Part shown: piece by piece, positions 1 to 64,000 of the stretch | Position numbering within the stretch: position 1 is the stretch's first letter | How the letters are laid out: the number at the start of each line of letters is the position of its first letter | DNA from: Malaciobacter marinus | Lineage (GTDB): Bacteria; Campylobacterota; Campylobacteria; Campylobacterales; Arcobacteraceae | Length of the DNA stretch: 64,000 bases | Assembly: GCF_003544855.1 (NCBI RefSeq) | Contig: NZ_CP032101.1 | Coordinates: 1,736,001 to 1,800,000 of the forward strand | Direction: 5' to 3' | Translations under genes and position numbers: made by a program | The notes under the pieces: model-generated | Databases searched by the model: none | The model's input: only the letters and a program-made list of their open reading frames with translations | Told to the model about the DNA's origin: nothing

Positions 1-974
1 TTACTAAAAACTCTTTTTTCATCTATTGGCTTAAGATTTTCATCTAATCTTATAATATTTATATGAGTTAGTTTTAATGCTGTAGAAATTAATGCACCCT
101 TTAAACTTTTGTATTTTTTTCCACTATAAACTATTAGTGAACTTGGTGCAATTGAAGGAGTATAATGTTTAATAGGATCAATCAAGCCTTTTTCTTGAGT
201 TTTACCTACACTAATAGGAGCCCAATACTCTTTTCCCAAAGATACTCTTGGCCATCCATAATTTTGTGCTTTTTTAATTATGTTTATTTCATCTCCACCT
301 CTTGGACCATGTTCATTTGAAAAAAGGATTTTTGTATTTTTATCATAAAAAAGCCCTTGAGGATTCCTATGCCCATAACTATAAATCTCTTTTAAAATAT
401 CTTTATTGTAAAAAAAAGGATTAGTTTTTGGCACTGTGCCATCTAAATTCAATCTTATAATAGATCCTGCATGATTGCTTAAGGTTTGAGCATTATCTCT
501 TTCTCCCCTATCTCCAACGCTAAAATAGATATGATGTTCATCAAAAGTTATTCTACTTCCAAAATGTCTTGTAGTATTTGTTGCACTTTTAGTAACTAAA
601 ATATCTTCTATATTAACAAGTTTTTCATTTATTAATTTTGCTTTTGCAAGTGTAGTCACACCCATATTATTTATATTTTTAACATATGTAAAAAATATTG
701 TATTATCATTTTTAAAATTTAAAGAGGCTTTTACATCAAGTAACCCAGCCTGTCCTTTTTCATATACATCTAACTTTTTAATATATTTCAAGGTATTACT
801 ATTTGTATCTAAAATAGCAAAAAAACCATTTTTAAAACTGACTATTGCTTTACTCTTATCATAAAAATCCATTCCCCAAATTATGCTTTTTGCTTCAACT
901 ATTTTCGAAGCTTTAAAAGAAGCAAATAAATTACTTGCAAGAATAATCATAACAAAAAATATTGTCTTCTTCAT
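1..974 (-). CDS. PQQ-dependent aldose-type sugar dehydrogenase, partial (C-terminus beyond window)
   Basis: The gene starts at 974 with a signal peptide (MKKTIFFVMIILASNLFA) and runs off the left edge after about 324 codons. Motifs RHFGSR, YGHRNPQGL, EHGPRGGDEIN and NYGWPRVS are those of the soluble glucose/aldose sugar dehydrogenase beta-propeller family (GSDH, YliI-like), periplasmic quinoproteins that oxidise aldoses using PQQ and calcium. No PQQ synthesis genes are visible, so cofactor supply and substrate are unknown. The family assignment is firm; the exact sugar is not predictable. Confidence 0.85.
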   Translation of the reverse strand, partial: MKKTIFFVMIILASNLFASFKASKIVEAKSIIWGMDFYDKSKAIVSFKNGFFAILDTNSNTLKYIKKLDVYEKGQAGLLDVKASLNFKNDNTIFFTYVKNINNMGVTTLAKAKLINEKLVNIEDILVTKSATNTTRHFGSRITFDEHHIYFSVGDRGERDNAQTLSNHAGSIIRLNLDGTVPKTNPFFYNKDILKEIYSYGHRNPQGLFYDKNTKILFSNEHGPRGGDEINIIKKAQNYGWPRVSLGKEYWAPISVGKTQEKGLIDPIKHYTPSIAPSSLIVYSGKKYKSLKGALISTALKLTHINIIRLDENLKPIDEKRVFS

Positions 975-1067
975 TTTTATTCCTTATATTTTATAGAAAA
1001 TTAAAACTTTTATATTTTAACAATAATACATTAAATAACTTATAAATTTATAAACTAAGTATTAGTA

Positions 1068-3509
1068 CTATTTCATCATCTTTTTTGTTTTATTTGTAGC
1101 TTGTGCTTCATAAGGATTTTGTGGCCAATAGTGCTTCTTGTATTTACCACGAAGCTCTTTTCTTACCTCATCATAAGAGTTTTCCCAAAAACTTTTCAAA
1201 TCATAAGTAATTTGTATTGGTCTTTGAGCAGGAGTTAATAACTCAATTTGTAAAGCAAGTTTATTATTTAAAACTTTTGGTGTTTCATATACTCCAAATA
1301 TCTCTTGTATTTTTATACTTAGTTTTGCAACTTCAATATTTGAGTAATCTATTTTTATCTTTGAACCACTTGGTGCTTCAAAAAAAGCAGGTACTAACTC
1401 ATTTAAAATTTGTTGTTGTTGCCAAGATAAAAGATTAAGTAGTATATTATATAAATCCAATTTCTTTAACTGCTCTATTGTTTTTATAGCGCTTAAATAT
1501 ATACCTAACCATTCATCTAAACTATCTAATAAATATTTTTTTTCAAAAGAAGGAAACTTTAGACTTTTATCATGATAGTTTATAAAATCAACTCTTTGTT
1601 TTAATAAAAGAGATTTCTTATCCCAATTTAATAACTCTAAGCCTTCATTTTTTATAACATTTATTATTAGCTTTGTTAATTTTGTATCATCTAATTTACA
1701 AGGCTTTACATCTAATTGTAAGTGTAAGAAACTAATCACTTCTCTTGAGATAAGTTTATTATTTTGTTTATCAAAACTTACTTCTTGTTCTTTTTTTATA
1801 TGTGTACTAAAATACTTTTTTATATGTTTAAATTCTATTTTTAAAGCTTGATTTATAAAAGAATCTTTTGCTTTAGCATTTATATTAACTACAACTAAAA
1901 AAACTTCATTAAACAAATAGCTATCTTTATGAAGTTTTGCACCTTTATTATTGCTAAGCTTGTATCTTGTATCATTTTCTTCTCTTAACTTTGCTAATCT
2001 ATCAGGATAAGCATATAAAGCTAATACGCCCAAAAGCTCATAAGAAAATTTCTCTTTTTTAATAAACTCAAATTTTTTTAATTTTATAAAGTATTGTCTT
2101 GCCTCTTTTAAAAGTATTGAGTTTTTATCTTTTTCATAACAATCTATAAAAGTAGATAAGATATCGCCTTGTAAACTATTTGCATTTAAAATTGATGCTA
2201 AAATACAAGCTTCATAAGCAAATCCAAGCTCATTTGCTTTTAAAATCATATAGGCAAACCTAGGATGAATTCCCAAACTTATGGCTTTTTTACCAAAAGT
2301 TGTAATTTTGTACTCTTTATCAATCATATTTAGACTTATTAAAAGCTCTTTAGCATGTAAAATAGATGTCTCATTTGGTATATCTAACCAATTTAAATCA
2401 TCAAAATTATCTATTTGCCATAAAGAAAGTTCCAAAAGAGTTTGTGTTAAATCTACTCTTAAAATCTCTGGTTCTGATGTTTTTTCTAAAAGTTTTGACT
2501 CATGCCACAACTTATAACAAACTCCATTTTCTAATCTTCCAGCTCTACCTTGCCTTTGAATAGATGATTCATAAGAAATAAAACTTAAGTTCAAATGGTT
2601 CATACTATTTGAACTATCATATTTTGAAACCTTTTCTAATCCTGTATCAATTACTACATTAACTCCTTTTATAGTTAAAGAGGTTTGTGCAATATTTGTT
2701 GAGAGTATTACTTTTCTTTTACTTTGTTCTTGTATTGCATCATCTTGTTGCTTTTTATCAAGATTTGAATACAAAGGCAATACTAAGATATCTTCACTTA
2801 TATTTAAACTACTTCTTACTTCATTTATCTGTTTTACACCAGCTAAAAAAACTAAAATATCTTTTTTACTATCTCTTAAAGCTTTATAAATAGTATCAAC
2901 TACCAAAGAAGTATCACTATAACTTGGTTGTTTTACATCAGGATTTAAATATATACTTTTTACTTCATAATTTTTTGCAATTGAAGTTATTATAGGTGCA
3001 TCTAAAAAATTAGATAACTTTTTGCTATTTAATGTTGCAGACATTATTAAAAGTTTCAAATCATCTCTTAAATAATCTTGTATTTGTAAAGAAAAAGCCA
3101 ATGACAAATCTGTATAAATACTTCTTTCATGAAACTCATCAAAAATTATTAAACCAATATCATCAATACTTTGATTTGCTTGTATTTTTCTAATCAAAAT
3201 AGCTTCTGTTAGAACTAATATTTTTGTTTGTTTAGAAACACAACTATCAAGTTTAATCTCATAGCCTACTGTTTGCCCTACTTTTTCACCTAGATTTTGT
3301 GCTAATTTATTTGCAATAACTCTTGCAGCTACTCGTCTTGGTTCTAAAACTATGATTTTTTTATTTTTTAAAAAAGTTTCATTTAAAAGTTCTGTAGGAA
3401 CAACTGTACTTTTACCTGCACCCGTTGTTGCTTGTAAAATAACTGTTTTATTTGTTCTTAGCTTTGATTTTAAATCATCTAAGATTTCATATATTGGTAG
3501 TTTATTCAT
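1068..3509 (-). CDS. hrpB: ATP-dependent helicase HrpB
   Basis: The 813-residue protein has the usual HrpB length. It shows Walker A TGAGKST near residue 30, motif II DEFHERS, motif III SAT, motif VI QRQGRAGR, then a long HrpB-type C-terminal region ending in a lysine-rich tail. HrpB is a DEAH-box-type RNA/DNA-dependent ATPase of uncertain cellular role. It stands alone, convergent with nothing and divergent from the parvulin gene. The chosen ATG has no good Shine-Dalgarno, but a short overlapping ATG four bases upstream leads to an immediate stop, so this start is the only sensible one. Confidence 0.92.
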   Translation of the reverse strand: MNKLPIYEILDDLKSKLRTNKTVILQATTGAGKSTVVPTELLNETFLKNKKIIVLEPRRVAARVIANKLAQNLGEKVGQTVGYEIKLDSCVSKQTKILVLTEAILIRKIQANQSIDDIGLIIFDEFHERSIYTDLSLAFSLQIQDYLRDDLKLLIMSATLNSKKLSNFLDAPIITSIAKNYEVKSIYLNPDVKQPSYSDTSLVVDTIYKALRDSKKDILVFLAGVKQINEVRSSLNISEDILVLPLYSNLDKKQQDDAIQEQSKRKVILSTNIAQTSLTIKGVNVVIDTGLEKVSKYDSSNSMNHLNLSFISYESSIQRQGRAGRLENGVCYKLWHESKLLEKTSEPEILRVDLTQTLLELSLWQIDNFDDLNWLDIPNETSILHAKELLISLNMIDKEYKITTFGKKAISLGIHPRFAYMILKANELGFAYEACILASILNANSLQGDILSTFIDCYEKDKNSILLKEARQYFIKLKKFEFIKKEKFSYELLGVLALYAYPDRLAKLREENDTRYKLSNNKGAKLHKDSYLFNEVFLVVVNINAKAKDSFINQALKIEFKHIKKYFSTHIKKEQEVSFDKQNNKLISREVISFLHLQLDVKPCKLDDTKLTKLIINVIKNEGLELLNWDKKSLLLKQRVDFINYHDKSLKFPSFEKKYLLDSLDEWLGIYLSAIKTIEQLKKLDLYNILLNLLSWQQQQILNELVPAFFEAPSGSKIKIDYSNIEVAKLSIKIQEIFGVYETPKVLNNKLALQIELLTPAQRPIQITYDLKSFWENSYDEVRKELRGKYKKHYWPQNPYEAQATNKTKKMMK

Positions 3510-3567
3510 TCATATAATTATACTTAAAAAATCTTTTAGCTACTATTTACTTTGAAAAGGATTTTAT

Positions 3568-3852
3568 ATGGCAAAACAAGCAACAGCAAGACATATTTTA
3601 GTAAATACTGAAAAGTTAGCAAAAAAGATACAAAAAGAGATAAATAATAAAGAAATAAGTTTTGAAAAAGCTGCAAAAAAGTTTTCAAAATGCCCATCAG
3701 GCAAAAAAGGTGGTGAACTTGGAATGTTTAAAAAAGGTGATATGGTAAAAGAGTTTGATGATGTTGTATTTAGTAAAGATTTAAATAAAATACATGGACC
3801 GGTTAAGACTCAATTTGGATTTCACTTAATAGAAATAACGGGAAGAATTTGA
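3568..3852 (+). CDS. ppiC: Peptidyl-prolyl cis-trans isomerase, parvulin (PpiC type)
   Basis: A 94-residue single-domain parvulin, the same size as E. coli PpiC. Family motifs are ARHILV at the N-terminus, the CPSGKKGGELG loop, and the C-terminal GPVKTQFGFHLIEI strand. There is no signal peptide or membrane segment, so it is cytosolic. It would catalyse proline isomerisation during folding. AAAAGGA precedes the ATG as ribosome binding site. It is monocistronic, with the convergent initiator tRNA gene 26 bases downstream. Confidence 0.92.
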   Translation: MAKQATARHILVNTEKLAKKIQKEINNKEISFEKAAKKFSKCPSGKKGGELGMFKKGDMVKEFDDVVFSKDLNKIHGPVKTQFGFHLIEITGRI

Positions 3853-3878
3853 TTTAAATTTTAAGTAAGTTTTTTGAT

Positions 3879-3955
<77 letters not shown>

Positions 3956-4045
3956 TTAAGTTGAATGCAGATTATAGTCACATAAACTTAAAGGGAACAA
4001 AAATACAAGAGTTTAAAAAAAGAATTTGAAAATTCTTTAAACTCT

Positions 4046-4498
4046 TTAGTTCTCAAGCTCCAAACAATCTTGTTTATTTACAGTATAACTAAATAAAGGT
4101 CTATGTTCTGTATCTGTGTAATAATATTTTAATACTAAGCCTTTATTTACAATCATATGATTTAAAAAGTCCACCCTACATACTATTTTTGAATCTTGGT
4201 CAAACATAACAGTTTTAAAATATTCTGATTTATTTTCCCATTTACCTTTCATGATTTCATGATTTAAATCAATACTTTTAAAATAACTTACACTATTTTC
4301 TAAAGCTACAACTTTAGTAACTGTTGTGATTGCATCAATCTTAATTGGAACAGCACTTGCAGTTTTATTTGCTAAGGTTCTAGCAAACTTTTCTATAGAC
4401 ATTGCTTTTATTTTTTCTTTTAACTCTTCTTCATTATTATTATTCATTCCTGCATTTAAAGATAAAAGTAATAACATACTTAAAATTAATGATTTCAT
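4046..4498 (-). CDS. Hypothetical secreted protein
   Basis: 150 residues opening with a signal peptide (MKSLILSMLLLLSLNAG) and an asparagine/glutamate stretch. The rest is mixed alpha/beta with only two cysteines (in VCRVDF and QDCLELEN near the end), which could form a periplasmic disulfide. I recognise no family. It begins five bases after the stop of the upstream 166-residue gene, so the two are very probably co-transcribed. Confidence 0.7.
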   Translation of the reverse strand: MKSLILSMLLLLSLNAGMNNNNEEELKEKIKAMSIEKFARTLANKTASAVPIKIDAITTVTKVVALENSVSYFKSIDLNHEIMKGKWENKSEYFKTVMFDQDSKIVCRVDFLNHMIVNKGLVLKYYYTDTEHRPLFSYTVNKQDCLELEN

Positions 4499-4503
4499 TG
4501 ATT

Positions 4504-5004
4504 TTACCTTTTAATAATATTTAAAGCAGACTCTTTTATTTCATCTGCTATTTTTTCTGTAATTAACTCTTCCCAATAGTTAACTCTATGTTTTAATTCA
4601 TCATCAAAATGTAACTGCATTTTTGCATCAAAAAAAGCATCATCCATTATTTTCTCTTTATATGAAATATGAACTTTTTCTTTATTAGTTAAATCATCAT
4701 TTTTTTCAATAAAGTCTTTTAAAGAATGCAAAAATGCGTTTACTTTTATATTATCTTCAAATATGATTTCAAACTCATCATCATTATAAAAAGAGTCAAT
4801 AAGTTCTATCATTACATTTAAGACATTTTCAACATCAATATCAAGTTGCAGTTGTTTTAACTTTTTTTCTATCTCATCTTTATCAAAACAAGTCTCTTTA
4901 ACCAAAACCCCAAGTGCCATTTGATAATAGATTTGATATTTTGCTATTGTTAAAATCAAATCTTTTCTTAAAAATTTTTTATTAATTAAATCTATTTTTT
5001 CCAT
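4504..5004 (-). CDS. Hypothetical cytoplasmic helical protein
   Basis: 166 residues, acidic and lysine-rich, predicted mostly helical, with no signal peptide or transmembrane segment. A conserved-looking stretch YWEELITEKIADEIKESA closes the protein. No catalytic motif or known domain is recognised. It is the first gene of a two-gene unit with the secreted protein downstream. Because one product is cytoplasmic and the other exported, shared function is not obvious. Confidence 0.7.
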   Translation of the reverse strand: MEKIDLINKKFLRKDLILTIAKYQIYYQMALGVLVKETCFDKDEIEKKLKQLQLDIDVENVLNVMIELIDSFYNDDEFEIIFEDNIKVNAFLHSLKDFIEKNDDLTNKEKVHISYKEKIMDDAFFDAKMQLHFDDELKHRVNYWEELITEKIADEIKESALNIIKR

Positions 5005-5046
5005 AACAAAATTGTAGTCAATAATATGTTGATTTTTGCTTATGAC

Positions 5047-5901
5047 TTATTTTGTAAGTGGAACGTAAACTAACACATCAGAAGAGACAGATTTCATCAA
5101 AAATGAACTTTTAGAACCAAACAACATAGAACTTGCTGTTTTAACTCCTCTTGAACCTAATATAACTAGATCTTTATCTTCTTTATTTGCATATGAAAGT
5201 AAAGCTTCATTATATGAACCTGACTCTTCTAAGACTTCAATATCATTTATACAAATATCTTTTTTAAACTTATCAATTTGTTTTTCTTTTTGTTTTTTTG
5301 CTTCTTTAATCAAAAAGTCAGTTTGGTCGTTTATTTTATAAAAATCCAATGTAAAATCACTTATTTTTTTAGAAGCATGCACAAGCTTTATATCCAAATC
5401 TTTAAAAAACTTTTGTGTAAATCTTATACTTTTTTTAGATACTTTAGATAAATCAGTAAATGCAATTGCACTACTATACTTTTCTACAAACATATTTTTT
5501 ACTATTAAAACTGGTAAATTACTTTTTTGTGCAATATTATGAGCATTTGAACCTAAAATTTTTGTTTTTAAATTCTCTTTTGAATATGCACCTATTATTA
5601 TTAATTTTGCATCTAATTTTTTTGCTTCTTTTACAATAACAGTTGAGGGTGTTCCTTTTTTAACAATTAATTTAAAAGATTTATTCTGTTTATTTAATTT
5701 TTCAATATTATCTTTTAACTTTTTTTTAGTTTGAAGGACTATATCTTTTTTCTCTTTTAATTTATTTATCCAAGGAATATCAATACAATGAACAATATGC
5801 AATTCAATATCTTTGTTTGCAAAGTCAAAAGCTCTTTTTAAAACCTCATTTGCCATGATTGAAGTATCAATAGCAACAACTACATTTTTCACTTTACTCA
5901 T
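5047..5901 (-). CDS. Tandem-domain universal stress protein (UspA family)
   Basis: Two UspA folds in tandem. The first carries the nucleotide-binding signature at IIIGAYSKENLKTKILGS, the second at VILGSRGVKTASSMLFGS, both fitting the G-2x-G-9x-G-S/T pattern of ATP-binding Usp proteins. The start is placed at MSKVKN (5901), because GGAGG sits six bases upstream of it; two in-frame ATGs further upstream (to 5922) overlap this ribosome binding site. Such proteins accumulate under stress and starvation. It is probably monocistronic. Confidence 0.88.
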   Translation of the reverse strand: MSKVKNVVVAIDTSIMANEVLKRAFDFANKDIELHIVHCIDIPWINKLKEKKDIVLQTKKKLKDNIEKLNKQNKSFKLIVKKGTPSTVIVKEAKKLDAKLIIIGAYSKENLKTKILGSNAHNIAQKSNLPVLIVKNMFVEKYSSAIAFTDLSKVSKKSIRFTQKFFKDLDIKLVHASKKISDFTLDFYKINDQTDFLIKEAKKQKEKQIDKFKKDICINDIEVLEESGSYNEALLSYANKEDKDLVILGSRGVKTASSMLFGSKSSFLMKSVSSDVLVYVPLTK

Positions 5902-5975
5902 CTTATCCTCCATAAATTTCAATTCTAACTTAATTATACTCTTTTAGTATAAATAGATTATGAAAGAAAGGCATT

Positions 5976-7178
5976 TTAGAGTTTTTCAGGCTTATGAAGA
6001 TAAAAACCTTGTAAATAATCTACATTTAGTTCTTTTACTATTGTAAAAACTTCTTTACAATGTACATACTCAGCTACTGTTTTACAATTTAAATCTTTTG
6101 CTATATTTGTTATATTTTTTACTAGAGTCTGAGACTCTTTTGATATATGCAAGTTTTTTATAAGAGAGCCATCAATTTTTATATATTCTGGCTTCAATTT
6201 TAAAATATTTTCCATACTAGAAAAACCACTACCAAAATCATCAATTGCAATTTTACACCCATACATTCGAACAGATTTTGTAAATTCTACTACAATATCA
6301 AAATCTTCAATAAAATCTGTTTCTAAAATTTCAAAAATTATATTTGATGGTCTTTTAAAAGAACTAATCATTTTATATAAAAAATCAATAAACGATTTAT
6401 TTGAGATATCTTCATAAGATAAATTAATGCTAAACTCTACTTCTTTATCATTGAAAAAAAGAAAAGTTTTTTCTATCATCATTCTCATCATTTTTTCATA
6501 AAGTTTTATTTTTTTTGAAACCTCTAAATAAGGAAAAACAGAATATGCTTCAAAAGATGAGATATCAATCAATCTCATTAGACTCTCATATTTTTCAATC
6601 TTCATAGTCTTTGTATTAAAGATAGCTTGCAAATATGGTTCAATGGAACCACTTTCTACAACTTTTTTTAAAAAAAGCACATCTTTTAAAAGTTTTGATT
6701 GTTCAACTTGTCTGTAAGATAAAGTTAAAATATCAAGATTTATATCAATAATTTTGTTTAAAGAATCAATAAATCCAATCTTATTTTCACTAATCAAAAC
6801 TTCAATTAAAAAGCCACGAATAAAACTAAAAGCAGCATTTACATAATGTGCAGGTAAACCAATACGAACATGTACTTCACTAATAAAATTCAAATTCTCA
6901 AAATATGAAAGTTCATATTTTCCACAAAAAAGATTCTTATACCAATTTTTAATTCCCTCTTCATGTCTTTTTAAAGTATCTTTATCTTTTAAAAAACTTT
7001 TAGCATATTCAAAATTAAAAATAAACTCATAAAATTTTATTATTAGACTATCTTCATATTTGACAATAATATCATGTAAAGAAGCAAGTTTTTTTCCATC
7101 ATCTAATGAAAAATTATAATTTTTTAAAATAGCTATAAAATCTACTTCTTGTATATTTTTACTGTTTTTCATGCTCAT
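5976..7178 (-). CDS. Globin-coupled EAL phosphodiesterase
   Basis: The N-terminal ~160 residues resemble a sensor globin: a helical domain with the motif HVRIGLPAHY, where His103 is in the place of the proximal haem ligand. After a linker, residues ~180-400 form an EAL domain. Its metal and catalytic positions look complete: ESLMR (EAL with A to S), INLS, FEILE, IDDFGSG, IKIDG, AEYV and LQGF. It should therefore hydrolyse c-di-GMP under control of oxygen or another haem ligand. There is no transmembrane segment. The globin call is by motif only and haem binding is inferred. It is monocistronic and divergent from plsC. Confidence 0.82.
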   Translation of the reverse strand: MSMKNSKNIQEVDFIAILKNYNFSLDDGKKLASLHDIIVKYEDSLIIKFYEFIFNFEYAKSFLKDKDTLKRHEEGIKNWYKNLFCGKYELSYFENLNFISEVHVRIGLPAHYVNAAFSFIRGFLIEVLISENKIGFIDSLNKIIDINLDILTLSYRQVEQSKLLKDVLFLKKVVESGSIEPYLQAIFNTKTMKIEKYESLMRLIDISSFEAYSVFPYLEVSKKIKLYEKMMRMMIEKTFLFFNDKEVEFSINLSYEDISNKSFIDFLYKMISSFKRPSNIIFEILETDFIEDFDIVVEFTKSVRMYGCKIAIDDFGSGFSSMENILKLKPEYIKIDGSLIKNLHISKESQTLVKNITNIAKDLNCKTVAEYVHCKEVFTIVKELNVDYLQGFYLHKPEKL

Positions 7179-7318
7179 TTTATCTCTTTTATTTTCTTAT
7201 AGTGTAATAAAAAATCTATTTTTTATTATTGATATTAATCAAGTATTTAATACTAATCAAATTAAAAGTAAATTTATGATTTAATAATGAAAAAAATGAA
7301 AGGGATAGTTACAATATT

Positions 7319-8002
7319 TTGAATCTAAAAAAAATAAAAATGGCAATATATGCTATGTACTTAACCAATAAGTATGGAATAAAGCTAAAAAAAACTAAAA
7401 CTTCTAAAGAAAAAATGGATTTAAGATTAAATTATTCAGAAGAACTTCTATCAAAACTAAATATAAAAGTACAAATAGAAAACAAAGACAAAATACCAAC
7501 TCAAGGACAATACTTATTGATTTCAAATCATAGAAGTATAATTGACCCTTTAATAATTGAACAAACTTTAAAAGATAGTGATATAAAAGGGTATTGGGTT
7601 GCAAAAAAAGAGTTATACAACTCATCATTTTTTGGAACATTCACAAGAAATGCTGGTACAATTTTACTTGATAGAGAATCTAATAATATGTCTTCTTTCT
7701 TTAAAAAAACAAAAGAAGTAGTAAAAAATAATCAATCAATATTTATTTTTCCAGAAGGTACTAGAAATAAAGAAAATACTCCAATTAGTAGTTTTAAAGA
7801 AGGCTCAAGAATAATTGCTCTTAAGAATAGACTTGATATTTTACCTGTTTTTATAAAATCAAATGCAAATGATATTTTAAAAGAAGCAATTGAAAAAAGA
7901 ACAGAAAATTTAATTATTGAAATTAAAATAGGGAATATTATTAGCTATAAAGATAAAACTTCACTTGAAGAAAATTACAAAAAGCAGTTTAATTTAGATT
8001 AA
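7319..8002 (+). CDS. plsC: 1-acyl-sn-glycerol-3-phosphate acyltransferase
   Basis: 227 residues with the acyltransferase motifs NHRSIID (HX4D catalytic pair), the motif II region GTILLDRES and FPEGTRNK. The enzyme would acylate lysophosphatidic acid in phospholipid synthesis at the inner membrane. The start used is TTG at 7319, with a GGGAT-type site about 15 bases upstream; an ATG at 7340 is the alternative, with weaker context. An 11-codon reading frame (7287-7322) ends across the TTG and may be a leader or chance. Its 3' end overlaps the convergent hydrolase gene. Confidence 0.85.
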   Translation: MNLKKIKMAIYAMYLTNKYGIKLKKTKTSKEKMDLRLNYSEELLSKLNIKVQIENKDKIPTQGQYLLISNHRSIIDPLIIEQTLKDSDIKGYWVAKKELYNSSFFGTFTRNAGTILLDRESNNMSSFFKKTKEVVKNNQSIFIFPEGTRNKENTPISSFKEGSRIIALKNRLDILPVFIKSNANDILKEAIEKRTENLIIEIKIGNIISYKDKTSLEENYKKQFNLD

Positions 8003-8011
8003 TCTGCTTTT
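7980..8011. terminator. Bidirectional terminator between plsC and hydrolase
   Basis: AAAAGCAG (7980-7987) pairs with CTGCTTTT (8004-8011); an inner TTAAT/ATTAA stem continues across a T-T mismatch. A run of T or A on each side gives a U-tract in both directions. The hairpin lies over the ends of both convergent coding regions. Confidence 0.55.
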
Positions 8012-8704
8012 CATCCACTCTTTTATATATTTTGTTAAAGTTAAAGGATCCTCTAAAGGAATATTATGACTTGTGCCATCCCTTAATATGACTTTTATAT
8101 GTTCCAAGTTCATTTGCTCTAGTTTTTCAATAGATTCATGATTTAAAAGTCTATCTTTATTACTAAAAAAATAATAAATTAAAAACTTCAAATCTTTCAA
8201 CTCATCATGTAAGTCTTTTCTATAAAAAGTACTTGTAAGCTGAGAAGTAAACTCATGTTCACCAAGCTTTGTAAACATATCAATCATAATATTGATTAAT
8301 TCTTCGTCATTTTTATTTTTTTCTTCTACCAAAGAGAGTGCTTTTTCATAAGAAAGTGTAGAAAAACCTTTTTTTTCTATTTGAAGAAGTTTTTGTTTTC
8401 TTCTTTTTATTTCTGTTTCATTTGTACCACTTGGCGTTCCTCCAACAATAAAAAGCCTATTTATGAAACTTGGATTTTTAATTGCAAAATATGTTGCAAT
8501 ATATCCTCCAAGAGAAAAACCCAAAAGATTTACTTTTTTTTCACTTTCAAATTTCTTTTTTAAAAACTCGTTCATTTTATCAAAATCTGTAATTGCAGGA
8601 ATAGGAATATGAATTAACTCATACTCTTTTAATAAAGGAGTAATTCTTTGCCAAAGTCTTTCATCTGTCATAAGCCCAGGAATTAAATAAATCTTCTCTT
8701 TCAT
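7994..8704 (-). CDS. Alpha/beta hydrolase
   Basis: About 236 residues. The nucleophile elbow is GFSLGG (serine), with a likely acid Asp in SNKDRLLN and catalytic histidine in DGTSHNIPLEDP, all in the usual order. The strand IYLIPGL at the N-terminus fits the fold. Substrate is unknown. The ATG at 8704 is preferred to the TTG at 8710 because AAAGAG lies seven bases before it. It follows the DUF6172 gene closely and the two look co-transcribed. Confidence 0.82.
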   Translation of the reverse strand: MKEKIYLIPGLMTDERLWQRITPLLKEYELIHIPIPAITDFDKMNEFLKKKFESEKKVNLLGFSLGGYIATYFAIKNPSFINRLFIVGGTPSGTNETEIKRRKQKLLQIEKKGFSTLSYEKALSLVEEKNKNDEELINIMIDMFTKLGEHEFTSQLTSTFYRKDLHDELKDLKFLIYYFFSNKDRLLNHESIEKLEQMNLEHIKVILRDGTSHNIPLEDPLTLTKYIKEWMKSRLI

Positions 8705-8716
8705 AAACAAAACTCT

Positions 8717-9028
8717 TTATTCTGTTTCAGTCTCTTCATTATTCTCTTTTTTTTCTTTATAACCATTTGTTGCAATAATCTCTAAATATAAAGTTTTTGC
8801 TTTTTTAATAGAAGCTTCATCAATTGCTTTTGTGATTTCTAAAAAATCAATCTCTTTTACTTCTTCATCATCAATTGCACTTTTACATTCAAACTTCCAA
8901 AAATCAACACCCTCAGGTAAAGTTTTCTTTTTTTCTCTTTTTATATACTTTCTAACTTCATGCTTTATTGCTTCTATAACTCTATCAGGATGCTTTTTTT
9001 CATCTTCTAATTTAAATACTTTTTTCAT
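8717..9028 (-). CDS. DUF6172-like protein
   Basis: About 103 residues starting MKKVFKLEDEKKHPDRV, then TLPEGVDFWKFECK and a glutamate-rich tail. This layout matches my recollection of the small DUF6172 family, whose function is unknown. An in-frame ATG at 9058 would add ten residues, but the 9028 ATG has AAGAGA upstream and agrees with the family start. No membrane segment. First gene of a pair with the hydrolase. Confidence 0.68.
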   Translation of the reverse strand: MKKVFKLEDEKKHPDRVIEAIKHEVRKYIKREKKKTLPEGVDFWKFECKSAIDDEEVKEIDFLEITKAIDEASIKKAKTLYLEIIATNGYKEKKENNEETETE

Positions 9029-9145
9029 AGTTTCTCTTTGCTTAAATTTATCAATCATTATTAATATTTTTGCATTTTATCTAAATTTTGAACTATTTAA
9101 GTTAATTTTGCTAAAATCCAGAAAAATAAAGTAAGGATATTAATC

Positions 9146-9430
9146 ATGAATAATAAAGAAGCATTTGTACAAAGAGCTGATGAACATATAATCTTAGCAA
9201 ACAAACAAATGAGTGAAAAGATGATAACTCCAGGAGAAGCTAGTGCTTCTTTTATGTATGGATTAGCAAGATTCAATGCATGGGTTGCAGCAACAGATTT
9301 TGATTCGGCACAAGATATGAAAGATTCAAAAGAAGAGATTATAGAATACTTTACAAAAGAGTATAAAAATCTATTGGCACAACATATAGATGAGCATATT
9401 GAATCATTTGATTTTACAAATAAAAAGTAA
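9146..9430 (+). CDS. DUF3144-like protein
   Basis: 94 residues, acidic and helical, containing FVQRADEHIILANKQ and SASFMYGLARFNAWVAA, which resemble the DUF3144 family of small proteobacterial proteins of unknown function. AAGGA is correctly spaced before the ATG. It is a single-gene unit ending in a hairpin terminator. Confidence 0.75.
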   Translation: MNNKEAFVQRADEHIILANKQMSEKMITPGEASASFMYGLARFNAWVAATDFDSAQDMKDSKEEIIEYFTKEYKNLLAQHIDEHIESFDFTNKK

Positions 9431-9432
9431 TT

Positions 9433-9453
9433 AATATCCCAATTTGGGATATT
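9433..9453. terminator. Terminator between DUF3144 gene and GNAT gene
   Basis: AATATCCC (9433-9440), loop AATTT, GGGATATT (9446-9453) followed by TTT. It lies between two convergent genes and can serve either. Confidence 0.6.
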
Positions 9454-9456
9454 TTA

Positions 9457-9888
9457 CTATCTTTCAAATCTCATTTTATATTCGTACTCCAAACTACCCT
9501 CATCAATTTGTTCTTTTATAACTTTAAAACCTTGTGAAAGATAAAAATTATAAGAAGAAGTATTTTTTTTATAAACAGTTAAAAAAAGTTCATCTGTTTG
9601 TTCTTTGGCATGTTCTAAAAGTTTTTTCCCCAATCCTAATCCTTGAAACTCATTTTTTACAAAGATTGCAGCTAAAGTATTTTCATATAATGAGTAAAAA
9701 CCAACTATTTTATAATCTTTTAAAATAACAAAAGTTTTTGCGCTTGGTATATAAATATCTCTCATATTTTTTACTTGAGATTGCCAGTAAGAACTTTTAA
9801 CAAAACTGTGCGCCTTAATAGAAACACTTAACCAGATATCCAAAATATCATTCATATCTTTATTTTTAAACTCTCTAATCACTATCAT
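9457..9888 (-). CDS. GNAT-family N-acetyltransferase
   Basis: 143 residues. The acetyl-CoA-binding motif A is IFVKNEFQGLGLGKKLLEHA, containing the Q-x-x-G-x-G core. The remainder (KKNTSSYNFYLSQGF) is the typical GNAT C-terminal half, similar in layout to YjaB/YhbS-type enzymes. Acceptor is unknown. It starts three bases after the stop of the pentapeptide-repeat gene, so the two are translationally linked. Confidence 0.85.
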   Translation of the reverse strand: MIVIREFKNKDMNDILDIWLSVSIKAHSFVKSSYWQSQVKNMRDIYIPSAKTFVILKDYKIVGFYSLYENTLAAIFVKNEFQGLGLGKKLLEHAKEQTDELFLTVYKKNTSSYNFYLSQGFKVIKEQIDEGSLEYEYKMRFER

Positions 9889-9891
9889 GCC

Positions 9892-10458
9892 TTATTTGAT
9901 TTTTATAGGTAACAAACTTAAAAAACTCAATACTTCAGGAAGTGAAAACTCAGCTTTTTCTATACTATTTTGAGTAGGATCTATTAAGTAATTTTTTGAA
10001 GTTTGAAAATTTGCTTTATTTAAGTTGTTTTTATAAAAAGTGGTAAGTTCTAAATCACATCTTTCAAAAACAGCTTTTTCAAGATTGCATTCTTCAAATC
10101 CACTATCTTTAATGATTGAATCAACAAATTTCATTTTCTTTAAATCAAGTAAATGAAAAGAGTTTTGAGAAATATTACAAGAAATAAAACTTATATCAAA
10201 AGGCTCTTCACAATTGCTCCAAGAAATACCAATAAGTTTAGACTTTTTAAAAGTTACATCATTAAAAGTAGAAGATTTTAAAATACAAAGAGATAAGTCA
10301 CAACTAACAAATATACACTCTGTAAACTTGCAGTTGCTAATAGTAGCACTTGAAAAAGTACAGTTAATAAAAGTACAGTTATCAAAATAAATAGAGTTTA
10401 ACTCTTTTGCTTTATAATCTTTAAACTCTTCTTCCCAATAATCATTGATATCAAACAT
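9892..10458 (-). CDS. Pentapeptide-repeat protein
   Basis: 188 residues built of A(D/N)LxX-like five-residue repeats rich in C, F, S and N (for example DNCTF INCTF, NCKFTECIF), predicting a right-handed quadrilateral beta-helix. Some relatives mimic DNA and protect gyrase (Qnr type), but nothing here proves that role. It is paired with the GNAT gene directly downstream. Confidence 0.82.
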   Translation of the reverse strand: MFDINDYWEEEFKDYKAKELNSIYFDNCTFINCTFSSATISNCKFTECIFVSCDLSLCILKSSTFNDVTFKKSKLIGISWSNCEEPFDISFISCNISQNSFHLLDLKKMKFVDSIIKDSGFEECNLEKAVFERCDLELTTFYKNNLNKANFQTSKNYLIDPTQNSIEKAEFSLPEVLSFLSLLPIKIK

Positions 10459-10508
10459 TATTCTCTTTTTTATTTGAATTTTATCATTTTTAAAATAAAA
10501 CTATAAAA

Positions 10509-10670
10509 CTACTCTTTATCTTCTATACTTTCTATCTCTTCATTATTTTCTACATTTTCTGGATTTTCTGGATTATTTTTAGCTTGTTTCTTCTTAAGCT
10601 TCTCTTCTTTCTTTTTTTGTTTTTCTATCTCTCTTGCTCTTTTCTCATAGTTGTAATTTTTTTTCGCCAT
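10509..10670 (-). CDS. Small charged protein, 53 residues
   Basis: A small open frame begins MAKKNYNYEKRAREIEKQKK, with AAGGAAG six bases upstream of the ATG. The first 30 residues are strongly basic (a lysine/arginine helix) and the last 23 strongly acidic (repeats of PEN/VEN and EEIESIEDKE). The sharp charge switch and good ribosome site argue for a real gene. It resembles small conserved proteins found beside cold-shock genes. An RNA- or ribosome-associated role is a guess. Confidence 0.72.
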   Translation of the reverse strand: MAKKNYNYEKRAREIEKQKKKEEKLKKKQAKNNPENPENVENNEEIESIEDKE

Positions 10671-10817
10671 TTGCTTCCTTTGTTTTTTTCATTTAATATT
10701 ATTCAAAATAAATATTATCTTAAATATCTATTCAGTATAACAAAGCTAAATAAATTTCAAATTAATCTATTTTTATTGAAATTTAAGTTTATTTTAAGAT
10801 TATAAGTGAAAAATTCA

Positions 10818-10955
10818 TGTATACTGTTACCAACAAAAGATGGTTCGAGTTACATCTTTAGTCTGCGTTATATTGACAACTTATAGTTACAGTACAATCA
10901 ATCTAAAAGAATTTCTCATATTATACTTTTAACACAAAACAACAAAGGAATTACA
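10818..10955 (+). promoter_or_regulatory. Promoter and structured 5' leader of the cold-shock gene
   Basis: A TATACT box at 10818 with an upstream TG lies some 130 bases before the cold-shock ATG. The leader contains a 7-bp hairpin, AAAGATG (10836-10842) with CATCTTT (10853-10859). A second possible promoter is TTGACA (10873-10878) with TACAAT (10893-10898), spaced only 14 bases. Long leaders of cspA-type mRNAs act as thermosensors in enterobacteria; the same role here is inferred. Confidence 0.4.
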
Positions 10956-11174
10956 ATGGCAACATTAGTAAACGGAACTGTAAAATGGTTCAATAGTGAA
11001 AAAGGTTTCGGTTTTATCGAACAAAAAGACGGCGGGAAAGATGTATTTGTACACTATAGTCAAATCAACACTAATGGATATGATAGAGCATCATTAAATG
11101 ATGGTCAAGAAGTAACTTTTGAGTTAGGTGAAGGACAAAAAGGTCCTCAAGCAGAAAACGTTACAGGTCTATAA
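10956..11174 (+). CDS. Cold-shock protein, CspA family
   Basis: 72-residue OB-fold protein with RNP1 KGFGFIE and RNP2 DVFVHYS, preceded by [10 protein letters not shown]. It binds single-stranded RNA/DNA and acts as an RNA chaperone. AAAGGAA precedes the ATG. Length and motifs are fully typical. The unusually long upstream non-coding stretch suggests post-transcriptional control. Confidence 0.95.
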
Positions 11175-11180
11175 GACTTT

Positions 11181-11205
11181 TTAAGTAGCATTTTTTGCTA
11201 CTTAA
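11181..11205 (+). terminator. Terminator of the cold-shock gene
   Basis: TTAAGTAGCA (11181-11190), loop TTTTT, TGCTACTTAA (11196-11205): ten perfect pairs just after the stop codon. The following U-tract is weak. Confidence 0.65.
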
Positions 11206-11215
11206 TATCTCACTT

Positions 11216-11683
11216 TTAATTTCTCAATGTGGCTATTAGCCTATTTTTATCATTTAAAAACCCAAAAACATCCAAAATTGATTTTACTAAAATATCAGAA
11301 TTTAACAATGTCTGTGTACATATACCCTCATCTTGCAAAATTGCAATACCTAAAATAGCCTCTTTTAACATCAATTTATCATTTCTTCCATTGCCAACAC
11401 ACAAAGCCGTATTTGAACCTAGTTCTTTTATAAACTTTTCTTTACTTATATCTTGTAAAGATTTTTCAATCTTGATAATTTTGCAATTTACTGACTTAAG
11501 CTCTTGCTCAACACTTCCAAAAGTATCAGCAGTAATCACAAAAAAATTAAACTTATTTGAAAGTTCATTTATATTTTCTTTAACACCATCAATTAATTTA
11601 CCATCAATAGCAATCGTACCATTATAATCAAATACAATATTTTTAATCTCTATTTCTTGCTTTCCAGGAATATTTACTTTCAT
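11216..11683 (-). CDS. HAD-superfamily protein (soluble P-type ATPase-like, COG4087 type)
   Basis: 155 residues: motif I FDYNGTIAIDG, motif II region FFVITADTFGS, motif IV GNGRNDKLMLKEA. Layout and size resemble the COG4087 soluble P-type-ATPase-like phosphatases. The second Asp of the classical DxD is Asn (D-Y-N), so the general acid differs from ordinary HAD phosphatases. Substrate is unknown. The gene overlaps the end of the transporter gene by four bases (ATGA), so it is translationally coupled to it. Confidence 0.75.
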   Translation of the reverse strand: MKVNIPGKQEIEIKNIVFDYNGTIAIDGKLIDGVKENINELSNKFNFFVITADTFGSVEQELKSVNCKIIKIEKSLQDISKEKFIKELGSNTALCVGNGRNDKLMLKEAILGIAILQDEGICTQTLLNSDILVKSILDVFGFLNDKNRLIATLRN

Positions 11684-12567
11684 TTTTTGCCTTTTTTACT
11701 AACTAAAACTCCACCTATTATAATAAGAATAATACCTAAAAATGTATATATATCAGGTAATGAATCCCCTAACATAACCCCAAAACCAATAGCAAAAGGT
11801 ATATTTGTATAACTTATCACACCAATAATACTAGCCTTACTTAAACTATATGCCCTAGTTAAAAACCATTGTGAAGCAGTAGAGATAATTGCCATAAAAA
11901 ATATAAGCAACCAAATATAAATATCAGTATAAATTTTAAATTCAACATAAGAACTAAATAAAAAGAATCCAATTGGAATAATTATACCAACTCCCATAAA
12001 AGAAAGCATAATAACTCTTGCATCATAAATATCTTTGATTTTCTTTATAGTTGCATAAGCAGCAGCTGAGAAAAAACCTCCTAATACACCCATAATATGT
12101 TCAATTGATATTTCAACACCAAAAGGTTTCATAACAAATACAATTCCTAAAAAACCAATAATCAAAGCAAAAAACGTATTAAGACCAATAGACTCTTTCA
12201 TTAAATAATAAGCAAGAATAGTTACAAAAAAAGGTGATGTTTTATTTAGTACAACAGCTTCACCCAAAGGAATAGTTGCAATTGTATAAAAAAATAAAAG
12301 CATAGCTAAACTACCAAAAAAACCTCGTAAAAAAAGTAAGTGTAGTTTAGACTTATCTATTAAAACATTTACCTTTTTAAAACTATATAAAAGTATCAAA
12401 ATTCCTAAGAAGTTCCTATAAAATACTATCTCAATTGGATGCATACTATTAGATAGTACTTTAGCTACTGCTCCATTTAGTGCTGAAATCAAAGCACTTA
12501 AAAGCATAAAAAGTACACCTTTATCTATCAATTTTATTTTTTGTAATATACTGTTTTTTTCACTCAT
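11680..12567 (-). CDS. EamA/DMT-superfamily transporter
   Basis: 295 residues with about ten transmembrane segments in two EamA repeats; the first repeat holds SALNGAVAKVL and PIEIVFYRNFLG, typical of this drug/metabolite transporter group. Substrate unknown. A lysine-rich tail ends in the cytoplasm. It is followed by the coupled HAD gene, and starts six bases after the stop of the DEAD-box helicase gene. Confidence 0.85.
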   Translation of the reverse strand: MSEKNSILQKIKLIDKGVLFMLLSALISALNGAVAKVLSNSMHPIEIVFYRNFLGILILLYSFKKVNVLIDKSKLHLLFLRGFFGSLAMLLFFYTIATIPLGEAVVLNKTSPFFVTILAYYLMKESIGLNTFFALIIGFLGIVFVMKPFGVEISIEHIMGVLGGFFSAAAYATIKKIKDIYDARVIMLSFMGVGIIIPIGFFLFSSYVEFKIYTDIYIWLLIFFMAIISTASQWFLTRAYSLSKASIIGVISYTNIPFAIGFGVMLGDSLPDIYTFLGIILIIIGGVLVSKKGKK

Positions 12568-12573
12568 ATAATT

Positions 12574-13803
12574 TTATTTAAGTCCTTGTTCTCTTAATTT
12601 ATCTTTTTTACTTTTTCTTTTACCTTTAATAGGCTTGCTTCCTTTTTGCTTTACACTGCCATAGCTTTTAAACTCAAATCCCTCAATTTGCTCTTTTTTT
12701 ATATCTAATTCATTTCTTTTTTCTATAAGTTTAAAATGATTCAAATTCTCATCATCTAAAAATGATATGGCAGCTCCACTTTTTCCAGCTCTTGCTGTTC
12801 TTCCTATACGATGAATATAAGTTTGTGTACTTCTTGGCAAATCATAATTAATAACACAATCAATATCTTCTATATGTAATCCTCTTGAAGCTATATCAGT
12901 TGAAAACAAAATATTAATCTTTTTATTTTTAAACTCTTCAAGAGTATAAATTCTCTCTTCTTGTGTCAAATCACCATGAAATGAATCAGCTTCTAAACCA
13001 TACTTTCTAAATTTAACTGCTATGTTATCAGCTGCTCTTTTACTTGACATAAATACTAATACTGATTTAAACTGATTTTGCTTTATTAGTTGTCTTAATA
13101 ATGCACTTTTATTCTCTTTATTTACCAAAATAGCTCTTTGTGTTATTTGCTCTACATATGATTTTGTATTTTCTATTTTTACATTTGTAGCTTTTGTAGT
13201 TATTTTTAAAGCAATATCTAGTACTTTTGGTGAATATGTCGCAGAAAACATAAGGTTTTGTCTTTGTTTTGCAATCACATTTAAAATAATATCAAGCTCT
13301 TCAGCAAAACCAAAATCCAACATTTTATCTGCTTCATCAAGTATGAAATATTCAATTTGTGATAAATCTATCTGTTTTTTATCAATAATATCAATTAATC
13401 TTCCAGAAGTTGCGACTACAATATCACACCCTTTTTGTATCTTTAAAAGTTGTTCACCAATTTTTTCTCCACCAATAACAGGAACTATTAAAGGTGTGTG
13501 TTTAAAAAATGAACTCATTGTTGAAAAAGTCTGTGCAACTTGTAAAGTAAGCTCTCTAGTAGGCGTTAAAACTAAAACCTTAATTTTTGATTTTTTAGAT
13601 GTTATTTCATCTTTTAAAAGTTCTAATACAGGAATAACAAAACTAGCTGTTTTACCACTTCCTGTTTGAGCTTGTGCTAAGACATCAGCACCTTTTTTTA
13701 CAAGAGGAATCACCTTTTCTTGTATTGGTGTTGGAGTAATATAACTATTTTTTTCTAATGCTTTATAAAGTTCTTGAGATAAAGTAAATACTTTAAATGA
13801 CAC
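12574..13803 (-). CDS. DEAD-box RNA helicase (RhlE-like)
   Basis: 409 residues with Q motif PTPIQ, Walker A AQTGSGKT, PTREL, motif II DEAD, SAT, and C-terminal HRIGRTARAG, followed by a basic tail (KGKRKSKKDKLREQ). The order and spacing are those of RhlE/SrmB-type helicases acting in ribosome assembly or RNA turnover. It lies between the pseudouridine synthase gene (20 bases upstream) and the EamA gene, suggesting one transcription unit that mixes RNA-processing and transport genes. Confidence 0.9.
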   Translation of the reverse strand: MSFKVFTLSQELYKALEKNSYITPTPIQEKVIPLVKKGADVLAQAQTGSGKTASFVIPVLELLKDEITSKKSKIKVLVLTPTRELTLQVAQTFSTMSSFFKHTPLIVPVIGGEKIGEQLLKIQKGCDIVVATSGRLIDIIDKKQIDLSQIEYFILDEADKMLDFGFAEELDIILNVIAKQRQNLMFSATYSPKVLDIALKITTKATNVKIENTKSYVEQITQRAILVNKENKSALLRQLIKQNQFKSVLVFMSSKRAADNIAVKFRKYGLEADSFHGDLTQEERIYTLEEFKNKKINILFSTDIASRGLHIEDIDCVINYDLPRSTQTYIHRIGRTARAGKSGAAISFLDDENLNHFKLIEKRNELDIKKEQIEGFEFKSYGSVKQKGSKPIKGKRKSKKDKLREQGLK

Positions 13804-13822
13804 ATAATTTCCTTTTTGTTTC

Positions 13823-14398
13823 TTATAAATTTTTCATTAATGCTTTTTCTTCTTTTATAGAAAGAAAACGCCATTCACCACTTTTAATATCAAGCTTAAA
13901 ATCACCAATACTTACTCTACTTAAACTTAAAACCTTCAATGAAGTTTTAAATTTTGGGTCTTTTAAACTTCCAAAAAGTCTACGAATATGACGATTTTTG
14001 CCCTCATCTATTTTTACTCTAAGCTTAGTTTTTGCTTTAGCCATACCTATTTTTTCTACTTCTAAAGCTTTCAATAATCCATAAGGACTCTCTACACCTT
14101 TTATAGTTTTTAGAATATGCTCATGTGTTACATGACCTCTAACCCAAATCTCATAAACCTTAATACAATTTTTAGGTTTAGTCAATAAATTACCAATTTT
14201 TCCATCTCTTGTAAATAGCAAAAGCCCCTTTGATTCTAAATCAAGACGACCTATTGGCATCCAACCATCAGAAAAAACCCAATCAGGTAAAAGATCATAA
14301 ACAGTTTTTCGTCCAAGATCATCAGATCGCGTAACAATATAACCTTTTGGCTTATTAAGTGCTAGTAGTTTTTTTGAATCACTTAGTTCTATATTCAT
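13823..14398 (-). CDS. rRNA pseudouridine synthase, RsuA/RluE type
   Basis: 191 residues without an S4 domain: it begins directly with LLALNKPKGYIVTRSDD and carries the catalytic motif GRLDLESKGLLLFTRDG with its aspartate, then KNRHIRRLFG. Absence of S4 and the length resemble RluE, which modifies a single uridine in 23S rRNA, but the exact target cannot be read from sequence. First gene of the run with the DEAD-box helicase. Confidence 0.85.
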   Translation of the reverse strand: MNIELSDSKKLLALNKPKGYIVTRSDDLGRKTVYDLLPDWVFSDGWMPIGRLDLESKGLLLFTRDGKIGNLLTKPKNCIKVYEIWVRGHVTHEHILKTIKGVESPYGLLKALEVEKIGMAKAKTKLRVKIDEGKNRHIRRLFGSLKDPKFKTSLKVLSLSRVSIGDFKLDIKSGEWRFLSIKEEKALMKNL

Positions 14399-14806
14399 TA
14401 GAATATTCCTTAATATTTTTAATAACTAATTAATAAAATAATGTTGGAATATCTATGAATTGAAAGATTCTTTTATCTAAAAATACTTACAAAAGTAAAA
14501 TTTAAAAAATTAACATATTTAAAATTTATTATTAATATAATATTATATATTTAAAACTCTTAAATTAATGAAATATCTAATAGTATATTAGTGTATAATA
14601 GCTTATTTTAATTTTTATTAGAAGTTCTATGATTAATTATGCACTACTTGATATAAGCAACTAAGTACCACTTTAGCAAATAACAATATGATGATTTCCA
14701 ATATCTACATCCAACTCTCTATTTTTTTTATAAAAAATCACAAAATACCTCCATAAAATATATTATATTATATGAAAAAAGTCTAATATGAAGATAATAA
14801 TAAAAA
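14399..14806. other. Gene-poor AT-rich gap (408 bases)
   Basis: No full-length gene, hairpin terminator or RNA gene is recognised here. The only notable element is the micro-frame at 14673-14741 listed separately. The rest is very AT-rich with scattered stops in all frames, and marks the change from core genes to orphan genes. Confidence 0.5.
14673..14741 (-). other. 22-codon micro-frame with strong ribosome binding site
   Basis: GGAGG stands six bases before a GTG (14741) that opens a 22-codon frame starting IFYKKNRELDVDIGNHHIVI after the initiator, ending at TAA (14673). The coding-like composition (ELDVDIGNHH) suggests the 5' stub of a lost gene or a true micropeptide. There is no family match from memory. 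Confidence 0.3.
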
Positions 14807-15331
14807 TCAATATGCGAAAAACACTAAATCTTTCTTATTTTCTTTTGCAAAATCAAAAATATTGTTAACCTCATCCATATAATAATCTTCATTTGCATAA
14901 GATGGCTTAGTTAAAAATATCTCTCTTAGCTTTTCTAAATCTTCATAAGCAATACTATAATAATCTGCACCCTCAAAATCTTTATCTGCTGGAATTTGTA
15001 AAAAAGCTGTTCTTGGTGTATCATCAATAGCATCTTCTAAATAACACATAAACTCTTCATGCTCAATCAATTCTCCATATTTTTGGCAAAACATCTCATA
15101 TAAAGAGTTGTAAATCCAAACATTATCATCTTCACCATAAGGCTTAGCATTTACTATTAAATCTAACCTACTTTCAAAATCACTAGGCTTTACATCAAAA
15201 TCCTCTGCTAACTCTTCAATCTCATCACAAAATTCACTCATAAAATCACTAATAAAATCTTTGTTTTTACAAGCATATATCTCTTTAATCTTTTTTCTAT
15301 CTACTGCATACGCAATAACTTCACTACTCAT
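14807..15331 (-). CDS. Hypothetical acidic protein (possibly DUF7691-like)
   Basis: 174 residues, strongly acidic, starting MSSEVIAYAVDRKKIKEIYACK. The opening and the overall pattern (IYNSLYEMFCQKYGELIEHEEF) recall the DUF7691 family, of unknown function, but this is from memory and uncertain. No signal peptide or membrane segment. AGGA lies before the ATG. Small acidic orphans like this are often immunity proteins of polymorphic toxins, but no toxin gene is nearby. Confidence 0.6.
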   Translation of the reverse strand: MSSEVIAYAVDRKKIKEIYACKNKDFISDFMSEFCDEIEELAEDFDVKPSDFESRLDLIVNAKPYGEDDNVWIYNSLYEMFCQKYGELIEHEEFMCYLEDAIDDTPRTAFLQIPADKDFEGADYYSIAYEDLEKLREIFLTKPSYANEDYYMDEVNNIFDFAKENKKDLVFFAY

Positions 15332-15469
15332 TTAATATCCTAAAATTAAGTTAAATATTTATCTTTTTATTTTACAACTTTTTAATTTAAACTCTTTGTA
15401 TGTAATATTTGGATTTAGTTTATAATCAGTATTCAAACTGTGTTTCTTTTTTAAAATAATTTTATATTA

Positions 15470-15628
15470 TTATGCCAACTTGTGAAATGCAATTACATCA
15501 CAAAAGCCATTATTTTCTATAACTGGATCTGTTAATTCACTAATAGCAAAAAACTCACTAAGCTTTTTCTTGGCTATTTCAAGATTTTGTATACTTGGAG
15601 AAATTATATCAGAGGGTATAAATATATT
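15470..15628 (-). pseudogene. In-frame 52-codon continuation after a TAG stop
   Basis: Directly after the TAG that ends the 139-residue gene (15629-15631), the same frame stays open for 52 codons, reading NIFIPSDIISPSIQNLEI and ending ENNGFCDVIAFHKLA before TAA at 15470-15472. It has no start codon of its own and its composition is protein-like. Either the original gene was about 192 residues and has acquired a nonsense codon, or this is the tail of a second, truncated gene. Readthrough is possible but unproven. Confidence 0.45.
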
Positions 15629-16048
15629 CTAAAAATTTAAAGTAGTTTCAATAATAAACTCTTGATTTAAATCTTCATAACCACAATAATCAAACAATAC
15701 CACTCCTTTAAATTTAGCATTGATATTATCTTTATCAAATGAACTAAAACTTATCTTACTAATATCAACTGGCACATGCTGGCTATCAAGATAAATAGAC
15801 CCATCAATATACCCATCTTCAGGATTTAAAGCAAACTCAATCTCTTTATTTTCTATATCCAAAAAAGAATTAAACTTCATCTTAATAAAATCAAGCTGGA
15901 TACACGTATCTTCAAATTCACTTTGAAATTGGAACTCTTCTAAATCTATTCTAATTGATAAAAAAAGAGATAAAGGTAAATTTATATTCTCATTTTCAAA
16001 TAAAAAAGCATTTATTTTTCCACCAATAGGGCATAATTTTATTGCCAT
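15629..16048 (-). CDS. Hypothetical acidic protein, possibly prematurely stopped
   Basis: 139 residues beginning MAIKLCPIGGKINAFLF, all-beta-looking and acidic, ending FIIETTLNF at TAG. A strong AAGGAG precedes the ATG by five bases. No domain recognised. The frame continues after the TAG, as described in the adjacent entry, so the annotated protein may be the N-terminal three quarters of a longer one. It lies in a stretch of orphan genes. Confidence 0.6.
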   Translation of the reverse strand: MAIKLCPIGGKINAFLFENENINLPLSLFLSIRIDLEEFQFQSEFEDTCIQLDFIKMKFNSFLDIENKEIEFALNPEDGYIDGSIYLDSQHVPVDISKISFSSFDKDNINAKFKGVVLFDYCGYEDLNQEFIIETTLNF

Positions 16049-16119
16049 TCTTTCTCCTTATTATATGACACCAATTTAGCTTTTATTTAAATTGTTTAGT
16101 ATGATTAAAAACTTCCAAT

Positions 16120-16521
16120 TTATGTTAAGTCCTCATAAGGATTATAAGCTACTTCCCAATAATGACCTTCTGGATCTTGGAAGTAACCAGAATAGCCACC
16201 CCAAAAAACATCTACCGCTGGCTTGATAAGTTGTGCTCCAGCTGATACTGCTTGAGTAAGGACATCATCAACTTCTGACTTACTCTTAACATTATGAGCC
16301 AAGGTAATGCCAGAAAAACCAGCCTGAGGAAGAATGGGTAATCCAATATCCTTAGCCAGTTCCTCTTTAGGATATAGTGCTAACCAGGTTCCTTCTAAAC
16401 TGAAAAAAGATATATTGCCCTCAAAATCATACTTTGGTAGACCAAGACCTTCGCCATAGAAACGAGTTGCCCTCTCCAAATCCTCCACACCAAGCGTAAT
16501 AATACTGATTTTTGCTTTCAT
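16120..16521 (-). CDS. VOC-superfamily (glyoxalase/bleomycin-resistance-type) protein
   Basis: 133 residues in one VOC module: ITLGVEDLERATRFYGEGLG at the N-terminus, and GGYSGYFQDPEGHYWEVAYNP with the metal-ligand-type Glu at the C-terminus. It would bind a divalent metal and act on an unknown small substrate, or serve in resistance. Base composition and codon use (many C/G-ending codons) are visibly richer than in neighbouring genes, and the protein resembles gammaproteobacterial members, suggesting recent transfer. AGGGAG precedes the ATG. Confidence 0.85.
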   Translation of the reverse strand: MKAKISIITLGVEDLERATRFYGEGLGLPKYDFEGNISFFSLEGTWLALYPKEELAKDIGLPILPQAGFSGITLAHNVKSKSEVDDVLTQAVSAGAQLIKPAVDVFWGGYSGYFQDPEGHYWEVAYNPYEDLT

Positions 16522-16749
16522 GATTTCTCCCTACCCAAGTATTTAATCAATCTAATTATATATAAAACACTCTAAAAATCAATAGATATTATACATAATA
16601 CAAATATCTTTAATTGCATCTTTAACTTTTTATCATTAGTCCTTATTTCTTATCTTTTAACATATTTATTAAACTTTAAAATAAATTATTCTAATATATT
16701 TAAGTTTATTAAGTTAAAATTTAGCATATAAAAGTGCAAGGAACTTTTC

Positions 16750-17184
16750 ATGTCTGAAATTAATGATATAGTAGATAATTTTAATGTTGGTTTTTTCAGT
16801 ACTAAAATTAGCACTAAAGAACCAATTAATCTAAGAGTTAATAAACCTAAAGAATTAGCAGACTTTAATGATATAATGAATGTTATAAGTACTGAAGCTT
16901 ATACTCCTCCTTCTTCTAAATATGTTCAACTTGATGGATTTACTTTTGATGAAAATAACAATAGAATACCTACTAAAATTACATTAGAAGGTGTTTATGC
17001 ACAGGAATCATTTTTAGATGAAAATGGAAATTGGGATGTAGAAGCAGAAGCAACAGCTTACAAAGAGAGAGAACTTGCTCATAGAAAAGAATTCATTGGT
17101 AATTGGATAAAAGATAACGGCTATGGTGAATTAGAAAATACAGCTCAATTAATGAAAGCATTATTAGCAAAAACACAATCATAA
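16750..17184 (+). CDS. Hypothetical protein
   Basis: 144 residues, acidic, with no signal peptide, membrane segment or recognised domain. Composition is normal for a soluble protein (FTFDENNNRIPTKITLEGVY; ELAHRKEFIGNWIKDNGYG). AAGGAA precedes the ATG and a TATAAA box lies about 15 bases further upstream. It is convergent with the epimerase-like gene, ten bases away. Confidence 0.6.
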   Translation: MSEINDIVDNFNVGFFSTKISTKEPINLRVNKPKELADFNDIMNVISTEAYTPPSSKYVQLDGFTFDENNNRIPTKITLEGVYAQESFLDENGNWDVEAEATAYKERELAHRKEFIGNWIKDNGYGELENTAQLMKALLAKTQS

Positions 17185-17194
17185 TAATACTCTT

Positions 17195-18049
17195 TTAAGT
17201 TATATTTTTTAATTTTTTAAAATATTCTTTTAAGCTATGTTTACCATACTTTGGTGCAATCATATCAATCGTCATAACTGTCATAAAAAACTCTACTGGT
17301 CCATAAATTTTACTATTAGTAAACAATTTTAGCAGTTTGAGAACTATTATTCTTATCCAATTGGGGATATAAGTTATATTCTTTTTACTACCTAAAACAT
17401 CAAAGGCCATTGATGCAATCTCATTTTGAGTTAATATTTCAGGACCTCCAATTTCAATTTCTTTATCAATACTATCAATAGCATCTACACAAACAACAGC
17501 TAAATCTGCACCATGGATTGGATTTGCTTTTATTTCTCCATTTCCAAAAAGATATATTTTCCCCTTTTTTGCCATATTAAAAAATTCTGATATATCTGAG
17601 AAAAATCCATTTGGGCGAATAATACAATAATCTATCCCTGAGTGTTTCAACTGCTCAACAAATAACTCTTTTGCATCGCATATTTTTAAATTTCTTAGCT
17701 TTTGACCATTTAAAACTGAAACATAAATAAACTTTTTGACTCCACTTTTTTTAGCTTCTTTTAGTAAGTTCATATTAGCTTGATAGTCTACATCCATATA
17801 AGTATAATCATCTTTTTGTTTTGTAATACCAACAGTTGAGATAACTATATCAATACCTTTACAACAACCTTTGATAGATTCTGAATCAGTTAATTTTGCT
17901 TTAAGTAATTCATTGGCTTTTATATCATTTTGTTCAAGTTTTTCAGAAGTTCGAACAATAGCTTTAAAAAAATAAGACTGTCTTATAAGTTCTTTCGCAA
18001 TATAAACTCCCAAATAACCAGTTGATCCTGCTAATAAAATTTTTTTCAT
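17195..18049 (-). CDS. NAD(P)-binding epimerase/NmrA-like (atypical SDR) protein
   Basis: 284 residues. The N-terminal Rossmann motif is LLAGSTGYLGVYIAKEL (GxxGxxG), followed by VISTVGIT, a YVSVLNG strand and IIRPNGFF. It lacks a clear YxxxK catalytic pair, as do the NmrA and NDUFA9-like atypical SDRs. A hydrophobic C-terminal stretch (PNWIRIIVLKLLKLF) may touch the membrane. Role unknown: redox sensing or quinone/lipid metabolism are possible. Confidence 0.75.
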   Translation of the reverse strand: MKKILLAGSTGYLGVYIAKELIRQSYFFKAIVRTSEKLEQNDIKANELLKAKLTDSESIKGCCKGIDIVISTVGITKQKDDYTYMDVDYQANMNLLKEAKKSGVKKFIYVSVLNGQKLRNLKICDAKELFVEQLKHSGIDYCIIRPNGFFSDISEFFNMAKKGKIYLFGNGEIKANPIHGADLAVVCVDAIDSIDKEIEIGGPEILTQNEIASMAFDVLGSKKNITYIPNWIRIIVLKLLKLFTNSKIYGPVEFFMTVMTIDMIAPKYGKHSLKEYFKKLKNIT

Positions 18050-18386
18050 ATTGACCTCAATATATCATATATAATGTTTAAAGTAATAAGTATTAAGACT
18101 CAAATTTTGAGCTTTATTTCTCTTATTTTTAAGTATTTGCTAAACACATATTATATAAGTATTAACCTGAAAACCAAGGAATAACATATATTAAAATAAT
18201 AAAGTTCAATATAATATAGTCACTACCTTTAAAAGAATTACACTTTCAGAAAATAATAAATTACTGTTTAGACATAAAGAAATCTTTTAGTTAGTTTATC
18301 TTGCATATAAATTAATATTAGGCTAGAATCTTTAAAATGAAATAATATTAGGCTAGAATTTCATACTATACGTTTAAGGAAATATC
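18050..18386. other. Intergenic region upstream of a chemoreceptor (337 bases)
   Basis: No gene or RNA is recognised. Close to the chemoreceptor start it contains the duplicated 17-bp element listed separately. The rest is AT-rich, with the small palindrome CTCAAATTTTGAG near 18100. Confidence 0.5.
18313..18359 (+). repeat. 17-bp direct repeat, 30-bp period, before chemoreceptor gene
   Basis: TAATATTAGGCTAGAAT occurs exactly at 18313-18329 and again at 18343-18359; the 13 bases after each copy are unrelated. A 30-bp period puts both copies on nearly the same helix face (about three turns), which is expected for paired regulator sites. The second copy ends 27 bases before the ATG, so bound protein would cover the promoter. 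Confidence 0.6.
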
Positions 18387-20822
18387 ATGAAAAAAGATTT
18401 AACTATAAAAGCTAAATTGATAGTTTTAATTATGGGTGCTTTATCAGCATTGACTATTGTATTGGGTGTTTTTGCCGTTGTAAATGTTGAAAGTGCACTA
18501 ATGGAAGAGAGCTATGCGAAGCTTACAGCTGCAAAAGATTCAAAGGCAAACCAAATAACAAACTTTTTTACTGAAAGAGTAGCAGATATAAGTGTCTTAG
18601 CAGAAAGTGAAGATATTAAAGAGGCGACTCAAGAGCTTCTTAAACTTGAACAAGAACTAAATGTGAATGAAAATGAGCCATATCCTGTAAAAAATAAAAT
18701 AGTAAAAGATAAAACAGCAATATATGATCAGTTTTTTCAAAACTATGCAAAAGAGTATGGATATTATGATATTTTTATAATAAATCTAAATGGTCATGTT
18801 ATGTATTCCCAAGCAAGAGAATCTGACTATGGAGCAAATATTAGTTCAGGTAGCCTAAGAAATAGTGGTCTAGGTGAGGCTTGGAAAAAAGCAAGAGAGT
18901 TAAAAAGAGGAGTTTTTATTGATATGAAACCTTATGCTCCAAGTAATAATGAACCTGCAATGTTTTTAGCTTCACCAATTAATATAGATGGTGATTTAAA
19001 AGCTGTACTTGTATTTCAAATATCAGATAAAAATATAAATAAAATTATGCAGTTTAGAAAAGGCTATAATGATTCTCAAGAGGATTATTTAGTAGGTCCA
19101 GATAAACTTATGAGAAGTGACAGTTTTATTGATCCAAAAGGACATTCTGTCAAAGCATCTTTTGCAAATCCAAATACATCTAATATAAATACAGTTGCAT
19201 CAAGAAATGGCCTAGATAAAAAAACAAATACTGAAATAATAACTGACTATAATGGAAATCAGGTTCTTTCATCTTATTCATACATCATGATAGGGCAAGA
19301 TTTTCATTGGGCAATTATCTCAGAGATTGATGAAGCCGAAGTCCTACTAAGACCAAATAATATCGCAACTCTTATTTTTATAATGGCACTTGTTATTTTA
19401 AGTATTGTTGCTATTTCAGCAGTTATTATTATCAATAAAATGGTTGTAAATAGACTTCTTGTTTTTCAAGAAGGTCTAATGGGATTCTTTAATTACTTGA
19501 ATAGAGAAACAAGTGATATAAAAGAACTTCATACAGATAAGTTTGATGAAATTGGACTAATGGCAAAAGTTGTAAATGAAAATATTGTTAAAGCTAAAAA
19601 GGGTATCGAAGAAGATAGACAAGTAATAGATGATACTATCAAAGTTTTAGCAGAATTTGAGCAAGGTGATTTATCTCAAAGAATCCATGTAAATTGTTCA
19701 AATAAATCTTTACAAGAATTAACAGAATTATTAAATAAAATGGGTGATAATATTGAAAAAAATATAGATGGGGTATTAGATATACTTGATCAATATTCAA
19801 ACTATAACTATATAAATAAAGTTAATACTTCAGGAATAAAAGCTCATCTTGAAAAACTTGCAAATGGAGTAAATTCTTTAGGTAATGCTACAACTCAAAT
19901 GTTGATAGACAATAAAACCAATGGGGTAACTTTACAAGAGTCTTCTACAATATTATTATCTAATGTAGATAAATTAAATAAGGCATCAAATGAAGCCGCT
20001 GTATCTTTAGAAGAAACAGCAGCTGCTCTTGAAGAAATCACAGGAACTGTAAATACAAATTCTGAAAAAATTGGAAGTATGTCTTCTCTTGCAGAAAAAG
20101 TTACAAATTCAGCTAGTCAAGGTCAAGAATTAGCTTCTAAAACTACTGATGCAATGGATGAGATTGATAAACAAGTAACAGCAATTAATGAGGCAATTTC
20201 AATCATTGATCAAATCGCATTTCAAACAAATATTTTATCATTAAATGCAGCTGTAGAAGCTGCAACAGCTGGGGAAGCAGGTAAAGGATTTGCTGTAGTT
20301 GCTGGAGAAGTTAGAAATCTTGCAGCAAGATCAGCAGAAGCAGCAAGTGAAATTAAAACACTTGTAGAAAATGCAACAAAAAAAGCAAATGAAGGGAAAA
20401 CTATTGCTGATGGTATGATTAAAGGATATAGTGGACTAAATGAAAATATTAATAAAACTATTGAACTAATAAGTGATGTATCAGTAGCTAGTAAAGAACA
20501 ACAAACAGGAATAGTTCAAATCAATGATGCTGTGAATTCGCTTGATCAACAAACTCAACAAAATGCAGAGATAGCAAGTCAAACAAAAAATATAGCTGAT
20601 CAAACTTCTCAAATTGCACAAACTATTGTACAAAGTGCAGACGAAAAAGAGTTTATAGGAAAAAATGATATAAAAGCTAAGAAAATTGAAGTTATAAACA
20701 ATAACGCTATAATATCTACTCAAAAAAAGACTAGTAATAAAAGTAAAATGTCATCACAAAGTACAATAAAACAAGAAGCTAAAAGTGATAGCACAAACTA
20801 CAATGAGTGGGAAAGTTTTTAA
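18387..20822 (+). CDS. Methyl-accepting chemotaxis protein with periplasmic Cache domain and C-terminal tether
   Basis: 811 residues: transmembrane segment ~10-31, large periplasmic region with a Cache-type fold ([16 protein letters not shown]), second transmembrane segment ~328-350, HAMP-like linker, then the signalling hairpin with tip [20 protein letters not shown]. The last residues, NEWESF, match the W-x-x-F tether that recruits CheR/CheB in E. coli Tar and Tsr (NWETF), joined by a ~40-residue flexible linker. It lacks the amino-acid-binding dCache motif, so the ligand is unknown. AAGGAAA lies before the ATG. Confidence 0.92.
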
Positions 20823-20827
20823 TCTAA

Positions 20828-20846
20828 AGGGGAAAACACTTCCCCT
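20828..20846 (+). terminator. Hairpin after chemoreceptor gene
   Basis: AGGGGAA (20828-20834), loop AACAC, TTCCCCT (20840-20846): seven perfect pairs, mostly GC, just after the stop codon. The downstream U-tract is poor. Confidence 0.5.
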
Positions 20847-20988
20847 ACCCGTTTATTTAGTTTCATAAAATTTCTGTAAGTTCTTAATATTTAGCGTTTA
20901 AAACAGTTGCAAAAATATCTAATACTACATTTTGGGAAACAAAATTCGTGACAGCTATTTTTGTCAATTGATTCGATTTGTTATATTT

Positions 20989-21252
20989 TTATTCACCATC
21001 ATCGAAATCATAAAGATTTTTGGGATTTATTAAACTTAAAATTTCAATTATTGTATTGCTGAATGATTCATAGTAATCATCATTATCAGCCACTGAAAAT
21101 ATTTTTCCTTCAATGCGTCTTTTTAAACGTGCTATTTCTAACAAATATTTTTCTTCAAACTCTTTTTCAACCATCGAAGTAGAGTCAGCAAGTAGTTGTT
21201 CTAATGCATCTCGCTCACCTAGGTCTGTGTTATCGCCTACCCACGGACACAT
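20989..21252 (-). CDS. Hypothetical protein downstream of a broken antitoxin
   Basis: 87 residues if the ATG at 21252 is used, beginning MCPWVGDNTDLGERDALEQL, then a charged helical middle and an acidic end (LYDFDDGE). No ribosome binding site is evident, and the first 20 codons have a richer GC content than the rest. The true start is uncertain; it may be the tail of a larger gene joined to this site by the rearrangement that cut the antitoxin. No family recognised. Confidence 0.4.
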   Translation of the reverse strand: MCPWVGDNTDLGERDALEQLLADSTSMVEKEFEEKYLLEIARLKRRIEGKIFSVADNDDYYESFSNTIIEILSLINPKNLYDFDDGE

Positions 21253-21258
21253 ATATCG

Positions 21259-21351
21259 TTATCTAAAAGAAAGGATAATTTCCGCGTTTATTACATCAGC
21301 TGTCTTCGATTTTAAATAGCTAATTGGTTTTATATCTTGACTTAAATGCAT
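21259..21351 (-). pseudogene. Truncated Phd/YefM-type antitoxin
   Basis: From an ATG at 21351 with AAGG upstream, the frame reads MHLSQDIKPISYLKSKTADV, the conserved N-terminal DNA-binding segment of Phd/YefM antitoxins. After codon 22 it loses all resemblance (NAEIILSFR) and stops at 21259, about 30 codons in place of the usual 80-90. The toxin-binding half and any toxin gene are missing. The breakpoint lies near 21285. The remnant is identified by the well-known N-terminal pattern. Confidence 0.7.
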
Positions 21352-21379
21352 AAGTGCAACCTTTTTAAGATATCGTTTT

Positions 21380-21395
21380 AATATAGTACTATATT
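21380..21395. promoter_or_regulatory. 16-bp perfect palindrome, likely antitoxin operator
   Basis: AATATAGTACTATATT is a perfect palindrome 28 bases upstream of the antitoxin-remnant ATG. Phd/YefM antitoxins repress their own promoters by binding short palindromes with a GTAC core, which is present here. Function is inferred from position and symmetry. Confidence 0.55.
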
Positions 21396-21492
21396 TGAAT
21401 TTAATTTAGTATTAAATGTTTTTTGTTAATAATTATTTTGATAAATTTTACAATGCAATTATAAAATCATTTCTATTCTACTATTAAGTTAT

Positions 21493-21540
21493 CGTTATCA
21501 ACTGACCCTGCTTTTTCGTTATCAACTGACCCTGCTTTTT
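21493..21540. repeat. Perfect tandem repeat, two copies of 24 bp
   Basis: A 24-bp unit starting CGTTATCAACTGACCCTG and ending in a T-run is repeated exactly at 21493-21516 and 21517-21540. It is followed 27 bases later by the stop of the 355-residue gene. Short repeated sequences of this kind occur at the ends of some insertion sequences (IS21-like), but no transposase is visible. It may instead be a recombination scar or regulatory array. Confidence 0.6.
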
Positions 21541-21567
21541 ACTTTTTTCATCGTTTATGGTTGAACA

Positions 21568-22635
21568 TTATTTTTTAGTAATTAATAAATTAGACATTGA
21601 GAGAATCCAATACAGTGGAAATTCTGTTTGTAATCCACAATGAACACAGTTTATTTCTTCTTTCAAATAAAAACCTAATGCATTTTGTTTATTAATTTTG
21701 ATAGGTTCTTTACAATGGATACATTTAAGCAAAGAACCTAATTGTTTTTTTAACATTCTAGAAATTGTTTGTGATCGTCCATCAATAAATAATGCTTCAT
21801 AACAACCCATTGTTGTTATTAGAGAATGATTAAATGTATGTTCATTAACGGCTGAAACTTTATTGAAACTTTCAAGTAATAAGTGTGTTGTAAACATAAG
21901 TAAATATGGTAATTTTGAATAAAGAAATTCGTAATGATAATTATCCTGAGAATCTTCAAATATGAAATTGAATGAGTAGTCTTCTGTTTTTAATAATTCT
22001 CCTTGTGAGGTTATTAAATGGGTAGCACGTTGCAATATTGGTTCAAATCCATTATGATGTGATTTTGAATAAATCATATCCCAAATTAATTCAGCATCAA
22101 ATGTCTCATTAATTGCAAATTTATCTATAGCTTTATTAAAAACTTCAATTTTCTTTTCTTTTGAAATTCTATTAAATGTAGTATGATTATTTGCTTCAAA
22201 CCTAGATATAAAATCATCTTCATCTGCAAGTAACCAAGATAGGAAAAAAATGTGTTCTTTAAGTGGTTTTCTTAAAAGAGAAAAAGCAACTGAAAATTTT
22301 CTTTTTTCAAAACAGCTAAGTGCTTCGTATAAAAAATGAAGCATATCTGAAGTTAATGCTAATGTAACATGACTTCTAATATGATGTTTATATGGTTCTA
22401 TTAATTTATGATTTTTCATAAACTCAAGAATATCTATATCATCTGGATTAGCATTATTTTTAATTATGCCTTCATTAAATGCATCACTTACTTGTTCTTT
22501 GATACCACTATTCTCATATTCAATTAAAAGCTGAACTAAGCGATCATGTAAAAAAAAGCAGAATTCATGTTCTTTCCAATATTGATGAGGAATAAATTTA
22601 AGTCTTTTTTCTTCAAGTATTCCTAATGTTTGCAT
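21568..22635 (-). CDS. Hypothetical helical protein with C-terminal zinc ribbon
   Basis: 355 residues, mostly helical, with a cysteine pair CIHC (~302-305) and a second pair CVHC (~330-333), a four-cysteine zinc ribbon that could bind nucleic acid or protein. No enzyme motif is recognised. GGAGG lies about ten bases before the ATG. It is the last gene of the island operon and follows the 314-residue gene after 160 bases. Its accessory location suggests a mobile-element or defence role, which is inference. Confidence 0.6.
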   Translation of the reverse strand: MQTLGILEEKRLKFIPHQYWKEHEFCFFLHDRLVQLLIEYENSGIKEQVSDAFNEGIIKNNANPDDIDILEFMKNHKLIEPYKHHIRSHVTLALTSDMLHFLYEALSCFEKRKFSVAFSLLRKPLKEHIFFLSWLLADEDDFISRFEANNHTTFNRISKEKKIEVFNKAIDKFAINETFDAELIWDMIYSKSHHNGFEPILQRATHLITSQGELLKTEDYSFNFIFEDSQDNYHYEFLYSKLPYLLMFTTHLLLESFNKVSAVNEHTFNHSLITTMGCYEALFIDGRSQTISRMLKKQLGSLLKCIHCKEPIKINKQNALGFYLKEEINCVHCGLQTEFPLYWILSMSNLLITKK

Positions 22636-22795
22636 TAATGGTTTTCCTCCATATTATTTTGTATCTAACGACTGGATTAAAAAACATGGTACCCTTTTAG
22701 ATATTTGCTTTTACTTCAAAGTTGATTTAAAATTCTAACTCCAAACTACTTAAAAGCCCATGGATAGCTTCTTTTTTTCTATGTTTTGTTAAAAT

Positions 22796-23740
22796 TTATA
22801 ACAGCATAATTTGTTCGTTATAATTAATCCAAAGTTCAATTTTTAAAAATCGTACTTTTTTTGGCTCTTCTTGCTCTCTTTCTTCTAGTGGTGTCCATAA
22901 TTGAGATGTTGAAAATTGAGCTTGACCATATATTAAAATTTCCGTATCGTTTTTAAACTTATCCAATTCAACATCTTCAGATGAAATTAATAATTCGATA
23001 CTTGGCATTTCAGTTATTTTACTCAATAACTCTATATATGGATTATGTAACTTAATTTTATCAAATTTAAACTTATCATTTTTCTTAATAACTTTAGAAA
23101 CTTTACCATGGATACAAATTGGATATTTAATAGGTGAGTTTTGATTAAGTTTGTATGCTTCAATATATCGAGTATGATTAAAAAAGAACTTATTCCAATA
23201 AATCTTTTTACTATTATATTTTAATGTAATAATGGAAGCTAGTTCATTCTCTTCCTCAATCTTTGCTCTTAATTCAAGAATAGATTTAAGAGTTTTTATA
23301 TAACTACTAGCAGTACCTTTATTTACATATTGTGTAGTTTTTCTTTTTGTAGGAGTATTGTTATAATTTTCATTATCTGTTGTTGGTTCTATTGAAGAAC
23401 TTTTTTTTGCTGGTTTATGTAATATTTGAAGACTAAATTCATATTTATTTTCATCCAATGATTTCAAAATATTTGAATCAGAATTCCTTGCAATCACTTT
23501 CATAATACCTTTTGTATTAAAAGAACAATTTTCATCATGTTGATTTTTATTTGATTTTAATTTAAAAAATGAAGGAACAAAAATAGTTTTTTCTAATCTT
23601 CTTTTTTCATGTTCTCTCACAAATATCATATCAGCATTACAATTTTTTGTTTTACAAATAAAATCACCATGATAACCATTTTTTACATTAACTTCTTCTA
23701 ATGTATGCTTGTCTAAAACATTATTTACTTTAACACCCAA
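22796..23740 (-). CDS. Hypothetical protein with N-terminal zinc-ligand cluster
   Basis: 314 residues with C-x4-C (CKTKNC, ~29-34) and H-x3-C (HDENC, ~68-72), spaced like the zinc-binding N-terminal module seen in CoiA-like and some phage proteins. A serine/threonine-rich linker follows, then a mixed C-terminal half. The start is TTG at 23740, chosen because AAGGAG stands seven bases upstream. It begins 27 bases after the nuclease-like gene, in one operon. Function unknown. Confidence 0.6.
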   Translation of the reverse strand: MGVKVNNVLDKHTLEEVNVKNGYHGDFICKTKNCNADMIFVREHEKRRLEKTIFVPSFFKLKSNKNQHDENCSFNTKGIMKVIARNSDSNILKSLDENKYEFSLQILHKPAKKSSSIEPTTDNENYNNTPTKRKTTQYVNKGTASSYIKTLKSILELRAKIEEENELASIITLKYNSKKIYWNKFFFNHTRYIEAYKLNQNSPIKYPICIHGKVSKVIKKNDKFKFDKIKLHNPYIELLSKITEMPSIELLISSEDVELDKFKNDTEILIYGQAQFSTSQLWTPLEEREQEEPKKVRFLKIELWINYNEQIMLL

Positions 23741-23767
23741 TACTAACTCCTTTGATTTGTTAAATGA

Positions 23768-24741
23768 TTAATAGTCACGATATTTAACTACAATTCCATC
23801 TAGACCTACGGAATAGTTTTCAAGCACCATATCATTAGAATACTTTTTAAATTTTTGTTTTGATATTGAATTTAAACTACTAAATTCTTTTTGCATAATC
23901 AAATCGTGAACTTCTTCATCTACTCCAACCCTTAGATTTAATCCTTTTGCTTCTAAATCAATTGAATAGTAATTAAAACCATCCTCTCGTCTTAATTCAA
24001 AACGCTCATTGGTTGCATCACGCATCAAAAATAATGGCTTATAGAGACTATCTGCAAATTTTTCTTGATTTACATGGATAATTTTTTCATTTATACTTTC
24101 AGGGTCTTGCAAATAGGTTAAAACTTGTTCATCATTGAAATATGTAGCACAAGCATTTAGTGTTTCAGGTGCAATTCCTTGAATAGAAGCCACTCTTTGA
24201 ACCTGTTCTTTAGCAGAAATAATTTGTGTCTTTAAATTATTTGAAGACATCCCTTTAGCTTCAAAACATGCCAATGACCATTTGTGCATTGCCCTACTAA
24301 ATCAGGTTCTCGTCCTCTTCCAGATACAGCAGTGTGGAAATCAATAGCACCAAATTCTTTTAAGCTTTCTACATGTGTCAGGTTTGGAATGTCTAATAAT
24401 TTTTCTGCATAAAACTTTGCAAATGCCATTCCAAGATTATAACTAACGATTCTCTTTTTGTCACTAACATGAGAATGGTAGATTGGGTGTAATCGCATTC
24501 CAACTCTATCAGATTCAATATTTTCCCATACAGTACCAACTTTTTCAATTATTGAATTATAAATTGCTCTGGGTAGACCAAAATCTCGTATTTTTTGTCT
24601 AGAAATAAAACTAGGATTTCCTACCGTAATCATGGCTCTATATAGATCAAGTTTTCTACAACGAATACTTTGAACGCCATTAGAATTAATATGAGTGTGA
24701 TTATTAACATATCCTGTCGAGTGATAAAATATATAAGGCAT
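23768..24741 (-). pseudogene. PD-(D/E)XK nuclease-like gene broken by one frameshift
   Basis: Two overlapping frames (24741 to 24232, and 24289 to 23768) are halves of one protein of about 325 residues. The first ends its meaningful part at GRGREPDLVGQCT; the second continues WSLACFEAKGMSSN and later AKEQVQRV. Adding one A to the AAA run at 24281-24283 joins them. The join restores a P-D...E-x-K arrangement typical of PD-(D/E)XK nucleases, and the break falls between the two halves of that site. GGAG precedes the ATG. Real inactivation, slippage or a sequencing error are all possible. Confidence 0.65.
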
Positions 24742-24983
24742 ATTTCCTATGCTCCTTTAGTCATTTTAACTATTTATTGAATATACATTATATAAATAAA
24801 GTACTTAAATCTACTTATTTATTATATATTTCCCAAAAAGCTTAATTGAAGGATATTTATAAAAAATATATTACAATATGCAATAATTTTTATCTATATT
24901 TTTATTATAAGTTATAATTTTTTTGTTTATTTTATATCGATACTTAGAACTTTAATATACATAATGTATGTTAAAAGTAAAAA

Positions 24984-25299
24984 ATGGGTAAAAAATTACT
25001 TGATATAATGAGGGACAAAATACGATTTAAGCACTACAGTATAAAAACTAAGTAAAGCTATATAGGCTGGGCTAAAAGATTTATTATTTATCATAAGAAA
25101 AAACACCCTTGTGCTTGCACTATCTTTTAGAAAACCAAGCGTTCAATGCAATATTATTTTTATATGAACAAGTTTTAAATATATCACTAAAAGAGCAAAA
25201 TATTCAAGCTTTAAGAGCAAAGAGAGAAAGTATATTCTTGTAGTTTTAACTATAGATGAAGACGGAAGAGAAGAAAATCAACGATTGAGCATTCATTGA
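24984..25299 (+). pseudogene. Decayed integron-integrase-type tyrosine recombinase (N-terminal part)
   Basis: Three frames together spell the N-terminal half of an IntI/XerC-like recombinase: LLDIMRDKIRFKHYSIKTK then an in-frame TAA (25053) and SYIGWAKRFIIYHKKKHP; after a deletion, ENQAFNAILFLYEQVLNI and QALRAKRE; after another shift, ILVVLTIDED. These match the SAM-like core-binding domain and the PVVLT junction of integron integrases. The catalytic domain (R...HxxR...Y) is absent. At least one nonsense codon, one deletion and two frame changes show it is dead. Confidence 0.75.
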
Positions 25300-25381
25300 G
25301 TATATGATTGAGCTGATTTTATTATCTGACGCAGTATCAGCTTTATTTTCAAATAAAGAGATAGCTTTTGTTTAGATTGTG

Positions 25382-25429
25382 CTAGATTTAGATGAAGATG
25401 TACTAAAGGTACCTCAAATCTAAATCTAG
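25382..25429. repeat. 12-bp inverted repeat with inner stem beside guaA
   Basis: CTAGATTTAGAT (25382-25393) is perfectly inverted at 25418-25429. Between them, GATGTAC and GTACCTC can pair with one mismatch, making a long hairpin. It lies just outside the guaA terminator. It could be a recombination-site relic or part of termination; it does not match the attC core consensus. Confidence 0.5.
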
Positions 25430-25437
25430 TACAAGAT

Positions 25438-25462
25438 GAATAAAAGCTATTCGCTTTTATTC
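25438..25462 (-). terminator. Hairpin overlapping the guaA stop codon
   Basis: GAATAAAAGC (25438-25447), loop TATTC, GCTTTTATTC (25453-25462): ten perfect pairs. The guaA stop codon (25457-25459) lies inside one arm. No long U-tract follows on the guaA strand, so termination may need a factor. Confidence 0.5.
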
Positions 25463-26992
25463 CCACTCAATAGTTGCAGGTGGTTTAGATGAGATATCAT
25501 AAACAACTCTGTTGATTCCATCAACTTCATTGATGATTCTTCTAGAAATAGTTTCTAAGATATCATGTGGAATATGTGCAAATGTTGCTGTCATTCCATC
25601 TGTTGCTTCTACTATTCTTACACAAACAGTATTATCATAAGTTCTATTATCACCCATAACACCTACTGATTTTACATTTAATAGTACTGTAAATGCTTGC
25701 CATGTTTTGTCATAATATCCAGTTGATCTTAGAACATCAAGCATAATAACATCTGCTTTTCTTAATAATTCTAAATCAGGTTTATTTACGTCTCCCATAA
25801 CTCTAATAGCAAGTCCTGGTCCAGGGAAAGGATGTCTGCCTATCATATCTCTTGGAAGTCCTAATTCTAATCCTAAAAGTCTTACTTCATCTTTAAAGAT
25901 TTCTCTTAAAGGTTCAATTAGTTCAAATGTCATCCAATCTGGAAGTCCACCTACATTGTGGTGAGATTTGATTGTTTTTGAAGGTCCTTTAACTGATACT
26001 GATTCAATTACATCAGTATATAAAGTTCCTTGAGCTAAAAACTCTATTCCATCATGTTTTTTTGCTTCTTTATCAAATACTTCAACAAATGTTTCTCCAA
26101 TGATTTTTCTTTTTCTTTCAGGGTCTGTAATTCCAGTTAATCTTTCTAGAAAAAGTTCACTTGCATCAACAGTAATAAGATCAACACCTCTTGTTTTAAA
26201 CATTGTTTGAACTTGTTCTTTTTCATTTGCTCTTAAAAGTCCATTGTCTACAAATACAGGAATAAGTTGTTCACCTATTGCTTCTGCTAAAAGTGTTGCC
26301 ACAACAGAAGAATCAACTCCTCCACTTACTCCACAAAGTACTTTTTTATTTCCTACTTTATCTTGAATTTTTGCAATTTGTTCTTTTGCAAAAGATCCCA
26401 TATTCCAAGTAGATTCGCAACCACATATATGTTTTGCAAAGTTCTTAAGTAGTTTTGCACCCTCTTTTGAATGATATACTTCAGGATGAAATTGAAATGC
26501 ATATACAAGTCTATTCATATCTGCAATAGCTGCATATGAAGAGTTTTCACTAGTTGCTATTTTTTCAAATCCTTCTGGGATTTTTTCTACTCTATCTCCA
26601 TGTGACATCCAAACTATTTGGCCATCAGTTGTATCTTTGAAGATATCACTTTCTTTTTCAAATTTTAGTTGTGCTTTTCCATATTCATGGTGGTCTGCTG
26701 GAATTACACTTCCTCCAAAATGTTGTGAAATTAACTGCATTCCATAACAAATACCTAAAATAGGAAGACCTAAATTAAAAATCTCTTCATCTGGATGATA
26801 AGCATCTTTACCATAAACAGACGCTGGTCCACCACTTAAAATTATTCCTTTAGGAGTTCTAGCCTTAATATCTTCGATATTTTCATTAAATGGAACAATT
26901 TCACTATATACTCCAGACTCTCTTAGTTTTCTAGCAATGATTTGAGTATATTGACTACCAAAATCCAATACAACAATTGGTACATGTTTCAT
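25457..26992 (-). CDS. guaA: GMP synthase (glutamine-hydrolysing)
   Basis: 511 residues with the full two-part layout: class I glutamine amidotransferase (GICYGMQL with the nucleophile Cys, FHPEVYHS His/Glu), ATP-pyrophosphatase loop SGGVDSS, and the dimerisation domain with [13 protein letters not shown], ending TIEWE. It converts XMP to GMP. The 3' end of guaA is a known integration site for genomic islands, relevant because decayed recombinase sequence lies just downstream. Upstream is a small zinc-ribbon gene. Confidence 0.97.
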
Positions 26993-27102
26993 ATATTATT
27001 TTCCTTAATTGATTTTAACACTTGGAGTGATTAATATTACTTTTTATTTTAGCTGTTATGATAGCTAAAAAGTAGTAAATTTTTAGTTAATCATAAAATA
27101 GT

Positions 27103-27291
27103 TTAAGAATTTTCTTTTTCTTGAAGATTTGTTTTTCCACACTTAGGACAAGGATTTCCTTTATCACTATAGCAAGAGTAACAAAATTTTGTATCACATG
27201 TTTCACAACTGTATTTACAATGTTTACATACAAAAGTATTAGTTCTTTTTATTTTTTTATTTTTATTTTTATTAAATAGCCATCCAAACAT
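27103..27291 (-). CDS. Small zinc-ribbon protein
   Basis: About 62 residues from the ATG at 27291 (MFGWLFNKNKNKK), chosen because AAAGG lies upstream and because the longer frame to 27321 runs into the nhaD terminator hairpin. It contains C-x2-C (CKHC), C-x2-C (CETC), CYSC and CPKC, a treble or double zinc ribbon, after a basic N-terminus. Function unknown; nucleic-acid binding is plausible. It is upstream of guaA on the same strand, about 110 bases apart. Confidence 0.7.
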   Translation of the reverse strand: MFGWLFNKNKNKKIKRTNTFVCKHCKYSCETCDTKFCYSCYSDKGNPCPKCGKTNLQEKENS

Positions 27292-27310
27292 AAACAAACC
27301 TTTGTATATA

Positions 27311-27344
27311 AAAAAAGCCACTAAGTAAACTTAGTGGCTTTTTT
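27311..27344. terminator. Strong bidirectional terminator after nhaD
   Basis: AAAAAAGCCACTAAG (27311-27325), loop TAAA, CTTAGTGGCTTTTTT (27330-27344): 15 perfect pairs with T-runs on both strands. It directly follows the nhaD stop. Confidence 0.9.
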
Positions 27345-27361
27345 AGTTTTATTAAAATAAT

Positions 27362-28744
27362 CTAATGCCCTATTCCTAGAACTTGATATTGTAAATACCA
27401 TACTCCAATAGAAGCAAAATATCCCAATACAATTGTCCAAGCATATTTCATATGAGATCCAAATGTATAAATTCCATGTAATTTCCCCATAACACCAACA
27501 CCAGCAGCACTACCAAATGAAATCATAGAACCACCAATACCAGCTGTTAATGTTACAAGCATCCATTGTTCAAGTCCCATATCTGGACTAGCTTTTAATA
27601 CAGCTGACATTACTGGAATATTATCAACAATTGCAGACAAGAACCCAACACCAATATTTGACCAAGTTGGTCCCAATACAGATGGGTCATAAACAATAGC
27701 TGCTAATCCTAACCATCCTAAGAAATACAATCCACCAACAGCTGCTAAAATACCAAAGAAAAATAGCAGTGTATTATTTTCAATTTTTGCAATTGAGTCA
27801 AAAATATTAAAGTGATCTTTACCATATTTTCTATTAAGTCCATAAGAATAAACTTTAAGTAAAGCAAGACCAAACATCATACCCCACATAGCAGGTAAAT
27901 GTAATACTTGATGTGATATTACAGCACAAACAATTGTAAATATTCCAAGTCCCATTATAGTTTTTGCACCATCACCAAGTTCAGGTCTTTTCTCTTTTGT
28001 AGCATCAAAAACTGGAACTTCATTTGGAACAAATCTAGATAATAAAAATGCAGTTATTAAATAACCAACAATTGCAGCTGGAAATAAAAATAAGAAATCA
28101 GAAAATGCACCTTTTTTTGCTGTCCATGCCATAAGTGTTGTAATATCACCAAAAGGAGACCAAGCACCACCAGCATTTGCTGCAACTACAATATTTATTG
28201 CACCAGGAACTAAGAAATCTCTTCTATCTTTTTCAATAGTAATTAATACAGTTGATAAAATCAATGCAGTTGTTAAGTTATCTGCAATTGGAGATAAGAA
28301 AAATGCGATAAAACCAGTAGCCCAAAAAAGTTTTCTATAAGTAAAACCTTTTGAAACTAAGTTATATTTCAATCTATCAAACACATTCATATGAATCAAA
28401 GATTCAATATAAGTCATTGCAACAAATAAGAAAAAGAAAATCTCTGCGATTTCTAAAATCAAATGTTGTGCTTGTGTATGAACTAAATCCATATTTAAAT
28501 CATTAAGTGCATAATAAATAGCAATTAAAATAAAAATAAAAGTACCGATAAATAAAGCAGGTTTTGCTTTATCAATATGATACTTCTCTTCTGCTGCAAC
28601 AAAATAATATCCAATCACAAATATTATTAGTGATGCAAACCCAATCCATGTCATTGTTAAATCAGGTATTTGTGTTGTACTAGCTGAACTTGATGCAAAT
28701 GCAGCTAATGAACAAAATATCATTGATAACATAATCTTTAACAT
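27362..28744 (-). CDS. nhaD: Sodium/proton antiporter NhaD
   Basis: 460 residues, with a cleaved-looking N-terminal hydrophobic segment and about 12 further transmembrane helices. Motifs PIADNLTTAL, NAGGAWSPFGDITTLM and IVDNIPVMSA are diagnostic of NhaD in the ion-transporter superfamily. It exports sodium in exchange for protons, suited to a marine or brackish habitat. Single-gene unit bounded by a strong terminator. Confidence 0.95.
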   Translation of the reverse strand: MLKIMLSMIFCSLAAFASSSASTTQIPDLTMTWIGFASLIIFVIGYYFVAAEEKYHIDKAKPALFIGTFIFILIAIYYALNDLNMDLVHTQAQHLILEIAEIFFFLFVAMTYIESLIHMNVFDRLKYNLVSKGFTYRKLFWATGFIAFFLSPIADNLTTALILSTVLITIEKDRRDFLVPGAINIVVAANAGGAWSPFGDITTLMAWTAKKGAFSDFLFLFPAAIVGYLITAFLLSRFVPNEVPVFDATKEKRPELGDGAKTIMGLGIFTIVCAVISHQVLHLPAMWGMMFGLALLKVYSYGLNRKYGKDHFNIFDSIAKIENNTLLFFFGILAAVGGLYFLGWLGLAAIVYDPSVLGPTWSNIGVGFLSAIVDNIPVMSAVLKASPDMGLEQWMLVTLTAGIGGSMISFGSAAGVGVMGKLHGIYTFGSHMKYAWTIVLGYFASIGVWYLQYQVLGIGH

Positions 28745-28796
28745 TAATTCTCCTCGATGTTATATAATTTAATTTTATAGTTTTATTATAAACTTA

Positions 28797-30254
28797 TTAT
28801 CTTTCTTCTTCTAAAAAGTGAGCCCCTAAAGACTCTTTTCTATTTACTGCTGCTTGAAGTATTGATTGTGCAGTTAATAGTCTCAATCTTAAAAGTCTTC
28901 CAACATCTTGCTGTAAAAACTTTTGAACTTCATTTAAAGCATACTCTAAATTACTCTGTTTTCTTACAATTGCAGCATTTTCCCACATAAGTTTTCTAAG
29001 TGAATTTTTAATATTTTTATCAATTTCATTATTTCTAATATAAGATAATATCTTTTTATTATAATTTTTATATGATATTTTAAAATTATTTTTCAAACTA
29101 TGTTCAACGGCAATCTTTGAAAATACAATACCCTCCAATAAAGAGTTTGAGGCAAGCCTATTTGCTCCGTGAACTCCTGTACAAGCAGCCTCACCTACTA
29201 CATAAAGGTTTTTCATATTATTTATTTTTGCATTAGAATCAGTAGGAATTCCACCCATAGTATAATGAAAAGCAGGTGAAATAGGAACTCTTTCAAAAGG
29301 TAACTCAAAACCTATGTCTTTTAAATTTGCATAAATATTTGGAAATCTTTTAATAAAGAACTCTTTTTCAAAGTTTTCAAATGATAAAAATACCTTTTTT
29401 CTATTTTTTTTAGCATAATCAAATATTGCTCGGCTAACTACATCTCTTGGTGCTAATTCACCATCTTCATGATAATCAAAGACAAATCTTTTTCCATCTT
29501 CATCTACGATATGTGCACCCTCTCCTCTTAAAGCTTCACTTAAAAGTGGCTTTCTAGCAAAATGTGTACCTTTTACAACAGTCGGATGAAACTGTATCAT
29601 TTCCATATCTTTTAATTGTATACCCTTTTCTAAACAAATACCTTGCACTTCTCCTGCAATTGTAGTTGAATTAGTATGATATTTATATAATGAACCAACA
29701 CCACCACTTGCAATGATTGTATTGTGTGCATATATAACTTTTTCTTCTGTTTCATTTATAAAAAATTGTGCGCCATAACAGACATCATCTTCTATTAATA
29801 AATCAGAAACAACAGCTTCTGTTAGTATTTCATGAGAAAACTGTTCAATTAAAAACATATGAATCATTCTACCAGTAGCATCACCATCTGCATGTAAAAT
29901 TCTACTTCTAGAGTGAGCTGCTTCTTTTGTAAAAGCCAACTCTCCTTTAGAATTTAAGTCAAACTTCAAACCAGCATCAATTAAATTATGTATTGCACTT
30001 AATGAATTTTTACTAAGTATTTCAACAGCATTTTTATCATTATAATTAACACCTGCTGTTAAAGTATCTTGGATATGAAGAGGTATATCTTTATCATCTA
30101 CAGCCGTAGCTACTCCGCCTTGAGCCCAAAAAGTATTACAATCCCAAGGAGATTTTTTACATACTAGTAATACTTTCTTATCTTTAGGAATCAGTCTTGC
30201 TGCATTTAATCCAGCAACACCAGAACCTATAATTAAATAGTCATATATTTGCAT
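28797..30254 (-). CDS. nadB: L-aspartate oxidase
   Basis: 485 residues. N-terminal FAD site YLIIGSGVAGLNAARL, then the succinate dehydrogenase/aspartate oxidase signatures LSEALRGEGAHIVD, HYTMGGIPTD and ASNSLLEG. It oxidises L-aspartate to iminoaspartate, the first step of NAD synthesis. nadA is not adjacent. The ATG overlaps the stop of the small lipoprotein gene (TAATG), implying translational coupling. Confidence 0.95.
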   Translation of the reverse strand: MQIYDYLIIGSGVAGLNAARLIPKDKKVLLVCKKSPWDCNTFWAQGGVATAVDDKDIPLHIQDTLTAGVNYNDKNAVEILSKNSLSAIHNLIDAGLKFDLNSKGELAFTKEAAHSRSRILHADGDATGRMIHMFLIEQFSHEILTEAVVSDLLIEDDVCYGAQFFINETEEKVIYAHNTIIASGGVGSLYKYHTNSTTIAGEVQGICLEKGIQLKDMEMIQFHPTVVKGTHFARKPLLSEALRGEGAHIVDEDGKRFVFDYHEDGELAPRDVVSRAIFDYAKKNRKKVFLSFENFEKEFFIKRFPNIYANLKDIGFELPFERVPISPAFHYTMGGIPTDSNAKINNMKNLYVVGEAACTGVHGANRLASNSLLEGIVFSKIAVEHSLKNNFKISYKNYNKKILSYIRNNEIDKNIKNSLRKLMWENAAIVRKQSNLEYALNEVQKFLQQDVGRLLRLRLLTAQSILQAAVNRKESLGAHFLEEER

Positions 30255-30379
30255 TATTTTTTAGCTTCTATTTTATTATCATCATAAATAGGTTTGGCTT
30301 TATATCCGCATCCATTTAAAGCTAATAAAAAAACTGCTATAATAGCAATATGAAAAAAGTTTCTACAATTCTTAATCAT
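30254..30379 (-). CDS. Tiny LptM-like lipoprotein, 41 residues
   Basis: A 41-codon frame starts at the only possible ATG (30379): a hydrophobic segment HIAIIAVFLLALNG, lipobox LNGC with Cys24, then CGYKAKPIYDDNKIEA and a lysine tail. This is the layout of the short LptM/YifL-type lipoproteins (CGxKGPLY in others), which assist LptD maturation; that role is inferred from similarity of a few residues. It overlaps nadB by one base (TAATG), and its first 30 bases lie antisense to the DUF721 gene. Confidence 0.65.
   Translation of the reverse strand: MIKNCRNFFHIAIIAVFLLALNGCGYKAKPIYDDNKIEAKK
30335..30343 (+). promoter_or_regulatory. Extended -10 promoter giving a leaderless mRNA
   Basis: TGCTATAAT (30335-30343) is a perfect extended -10 box. 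The ATG of the DUF721 gene begins seven bases later, where transcription should start, and there is no Shine-Dalgarno. The mRNA is therefore probably leaderless. Confidence 0.5.
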
Positions 30380-30766
30380 CTTAAACAAAATCCTGAATTC
30401 AGGAAAATCAATACCAATGAAGCTATGCAAAGGTTAATTAATGTATTACCTTTGAAACTAAAAAAAGGTATAAAGTTTACTTACATAAAAAATGAAACCT
30501 TATACTTTGTATTAACTCATCCTGTTTATAAAATGGAATTTGAGTATAACAAAGCTTTAATAAATTCACTATTAAGTAGTGCGCATATGACCAATATTAA
30601 TGATATAAAATTTTTTGTAACTAATAAAAGAGAAAAAAAGCAAGAAGAAAATATTGTATATGAAAAGTATGATGAAAGGTCTTATGGTATTTTCCAAAAC
30701 AACATAAAAGACCCAAAACTTCACAAATTATTTGAAGAGATTAGAAAAGTTATAAAAAGCTCTTAA
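30350..30766 (+). CDS. DUF721-family protein (DciA-like)
   Basis: 138 residues. The region TLYFVLTHPVYKMEFEYNKA followed by IKFFVTNK fits the DUF721 core, which in DciA recruits the replicative helicase DnaB; the lysine/glutamate-rich C-terminal part is variable in the family. The assignment rests on pattern, and the DciA function is inferred. It is divergent from and overlaps the tiny lipoprotein gene, and its 3' end overlaps the metalloprotease gene by 17 bases. Confidence 0.6.
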   Translation: MKKVSTILNHLKQNPEFRKINTNEAMQRLINVLPLKLKKGIKFTYIKNETLYFVLTHPVYKMEFEYNKALINSLLSSAHMTNINDIKFFVTNKREKKQEENIVYEKYDERSYGIFQNNIKDPKLHKLFEEIRKVIKSS

Positions 30767-31337
30767 GCAACTCTTCTCTTCTTTTATAATCTTCACAATA
30801 AATTTTTACAAAATCCCAAAAATTTTTAGAATGATTTTTATGCTTAATATGTGCTAATTCATGAATTACTACATATTCTATTACTTCAAGGGGAAACTTC
30901 ACAAGTAATATATTAAAATTGATTTCATTTTTATAATTACATGAGCCCCATGTTCTTTTATTTTTTCTATATTTAATCAATGTAGGAAAAAGATTCATTT
31001 CATTAGAATATTTTTCAACAATTAGAGGGATTAATCTTTTTGCTTCATTTTTATAAAAAATATCCAAATTTCTATCATCTAAATTTTTATGTTTTATCCC
31101 CAAATAGTAAAATTCATCTTTTTTTAGCTTATTTAAAGATAATCTTTCAATATTTTTTTCTATCCAATTTAACTTTTTTTCTATTAATTTTTTTGCATCA
31201 TCTATAGTAAAATATCTATTTGCTCTAATTTGTAACACTTCACTATTTAAAATGCGTAAATAACAGTGTTTCATGCCATTTCTTTTTTCTAATTTAACTG
31301 TTATTGGCTTATTATTAATTTTTATTTCAAATTCCAA
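30750..31337 (-). CDS. YgjP/SprT-like zinc metallopeptidase (DUF45)
   Basis: 195 residues with the zinc site VIHELAHIKHKNHSKNFW (HExxH plus downstream His), typical of the YgjP/WLM-like peptidase family, and the N-terminal strand pattern KPITVKLEKRNGMKHCYLRI of the same group. Cytoplasmic, no signal peptide. Substrate unknown. Convergent overlap with the DUF721 gene. Confidence 0.85.
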   Translation of the reverse strand: MEFEIKINNKPITVKLEKRNGMKHCYLRILNSEVLQIRANRYFTIDDAKKLIEKKLNWIEKNIERLSLNKLKKDEFYYLGIKHKNLDDRNLDIFYKNEAKRLIPLIVEKYSNEMNLFPTLIKYRKNKRTWGSCNYKNEINFNILLVKFPLEVIEYVVIHELAHIKHKNHSKNFWDFVKIYCEDYKRREELLKSFL

Positions 31338-31429
31338 GTGGTTCCTTAAGCTAGTATTAGGTAAAATTTTTTCGTTATATTACGAGCATAATATTAACAT
31401 AATGAAAATTATTTAGAGGAAGAAAGCTA

Positions 31430-32599
31430 ATGAAAATTGCCCAGAGAATGGAGAAATTATCTCCGTCAGTTACAATGGCTATTACTGCTTTAGGTAGAGA
31501 ACTAAAAGCACAAGGTAGAGACATTTTAAGTTTTAGTGCAGGGGAACCTGATTTTGACACTCCAGATATTATTAAAAAAGCTGCTATTAAAGCTATTAAT
31601 GAAGGAAAGACTAAATATACATCTGTTGAAGGTATCACAGAAACTAAACAAGCAATAATAAACAAGCTAAAAAGAGATCATGGACTTGATTATAAATTAG
31701 AACATATTGTTATTAGTAATGGAGCAAAACATTCATTATTTAATCTTTTTCAATTATTAATAAATAAAGGTGATGAAGTAGTTATGCCAGCTCCTTGTTG
31801 GGTAACTTATCCAGAACAAGTTAAATTTTCTGATGGAGTTCCAGTACTTATAGAAACTGATGATTCAACAAAATTTAAAATTACTGCTGAGCAATTAAAA
31901 AAAGCAATTACACCAAAAACAAAAGCACTACTTTTAAATTCACCATCAAATCCAACGGGTGCTGTTTATTCTAAAAAAGAGTTAGAAGAGATAGGAAAAG
32001 TACTTGAGGGAACTGATATAGTAGTATTATCAGATGAAATGTATGAAAAAATCATTTACGATGGTAGCGAATTTACTTCTGCTGCACAAGTAAGTGAAGA
32101 TATGTTTGAAAGAACAGTTACTATAAATGGCTTAAGTAAAGCTGTTGCTATGACTGGATGGAGATTTGGTTATATCGCAACACCTAAAATAAAAATTGTT
32201 AAAGCAATGATAAAATTTCAAGGTCAAGTAACATCAAATGTTAATACTATGACACAATATGCAGCTATCCCTGCACTTGAGGGTAAAGCTGATAAAAGTA
32301 TTGCTATCATGAGAGCAAAATTTGAAAAAAGAAGAGATATTGCAGTAAAAGCTTTTAATGCAATAAAAGGTGTATCATGTGTTGTACCTAAAGGTTCATT
32401 TTATTTATTTGTTAATATCAAAGAAGTAACAGATAATTCTATAAAATTCTGTGAACAACTTCTTGAAGAAGAAGGTGTTGCAGTAGTTCCTGGACTTGCT
32501 TTTGGAGCAGAGGGATACTTTAGATTCTCTTTTGCTACTGATTTAGAAAGTATAGAAAAAGGTATAAAAAGAATCAAAAAATTTATCGAAAAATATTAA
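31430..32599 (+). CDS. aspC: Aspartate aminotransferase (class I, fold-type I PLP)
   Basis: 389 residues: SFSAGEPDFDTPD, SPSNPTGAVYSKKEL, SDEMYEKIIY and the PLP lysine in NGLSKAVAMTGWRFGY, all characteristic of subgroup I-beta aspartate aminotransferases. It interconverts aspartate and oxaloacetate, feeding amino-acid synthesis and nadB. GAGGAAGAAAG precedes the ATG. The CDF transporter gene starts one base after its stop. Confidence 0.92.
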   Translation: MKIAQRMEKLSPSVTMAITALGRELKAQGRDILSFSAGEPDFDTPDIIKKAAIKAINEGKTKYTSVEGITETKQAIINKLKRDHGLDYKLEHIVISNGAKHSLFNLFQLLINKGDEVVMPAPCWVTYPEQVKFSDGVPVLIETDDSTKFKITAEQLKKAITPKTKALLLNSPSNPTGAVYSKKELEEIGKVLEGTDIVVLSDEMYEKIIYDGSEFTSAAQVSEDMFERTVTINGLSKAVAMTGWRFGYIATPKIKIVKAMIKFQGQVTSNVNTMTQYAAIPALEGKADKSIAIMRAKFEKRRDIAVKAFNAIKGVSCVVPKGSFYLFVNIKEVTDNSIKFCEQLLEEEGVAVVPGLAFGAEGYFRFSFATDLESIEKGIKRIKKFIEKY

Positions 32600-32600
32600 A

Positions 32601-33485
32601 ATGACACTTCAAAAAAAAGCTACGCTTGTATCTTCAAGCGTAGCTGCTCTTTTAACACTAATCAAATTAATTATTGGTATTGCAAGTGGTTCAGTTGCTG
32701 TTTTAGCTTCTGCTGTTGATTCTGTTTTAGATATGTTTGTATCAATATTTAATTATTTTGCTATTTCGAATGCTGAAAAACCTGCTGATAAAACATTTAA
32801 TTATGGAAGAGGAAAAATTGAAGCCTTAGCTTCTGTAATTGAGGGTACAATTATCACCTTATCTGGTATATTTTTACTTTATCAAGCAATAAAAAAAGCA
32901 TATACAAATGAAGTTTCACAATATTTAAATATATCACTAACTGTTATGATTATTTCACTTATAATTACAATATCATTGGTTCTATATTTAAATTTTGTAG
33001 CAAAAAAAACAAATAATATGGTAATAAAAGCAGATGCTTTACACTACAAAACTGATGTATATACAAATGTTGCTGTATTAGTATCACTAGTTTTAGTAAA
33101 TCTTACAGGTTATGAAATAGTTGATGCTATTGTTGGTGGATGTATAGCACTTTTTATTATATACTCAGCTTTTGAACTAATAAAAGATGGAGTTTTAATA
33201 CTTCTTGATAGAGCAGTTGATGATGAAATAGTAAAAGGTATAGAAAATATAATCAGAACAACTCAAAAAGTAAATACATATCATTTATTAAAAACAAGAG
33301 AAGCAGGGAGTCAAACCTTTGTTGAAGTACACTTAGTCTTTGATTGTTTAATTACTCTAATGGATGCACATAGAACCTCTGATAAAATTGAAGAACAAAT
33401 AAAAAAACTTGATGAAAAAAGAGATTGGGTTATAAATATCCATATGGATCCATATGATGACTCACAAGTAAATAAAGAAAAATAA
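32601..33485 (+). CDS. Cation diffusion facilitator (FieF-like) metal exporter
   Basis: 294 residues, six transmembrane segments and a cytoplasmic C-terminal domain. The metal site residues are present in SAVDSVLDMF (D-x3-D) and DALHYKTDVYTN (H-x3-D), as in E. coli FieF. It exports zinc, iron or similar divalent metals using proton flux. It is translationally coupled to the aminotransferase gene, with one base between them and no separate ribosome binding site. Confidence 0.88.
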   Translation: MTLQKKATLVSSSVAALLTLIKLIIGIASGSVAVLASAVDSVLDMFVSIFNYFAISNAEKPADKTFNYGRGKIEALASVIEGTIITLSGIFLLYQAIKKAYTNEVSQYLNISLTVMIISLIITISLVLYLNFVAKKTNNMVIKADALHYKTDVYTNVAVLVSLVLVNLTGYEIVDAIVGGCIALFIIYSAFELIKDGVLILLDRAVDDEIVKGIENIIRTTQKVNTYHLLKTREAGSQTFVEVHLVFDCLITLMDAHRTSDKIEEQIKKLDEKRDWVINIHMDPYDDSQVNKEK

Positions 33486-33586
33486 CTAAAGTACACATTT
33501 TCTTTATCATCAAATAAAGCTTCTAATCAAAAAATAGATCAATTATTTATATATGATTTAAGTATAATTTCTATACTATAAAAGAA

Positions 33587-33610
33587 AAAAATTTTCCTTA
33601 GAAAATTTTT
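33587..33610 (+). terminator. Hairpin between CDF gene and chemoreceptor gene
   Basis: AAAAATTTTC (33587-33596), loop CTTA, GAAAATTTTT (33601-33610): ten pairs, ending in a T-run. It could terminate the upstream operon or form part of the chemoreceptor leader, whose ribosome site lies ten bases on. Confidence 0.5.
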
Positions 33611-33627
33611 ATAATTTAGGAGAAATT

Positions 33628-35499
33628 ATGTTTAAAAATATTACTATTTCTAAAAAACTATACACAGGATTTGCTTTTATGCTTCTAATTATTATTTTAA
33701 TTTCTACAATTGGAATAATAAAAGTTAAATTTATTGATGAAACATTAAATGAAGTAGTTGAAATAAACTCAGTAAAACAAAGATATGCTATAAACTTTAG
33801 AGGTAGTGTTCATGATAGAGCTATTGCCATTAGAGATTTAGTTTTAGCACAGAATAGTCAAGATTTATTATTTAAAAAATCACTTGATGATATAAAAAGA
33901 TTAGAGAAATTTTATATAAAATCTGCAAAACCATTAGATAAAATATTTCAAGAAGGACTAAATGTAGATTCTGAAGAGAAAATAATTCTTTCAAAAATAA
34001 AAGATATAGAAAAATCTACTCTTCCTTTAGTTGATAAAATAATAAAATTAAAACAAGAAGGAGATAATCAAAAAGCAAAAGATATACTTCTTTTTGAAGC
34101 AAAAGACAATTTTACAAACTGGCTTAAAGTAATAAATGAATTTATTGATTATCAAGAAAATAAAAACCAAATTGCAACACCAAAAGCAAGAGAAGTAGCA
34201 AGTAGCTTTTCATATACAATGATTACAATTCTAAGTATTGCTTTAGTTTTAGGTGTTTTAATTGCATATTTTATTTCAAGCCAATTAATAAAATCAGTTC
34301 AAAAAGTACAAAATGGCTTAGAAGACTTCTTTAGCTTTATAAATAAACAAACACCTAACACAAACTTAATTGATCTTAATTCAAAAGATGAGTTGGGACA
34401 AATGGCAAAAATTATAAATCACAATATTCAAAAAACTGAAAAATCTATAAAACAAGATGAACTTTTTGTAAAAGATATAGCAAGGTTTGCAAAAGATATT
34501 GGAGAAGGTAATCTTTGTTCTAAAATTGAAGCAAATACAAGTACAGACTCATTACAAGAGTTAAAAAATATATTAACAAAAATGCAATCAGAATTGGAAA
34601 TAAATATTGCAAGAGATATTCCTTTGCTTTTAAATGTTCTAAAAAGTTATAAAGAGCATGACTTTACAGTAAGATTTCCAAACGCAAAAGAGAAAGTTTC
34701 TATTGCTATAAATGAACTTGGTGATATAATATCAAAACTTTTAAAACAGTCATTACAAGTGGGTAAAACATTAGATAAATCATCAAGCTTACTTATAGAA
34801 AATGTAAATGAGTTAAATATTAGTTCAAATGAAGCAGCAGCTTCACTTGAACAAACTTCAGCATCATTAGATGAGATTACTCAAAGTGTAAAAAGCAACT
34901 CAAACAATGTAGTAAATATGACACAACTATCTTTACAAGTTGATAGTTCAGCAAAAGAAGGACAAAACTTAGCAAAAGATACATCTATTTCAATGACGCA
35001 AATTGAAGAGCAAGTAAGTACAATAAATACAGCAATTACAGTTATCGATCAAATAGCATTCCAAACAAATATACTTTCACTTAATGCAGCAGTTGAAGCA
35101 GCAACAGCAGGTGAAAGTGGAAAAGGCTTTGCAGTTGTTGCAGGTGAAGTAAGAAACCTTGCAAATAGAAGTGCCCAAGCAGCAAAAGAGATAAAAGATA
35201 TTGTTGAGATTGCAACTTCTAAAGCAACAACAGGAAAAGACACAAGTGATAAAATGATTGAAGGATACGAAAAATTATTAGAAAATATTGAGAAGACAAA
35301 TAAAACAATAAAAGATATAGCAACTGCTTCACAAGAGCAAGAAAATAGTATCTCACAAATCAATGATGCAATTAATCTTTTAGATAAACAAACTCAAAAA
35401 AATGCATCAATTGCAGCACAAACAAAAGAGATAGCAACAAATAATGATAATATTTCAAAAGAAATAGTATTAAATCTTAAAGATAAAAAATTCAACTAA
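33628..35499 (+). CDS. Methyl-accepting chemotaxis protein, four-helix-bundle sensor
   Basis: 623 residues: transmembrane ~12-32, a helical periplasmic domain of ~160 residues (4HB type; [16 protein letters not shown] is a typical helix), transmembrane ~192-213, HAMP-like linkers, and the signalling tip [20 protein letters not shown]. There is no C-terminal W-x-x-F tether. Ligand unknown. TTAGGAG precedes the ATG. It faces the next chemoreceptor gene tail to tail with a shared terminator. Confidence 0.92.
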
Positions 35500-35501
35500 A
35501 A

Positions 35502-35529
35502 AATAAAGAAGAGAAGCCTCTTCTTTATT
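35502..35529. terminator. Bidirectional terminator between two chemoreceptor genes
   Basis: AATAAAGAAGAG (35502-35513), loop AAGC, CTCTTCTTTATT (35518-35529): twelve perfect pairs between convergent genes. Confidence 0.8.
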
Positions 35530-35536
35530 CAATAGA

Positions 35537-37666
35537 TTACTCCTTAAACTTTTTCTCATTAACAGCACTTAAAATTTCACTAGCAATTGTAGCTGTATTT
35601 ATTGCAATATTATGTGTTTCACTTGCAACAGAAGCATTTTTCTGTGTTTGTTGATCAAGTCTAGTAATTACATCATTAATCTGCTCAATACTAATTTTTT
35701 GCTCTTTTGAAGCTTCAGAAATATCTTTAATAGCTTCTGTAGTTTTATTTATATTCTCATTTAAAGATTTATATCCCTCTATCATTTCAGAAGAAATTGC
35801 TTTACCTTCATTGGCTTTTTGCGTTGCATTTTCAACTATTGATTTAATTTGATTAGCTGCTTCTGCACTTCTACTTGCAAGGTTTCTTACTTCACCTGCA
35901 ACAACTGCAAAGCCTTTTCCACTTTCACCTGCTGTTGCTGCTTCAACTGCTGCATTAAGTGAAAGAATATTTGTTTGGAATGCTATTTGATCAATAACTG
36001 TAATTGCTTCTGCTATTGATTGAGTTTGCTCATTGATATCATCCATTGATTTAGCAGTTGAGTTTGCTAATTTATTACCTTGATTAATAGAATTAAGTAA
36101 ATCATTTGAGTGTCCTGACATATCCCCTATTCTATTTGTATTATTTATAATTGTACTTGTAATTTCTTCAACTGCTGCTGCTGTTTCTTCAAGTGAAACT
36201 GCTGTATCATTTGAAGCTTTATTTAGTATATCTACATTATAAAGCAATGTTTTTGAACTTTTTTCTAAATTTTGACCATTGTCTTTATTTTCTCTTAACA
36301 TTTCATTTATGATTTCACATAAATTATTTAATCCTTTAGATACTTTACCATCAGGATTATTTATCATATTTACAAAGTTAAGTTTTGAGTACTCTTCTAA
36401 AACATTTAAAATTGGATTGATGTCACTATTTACATTTGCGTTAATAGTTTTTATCATTTCATTTAAAATATCTTTTAACTCATTTAAAGATTTATTTGAT
36501 GTAGATTTATTTACTAATACATCAAGCTTACCTTTATTGATGTAATTTACAACTGTTTTTACTTCTTCTATAAGTATTTTATCTTCTTCAAAACTTTTTG
36601 CAACTTGATTCATCTCTTCATTTAGTGTAGAAGCCATACTTTCAAATTCATCATTACTTTTTATATCTAAAACTTTTATCTCTTTTTCTTCACCTTTTAA
36701 GTATTTAAAAAAGAAATTCAATCCATCTTCTAAAGTTTGTAAAGGAGAAAGTAACTTAATTAGTGTAAATAGCAAGATAGATAAAATAATTGCAAGTAAA
36801 ATTACATATAAAATAATTTGTTTTGTAATACTTGAAATTATCTCATCATAAATTTCATCTTTGTCTAATTGTATTACAAAATTCCAACCAGTTGATTCAA
36901 TACTACTATATGCAGCTAATAAATCTTTATTTTTTAATGTAGCTTCATAAAAAGCAGTTTTTTCACCCTCTTTTTTTATTTGTTTGAAAACTTCACTTTG
37001 TTTATTTACTAAATCTTTATTTTTATGAATTAATAATGTACCATCATCATGAACTAAATAACCAAACCCTGTGTTTTTTAATTTTATATTTAATACTGAT
37101 TCAACAATTGTATCTATGAAAATATCAGAACCTATTACACCAAGAACTTCTCCATTTTTGATAAATGGTGTATAAACAGTAACAACTAATTTTTTTGTTT
37201 GTACATCAATATAAGGTTTAGAAATTCCTGCTTTTTTATCTTTTATAGCTTGTTTATACCAAGGTCTTGTTCGTGAATCATAATCATCTTTTTCAATACT
37301 TAAGATTGTCCTATCTGATTGTATTAATCTACCATCATTATTCATTCCTAAATATATATCATAAAATTTACCAGCTTTTATTGCTAAATTTAATTTATCA
37401 ATAACTTCTTTATTTTCATGAGAAATATTAGAAGAAGGTAATTCTTGCGCTAATGCATTTACAATATCAATTTTTGCTTGAAAAAAACTCTGAATATAAT
37501 TTGAACTATCAGAAGCTAATTGTAACTCTCTTTGTTTAATATTATTATATTGTGAATTATACTCACTACTTGCACTATCATATGCTAAAAAAGTAAAAGC
37601 AACAATAATACATATAGATACAATTGCTAATACTTTTGTTTTAAGTCCACGTCTTCCCATACTCAT
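35537..37666 (-). CDS. Methyl-accepting chemotaxis protein with dCache_1 amino-acid sensor
   Basis: 709 residues: transmembrane ~11-30, double Cache domain, transmembrane ~285-305, HAMP-like linker, and signalling tip [20 protein letters not shown]. The membrane-distal Cache module carries Tyr129, Arg134, Trp136, Tyr137, Tyr152, Asp154 and Asp181. Their spacings (5, 2, 1, 15, 2, 27) equal those of the dCache_1AA amino-acid motif in PctA-type receptors. The receptor is thus predicted to sense amino acids directly. No C-terminal tether is present. Confidence 0.93.
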
Positions 37667-37773
37667 CCTTTACCATGGCAATTTTATTTTATTATAGTAG
37701 TTTTTTTATTAATCTAAAATGGTTTTTTTAAGAGGAGATAGTTGCTAAAGTTAAAGTACTATTGAGTATATAT

Positions 37774-37802
37774 AAAAAGAGGATATAAAATATCCTCTTT
37801 TT
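37774..37802 (-). terminator. Terminator of metE
   Basis: AAAAAGAGGATAT (37774-37786), loop AAA, ATATCCTCTTTTT (37790-37802): thirteen perfect pairs with T-runs on both strands, right after the metE stop. Confidence 0.85.
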
Positions 37803-37803
37803 G

Positions 37804-40071
37804 TTATTTTTCGTTTCTTACTTGTTTTACAGCCTTTACCATATTCTCTAAACTTTGTTTTACCTCTGGCCATTTTCTAGTTTTTAAGCCACAATCTGGA
37901 TTTATCCATAATTGCTCTTTTGGTAAAACTTCAAGTAAAGCTTTAATTTGTACAACCATCTCTTCTACACTTGGAACTCTTGGACTATGAATATCATAAA
38001 CACCAGGACCAACTTCTTGTTTGTATCCTACTTTCTTAAATATTTTCAGTAATTCATTTCCACTTCTTGCTGTTTCAATAGAGATTACATCTGCATCCAT
38101 TGCTTCTATTGTTTTAATGATATCATTAAACTCACTATAACACATGTGAGTATGAATTTGAGTATCTATTTTAGCCTTACTAACACTTAATCTAAAGTTT
38201 TCAACTGCCCATTTTTCATACTTGCTAATATTTTCATCTCTTAAAGGATATCCCTCTTTAAATGCAGCCTCATCAACTTGAATCATCTTTATACCAGCAT
38301 TTTGTAAATCATCAACCTCTTTTGCAATTGCTAAAGCTATTTGACGTGCAACTTCATTTCTTGGTTTATCATCTCTTACAAAAGACCAATTTAAAATTGT
38401 TACAGGACCTGTTAACATACCTTTTACTATCTTTTTAGTTTTGCTTTGTGCGTATTTAATCCACTCTACTGTCATTGGATTTTCTCTTGTAACATCACCA
38501 AAAATCAATGGTGGTTTAACGCATCTACTTCCATAAGATTGAACCCATGCATTTTTAGTAAAAGCAAATCCATCAAGTAACTCTCCAAAATACTCAACCA
38601 TATCATTTCTTTCTGGTTCACCATGAACTAATACATCAAGTCCTATACTTTCTTGAAAAGCTATACAATCATCAATATACTCTTTTATTTGAAGCTCATA
38701 CTGTTCTTTTGAAATAAGACTGTTTTTATACTCTCTTCTATTTTTCCTAATTTCTTGTGTTTGAGGAAAAGAACCAATTGTTGTAGTTGCCAAATCTTCA
38801 TATTTAAAAAACTCTCTTTGTGCTTTTATTCTATCTTCAAAGGCTTCTTTTCTCTCATTTATTTTTAGTTTTGATAACTCTTCTTGAACTTTTTTATTAT
38901 GAATTTTTGTAGAGTCTTTTCTACTTTCATTATCTTCTTGGTTTCTTTTTAATTGTGATTTATCTTCTAAACTCAACTCTTCATTAAAAAATAGTTTAGA
39001 GATAAGTTTTAATTCAAGAAGTTTCTCTTTTGCAAAACTAAGCCAAGATTTTATATCACTATCAAGTGCTGTTTCATACTCTAAAGTAAAAGGCACATGT
39101 AAAAGTGAACAAGAAGTAGATACTAAAATCTTGCTTTTTGAAACCTTTTTAGCTATTTCATCTAAAAGTTCAACTTTTTTTGAAATATCACTTTTCCATA
39201 CATTTCTTCCATCAACAACACCAGCAATTAAAACTTTATTTGAAGCTTCAATTTCTTCTAATACTTCAAAGTTTTTACTTCCATATACAAAATCAAGTGC
39301 AAGTGCCCAAATTGGACTATTTACTAAAATTTTTGTTGCTTCATTTGAGTGTTCAAAATATGTTGCAACTACTACTTTTATATTTGATGAAACCTTTGCA
39401 AGCTTGTCATACACAGGTTTTATTAAAGATAATACCTTTGAATCTAAATCCTTTACAAATAAAGGCTCATCAAACTGAACAATTATCTCATCATCAAGTA
39501 AACTAAGCTCTTCTAAAAGTTTGCAATACTGCTCAACTACACTATTTATATGTAAAAAAGTATCACTATTATCAACTGATTTTGAAAGACCTAAATATGT
39601 AATAGGCCCTACTAAATTTATCTTTGTTTTTAGTGCAAAATCTTTTGCTTCTTTAAACTCACTAATTACTTTTTTACTATTTAATTTAAACTTTGTATTT
39701 TTTGAAATCTCTGGAACGATATAGTGATAATTTGTATTAAACCACTTTGTCATTTCCATTGCAACAGCTTCTTTATTACCCCTTGCCATTGCAAAATATA
39801 ACTCTTCATCTTCTAAGTTTTCAAATCTTTGTGGAATTGCTCCAAGTAAGATTGTAGTATCAAGCATATTATCATAATATGAAAAATCATTTGATGAGAT
39901 ATACTCAACCTTTGCACTTTTTTGATATGCCCAATGCCTCTTTTTTAACTCATTTGCTACATATTTAACTTCACCAAAGTCAACTTCACCTGACCAAAAA
40001 CTCTCTAAAACTTTTTTAAGCTCTCTTTTTTCTCCAATTCTTGGAAATCCGATAACATAATTTTTAGACAT
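37804..40071 (-). CDS. metE: Cobalamin-independent methionine synthase
   Basis: 755 residues, full MetE length with the duplicated barrel. Zinc ligands are in HTHMCYSEF (His and Cys), SIETARSG (Glu) and NPDCGLKTR (Cys). It methylates homocysteine from methyltetrahydrofolate-polyglutamate. No cobalamin or SAM riboswitch structure is recognised upstream. A cysteine-rich 113-residue gene lies 62 bases upstream on the same strand. Confidence 0.96.
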   Translation of the reverse strand: MSKNYVIGFPRIGEKRELKKVLESFWSGEVDFGEVKYVANELKKRHWAYQKSAKVEYISSNDFSYYDNMLDTTILLGAIPQRFENLEDEELYFAMARGNKEAVAMEMTKWFNTNYHYIVPEISKNTKFKLNSKKVISEFKEAKDFALKTKINLVGPITYLGLSKSVDNSDTFLHINSVVEQYCKLLEELSLLDDEIIVQFDEPLFVKDLDSKVLSLIKPVYDKLAKVSSNIKVVVATYFEHSNEATKILVNSPIWALALDFVYGSKNFEVLEEIEASNKVLIAGVVDGRNVWKSDISKKVELLDEIAKKVSKSKILVSTSCSLLHVPFTLEYETALDSDIKSWLSFAKEKLLELKLISKLFFNEELSLEDKSQLKRNQEDNESRKDSTKIHNKKVQEELSKLKINERKEAFEDRIKAQREFFKYEDLATTTIGSFPQTQEIRKNRREYKNSLISKEQYELQIKEYIDDCIAFQESIGLDVLVHGEPERNDMVEYFGELLDGFAFTKNAWVQSYGSRCVKPPLIFGDVTRENPMTVEWIKYAQSKTKKIVKGMLTGPVTILNWSFVRDDKPRNEVARQIALAIAKEVDDLQNAGIKMIQVDEAAFKEGYPLRDENISKYEKWAVENFRLSVSKAKIDTQIHTHMCYSEFNDIIKTIEAMDADVISIETARSGNELLKIFKKVGYKQEVGPGVYDIHSPRVPSVEEMVVQIKALLEVLPKEQLWINPDCGLKTRKWPEVKQSLENMVKAVKQVRNEK

Positions 40072-40133
40072 TACTTTATCCTTATATTTTTATTATTTTA
40101 TTTTGATATGATTTTTTGTTATATAATTAAAAA

Positions 40134-40475
40134 TTAGATAGTTTGTGGTGGGTGTACGCCAGTTCTTCTAAACGCAAAGAACTTACAATAGTAAGGACAT
40201 CTTGGAATAAATTTAAAAAGTGCAACAGCTAAACGTGCTTTTTTTCTAAATACACAATCACAATGACAAGGTTTGCTTTTTATAACAAAGCAGTTTATTA
40301 GTGTTAATTCTTCATTGCAGACTGATTCATCTTCATTTTCATCAGAAAAACTAAACTTTTCAATATTAAGATATTTTTTAAAAGTTGTAGCCATGCCATG
40401 AAGTCTTTGTTCTACTGCATAAGCAAGTATTGATGACAGTGAAAAATAGTTTTTTCCAAAACCAATAGGTTTCAT
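40134..40475 (-). CDS. Hypothetical cysteine-rich protein upstream of metE
   Basis: 113 residues with seven cysteines: Cys53, Cys62, a CHCDC cluster (70, 72, 74) and CPYYC (93, 97), in a basic protein ending GVHPPQTI. No signal peptide, so the cysteines more likely bind metal than form disulfides. The family is not recognised. AAAGGAG precedes the ATG. Same strand and 62 bases from metE, so the two may be transcribed together. Confidence 0.6.
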   Translation of the reverse strand: MKPIGFGKNYFSLSSILAYAVEQRLHGMATTFKKYLNIEKFSFSDENEDESVCNEELTLINCFVIKSKPCHCDCVFRKKARLAVALFKFIPRCPYYCKFFAFRRTGVHPPQTI

Positions 40476-40563
40476 AGCTACTCCTTTTAAAATTTTAGTT
40501 CACAATTATAACTTAAAAAAATTAAAATTATAAGTATAAACTATGTTTTTTTTAATATTTTAC

Positions 40564-40592
40564 AAAAAAGAGTAAATTATTTACTCTTTTTT
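40564..40592. terminator. Terminator overlapping the lpdA stop codon
   Basis: AAAAAAGAGTAAA (40564-40576), loop TTA, TTTACTCTTTTTT (40580-40592). The loop is the lpdA stop codon read backwards, so the last codons of lpdA form the terminator arm. T-runs exist on both strands. Confidence 0.8.
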
Positions 40593-42007
40593 GCTTTTGC
40601 ATTTGGAAGATCAGTTATACTTCCCTCATAAATCTCTGCTGTTAAACCAACAGATTCATGCAGTGTTGGATGAGCATGTATTGTAAGAGCGATATCTTCT
40701 GCATCGCAATCCATCTCAAGTGCAAGTCCAATTTCACCTAATAACTCACCAGCATTATCTCCAACAATTGCTCCACCAACTAAAGTGTTGTCTTTTTTAT
40801 CAAAGATAAGCTTTGTAAAAGCATTTTCACTTACATCACTTGCTAATGCTCTACCAGAAGCAGACCAAGGGAAAGTTGAAACTTCATAATCAATTCCAGC
40901 CTCTTTTGCCTCTTTTTCAGTCAATCCTGCCCATGCAATTTCTGGGAAAGTATAAGCAATTGAAGGAATCATTTTTGGTTCAAAGAAATGTTTTTTACCA
41001 GCAATTACCTCAGCTGCAACATGACCCTCATGAACACCTTTATGTGCAAGCATTGGTTGACCAACAATATCACCAACTGCAAAGATATTATCTACATTTG
41101 TTCTTAGTTGTTTATCAACTTCAATAATACCCCAATCATTTACATTAACACCTGCATTTTCAAGTCCTAACATTTTTCCATTTGCAGCTCTTCCAATAGC
41201 AACTAAAACAGCATCATATACAATAGGTTCAGCACTAACACCCTCACCTTCCATAGAAACATGAATTCCATCATCTTTTGCTTCTACTTTAGCAACTTTT
41301 GTATTTAACATAATATTAAATCTATCTTTGTTTGCTTTTGTATATGCTTTGATTACATCTTTATCAGCAACTGGAACTAACTGATCTTGCATCTCAACAA
41401 CATCAATAGAAGAACCTAATTTTTGATAAACTGTACCCATTTCAAGTCCAATAATTCCACCACCCATAATAAGTAGTTTTTTTGGAACTTCTTTTAATCT
41501 TAAAGCATCAGTTGAATCCCAAATTCTTGGATCTTCATGGGGAATAAATGGTAGTTCAATAGGTCTTGAACCAGCTGCAATAATTGCATTATCAAATTTT
41601 ACGATTGTTTCTTCATCACCATTTTTAACTGATACACTATTTTTATCAATAAAAGTTGCATTTCCATTAACAACCGTAACTTTTCTCATTTTAGCCATAG
41701 CAGATAAACCATCTGTTAGTTTTTTTACTACGCCATCTTTGTATGATCCAACTTTATCTAACTCAATATTTGGTTTTGAAAAATTTACACCATGGTGTGA
41801 AATCTCTTCTGCTTCTTCAATAACTTTAGCTACATGTAAAAGTGCTTTTGATGGAATACATCCAACATTTAAACAAACTCCACCTAAAGTATTGTGCTTT
41901 TCTACTAAAACTACATCAAAACCTAAATCAGCACTTCTAAAAGCAGCAGAGTATCCAGCTGGCCCTGCTCCTATTACTAATACTTGTCCTTTAACTTCTT
42001 TACTCAT
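40577..42007 (-). CDS. lpdA: Dihydrolipoamide dehydrogenase (E3)
   Basis: 476 residues: FAD site VLVIGAGPAGYSAAF, redox disulfide GGVCLNVGCIPSKAL, NAD site LLIMGGGIIGLEMG, and the C-terminal HAHPTLHE with the catalytic His-Glu. No lipoyl domain is fused. It reoxidises the lipoyl arms of the E2 subunit. GAGG is well placed before the ATG, 15 bases after the aceF stop. Last gene of the pyruvate dehydrogenase operon. Confidence 0.96.
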   Translation of the reverse strand: MSKEVKGQVLVIGAGPAGYSAAFRSADLGFDVVLVEKHNTLGGVCLNVGCIPSKALLHVAKVIEEAEEISHHGVNFSKPNIELDKVGSYKDGVVKKLTDGLSAMAKMRKVTVVNGNATFIDKNSVSVKNGDEETIVKFDNAIIAAGSRPIELPFIPHEDPRIWDSTDALRLKEVPKKLLIMGGGIIGLEMGTVYQKLGSSIDVVEMQDQLVPVADKDVIKAYTKANKDRFNIMLNTKVAKVEAKDDGIHVSMEGEGVSAEPIVYDAVLVAIGRAANGKMLGLENAGVNVNDWGIIEVDKQLRTNVDNIFAVGDIVGQPMLAHKGVHEGHVAAEVIAGKKHFFEPKMIPSIAYTFPEIAWAGLTEKEAKEAGIDYEVSTFPWSASGRALASDVSENAFTKLIFDKKDNTLVGGAIVGDNAGELLGEIGLALEMDCDAEDIALTIHAHPTLHESVGLTAEIYEGSITDLPNAKAKKSK

Positions 42008-42022
42008 ATTTACCTCGATTTA

Positions 42023-43699
42023 TTATAAAAGTAATAATCTAATATCACTTAGTAATTTTGATAGTGTTGTTGTAAATCTAGCGCCATCTGCACCATCAAT
42101 AACTCTATGGTCATATGATAATGATAATGGAAGCATTAATCTTGGCTCAAATTTCTCACCATCCCATTTTGGTTTCATTTCAGATTTTGATAAACCTAAA
42201 ATAGCAACTTCTGGTGCATTAATAATTGGAGTAAATGCAGTTCCTCCAATTCCACCAAGACTAGAGATTGTAAAACAAGCACCTTGCATATCTTGTGCTT
42301 TTAATTTTCCATCTCTTGCTTTAATAGAAATCTCTTTTAACTCTAAAGATAACTCTTCAATTCCTTTTTTATCAACATCTTTAAGTACAGGAACTACAAG
42401 TCCATTTGGTGTATCAACTGCAACTGCTATATTGATATACTTTTTAAGAATAATACTTTGACCATCAGGACTTAATGATGAATTAAAATTAGGATGCAAT
42501 TCTAGTGCTTTTGCAACAGCTTTTAAAGCAAATACAAGAGGAGAAATCTTAACACCATTCTCTTTTTTAGCTAAAAGTTCATTTTGTGCTTTTCTAAACT
42601 CTTCAAGTTCAGAAATATCAGCTTCATCAAACTGTGTAATATGAGGAATTCCAAGCCAGTTTCTATGTAAACTAGGTCCAGATATTTTTTGTATTCTAGT
42701 CATTTCAACAGTTTCAATTTCACCAAATTTTGAAAAGTCAACTGGTTTTAATTTTGGTAAATCAAAGCCAAGACCCGAATCAGCATTTCCAGAAGATTGA
42801 GATGATGGTTTACTTAATTCTGATTTGATAAATAGTCTTACATCTTCTTTTAAAATTCTATTTTTTCTTCCTGTTCCACTAACTTTTGATAAATCAACAC
42901 CAAACTCTCTTGCAATTCTTCTAACAGATGGAGAAGCATAAACTTTTCCAGTTGTTTTTACAGGTTCTGCTTGAGTTTGAGATGAACTGTTTTGCTCTTT
43001 TGATTCTTCTTTTACTTCTTCAGCTTCTACTTTTGCTGTAGGCTCTTTTGTCTCTTTTTTAGTAGCAGGTTTTGAAGCAACTGTTTTTTCAACTGTTTTT
43101 TCAATTTTACCAATAACTGTTCCAGTAGATACTTTATCTCCTGCTTTAACAGTTAATTCAACTATTTTTCCTTTAGCTGGTGATGGAACATCCATAGTTG
43201 CTTTTTCTGTTTCTAAAGTAATAAGTCCATCTTCTTCTTCAACTTCATCACCTGCACTAACAGATATTTCAATTACATCAACTTCACCATCTTCACCTAA
43301 ATCAGGAACAACTATATCTTCTACAACACTTGAAGTTTCAACACTTTGAGACTCTTCTTGTTTTTCTTCTTTTGGCTCTTCTTCTTTTTGTGTTTCTTCT
43401 TGTTTTACTTCTTCTTTTGGTTCTTCTTTAGTATCTTCTTTTGGCTGTTCATCTTGTGTACTATCTTCTTTTTTCATAGTACACACTAAATCACCCTCAG
43501 AAAGTTTATCTCCAGCTTTTACACTAATTGATTCAATAGTTCCGCCAAAATTTGCAGGAATATCCATAGAAGCTTTTTCTGTTTCTACAACAATAATAGC
43601 CTCTTCTTCTTCAATTGAATCTCCAGATTTAACACAAACTTCAATTACTTCTACTTCTTCTCCACCAACATCTGGTAGTTTAATTTCTTCTATACTCAT
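42023..43699 (-). CDS. aceF: Dihydrolipoamide acetyltransferase (E2)
   Basis: 558 residues. Two lipoyl domains (Lys in VETEKASMDIPA at ~42 and LETEKATMDVPSP) are separated by glutamate-rich linkers in place of the usual Ala/Pro ones; E. coli has three lipoyl domains. Then a peripheral-subunit-binding domain (ASPSVRRIAREFGVDL) and the catalytic core with SYDHRVIDGADG. It transfers the acetyl group to CoA. Nine bases after the aceE stop; AAGGTG is the ribosome site. Confidence 0.95.
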   Translation of the reverse strand: MSIEEIKLPDVGGEEVEVIEVCVKSGDSIEEEEAIIVVETEKASMDIPANFGGTIESISVKAGDKLSEGDLVCTMKKEDSTQDEQPKEDTKEEPKEEVKQEETQKEEEPKEEKQEESQSVETSSVVEDIVVPDLGEDGEVDVIEISVSAGDEVEEEDGLITLETEKATMDVPSPAKGKIVELTVKAGDKVSTGTVIGKIEKTVEKTVASKPATKKETKEPTAKVEAEEVKEESKEQNSSSQTQAEPVKTTGKVYASPSVRRIAREFGVDLSKVSGTGRKNRILKEDVRLFIKSELSKPSSQSSGNADSGLGFDLPKLKPVDFSKFGEIETVEMTRIQKISGPSLHRNWLGIPHITQFDEADISELEEFRKAQNELLAKKENGVKISPLVFALKAVAKALELHPNFNSSLSPDGQSIILKKYINIAVAVDTPNGLVVPVLKDVDKKGIEELSLELKEISIKARDGKLKAQDMQGACFTISSLGGIGGTAFTPIINAPEVAILGLSKSEMKPKWDGEKFEPRLMLPLSLSYDHRVIDGADGARFTTTLSKLLSDIRLLLL

Positions 43700-43708
43700 T
43701 ACTTCACC

Positions 43709-46381
43709 TTATGCTTTTAATGGGTTTACTTTTTCTGTATTGATTTTAAATTTTTTAATTGTATCTAATAATACTGATTTTTCAAGTATTCCTTTTTCTA
43801 CTAATTGAGAAATCGTAGTAAATACAATAAATCTTGAATCAACTTCAAAGTGAGCTCTTAAATTCTCTCTACTATCAGATCTACCAAATCCATCAGTTCC
43901 TAATGCTTTAAAGCTTCCTTTTACATAAGCTCTTACTTGTTCTGAGTATAATTTAATATAATCAGTTGCAGAAACAATAATATTGTCTTCATTATCACCT
44001 AAAGTTTCAGTAATAAATGGTACTTTTTTCTCTTCATCTGGGTGTAAAGTATTGTATCTATCAATATCTTGTGCTTCTCTTGTTAATTCATTAAATGAAG
44101 TAACTGAGTAAACCTCAGAAGAGATTCCATAATCATCAGATAAAATTTGTGCAGCTTGTCTTACTTGCTCTAAAATAGAACCACAACCAAGTAGTTTTAC
44201 ATTGTAGTTTTCTTTTGCTTTTACATCTTCTAATTTATAAATACCTTTTATAATACCCTCTTCTACACCTTCTGGAAGTTCAGGTTGTTTATAGTTTTCA
44301 TTTAGTGTTGTTAAGTAATAGAATACATTTTCTTGTTTTTCACCATACATTCTTTCAATACCATTTTGTACTATAACAGCCAGTTCATAACCATAAGTTG
44401 GGTCATATGAAATACAATTTGGTATAGTATTTGCTAAAATATGAGAGTGTCCATCTTGATGTTGTAATCCCTCACCATTTAATGTAGTTCTACCTGATGT
44501 TCCACCAACTAAGAAACCTCTTGCTTGTAAATCTCCCGCTGCCCATGCCATATCACCAATTCTTTGGAATCCAAACATTGAATAATATACATAAAATGGA
44601 ATCATTGGACAATCATTTACAGAGTATGAAGTAGCTGCAGCAACCCATGAACCCATTGCTCCAAGCTCATTGATACCTTCTTGAAGTACTTGTCCTTTTT
44701 TATCTTCTTTATAGTATGCTACTTGATCTCTATCTTGAGGAACATATTTTTGTCCTTCGTGAGCATAAATACCAATTTGTCTAAACATACCTTCCATACC
44801 AAATGTTCTAGCTTCATCTGGAACAATAGGAACAATGCTTTTTCCAATTGATTTGTCTTTTACTAGTGAACTTAAAATTCTTACAAGTACCATAGTAGTA
44901 GAAACTTCTCTATCACCACTTCCTTTTAATATTGCGTCAAATGCATCAAGTTTTGGAATAGTTAACTTATCACTAAACTCTTTTCTTCTTTGAGGAACAT
45001 ATCCACCAAGAGCTGCTCTTCTTTCTCTTAAGTATTGCATTTCTTCGCTATCTTCAGCTGGTTTATAATAAGGAAGCTCTTTTATCTGTTCATCTGAAAT
45101 AGGAATATCAAATCTATCTCTAAATTTTCTTAATGTATCAAAATCAATCTTTTTAACACCATGAGCAATATTTTTACCCTCAGCAGCATCACCCATACCA
45201 TAACCTTTAACAGTTTTTGCTAATATTACAGTTGGTCTTCCTTTTGTCTCATTGGCTTTTTTATAAGCTGCATATACTTTTACAGGGTCGTGTCCACCTC
45301 TGTTTAATCTCCAGATTTCATCATCACCCATATTTGCAACTAATTCTTTTGTTTCTTCATACTTATTAAAGAAATTCTCTCTTGTGTAAGCTCCACCTTT
45401 TTGTTTATAGTTTTGATACTCACCATCAACAGTTTCATTCATAACTTTTATTAATTTACCTGATTTATCTTTTTCTAATAAAGGATCCCAGTATCTTCCC
45501 CAAATAACTTTAATAACTTCCCATTTTGCACCTCTAAATTCACCCTCAAGCTCTTGAATGATTTTTCCATTACCTCTTACAGGCCCATCAAGTCTTTGTA
45601 AGTTACAATTTACAACAAAAATTAAGTTATCTAATCCCTCACGTCCAGCAAGTCCAATTGCACCTAAAGATTCAGGCTCATCACACTCACCATCACCCAT
45701 GAAACAATAAACTTTTTGATTACTACAATCTTTAATACCTCTATCAGTTAAGTATTTTAAAAATCTAGCTTGATAAATTGCTTGTATTGGTCCAAGTCCC
45801 ATAGATACAGTAGGAAATTGCCAATACTCTGGCATTAGTTTTGGATGTGGATATGATGAAAGACCTTTTCCATCTACTTCTTGTCTAAAGTTATCCATTT
45901 GTTCTTCTGAAATTCTACCCTCTACAAAACTTCTTGCATAAATACCAGGAGAAATATGTCCTTGGAAAAATATCAAATCTCCACCATCTTTTTCACTTGG
46001 TGCTCTAAAGAAGTGGTTAAATCCAACATCATATAAAGTTGCAGAAGATGCAAAAGATGCAATATGTCCACCTAGTTCTAAGTTCTTTTTTGAAGCTCTT
46101 AAAACCATAGTTTGTGCATTCCATCTAATAATTGATCTAATTTTTCTTTCTAATAATAAATTTGCTGGCATCTTAGGTTCTTGATGCACAGGAATAGTAT
46201 TTAAATATGCAGTCGTAGCTTTAAAAGGAAGATATCCTCCACTTCTTCTTGCTTTATCAATAAGTTTTTCAAGTAAGTAGTGAGCTCTATCTGTCCCATC
46301 TTCTTCGATAATTGTATCAAGTGCCTCTAACCATTCTTTAGTTTCGTTAGGGTCAATATCTTTTAATTGTATATCTGACAT
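43709..46381 (-). CDS. aceE: Pyruvate dehydrogenase E1, homodimeric type
   Basis: 890 residues, as in E. coli AceE. The thiamine diphosphate motif is GDGECDEPESLGAIGLA. Other family stretches are FFQGHISPGIYARSF and GRTTLNGEGLQHQDGHSH. It decarboxylates pyruvate to feed the E2 lipoyl arms. AAAGGAG is eight bases before the ATG. Heads aceE-aceF-lpdA, divergent from the lipoylation genes. Many Campylobacterota use pyruvate:ferredoxin oxidoreductase instead, so a full complex is of note. Confidence 0.96.
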   Translation of the reverse strand: MSDIQLKDIDPNETKEWLEALDTIIEEDGTDRAHYLLEKLIDKARRSGGYLPFKATTAYLNTIPVHQEPKMPANLLLERKIRSIIRWNAQTMVLRASKKNLELGGHIASFASSATLYDVGFNHFFRAPSEKDGGDLIFFQGHISPGIYARSFVEGRISEEQMDNFRQEVDGKGLSSYPHPKLMPEYWQFPTVSMGLGPIQAIYQARFLKYLTDRGIKDCSNQKVYCFMGDGECDEPESLGAIGLAGREGLDNLIFVVNCNLQRLDGPVRGNGKIIQELEGEFRGAKWEVIKVIWGRYWDPLLEKDKSGKLIKVMNETVDGEYQNYKQKGGAYTRENFFNKYEETKELVANMGDDEIWRLNRGGHDPVKVYAAYKKANETKGRPTVILAKTVKGYGMGDAAEGKNIAHGVKKIDFDTLRKFRDRFDIPISDEQIKELPYYKPAEDSEEMQYLRERRAALGGYVPQRRKEFSDKLTIPKLDAFDAILKGSGDREVSTTMVLVRILSSLVKDKSIGKSIVPIVPDEARTFGMEGMFRQIGIYAHEGQKYVPQDRDQVAYYKEDKKGQVLQEGINELGAMGSWVAAATSYSVNDCPMIPFYVYYSMFGFQRIGDMAWAAGDLQARGFLVGGTSGRTTLNGEGLQHQDGHSHILANTIPNCISYDPTYGYELAVIVQNGIERMYGEKQENVFYYLTTLNENYKQPELPEGVEEGIIKGIYKLEDVKAKENYNVKLLGCGSILEQVRQAAQILSDDYGISSEVYSVTSFNELTREAQDIDRYNTLHPDEEKKVPFITETLGDNEDNIIVSATDYIKLYSEQVRAYVKGSFKALGTDGFGRSDSRENLRAHFEVDSRFIVFTTISQLVEKGILEKSVLLDTIKKFKINTEKVNPLKA

Positions 46382-46785
46382 ATATACTCCTTTTAAATTT
46401 TATTTGGGTTCACTAGCAAATAATATTAAAATAATACAATAATTAACTTATTTAATAGTTATTTGTTTAAAGTATTAAAACATTATAAGAAACAAAGGTT
46501 ACATAACAGTAATATATCAAAAAAATTTTCTTTTTTTTATAATATTAATAAAAAATTTTAAGTATTTAATAAGAATGTAACCATTTTGAATAGTTTGATT
46601 TGTTATAATGCTTATAAAATGTTAAATTATGTATTTATTATGTTTAAAAATGCCTATAAATTTAATCATAAATTAAATTTTTTTGCTAATGCCTAAGGCT
46701 TAATGCATTTGCCTTCAATAACAGCTATAATTTTACATAAAAAATTTGATTTTTAAAAGAGAAATTTAAATTTTGAAAGTGAGTC
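46382..46785. other. Divergent control region aceE / lplA (404 bases)
   Basis: No gene is seen. Both operons must have their promoters here. The region is AT-rich and has a small palindrome GCCTAAGGC at 46691-46699, near the lplA side, which might be a regulator site. No PdhR-type operator could be named with confidence. Confidence 0.45.
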
Positions 46786-47505
46786 ATGAAGAAAAATAAA
46801 ATTTTTAGATTAATTCTTTCTACTAATGAAAATGCAAAAATTAACATGGGAATAGATAAAGTCCTAGTAAATTCATTTGAAAATGATAATCTACCGATAT
46901 TACGTCTTTATACATGGCAAAAATCTTTTACAGTTGGATTATCTCAAAAATGTGAAGATTATCCTACTTATATAAAAGAGTATAAAAACAACTGTGCAAA
47001 GAGAATTACAGGTGGTGGAGTACTTTTTCATGGACATGACTTATCATATAGTTTAGTCCTGCCAAGTAGTGATTTTCAAGACTTGAGTGTAAAACAAAGT
47101 TATGAAAAAATTTGTCAGTTTTTATTGCTATTTTATAAAAACTTAGGTTTAAATAGCTGTTTTGCAAAAGACTCACCACATGTTACACTAAGTAAAAGTG
47201 AGTTTTGTCAAGTTGGATTTGAAGCTTATGATATTTTAGTAAATGAAACTAAAATAGGTGGAAATGCTCAAAAAAGAACAAAAAGAGTAATTTTCCAACA
47301 TGGTTCAATTCCAATAAAAGGTGTAAATAATGATAAGAAGATTGGTTCAACATTAGAAGATTTTAATATAAATCTTAGTTTTGAAGAAGCCATAGAAAAA
47401 GTAATCAAGGCCTTTGAAAAAAGTTTTGAAGCAACATTGAAAGAATCTTCTTTAACAAGTAAAGAGAATGACAAACTAGTAAAACTATTAGAGGAAAATA
47501 AATGA
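46786..47505 (+). CDS. lplA: Lipoate-protein ligase family protein
   Basis: 239 residues with the lipoyl/biotinyl-ligase core motif KRITGGGVLFHGHDLSYSLV (RRxTGGGxxxH) and KIGGNAQKRTKRVIFQHGS with the catalytic lysine. It attaches lipoate or octanoate to the E2 domains. It lacks the extra C-terminal domain of E. coli LplA, so LipM/LipL-type octanoyl transfer is also possible. The end overlaps lipA by four bases, so the two are coupled. It is placed opposite the pyruvate dehydrogenase genes it serves. Confidence 0.85.
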   Translation: MKKNKIFRLILSTNENAKINMGIDKVLVNSFENDNLPILRLYTWQKSFTVGLSQKCEDYPTYIKEYKNNCAKRITGGGVLFHGHDLSYSLVLPSSDFQDLSVKQSYEKICQFLLLFYKNLGLNSCFAKDSPHVTLSKSEFCQVGFEAYDILVNETKIGGNAQKRTKRVIFQHGSIPIKGVNNDKKIGSTLEDFNINLSFEEAIEKVIKAFEKSFEATLKESSLTSKENDKLVKLLEENK

Positions 47506-48383
47506 CAGTAGCAAAAAAAGTAAATTTTAAAAAACCAGATTGGCTTAGAAAAAAACTAGTTCCAACAGCTCAAAAAGAGATGGAAGCACTGTTAGGGAAA
47601 CATGGACTTCATACAATCTGCCAAGAAGCAAAATGTCCAAATATTAGTGAATGTTATGCTAAAAAGAATGCTACATTTTTAATATTGGGGAATATCTGTA
47701 CAAGAAGATGTACATACTGTAATGTACACACAGGAAAACCAACAGAAGTTGATATAGCAGAAGTTGATGGAGTTACAGAATCTGTACTTAAATTAGGACT
47801 TAAGTTTGTTGTTATTACAAGTCCAGCAAGAGATGATTTAAAAGATGGTGGAGCACAACAGTTTTATAGAGTTACTAAAAATATTTTAGAGAAATCTCCA
47901 GGTACACAAGTTGAGATATTAATACCTGATTTTCAAGCAAAAGAGGACTCTTTAAAAACTGTTGTTGATAGTGGTGCTGTTATAATTGGACACAATGTAG
48001 AAACAGTACCCTCACTTTATCGTGTAAGAAAAAATGCTTCTTACAAAAGAAGTTTACAAGTTTTAAAAAGATTAAAAGAGTTAGGTGGCGATAAAATCAA
48101 AACAAAAAGTGCTTTGATGGTAGGACTTGGAGAAACAGAAGAAGAGATGGTTCAAGTGTTTAAAGACTTACTTGAAGTTGGATGCAAATTTTTAAGTATT
48201 GGACAATATTTAGCTCCATCAGGAGATTATGAAACAGTAAAAGAGTTTGTAAAACCAGAACAGTTTGAAAGATATAAACAAATTGCTTTAGATCTTGGTT
48301 TTGATTTTGTACATAGTACTCCATATGCTAGAAGTTCTTACTTAGCGCATGAATACTTATCAAACGAAAAAAATACTATATAA
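47502..48383 (+). CDS. lipA: Lipoyl synthase
   Basis: 293 residues. The auxiliary cluster cysteines are in CQEAKCPNISEC and the radical-SAM cluster in CTRRCTYC, exactly as in LipA. It inserts two sulfurs into protein-bound octanoate. With the adjacent ligase it can supply the lipoyl cofactor for AceF. Translationally coupled to the preceding gene by an ATGA overlap. Confidence 0.96.
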   Translation: MTVAKKVNFKKPDWLRKKLVPTAQKEMEALLGKHGLHTICQEAKCPNISECYAKKNATFLILGNICTRRCTYCNVHTGKPTEVDIAEVDGVTESVLKLGLKFVVITSPARDDLKDGGAQQFYRVTKNILEKSPGTQVEILIPDFQAKEDSLKTVVDSGAVIIGHNVETVPSLYRVRKNASYKRSLQVLKRLKELGGDKIKTKSALMVGLGETEEEMVQVFKDLLEVGCKFLSIGQYLAPSGDYETVKEFVKPEQFERYKQIALDLGFDFVHSTPYARSSYLAHEYLSNEKNTI

Positions 48384-48398
48384 AAGAAAGGATAAAAC

Positions 48399-49343
48399 TT
48401 GAATAATAAAAAAGTTGGAATCATTGGCGTAGGAAATGTAGGAGCTACTTTAGCTTTTAACTTGGCTTCAAAGAGTCTTTGTAATGAAATAGTTCTTAAA
48501 GATTTAAGAGAAAATATTGTTGAGGCAATGGCCTTAGATATTTCACAATCTGCAAATGCAGCTAATTCAAAAACAAAAGTAGGTTTTGCACATAATAATG
48601 AAAACTTTGCAAATTGTGATGTGATTGTTATTACTGCTGGAATACCAAGAAAACCAGGAATGAGTAGAGATGATTTACTTCTAACAAATGCAAAAATCAT
48701 GACATCAGTAATAAATGATATAAATGAACAAAATCCAAATGCTATTTATATTATTGTATCAAATCCACTTGATGCGATGGTTTATACAGCACTTAAAGCA
48801 TCTAAACTTGACAAAAATAAAGTTCTAGGAATGGCAGGGATTTTAGATAGTGCTAGAATGAGTCACTTTATTTTTGAAGAGTTAGGATATGGAGAAGGTG
48901 AGATTGATGCTTCAGTAATGGGTGGACATGGTGATGATATGGTTCCATTAGCAAACTACTCAACAGTTGAGGGAAAACCACTAGATAAAATTTTAAATGA
49001 AGAACAAATTGAAAAAATAATCAATAAAACTAGACATGGTGGTGCTCAAATAGTAAAACTACTTGAAACTGGCTCTGCATATTATGCACCTGCATACTCA
49101 GCATCACTTATGGTAGAAGCAATCTTATCTAATAATAAAAAAGTATATCCTTGTGCAGTTATGCTAGAGGGTGAATATGGATATGAAGATATCGTTGCTG
49201 GTGTTCCTGTAAGACTGGGTAAAAATGGAGTTGAAGAAGTAATTGAGTTAAAACTTGATGAAAAACAAACAGCTGAATTTGCAAAATCTATTGACTCTGT
49301 AAAAGAGCTTGTTGATACACTTGATACTAAATTTTTCGTATAA
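48399..49343 (+). CDS. mdh: Malate dehydrogenase (LDH-like type)
   Basis: 314 residues: NAD motif IGVGNVGATLAFNLA, substrate-loop GIPRKPGMSRDDLL with the malate-type arginines, and catalytic MGGHGDDMVP with the active-site His. The start is TTG at 48399, supported by GAAAGGAT six to seven bases upstream; no better ATG exists near it. It lies 15 bases after lipA and shares its transcript. It oxidises malate to oxaloacetate in the TCA cycle. Confidence 0.93.
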   Translation: MNNKKVGIIGVGNVGATLAFNLASKSLCNEIVLKDLRENIVEAMALDISQSANAANSKTKVGFAHNNENFANCDVIVITAGIPRKPGMSRDDLLLTNAKIMTSVINDINEQNPNAIYIIVSNPLDAMVYTALKASKLDKNKVLGMAGILDSARMSHFIFEELGYGEGEIDASVMGGHGDDMVPLANYSTVEGKPLDKILNEEQIEKIINKTRHGGAQIVKLLETGSAYYAPAYSASLMVEAILSNNKKVYPCAVMLEGEYGYEDIVAGVPVRLGKNGVEEVIELKLDEKQTAEFAKSIDSVKELVDTLDTKFFV

Positions 49344-49346
49344 TTC

Positions 49347-49377
49347 TTAAAAGTTACACTTTTTGTGTAGCTTTTAA
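49347..49377 (+). terminator. Terminator of the lplA-lipA-mdh operon
   Basis: TTAAAAGTTACAC (49347-49359), loop of five T, GTGTAGCTTTTAA (49365-49377): thirteen pairs including one G-U. It follows the mdh stop by three bases. Confidence 0.75.
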
Positions 49378-49589
49378 ACTCACTTTTATAAAAATTATTT
49401 TTTTATATACTAAAATAAATTATATAATTACTTCAACTACATAAACCTATATTACTTACATAAAAGCATTTTTCTTTAATATTTTTTTGAAATTATTTGA
49501 AAATAAATAATAAATTTATGATAATAAAAAAAGAAGTGTCGTAAGTGTCATTTTTATAAGAAAATTTAGATAAAATTTTTAATTGAATT

Positions 49590-50171
49590 CTAGGTATTAA
49601 GATTTTTTATTAAATTATTTAATCTATTTGCACTATTTTCTATGGCATCAAGATTTAATTTTACATCATCATCTGTTAGTTTTAAATTTAATTCATCTTT
49701 TAATCTAAATGCGCTAACTGAAGTCATAATAGTAAATAATGGGATTTTTAACTTTTCTATATCATTAGTAATTTCTTTTTTAAAAGAGAAATAGTTTTCT
49801 GCATATAATGTAGTGCTAGTATTGTGGATTATTGAGAAGTAATATGTTTTTTCACTTTTGACATCTTTATAAATACAGTTTTGTATCATACAACTTAACA
49901 AGGTGCCATCTTTTTTTATATAGGTATAGTATTTTTTAGAATTATTTATATGTTCTAAATCTTGTATTTTTTTATTAAATAAAGCATAGGTATTAATATT
50001 ATAATTTAATTCCCATATTTTTTTATTATTTACAATATTACTTTTTTCATAACCTAATAAATCACAGAAAGTAGAATTTACATATAAAATATCGCCCTTT
50101 TCATTTGTAACAATAAATCCATTTTGAAAATTATCAATTATTTCAAAAAATAATTTATTAATATCGCCCAT
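49590..50171 (-). CDS. PAS-domain protein with kinase-like helical tail
   Basis: 193 residues from the ATG at 50171 (MGDINKLFFEI), chosen because AGGAG is five bases upstream; an earlier start at 50189 would bury that site. Residues ~8-120 form a PAS domain (GFIVTNEKGDILYVNSTFCDLLGY is its typical core). The last ~60 residues look like the dimerisation helices of a histidine kinase, but the phosphoaccepting histidine and the ATPase domain are missing. Divergent from the XRE regulator and sharing operators with it. Confidence 0.75.
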   Translation of the reverse strand: MGDINKLFFEIIDNFQNGFIVTNEKGDILYVNSTFCDLLGYEKSNIVNNKKIWELNYNINTYALFNKKIQDLEHINNSKKYYTYIKKDGTLLSCMIQNCIYKDVKSEKTYYFSIIHNTSTTLYAENYFSFKKEITNDIEKLKIPLFTIMTSVSAFRLKDELNLKLTDDDVKLNLDAIENSANRLNNLIKNLNT

Positions 50172-50209
50172 TTTTACTCCTGAATTCAATTATTATTCAA
50201 TAATATCAA

Positions 50210-50252
50210 ATATTACCATAGGGTATTATTAAATATTACCTATAAGTAATAT
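50210..50252. promoter_or_regulatory. Double operator between PAS and XRE genes
   Basis: Two inverted repeats of the same geometry: ATATTAC-N6-GTATTAT (50210-50229) and ATATTAC-N6-GTAATAT (50233-50252), their left arms 23 bases apart. They fill the 90-base divergent spacer, as expected for an XRE regulator controlling both genes. Function inferred from symmetry and place. Confidence 0.6.
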
Positions 50253-50279
50253 CATTCTAGTGAAACTATAAGGAGAATA

Positions 50280-50534
50280 ATGTTGTTGTCAGAAATAACT
50301 GAAGAAGATTCAGTGAAATTTCATCAAAATATTTCAAAAAATGTAAGAAAAATAAGAAGAGAAAAAAAATTAACACAATTAGATGTGAGTATAGCATTGG
50401 GGTTTTCTAATCCATCATTTATTACAAATGCAGAATCAAATACATCAAATAAAAAATTTAACTTAAATCAATTGCATAAATTATCAATAATATTTGATAT
50501 ACCTATATGCGAATTTTTCAAAGTAAACGAATAA
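50280..50534 (+). CDS. XRE-family helix-turn-helix regulator
   Basis: 84 residues. The helix-turn-helix is NVRKIRREKKLTQLDVSIAL followed by FSNPSFITNAES, the Cro/C1 pattern; the remainder (LHKLSIIFDIPICEFF) completes the five-helix fold. Protein length leaves no sensor domain, so regulation may come from the divergent PAS protein. AAGGAG is six bases before the ATG. It probably represses itself through the double operator upstream. Confidence 0.88.
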   Translation: MLLSEITEEDSVKFHQNISKNVRKIRREKKLTQLDVSIALGFSNPSFITNAESNTSNKKFNLNQLHKLSIIFDIPICEFFKVNE

Positions 50535-50742
50535 GTATAATTGTAAAATCCAACTAAAATTCTATCCTAAAGGACATAGTATTATTAAGCATAATATGAC
50601 TGTTTTTTAGATATCATCCCAACTACTTAAATTAATAATTTTATCTATAAAAATAGAGTTTTGATAGTTCAATTTATAGATCAACAAAGATATAATATTT
50701 TATAAATTTTAAAAGTGCATTTTAAAGAAAGAAGAAGAATAA

Positions 50743-52701
50743 ATGGCATTAATAGACTTACAAAACATAACTAAACAATACGATACAAAAGTAATATTAA
50801 AAGATGTAAACTTTACTTTAACACCTGGACAAAGAATTGCGGTAATTGGTCAAAATGGTCAAGGCAAGTCAACTTTACTAAAAGTTATTATGGGTGAGGT
50901 TGAAGTAGATTCTGGTGAAAAATCAATTGATAAATCTATAAAAATAGAGATGTTAGCTCAACAACCAAAGTTTGAACCAGAGCTTACAGTAAGAGAAGCA
51001 ATTGAGCAACAACTAACAGAAATAAACACAGCAAAAAAAAGATATGAAGAAGTTGCACAAGAACTTGCAATTGATTATGAAAACAATGATTTGTTACAAG
51101 AGCAAAGTAAACTAGCTACTTATATAGATTTTCACAATGCTTGGGATTTGGACAATATGATTGAAAGAGTCTTAAAAGAGTTTCAATTAAAAGAGTTTGA
51201 ATTTAAAGATGTAAATCTTTTAAGTGGAGGAGAACAAAGAAGAGTTAGCCTTGCAACCTTATTACTTAAAAAACCTGATATTTTACTTTTAGATGAACCT
51301 ACAAACCATCTTGATGTTTATATGGTAGAGTTTTTAGAATCACTTCTAATGAAGAATAACTTTACTTTACTATTTATCTCTCATGATAGATATTTTATTG
51401 ATAATATTGCTACAAATATTGTTGAAATAGAAAATGGAAACCTAAGAAAATTCAATGGTGGATATAGTGATTATTTAGGTCAAAAAGAAGAGTTATTATC
51501 AAACATGCAAAAAGAGCATGAAAATTTAATAAGACTTGTAAAAAGAGAAGCCCATTGGATGCAAAGAGGCGTTACAGCTAGAAGAAAAAGAAATGAAAGA
51601 AGAAAATCAGAATATTTTGATTTGAAGAAAAAGGCAAAATCAAACCCTGCACAAATAAAAAAGATGTCTTTAGAACTTCAAAGAGAACAAAAAGCGTTTA
51701 ATGCACCTGAGGGACAAAATAAAAATAAAAGAAAAATGCTTTTTGAACTTGATAAGATAAAAAAATCTTTAGGGAATAAACTTCTTATCAAAAACTTCAC
51801 TACAAGAATTTTACAAAAAGATGTTATTGCAATAGTTGGTCCAAATGGAACTGGAAAATCAACAATGCTAAAACTATTTACACAAAAACTACAAATTGAT
51901 GAAGGTAGATTTAAAAAGGGTGATTTTACTATTGGATATTTTGACCAACACAGAGAAATGCTTGATGATTCAAAAACAATTATGGATATTTTTTGTCCAA
52001 ATGGTGGAGATAGAGTTGTTTTAGATGATGGAAGAAATATGCATGTATTTGGATACTTGAAAAACTTTTTATTTCCAAGAGAGTATCTTGATAAAAAAAT
52101 TGGATTATTAAGTGGTGGAGAAAAAAATAGAGTTGCTTTAGCACTTTTATTTACAAAAAATTATGATTGTTTGATACTTGATGAGCCTACAAATGATTTG
52201 GATATTCCAACAATAAATATCTTAGAAGAGTATTTACAAAATTTTCAAGGTGCGCTTATATTTGTAAGTCATGATAGATATTTTGTAGATAAAATTGCAA
52301 CAAAACTATTTGTATTTAGAGGAATTGAAGGACTAGTTGAAGAGAGTTATCAACCATATACAGAGTATCTTGAAGTAGAAAAAGAGATAAAAGACTTAGA
52401 AGATTATGAAAAAGAGCTTCAAAAAACAAGTCAAAATGAAGAAAAAAAGAGATCTCAACCAAAAAAGCAAAATAAACTAAGCTACAAAGATCAAGTCGAA
52501 TATGACAAACTGCCAGATGAGATAGAAGAGTTAGAAAATAAAATTGAAGAGATAAATAACTGCCTTGCAAATCCAAAATGTTATGAACAAAAAGGTATTG
52601 TCATAGTATCACAAGAATTAGAAGAAGTAAAAAGTGTCTATGAAACAAAAGTAGAAAGATTTTTAGAGCTTGAAGAACTAATAGAAAGCTTTAATTCATA
52701 A
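50743..52701 (+). CDS. ABC-F family ATPase (Uup type)
   Basis: 652 residues with two ATPase domains: Walker A GQNGQGKST and GPNGTGKST, signatures LLSGGEQRRVSLA and LLSGGEKNRVALA, each followed by LLLDEPTNHLD/LILDEPTNDLD. The C-terminal coiled coil (~540-650) is the Uup-type extension. ABC-F proteins act on ribosomes; no membrane part exists. It is followed at 33 bases by a YqeY gene. Confidence 0.92.
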   Translation: MALIDLQNITKQYDTKVILKDVNFTLTPGQRIAVIGQNGQGKSTLLKVIMGEVEVDSGEKSIDKSIKIEMLAQQPKFEPELTVREAIEQQLTEINTAKKRYEEVAQELAIDYENNDLLQEQSKLATYIDFHNAWDLDNMIERVLKEFQLKEFEFKDVNLLSGGEQRRVSLATLLLKKPDILLLDEPTNHLDVYMVEFLESLLMKNNFTLLFISHDRYFIDNIATNIVEIENGNLRKFNGGYSDYLGQKEELLSNMQKEHENLIRLVKREAHWMQRGVTARRKRNERRKSEYFDLKKKAKSNPAQIKKMSLELQREQKAFNAPEGQNKNKRKMLFELDKIKKSLGNKLLIKNFTTRILQKDVIAIVGPNGTGKSTMLKLFTQKLQIDEGRFKKGDFTIGYFDQHREMLDDSKTIMDIFCPNGGDRVVLDDGRNMHVFGYLKNFLFPREYLDKKIGLLSGGEKNRVALALLFTKNYDCLILDEPTNDLDIPTINILEEYLQNFQGALIFVSHDRYFVDKIATKLFVFRGIEGLVEESYQPYTEYLEVEKEIKDLEDYEKELQKTSQNEEKKRSQPKKQNKLSYKDQVEYDKLPDEIEELENKIEEINNCLANPKCYEQKGIVIVSQELEEVKSVYETKVERFLELEELIESFNS

Positions 52702-52733
52702 AAAGATATAATAAATAAAAAACAAGGATATTC

Positions 52734-53177
52734 ATGAGTTTAAAAGAACAATTAAAAACTGATTTAAAAGATGCAATGAGAGCAAAAGAGTTAGTAAAAA
52801 GAGACTCAATAAGAGCAATAAATACAATGATTAAACAAATTGAAGTTGATGAAAGAAAAGAATTAAATGATGAAGATATTTTAAAACTTATTCAAAAAGG
52901 TATTAAACAAAGACAAGAAGCTATTATTCAATACAAAGATGCACAAAGAGATGAGCTTGTAGAAAAAGAACAAGAACAAATTGATATATTTAAACAATAC
53001 TTACCAAAACAATTAGATGATGCAGAATTAGAAGCTAGAATCAAAGACATAATAGCAGAAGTAAAAGCAGAAAGTATCAAAGATATGGGTAAAGTTATGG
53101 GGACAGCAACAAAGAAATTTGCAGGAGTTGCAGATGGAAAAAGAATCAATGAAATAGTAAAAAAACTTTTATCATAA
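52734..53177 (+). CDS. GatB/YqeY-domain protein
   Basis: 147 residues matching YqeY along the whole length: LKEQLKTDLKDAMRAKE at the N-terminus, IKQRQEAIIQYKDAQRDELV, and KDMGKVMGTATKKFAG. The YqeY fold resembles the tRNA-binding tail of GatB; in free-standing form its role is unclear. AAGGAT lies before the ATG. Followed twelve bases later by the diguanylate cyclase gene. Confidence 0.92.
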   Translation: MSLKEQLKTDLKDAMRAKELVKRDSIRAINTMIKQIEVDERKELNDEDILKLIQKGIKQRQEAIIQYKDAQRDELVEKEQEQIDIFKQYLPKQLDDAELEARIKDIIAEVKAESIKDMGKVMGTATKKFAGVADGKRINEIVKKLLS

Positions 53178-53189
53178 AAGGATTATATT

Positions 53190-54449
53190 ATGGGAAATGA
53201 TATCAAAGAAGTAGCAAAAAAAACTATTAAAAATCTATTTATAAAAAATATTGAACCAACTCCAAATGAGTATCATAAAGAGTTTTGTATAATTGCTAAA
53301 GAGTATAAATTAAATGCGAAAGAATGCACTCAATTTAAAGAATTAGTAAGTAGATTAAATAATGAAGAACAAGAAGAGATAAAAAGTAAAAATATAACTA
53401 CTTTTGAAGATATGATTCCCATACTTTTAAATAGAGTTGCTACAAAAAACTTAAAAACTTTGACATCACTTTTTAAAGAATCTATGACACCATCTATTTC
53501 AATTGGTTTAGATGATAAGATAACAAAATTTTCTGTTAAAATAGGAAATTCTCCAGCACTACTTTTTGAAGAAGAGATTCAAAAAGAGATGCAAAGCTTC
53601 ATCACAAATAGATTTGAAGCTGATAAAAAAGTAGTTCAAGAAAAAACAGCAGAAATTGCAAAGCTTGTAACACTTATGGGTAAGCACTTAAATGAAGCTA
53701 TTTCAAGTAGTGGAGATAGTGGTGTTGAAGTATCAAATATAAAAGATGAAATTCAAGCTATAAATCTTACAGATAATGGAATAAAAGAATTAACAACACT
53801 ACAAAGTAAACTTATAAATGCAGCAATGTCAATAGAAAATGAGATGACAAATGTAGGGGAAAAATTATCTTCTGGAAAAGATAAAGTTCAAGAGCTTGAA
53901 GATAAAGTAAAAACACTTGAAGAACAACTTTCTAAAACAAAAGAAGAGAATTTAAAAGATCATTTAACAGGCTTACTTACTAGAAAAGCATATGAATATG
54001 AAGCTAAAAAAACAGAAGAAAATTATAAAAGAAATGATACACAGTATGCAATAGTATTTTTTGACATTGACCACTTTAAAGCAATCAATGACAAATATGG
54101 TCACGCAGGTGGTGACATGATACTATCTACTTTTGGAAAAATCTTAAGTAAATATACAAGAGATATGGATATTGTAGGAAGATATGGAGGAGAAGAGTTT
54201 ATTGCTATAATTCATTTTAATCTTAAAAGAGAACTTCTAAAATATCTAAAAAGAATCAAAAGTATAGTTACACAAAATAATTTTATCTATGAAAAGAAAA
54301 AGATAAAAATCACTTTTTCAGCTGGGGTTACTATTAGAAATGACCATGAGTCATATGATAGTGCAATACAAAAAGCAGATATGCTTTTATATAAAGCAAA
54401 AGAAGAAGGTAGAAATAAAATTATACTTGAAGATAATACAGTCATATAA
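53190..54449 (+). CDS. Diguanylate cyclase (GGDEF)
   Basis: 419 residues. The N-terminal ~250 residues are helical with a coiled coil (EDKVKTLEEQLSKTKEENL) and no recognised sensor or membrane segment. The GGDEF domain (~260-415) has FFDIDHFKAIND, RYGGEEF (~333) and an inhibitory site RDMD at the correct place, so it should make c-di-GMP with product inhibition. AAAAGGA precedes the ATG. Same strand as the YqeY and HD-GYP genes. Confidence 0.92.
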   Translation: MGNDIKEVAKKTIKNLFIKNIEPTPNEYHKEFCIIAKEYKLNAKECTQFKELVSRLNNEEQEEIKSKNITTFEDMIPILLNRVATKNLKTLTSLFKESMTPSISIGLDDKITKFSVKIGNSPALLFEEEIQKEMQSFITNRFEADKKVVQEKTAEIAKLVTLMGKHLNEAISSSGDSGVEVSNIKDEIQAINLTDNGIKELTTLQSKLINAAMSIENEMTNVGEKLSSGKDKVQELEDKVKTLEEQLSKTKEENLKDHLTGLLTRKAYEYEAKKTEENYKRNDTQYAIVFFDIDHFKAINDKYGHAGGDMILSTFGKILSKYTRDMDIVGRYGGEEFIAIIHFNLKRELLKYLKRIKSIVTQNNFIYEKKKIKITFSAGVTIRNDHESYDSAIQKADMLLYKAKEEGRNKIILEDNTVI

Positions 54450-54563
54450 AGTAAGATTAATTCTTATTTTTTAAATTTTATAATTTAGAAATAATTTTAT
54501 AGTTTTATATACTTTTATTGTTTATATTATGTTAAAATAGTGTAAATAATAAAAGAAGCTATT

Positions 54564-56951
54564 ATGAAAAAGAAATTTTACATAAAGATTAGACCTACAA
54601 TCTCATTTATTTTGGTATTTTTAATAATTTCTGTTATATCTATAACCTTACTTTTACAATATAATTTCTCTTTAGATTTAGCCAAAAATGCAACAAAAGA
54701 TAATTTTTCACAAATCTCTGAAAACGTTGAAGAGAGACTACAAAATTTAGATAAGCGTCATAATGATTTAATATCCATACTTCAACTTTACAAAGAAATA
54801 AAACAAACACCACAAAAAAATAAACGCCACCCTCTTTTGAAACTTATCACAACTGCATTAAATAACAATAAGCATATCTATGCTTTATATGTAGGTCATG
54901 AAGATAATACTTTTTATGAAGTAATAAATCTAAATATAAATGAAAAACTAAGAAAAAAATATAATGCAAATAAAGAAGAAAGATGGCTTATAGTAAAAAT
55001 TTATGATAAAAATGGAACTCATGTAAGATATGATGAATATCTAAACAAAAACTTAATACAAATAAGAAGTATAGAAAGTAAAACAAGTTACCGCCCTACT
55101 TCAAGACCTTGGTACAAAGAAGCAATAAAGGATAATTCTATAATAAGAACTGAGCCATATTTATTTACAAATTTAGATAATTTTGGAGTAACTTATGCAA
55201 AAAAGGTTACTAGTACTAAATCTGTAATTGGTCTTGATTTATCACTTCAAAGTCTTGATAATTTTCTTAAAAAACAAATTCATATTGATAAACAAGGAAT
55301 ATACTTGATAAAAAAAGATATGAAAATAATCTCAAAAGCAGGAAAGAATATAAAAGATAAAAAGATTGATAGTACTTTAAAAGAGAAAATAACAAAAATA
55401 ATAAATACTCAAATAGCTTACAAATCTTTTAGCATGAAAATCAATGATATAAATTATTTTATATATTTTTCTAAAATTGAATCAATTTATAAAAATAAAG
55501 ATTATCTTCTAATTACAGTGCCTCAAGATATAATTATGCAACCATACACAAATAGAATTTTTTATTCATTCTTGATGACTATAGGTCTTCTTAGTTTTAT
55601 TATACCTCTTATTTGGTACTCTACGAAAATTTTAGTAAATCCAATAGAAAAACTTGAAGAACAAAATAACAAAATATTAAGAAGAGAATTCACAAAAGTA
55701 GAAGATATAAATACAAATATTAAAGAGTTAGATGAACTTTCAAAATCTCTTGTAAATATGTCTAAATCTCTTAAAGAATATGAAGATAAACAACAAGAAC
55801 TAATGGATTCATTTATCAAACTTATTGCAAGTGCTATTGATGCAAAATCAAAATATACAGGGGCACATTGTGCAAGAGTTCCAATACTTACTATGTTAAT
55901 AGCAAATAAGGCACATCAAAGCAATGAAAGCATATTTAAAGATTTTACTTTTAAAAATGAAGAAGAAAAAAGAGAACTAAGTATTGCCGCTTGGTTACAT
56001 GATTGTGGAAAAGTTACTACTCCTGAATATGTTGTTGATAAAGCGACTAAACTTGAAACTATATATAATAGAATCCATGAAATAAGAACTAGATTTGAAG
56101 TTATTTATAGAGATATGACTATTCAAATGTACAAAAATATCTTAGATGGAAAAGATAAAAAAGAAGAAGAAAACCTTTTAAAGCAGAAGTTAAATAATCT
56201 ACAAGAAGAGTATAAAATTGTTGCGAAGGCAAATATTGGTTCTGAATTTATGAGTGATGAAGATATAGAAAAAATTAAACAAATATCAAAAAAACAATGG
56301 ACAAGATATTTTGATAAGACAATAGGTTTATCACAAGATGAAGAATCAAGAGTAGATAAAAATAAAATACAAACTCCATGCAAAGAGTATTTATTAAGTG
56401 ATAAAAAAGAGCATATAATAAAAAGAAATAAAGATGACATTAAAGATTATGATAAATACAATTTTAAAATTGATGTACCAAAAGATCTTTATAATTTAGG
56501 AGAAGTATATAATCTATGTATTAAAAAAGGCACACTTACAAATGAAGAAAGGTACAAAATCAATGAACATATCATTATGTCAATTATCATGCTTGAACAA
56601 CTCCCTTTTAGTGACAACTTAAAAAGAGTTCCAGAATATGCAGGAGCACATCATGAAACTCTTATTGGTACAGGATATCCCAAAAAATTAAAAAAACAAG
56701 ACATGTCAATCCCAGCTAGAATCATGGCTATCACTGATATTTTTGAAGCTTTAACAGCATCAGATAGACCATATAAAAAAGCAAAAACATTAAGTGAAGC
56801 TATTGGTATACTTAGTCTTATGGTAAAAGAAAAACATATTGATGAAGATATTTTTAGACTATTTCTAAGCTCAGGCGCATATAAAGAGTATGCTCAAAAA
56901 TACCTAAAAAAAGAACAAATAGATGAAGTAGATATATCTTTATATATCTAA
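54564..56951 (+). CDS. Cache-HD-GYP c-di-GMP phosphodiesterase
   Basis: 795 residues: transmembrane ~13-33, periplasmic dCache domain, transmembrane ~333-353, HAMP-like segment, and an HD-GYP domain with LHDCGK, HHETLIGTGYP and DIFEALTASDRPYKK. A ~150-residue charged insertion lies between HDCGK and the GYP part. The Cache module keeps Y-x4-R-P-W-Y and the next Tyr of the amino-acid motif, but has Phe where the first Asp should be, so its ligand may differ. Its 3' end overlaps the convergent GGDEF-EAL gene by four bases. Confidence 0.9.
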   Translation: MKKKFYIKIRPTISFILVFLIISVISITLLLQYNFSLDLAKNATKDNFSQISENVEERLQNLDKRHNDLISILQLYKEIKQTPQKNKRHPLLKLITTALNNNKHIYALYVGHEDNTFYEVINLNINEKLRKKYNANKEERWLIVKIYDKNGTHVRYDEYLNKNLIQIRSIESKTSYRPTSRPWYKEAIKDNSIIRTEPYLFTNLDNFGVTYAKKVTSTKSVIGLDLSLQSLDNFLKKQIHIDKQGIYLIKKDMKIISKAGKNIKDKKIDSTLKEKITKIINTQIAYKSFSMKINDINYFIYFSKIESIYKNKDYLLITVPQDIIMQPYTNRIFYSFLMTIGLLSFIIPLIWYSTKILVNPIEKLEEQNNKILRREFTKVEDINTNIKELDELSKSLVNMSKSLKEYEDKQQELMDSFIKLIASAIDAKSKYTGAHCARVPILTMLIANKAHQSNESIFKDFTFKNEEEKRELSIAAWLHDCGKVTTPEYVVDKATKLETIYNRIHEIRTRFEVIYRDMTIQMYKNILDGKDKKEEENLLKQKLNNLQEEYKIVAKANIGSEFMSDEDIEKIKQISKKQWTRYFDKTIGLSQDEESRVDKNKIQTPCKEYLLSDKKEHIIKRNKDDIKDYDKYNFKIDVPKDLYNLGEVYNLCIKKGTLTNEERYKINEHIIMSIIMLEQLPFSDNLKRVPEYAGAHHETLIGTGYPKKLKKQDMSIPARIMAITDIFEALTASDRPYKKAKTLSEAIGILSLMVKEKHIDEDIFRLFLSSGAYKEYAQKYLKKEQIDEVDISLYI

Positions 56952-58870
56952 TCATCAAAAGATTTAGGTTTATCAAATAAAAAACCTTGACAATAATCAA
57001 CATTTAAAATTTTTAACTTTTCATAAAGTTCATTTGAAAATACATGTTTTGCAATAACTTTAATATCTGCTTCTTTTGCAAAATTTATAATATTTTTTAC
57101 AAAAAGATAAGCTATTTTATCTTCTAAAATAGATTTTATAATATCACCATCAATTTTTATATAATCAACTTTTATTGAACATAGATAATGTAAATTTGAA
57201 TATCCCACTCCAAAATTATCTATATATATTTTATAACCCAATTCTTTTAATTTTAAAAGATTTTCTTTTACTTTATTATCTTTTACAATTTTTTCATTTA
57301 ATATAATTTCTAAGCCTAATCTATTTGATATATCTTTATCTAAAAATGCATTCTTTTCAAGTAATTTTATTATTGAATCATTTTTTATATCCTGAGAGTT
57401 TAAATTTACATTTAAAAACATAGTCTTATTCTTTCTTAATCTTTCAAAACAAATTTTTAAAACTCTTTTTGAAATATTTCTTAGAATAAAAGTTCCTTTT
57501 ATAGAAGAAATAATATCTATTGGTTCAGCAATTGAATTATCTTTTTTTCTGATTCTTAATAATGCTTCTGAAAAAATTTCTTCTTTAGTATAAGTATCTA
57601 CAACTTTTTGATAAAAGCAAAAGACTCTTTTTTCATCTAAAGCTTCTTTTATTTCATTTATAGATAGTTTATTATCATCGTGAACTTGAGAGTTTTCATT
57701 GTAAATTTGAATATTGTTTCGACCTTTGTCTTTAGCTAAGTATAGAGCTTTATCTGCTAGTTTAAAAGCTTCTTCAAAGTTTTTTGATTTTGCTGGTTGT
57801 AAATTAACTCCAATAGATACAGTAATATCCAAATTAGACTTATTTGAAATAGGAAATTTTTCTTTTTGAATATTTGTAAATATCCTTTCAATGACATTTA
57901 AAGCTATTAAATTATCATTTCGTTTAACTTTTGCAAAGATAAGAAACTCTTCTCCACCATATCTAATAACAATATCATCTTTTTTTCGTGTAGATTTTAA
58001 AATAATAACAGCAACTTGTTTTAATATTTTATCTCCAATATTATGTCCATAATTATCATTTACAAGTTTAAAATTATCAATATCAATTGCTGCAATAATA
58101 TAATCATCTAAATTTATAAACTCTTCATACTCTTGTAAATAGTTTCTATTAAAAACATTTGTTAATTTATCTGTATACGCACTTTGTTTGACTGAAATAT
58201 ATCTTTTTGATTGAATTAATAAAACAAATAAAAATAATAAAAGTATAAAAATTACTATAATTATAGTATCTTTTATTATAGAGATAATATCATTTATCTC
58301 TTTAACTTTTTTTATTGAAAAATCAATTGCTAAAATTAAAATTACTTCATTATTTTGGATAATCGGAACTAAATATGTAATTGAAATCTGTTTTAAATAT
58401 TTATTTTGAATAATTATAGGTGCTTTAGTATCAAATAACATTAGCCATTTTTTATTATCTATGTCAAACTTTTGATTAGGGAAAGCTTTATTTAGACCTT
58501 TTGCACCATCAACTAAAAATCTAAATACACCCCTGTTATCTTTATAAAGTAAATATGCATATTTTATATTTTGCGTAACTAAAGTTTCTAAGTTTGTTTC
58601 TATTTTATTATGAAAATTTCTATTTTCTAATATTTGTTCAACATAATTTTTATCTTTATCTAATGTTTCTTTTATACTCTTAGCACTATTTAAAACAATT
58701 GATTTAACATCAGCAGTTGAAATCTGAATCATCTTTTTTTCTATATTTTCTTCAAGTTTTATTGTTCCTAAAAGAAGTAGAAATAAAATAAACGATATAA
58801 TAACAGCAAATATAATTAAAAGATGTGAATCCTTTAATTCAAAAAAAGTTTTCAAACTAAAAATCCTCAA
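56948..58870 (-). CDS. Membrane GGDEF-EAL protein with degenerate EAL
   Basis: 640 residues: transmembrane ~17-39, a periplasmic Cache-like domain, transmembrane ~200-222, GGDEF domain (IDIDNFKLVND, RYGGEEF), then EAL (SEALLR). The inhibitory-site arginine is displaced by one residue. In the EAL domain, DDFG is DNFG and the catalytic AEGV is AKHV, so two key acidic residues are lost. Synthesis of c-di-GMP with a binding-only EAL is likely. It is the last gene of the TonB-type receptor operon and overlaps the gene before it by 14 bases. Confidence 0.88.
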   Translation of the reverse strand: MRIFSLKTFFELKDSHLLIIFAVIISFILFLLLLGTIKLEENIEKKMIQISTADVKSIVLNSAKSIKETLDKDKNYVEQILENRNFHNKIETNLETLVTQNIKYAYLLYKDNRGVFRFLVDGAKGLNKAFPNQKFDIDNKKWLMLFDTKAPIIIQNKYLKQISITYLVPIIQNNEVILILAIDFSIKKVKEINDIISIIKDTIIIVIFILLLFLFVLLIQSKRYISVKQSAYTDKLTNVFNRNYLQEYEEFINLDDYIIAAIDIDNFKLVNDNYGHNIGDKILKQVAVIILKSTRKKDDIVIRYGGEEFLIFAKVKRNDNLIALNVIERIFTNIQKEKFPISNKSNLDITVSIGVNLQPAKSKNFEEAFKLADKALYLAKDKGRNNIQIYNENSQVHDDNKLSINEIKEALDEKRVFCFYQKVVDTYTKEEIFSEALLRIRKKDNSIAEPIDIISSIKGTFILRNISKRVLKICFERLRKNKTMFLNVNLNSQDIKNDSIIKLLEKNAFLDKDISNRLGLEIILNEKIVKDNKVKENLLKLKELGYKIYIDNFGVGYSNLHYLCSIKVDYIKIDGDIIKSILEDKIAYLFVKNIINFAKEADIKVIAKHVFSNELYEKLKILNVDYCQGFLFDKPKSFDD

Positions 58871-59312
58871 TAAATTTATTATAGCTTTTTGGTAATAGTA
58901 TTTTTTTAGTTCTTAGTCTATTTTTTATAAATACTATATTGGGTCTACTTTTACTCCAAAAAAATGCCCCAAAATATATATCTTTATTTAATAATTTTTT
59001 ATAATTATTTGTAAAAAACAATCTTTTGTTATTTAAGCATTTTGGATCTATTTTTATATTTTTCTTTACAAAAACAAAATTTGACTTTTCACATTTATCA
59101 ACTAAAGTGAAAATTTTCGAATATACCTTTTTTTCAACTTTTGAAATATTTGGGATAAAAAGCTTTATTTCACCTTTGGTTGCTAAAGTTGCGATATTTG
59201 CAATAATTTTTGCTTCCAATTCCATTTCTTTATTATATTTATTTATCAAAAATGTATATTGGTCTGATGTAGCAAATGAAATAAGTGTTAACATTAAAAT
59301 TAAAGCTCTCAT
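58857..59312 (-). CDS. Small periplasmic protein, YfiR-like (tentative)
   Basis: 151 residues from the ATG at 59312, which overlaps the receptor stop (TAATG); an upstream in-frame start (59324) is less likely. Signal peptide MRALILMLTLISFATS, then a domain with two cysteines and the C-terminal stretch GAFFWSKSRPNIVFIKNRL, resembling the YfiR/HmsC-like (DUF4154) family that controls inner-membrane diguanylate cyclases. It sits between the receptor and the cyclase gene, as a go-between would. The family call is moderate. Confidence 0.62.
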   Translation of the reverse strand: MRALILMLTLISFATSDQYTFLINKYNKEMELEAKIIANIATLATKGEIKLFIPNISKVEKKVYSKIFTLVDKCEKSNFVFVKKNIKIDPKCLNNKRLFFTNNYKKLLNKDIYFGAFFWSKSRPNIVFIKNRLRTKKILLPKSYNKFIEDF

Positions 59313-61222
59313 TAGAACACCCACTTCATAGAAACATTAAAGTTTTTACCATGATCTTCAAAAGCAAAATCATCTCCTGGAAAACCATCTTTATATAAAG
59401 ATTCTGTAGATTTATCTAAGATATTAATACCCTTAATACTTAAACTTAAATCATCACTAAAGTAGTATGTAGCACCTAAATTTAAATCATAACTTGCATC
59501 AACATCAACATCCAAATAACTATATGAATTTTTGTAAATAAGTGAAGCGAAATATTCCCACTTATCTCTTTTACCCATATACTTTACATATCCACCTTTA
59601 TTTGAATTATTTAGTTCTTCACTTAATTTTGTAGTATAGTAACTAATCTCAAACTTATTATTATTTTCAAAAAGATATTCATAATTAAAAATAAGACCTT
59701 CGCTTTTAATTGTATGATCAATATTCATTGTTCCAATAGGAGAAAAATAAATAAAATCATTAATTTTCACATTACTATACTTCACTCTATATTTTGAATT
59801 TGTTGTCGTATAGACACCTTCTAATGTATAAAAGTTATATTTTTGTGTATTTAAATATGGCTTGTCTTTTCTTGCAGAATCAACATCATAAAATGAAGGA
59901 GGTAAAAAAGTTTTAGTATAAAATGCTTTTAAGCCAAAATTATCAAAAGGAGTAAAAATAGCACCTATTCTATAAAGTTCTTCTGAGGCATCATCCAAAA
60001 ATCCACTTCGTTCATATCTATCAAATTTTGCATTAGCAACAAAAGATAATTTTTCATTTATTTTAAGCTTATCTTGTAAAAGTAACGAATAAATATTTTC
60101 CTCATCAAAATCATGATATTCTCCTACATTTGTAGTCTGATTTAAAAAATTTACAGTTTTTCTATTATTGACTTCATATTTTTTCTTTGAAAAGTTTATT
60201 CCTGCTAATAAGGAGTTGTTTTTATAATTGTGTGTTTTAGATAAATGCGCATGAAACTTCTTTAAAGTTAAATCTTCTTTAAATTTTTTGGGTATAGTCA
60301 TACCCATATTTTTTAAATCTAATACAGGTATTAAGCCTATTCCTTCATCATTTTCTTCATAATATTTTCTAGTATTTATATCTAAAGATAAAGATAATTT
60401 TAAAGAGTTGTCATATAAAAATTTTCTTGTAAAATCAATAAAAAAATCTTTTGATTTTATTTCTCCCTCATTTGGTACTACATCAAGTGAAAGTCCCATG
60501 AAGTTGTCTTTTTTTACATCAGCATAGCCTATGTTTATATCTGTTTTATCATTACTAATATCAAGATAAAAATATCTTCTTTTTGAATGATTTTTTAACT
60601 CTTCAGACTTATAGTTTGCATCTTTATTTGAATCTAAATTTTTCAAAAAAGTAAGATAAGACCAACCATTTTCAAAAGTTTGTGAATGAACAATTGATTG
60701 TGAATTTGTTCCTTGCTTTTGAGCACTAACTCTTAGCTCACTTGCATTTTCTTTGTAAGCCTTTTTTGTGTAAATTCTAATAAAATAAATACCTGTATCA
60801 TTTCCCAAAGCAAAAGAGCTATCTCCATAATAAACCTCAATATAATCCACAAAATCTAAAGGCAAATTACCCCAACTAAGAAAAGGTGATTGAGAATGAA
60901 CAGAAGAAATCTCATGGTCATTGATAAAGAATCTAAAAAAGCCACTAACAGTTGTCTTTGTACCTGCTAAAGAAAGACTTGGTATACCATATCTATTATG
61001 ATTGAAGTTAATTAAAGGTAATTCTTTTAATATATCACTTAATTTTGTATACTGCATAAGTCTAATATCTTTTTGTGAATAGACAAAAACATGACCTAAA
61101 TTTTCATCAACAGTTTGCAAAGATTTTTCTGAAGTTTCTTTATAGTTTTTAAGTAAAGAATCTAAATTTTGAGCATTAAGTGTGTTAAAAAAAATAAAAA
61201 TAAAAATAATTAACTTCTTCAT
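59312..61222 (-). CDS. TonB-dependent-receptor-like outer-membrane protein
   Basis: 636 residues: signal peptide, an N-terminal stretch LDSLLKNYKETSEKSLQTVD, a plug domain (VFVYSQKDIRLMQYTKLSDI, then VDYIEVYYGDSSF), a beta-barrel, and a C-terminal KWVF with the aromatic end residue required for barrel insertion. No siderophore or nutrient gene is adjacent; instead a YfiR-like protein and a GGDEF-EAL protein follow with overlapping starts. A signalling receptor is more likely than simple uptake. AGGGGAAAT precedes the ATG. Confidence 0.85.
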   Translation of the reverse strand: MKKLIIFIFIFFNTLNAQNLDSLLKNYKETSEKSLQTVDENLGHVFVYSQKDIRLMQYTKLSDILKELPLINFNHNRYGIPSLSLAGTKTTVSGFFRFFINDHEISSVHSQSPFLSWGNLPLDFVDYIEVYYGDSSFALGNDTGIYFIRIYTKKAYKENASELRVSAQKQGTNSQSIVHSQTFENGWSYLTFLKNLDSNKDANYKSEELKNHSKRRYFYLDISNDKTDINIGYADVKKDNFMGLSLDVVPNEGEIKSKDFFIDFTRKFLYDNSLKLSLSLDINTRKYYEENDEGIGLIPVLDLKNMGMTIPKKFKEDLTLKKFHAHLSKTHNYKNNSLLAGINFSKKKYEVNNRKTVNFLNQTTNVGEYHDFDEENIYSLLLQDKLKINEKLSFVANAKFDRYERSGFLDDASEELYRIGAIFTPFDNFGLKAFYTKTFLPPSFYDVDSARKDKPYLNTQKYNFYTLEGVYTTTNSKYRVKYSNVKINDFIYFSPIGTMNIDHTIKSEGLIFNYEYLFENNNKFEISYYTTKLSEELNNSNKGGYVKYMGKRDKWEYFASLIYKNSYSYLDVDVDASYDLNLGATYYFSDDLSLSIKGINILDKSTESLYKDGFPGDDFAFEDHGKNFNVSMKWVF

Positions 61223-61587
61223 ATTTCCCCTATAATAATGTCACTATTAGTTCGAATTTTATCAAACAATTACTAAATATTATTAGAAAAGAAAAATAAT
61301 ATTTTAGTAACAATATCACTTACACTCACACACGATATAGTAATATTTAGTTTTTTATTATTACTTTTTTTTCAAAAAATAACTTTTTAATTTAGTGACA
61401 GTATAATGATATCATACAAAAGTCATTTAAATGTTAGAAAAGAGAATACTCTATATACAAAACTCTTCTCTTTTACTTTTTTGCTCATATATGTTTTGTT
61501 TGTATATCAAGTCTTAAACTTCTGTTAACTTTTTCTTTATATACTTTATCTTAATAAAAAAAATTATCATTTGGGATAGTATCAATC
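61223..61587. other. Divergent control region (365 bases) receptor operon / tesA
   Basis: No gene seen. TATAAT at 61402-61407 is a good -10 box for the tesA direction. TGTCACTA (61239-61246) is inverted at 61393-61400 (TAGTGACA), a possible operator pair flanking the region. Otherwise AT-rich. Confidence 0.45.
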
Positions 61588-62196
61588 ATGAAAAAAATTA
61601 TATTAACTCTATTTTTAATCACCTTACAAATTGTAAGTGCAAATTCAAATACTAAAACTATTCTTTTTTTAGGTGATTCATTAACAGAAGGCTTAGGAGT
61701 TGCACAAAAAGATGTATTTCCAAACTTAGTGGAAAATATGATTAAAACAAAACTAAAAAAAGATATCAAAATTATAAACGGTGGTGTAAGTGGCTCAACT
61801 ACAAGTGATGGTTTATCTAGACTTAAATGGTATTTAAAAAGAAAGCCAGATATAGTATTTATTGCTCTTGGAGCTAATGATGGATTAAGAGGTCTAAATC
61901 TTCAACAAAGTCAAAAGAATCTTGAAGAGATTGTAGAGTTTGCACAAAAATCAAAGGCAAAAGTATTGTTAGCAGGAATGCTAATACCTCCTAATTATGG
62001 TCCTGAATACGCGAAGCGTTTTAAAAAGATGTATGAAGAGATAAAAGATAAATACAAACTTAAAAGTATGCCTTTTTTACTAGATGGTGTTGCTGGAGAA
62101 AAAGAGCTTAATCAATCAGATGGAATTCATCCAAATGCTCAAGGACACAAATATATCGCAAAAGAAGTTTATAAGTTTTTAAAGGAAGAGTTATAA
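61588..62196 (+). CDS. tesA: GDSL-family esterase/acyl-CoA thioesterase (TesA-like)
   Basis: 202 residues with signal peptide MKKIILTLFLITLQIVSA and all SGNH blocks: FLGDSLTEGLG, GGVSGSTTSDG, LGANDG and DGIHPNAQGH. In E. coli, TesA is a periplasmic thioesterase/lysophospholipase next to ybbAP, as here. The stop shares its last base with the ATG of the ABC gene (TAATG), so the two are coupled. Confidence 0.9.
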   Translation: MKKIILTLFLITLQIVSANSNTKTILFLGDSLTEGLGVAQKDVFPNLVENMIKTKLKKDIKIINGGVSGSTTSDGLSRLKWYLKRKPDIVFIALGANDGLRGLNLQQSQKNLEEIVEFAQKSKAKVLLAGMLIPPNYGPEYAKRFKKMYEEIKDKYKLKSMPFLLDGVAGEKELNQSDGIHPNAQGHKYIAKEVYKFLKEEL

Positions 62197-62858
62197 TGCT
62201 AAAAATAAAATCACTAAAAAAATCATACTCTCAAGGTTTAGAAACTATTGATATTTTTCAAGATTTGAATTTTCAAGTACAAAAAGCACAAACAGTTGCT
62301 ATTATGGGTAAATCAGGAAGTGGTAAATCCACACTACTTTCATTGATATCAGGAATAATCAAGCCAAATAATGGAGATATAATTCTTGATAAAGTTTCTT
62401 ATAAAGATTTAAAAGAGAGCCAGTTAAATGATTTTAGAGCTTCAAATATAGGTTTTGTTTTTCAAAATTTTCATTTAGTTTCTTACTTAAATGCTTTGGA
62501 AAATGTAATGCTTCCTGCAAAAGTTTGTGGTATTTCAAATCCAAAAGAAAAAGCTATAGAACTTCTAAAAGATGTAGGCTTAGAGCATAGATTAAATCAT
62601 CTTCCTTCACAACTAAGTGGTGGTGAAAAACAACGAGTTGCAATAGCAAGAGCACTTATTCATAATCCTAAAATAATCTTAGCAGATGAGCCAAGTGGAA
62701 ACTTAGATGAAGAAACAGGCATTGCTGTTATGGATAAACTTTTTGAACTAATCAAAAAAAACAACACTACTTTGATTTTAGTGACACACTCAAAAGATGT
62801 TGCAAAACGTTGTGAAGAAACTTATGAACTTGTATTGGGAGATTTGACTAAATGCTAG
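62196..62858 (+). CDS. ybbA: ABC transporter ATP-binding protein (YbbA/LolD type)
   Basis: 220 residues with Walker A GKSGSGKST, Q-loop FVFQNFHL, signature LSGGEKQRVAIARAL and Walker B IILADEPSGNLD, the MacB/LolD-type pattern. It overlaps the permease gene by seven bases (ATG at 62852). With the permease it forms a YbbAP-like transporter thought to extract lipids or hydrophobic compounds; substrate unproven. Confidence 0.9.
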   Translation: MLKIKSLKKSYSQGLETIDIFQDLNFQVQKAQTVAIMGKSGSGKSTLLSLISGIIKPNNGDIILDKVSYKDLKESQLNDFRASNIGFVFQNFHLVSYLNALENVMLPAKVCGISNPKEKAIELLKDVGLEHRLNHLPSQLSGGEKQRVAIARALIHNPKIILADEPSGNLDEETGIAVMDKLFELIKKNNTTLILVTHSKDVAKRCEETYELVLGDLTKC

Positions 62859-64000
62859 TATTGGATCTTGTTTCAAAAGCACTTGCACGCTCAAAATCTT
62901 TTAGCTTGATATTTATATTAAACTTTTGTTTAACCATAGCATCACTCTCTTATTTACAATTTTTCAAAGGAAGTATGGAAAGCTCACTAGATACAAAAGC
63001 AAAAATATTACTTGGTTCTGATCTTGTGGTATCTTCAAGATTTCCTATAACACCACAACAAATAGAAAACATAAAAAACAAACTTCCAAAAATAAAAGAT
63101 TTTTCACAAGGAGTTTCTACTGTTAGTATGATCTCTTCATCTAAAAGAGCTAGATTGATGGAAGTTGTAAAAATAAATGAGTCTTACCCTTACTATGGAG
63201 GATTGGTTTTTAAAGACAAAACAATCTATCCAAAAGGTGAACCTTTACCAAAAGCAAATGAAGTTTGGGTTTCCCAAGAAGTTATTGACCTTCTTGGCTT
63301 AAAACTTTTAGAAAAGATAAAAATAGGTAAAGAAAACTTTATCATAAAGAAAATCATTGAAGAAGATAGCTTAAAAACAATAAATTTTTCTGGCTTCATG
63401 CCCAAAATTTATATAAGTGAAAAAGGCTTAGAAAAAACAGAGCTTTTGCAGTTTGGTTCTACTGCTAGATACAAACTAAACTTTCTTTTCCAAGATAATC
63501 TAGACAATGACACATTGGAAAAAATTGAAAATAAATTAGAAAAAAGTATTGAACAAAACCTAAGAGTACTCTCTCCAAATGATGGGAAAGACCGTTTATT
63601 GCGTGTTTTAAACTTCCTTACAGACTTTTTGTCTTTAGTCTCTCTTGTTTCGTTCTTTTTAGGACTTGTGGGGCTTATTTATTTATATTCAGGTTTTTTA
63701 AGAAAACATCAAAAAGATATTACAATCTTGAGTGATTTGGGTTTGAGCAAAAAAAATTTAGCAATTACATATATTCTTCATCTATTTATACTAATAACAA
63801 TTTCAAGTATTATTGTTTTTTCACTTATGGCAATATCTGCACAATTTATAAGTCCAATACTTGAAAAACTTATAGATTTTAATTTTAATTTATCATTGGA
63901 TTACTATTTTTTCTTAAAATCTTCATTAGTATTATTGCTTTTAAGTTTAAGTATAGGACTTCCTTTGATTTTACCTCTACTTCAAAGAGAAAAACAATCA
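62852..64000 (+). CDS. ybbP: ABC transporter permease (YbbP-like, FtsX domain), partial
   Basis: From the ATG at 62852 the frame is open through the right edge (383 codons). It starts MLVLDLVSKALARSKSFSLI, then a transmembrane segment, a periplasmic MacB-like domain of ~200 residues, and further transmembrane segments from about residue 260 (FLGLVGLIYLYSGFL). E. coli YbbP is ~800 residues with two FtsX units, so about half is missing from the window. It overlaps the ATPase gene. Confidence 0.85.
   Translation, partial: MLVLDLVSKALARSKSFSLIFILNFCLTIASLSYLQFFKGSMESSLDTKAKILLGSDLVVSSRFPITPQQIENIKNKLPKIKDFSQGVSTVSMISSSKRARLMEVVKINESYPYYGGLVFKDKTIYPKGEPLPKANEVWVSQEVIDLLGLKLLEKIKIGKENFIIKKIIEEDSLKTINFSGFMPKIYISEKGLEKTELLQFGSTARYKLNFLFQDNLDNDTLEKIENKLEKSIEQNLRVLSPNDGKDRLLRVLNFLTDFLSLVSLVSFFLGLVGLIYLYSGFLRKHQKDITILSDLGLSKKNLAITYILHLFILITISSIIVFSLMAISAQFISPILEKLIDFNFNLSLDYYFFLKSSLVLLLLSLSIGLPLILPLLQREKQS

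Follow-up and report, generated by a model that had tools for sequence, protein, structure and literature searches.

A conserved gene order of TonB-receptor-like barrel, small YfiR-like protein and c-di-GMP or kinase output in the Campylobacterota suggests a cross-envelope relay

FecA-FecR and FpvA-FpvR are transducers in which a receptor signals across the envelope; the receptor has an N-terminal signalling (STN) domain, the anti-sigma factor that partners the sigma factor is in the inner membrane, and TonB is used. The ways in which c-di-GMP enzymes perceive conditions outside the cell are, to our knowledge, mostly unknown. One three-part relay that ends in such an enzyme is YfiBNR (TpbB) of Pseudomonas aeruginosa, with HmsCDE in Yersinia: the cyclase YfiN is inhibited by YfiR, which YfiB in turn keeps at the outer membrane (PMC3375315). 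The same article, from 2012, reported YfiR-YfiN pairs, most of them lacking YfiB, whose outputs include GGDEF-EAL proteins, kinases and others (PMC3375315); its main text does not contain the word TonB. Our literature searches, outside which most subscription journals and all preprints lay, found no published account of TonB receptors and DUF4154/YfiR-like proteins as a system, of a receptor as the outer-membrane partner of YfiR-YfiN pairs, or of the receptor-DUF4154-kinase operons of Sphingobium and Indioceanicola considered below. The combination of receptor, small protein and output reported here seems not to have been described before, its principle and the types of its parts being known.

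The window, the whole stretch of 64,000 nucleotides analysed here, belongs to an Arcobacter-type (Campylobacterota) chromosome of 2.9 Mb. A preliminary description had placed in it an operon of three overlapping genes, for an outer-membrane receptor, a small periplasmic protein (here SM) and a GGDEF-EAL cyclase, and the three genes are present there, all on the minus strand (Table 1). The receptor stop and the SM start do overlap at TAATG, with one base common to both. The 14-base overlap proposed between SM and the third gene is doubtful, as it depends on a TTG start at 58870; the TTG at 58855, which leaves a 1-base gap after SM, is favoured on sequence grounds because GAGGA lies 8 bases upstream of it, with 58870 a possible second choice. 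Tight coupling of the genes holds whichever TTG is used, and in relatives, too, neighbouring genes of the operon are repeatedly separated, or overlap, by a few bases. No uptake gene adjoins the operon, as had been noted, no sigma or anti-sigma gene lies within it, and in a promoter scan the upstream region had fewer hits than shuffled sequences did.

Table 1. Features of the operon, numbered from the first base of the window.
Feature	Position	Strand	Basis
First gene: outer-membrane protein of 636 aa, TonB-dependent-receptor-like	59312..61222	-	Pfam Plug + TonB_dep_Rec
Receptor N-terminal motif LDSLLKNY, residues 20-27	61142..61165	-	Conservation; motif count in linked receptors
Receptor Plug domain	60797..61102	-	Pfam PF07715, E 2.4e-7
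SM, small secreted protein, 151 aa, ATG at 59312, putative periplasmic relay	58857..59312	-	Signal-peptide-like stretch; AF2 model
Best-conserved SM segment GAFFWxKSRPNIVFIKNRL, residues 115-133	58914..58970	-	SM alignment
Inner-membrane GGDEF-EAL protein, TTG 58855 favoured	56948..58855	-	Pfam GGDEF 8.9e-35, EAL 2.6e-47
Predicted periplasmic sensor domain, flanked by two hydrophobic helices	58286..58759	-	Common to GGDEF-only outputs and L124 kinase
GGDEF domain, GGEEF intact	57713..58180	-	Pfam
EAL domain, probably inactive in this copy	56966..57658	-	Residue table, 53 sequences

The first gene is a receptor as had been proposed, with a Plug domain at residues 41-142 and a TonB_dep_Rec barrel (PF00593) at residues 247-600, both above the Pfam cut-off. 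The operon is like YfiBNR in combining an outer-membrane part, a periplasmic protein with a predicted YfiR fold and an inner-membrane GGDEF protein, and like the YfiR-YfiN pairs in its modular outputs (PMC3375315). Unlike in YfiBNR, the outer-membrane part is a Plug plus TonB barrel and not the OmpA-like lipoprotein YfiB, SM falls outside DUF4154 by sequence, and the periplasmic domain of its partner is not CHASE8. Signalling by a receptor across the envelope would be shared with FecA-FecR and FpvA-FpvR, but a Pfam scan found no STN domain in this receptor, in which the plug follows the signal peptide after only about 20 residues, and the operon is without a sigma/anti-sigma gene.

A pattern scan started from the single SM protein recovered no relatives, and one started from an alignment did. 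Within the family, 46 of 104 genomes (13 of 20 genera) have a relative, and a profile search of 397 genomes sampled from the whole phylum found relatives in 90 (25 of 68 genera). Named relatives belong to Arcobacter, Aliarcobacter, Sulfurospirillum, Sulfurimonas, Sulfuricurvum and Nitratiruptor; none was found on plasmids. The surroundings of 80 SM genes from several families of the phylum were compared. A receptor lies upstream of SM at 78 of these loci and a signalling output downstream at 76, and both neighbours are present at 75 of the 80, and therefore not by chance; the gene order on which the preliminary description depended is conserved. The exceptions are L053, L066, L099, L113 and L127. 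An adjacent output is missing at L066, L099 and L113, and the GGDEF-EAL gene of L127 is present but lies on the other side of the receptor. Distance matrices of the components correlate at 0.84-0.95, which reflects common descent and is no proof of contact.

The 76 outputs comprise 52 GGDEF-EAL proteins, 20 proteins with GGDEF alone and 4 membrane histidine kinases. The kinase of L124, identified by a kinase profile only, shares its periplasmic domain with the cyclases, whereas a domain of the cyclase type is not obvious in the kinases of L067, L069 and L070. This domain weakly resembles Cache/PDC domains without a clear Pfam match, and CHASE8 is absent among the matches listed for 16 periplasmic segments. 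Of the 72 linked GGDEF outputs, 68 have an intact GG[DE]EF. At L106, L118, L123 and L125, which are all four linked proteins of one genus, GGDEF is degenerate and the EAL residues are intact, so that these outputs would break c-di-GMP down. The GGDEF-EAL protein of the window has an N-terminal membrane anchor and both domains, and its GGEEF is intact, in keeping with the cyclase of the preliminary description, but the catalytic residues are not intact in both domains. The second D of DDFG is N and the E of AEG is K, and the EAL domain of this copy is probably inactive; at the positions that we take to be catalytic, the residues are intact in 48 of 53 aligned EAL domains. The same receptor and SM ahead of synthesis, breakdown and phosphorelay outputs looks like the pattern expected of a sensory front end.

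SM starts with a signal-peptide-like stretch (residues ~1-16, as read off the sequence). By sequence it has no match in Pfam, NCBIfam or the PDB (phmmer and profile for the PDB), the DUF4154 profile (PF13689) matched none of 32 homologues at E<=1 and nothing in this whole genome, and hhalign of SM against DUF4154 gave a probability of 2.6% (E 0.017). With all of these failing, membership of SM in DUF4154 by sequence was rejected. A single-sequence AlphaFold model was unusable (pLDDT 38); the model built with 32 homologues (AF2) reached a pLDDT of 90 and a pTM of 0.78. It matches YfiR 4xjy_D with Z 9.5 at 3.1 A over 123 residues, and other YfiR entries with Z 8.7-9.4. Single lobes of substrate-binding proteins match equally well (Z 9.9-10.3), with values of about 10 for 3lkv, which is a V. 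cholerae protein, and for a single-lobe binding protein from Rhodothermus, and further folds score 7 or less; 3lft is also matched. The nearest structural neighbours published for YfiR itself are 3LFT together with a V. cholerae protein that was uncharacterised (PMC4655355), and among the matches of SM, 3lft and 3lkv appear to be these neighbours, from S. pneumoniae and V. cholerae respectively. A YfiR-like fold, tied with the substrate-binding lobes, is supported by the model, and of the YfiR-like protein first proposed the predicted fold stands and the sequence family does not. Residues F117, K121, R123, P124 and I126 are invariant in 32 SM sequences, and the motif GAFFWxKxRPNIVF near the C-terminus is matched in 78 of 80; in YfiR, it is the C-terminus that touches YfiN (PMC3375315).

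True YfiR (DUF4154) genes adjoin receptors within the same phylum at L194, L196 and L197. Among alpha- and gammaproteobacteria, a TonB-type receptor gene is followed by a DUF4154 gene and then by a kinase or GGDEF-EAL gene. On plasmids of Sphingobium and Indioceanicola, the receptor gene and then the YfiR gene precede one for a hybrid kinase that contains CHASE8, the YfiN-type (CHASE8/PAS) periplasmic domain; the output domains are those scanned in operons other than that of Sphingobium TomTYG65. These operons are like the one in the window in their order of receptor, YfiR-fold protein and inner-membrane sensor, although they differ in having the true DUF4154 and CHASE8 families, a kinase output and another receptor family. 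On a Pseudoalteromonas plasmid, a receptor gene split over two frames and a YfiR gene are followed by a gene for a GGDEF-EAL protein, whose domains were read from the sequence.

This genome encodes 17 plug proteins and 4 TonB-type proteins. The 16 receptors other than the SM-linked one have a TonB-box-like stretch behind the signal peptide, and a pattern was read off them, such that 16/16 is by construction and the remaining sets are the tests. The pattern is found in none of 74 SM-linked receptors, of which 71 have (L/I)DxLLxxY in its place, with L23 conserved at 93%, L24 at 97% and Y27 at 85%. (An earlier, looser pattern was dropped, since in linked receptors it mostly hit signal peptides.) Most of 28 receptors from other genomes match the pattern, and by our count 18 of 24 further controls have it. 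Control receptors L239 and L242 lack it and have SL(D/N)ELL there, and by eye a YfiR-type gene overlaps each directly upstream; L244 also lacks it and has no YfiR-type neighbour within the available stretch. These comparisons suggest that YfiR-linked receptors may have swapped TonB for a periplasmic partner, albeit that TonB boxes are weakly conserved and a missing pattern drawn from 16 sequences is therefore not proof of TonB independence.

We consider it fairly probable that the operon encodes a conserved envelope relay like YfiBNR, in which a barrel derived from a TonB receptor replaces YfiB as the outer-membrane sensor. We favour this because the pattern is found in 0/74 linked receptors as against 16/16 others, because two control receptors without it adjoin YfiR-type genes, because the L124 kinase retains the periplasmic domain of the cyclases, because the other top matches of SM appear to be the published neighbours of YfiR, and because inhibition of YfiN by YfiR and capture of YfiR by YfiB are published (PMC3375315). 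An external ligand or a state of the outer membrane would change the receptor plug and N-terminal tail, and the tail, with DxLLxxY instead of a TonB box, would bind or release SM in the periplasm. Capture of SM by the receptor would switch the output on, the sign being taken by analogy with YfiR, whose inhibition is relieved through sequestration. In this genome the output of such a relay would be c-di-GMP synthesis, because its GGDEF domain is intact and its EAL domain probably inactive. The preliminary reading of the locus as a cross-envelope c-di-GMP switch is supported by the order at 75/80 loci, the YfiR-like fold, the swapping of outputs and the same order with true YfiR genes; the relay of the signal itself, with its physical contacts, sign and ligand, we infer. 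Counted against the relay were the failure of sequence to join SM to DUF4154 (hhalign probability 2.6%), the tie with substrate-binding lobes, the partner domain that is not CHASE8 and has no clear Pfam match, the weak conservation of TonB boxes, and L066, L099 and L113 with no adjacent output.

The tie in fold also bears on a reading in which SM, as a single periplasmic lobe, carries a ligand: the receptor would import the ligand, and SM loaded with it would activate the cyclase or kinase through its sensor domain. The relay would then be real, with the carried molecule as its signal and a positive sign. Binding proteins act in this manner on some chemoreceptors, and the partner domain is weakly Cache/PDC-like; domains of that fold are often small-molecule sensors. 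However, a single lobe has no canonical interlobe ligand cleft, active import is doubtful for receptors without the TonB-box pattern, no uptake genes adjoin, and true YfiR genes fill the slot of SM elsewhere; we regard a carrier as unlikely. The least probable of the readings we weighed is an ordinary nutrient-receptor operon, with SM serving receptor assembly or uptake and an unrelated c-di-GMP enzyme simply co-transcribed. Such an operon would account for a TonB-receptor-like barrel as first gene, but an unrelated cyclase would hardly be retained beside SM when an output is found at 76/80 loci, nor would other signalling proteins, including one with the same periplasmic domain, be expected to take its place, and the receptor is missing the usual TonB box.

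The receptor might instead sense the state of the envelope, such as barrel folding or outer-membrane damage, and not a soluble ligand, and signal this through SM. YfiB is thought to sense cell stress. The absence of the TonB-box pattern fits such a role, as does the need of YfiB, the counterpart of the receptor, for membrane anchoring and peptidoglycan binding, with no known ligand (PMC3375315). A full plug and barrel would be elaborate for a stress sensor, however, and the barrel sequence varies more than the plug (mean distance 0.72 versus 0.59), as expected of ligand-facing surfaces, so we give envelope-state sensing only a slim chance.

More tentatively, and with rather more doubt than belief, we propose beyond the envelope relay itself that a widespread class of outer-membrane receptors derived from TonB-dependent transporters gave up transport, and that their (L/I)DxLLxxY tails, which took the place of the TonB box, bind YfiR-fold relay proteins, making them dedicated signalling receptors for c-di-GMP or phosphorelay outputs in several bacterial classes. 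If the relay reading is right, the adjacency of a receptor gene, a YfiR-fold gene and a cyclase or kinase gene would be a general genetic address by which outside signals could be matched to c-di-GMP or phosphorelay outputs, and would supply an outer-membrane partner for the many YfiR-YfiN pairs that are without YfiB (PMC3375315). Besides the tail motif, residues T37, G43, M56 and L61 are also nearly fixed in SM-linked receptors.

The receptor–SM–GGDEF-EAL operon meets a plus-strand pair of genes tail to tail, so that a cluster of three c-di-GMP-type genes is formed. The HD_5 protein of this pair contains a GTGYPK stretch, which is GYP-like. Four congeneric relatives share this neighbourhood, which is mostly missing outside the genus.

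Genes adjoining the operon and tandem receptors at the SM locus L098
Feature	Position	Strand
GGDEF protein	53190-54449	+
HD_5 protein with weak Cache match	54564-56951	+
Tandem receptor of SM-linked class	L098:337-2223	
Tandem receptor of SM-linked class	L098:2220-4082	

The loci from other genomes differ in their outputs, the inner-membrane signalling proteins that follow the small putative relay protein SM. At L106, L118, L123 and L125, all from one genus, the EAL residues are intact while the linked GGDEF domains are degenerate, and on these residues the output would switch to c-di-GMP breakdown. DUF4154, the true YfiR sequence family, forms the N-terminal domain of a longer open frame at L195 (about 510 aa) and at L196 (at least 670 aa), which suggests fusion of relay to output.

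Two cysteines are kept in most SM proteins, and some distant homologues do not have them; the conserved pair is missing at L069 and L070, both with kinase outputs. L098 has one SM and one GGDEF-EAL gene, preceded by the two tandem receptors. Five loci (L042, L046, L056, L064 and L090) have broken copies, in which an in-frame stop interrupts SM or the receptor frame is split or shortened, and this damage may reflect either decay or assembly error. An Arcobacter-like locus, L191, lies inside a metagenome-assembled genome (MAG) record titled Helicobacter pylori PMSS1, a title that is probably a mislabel.
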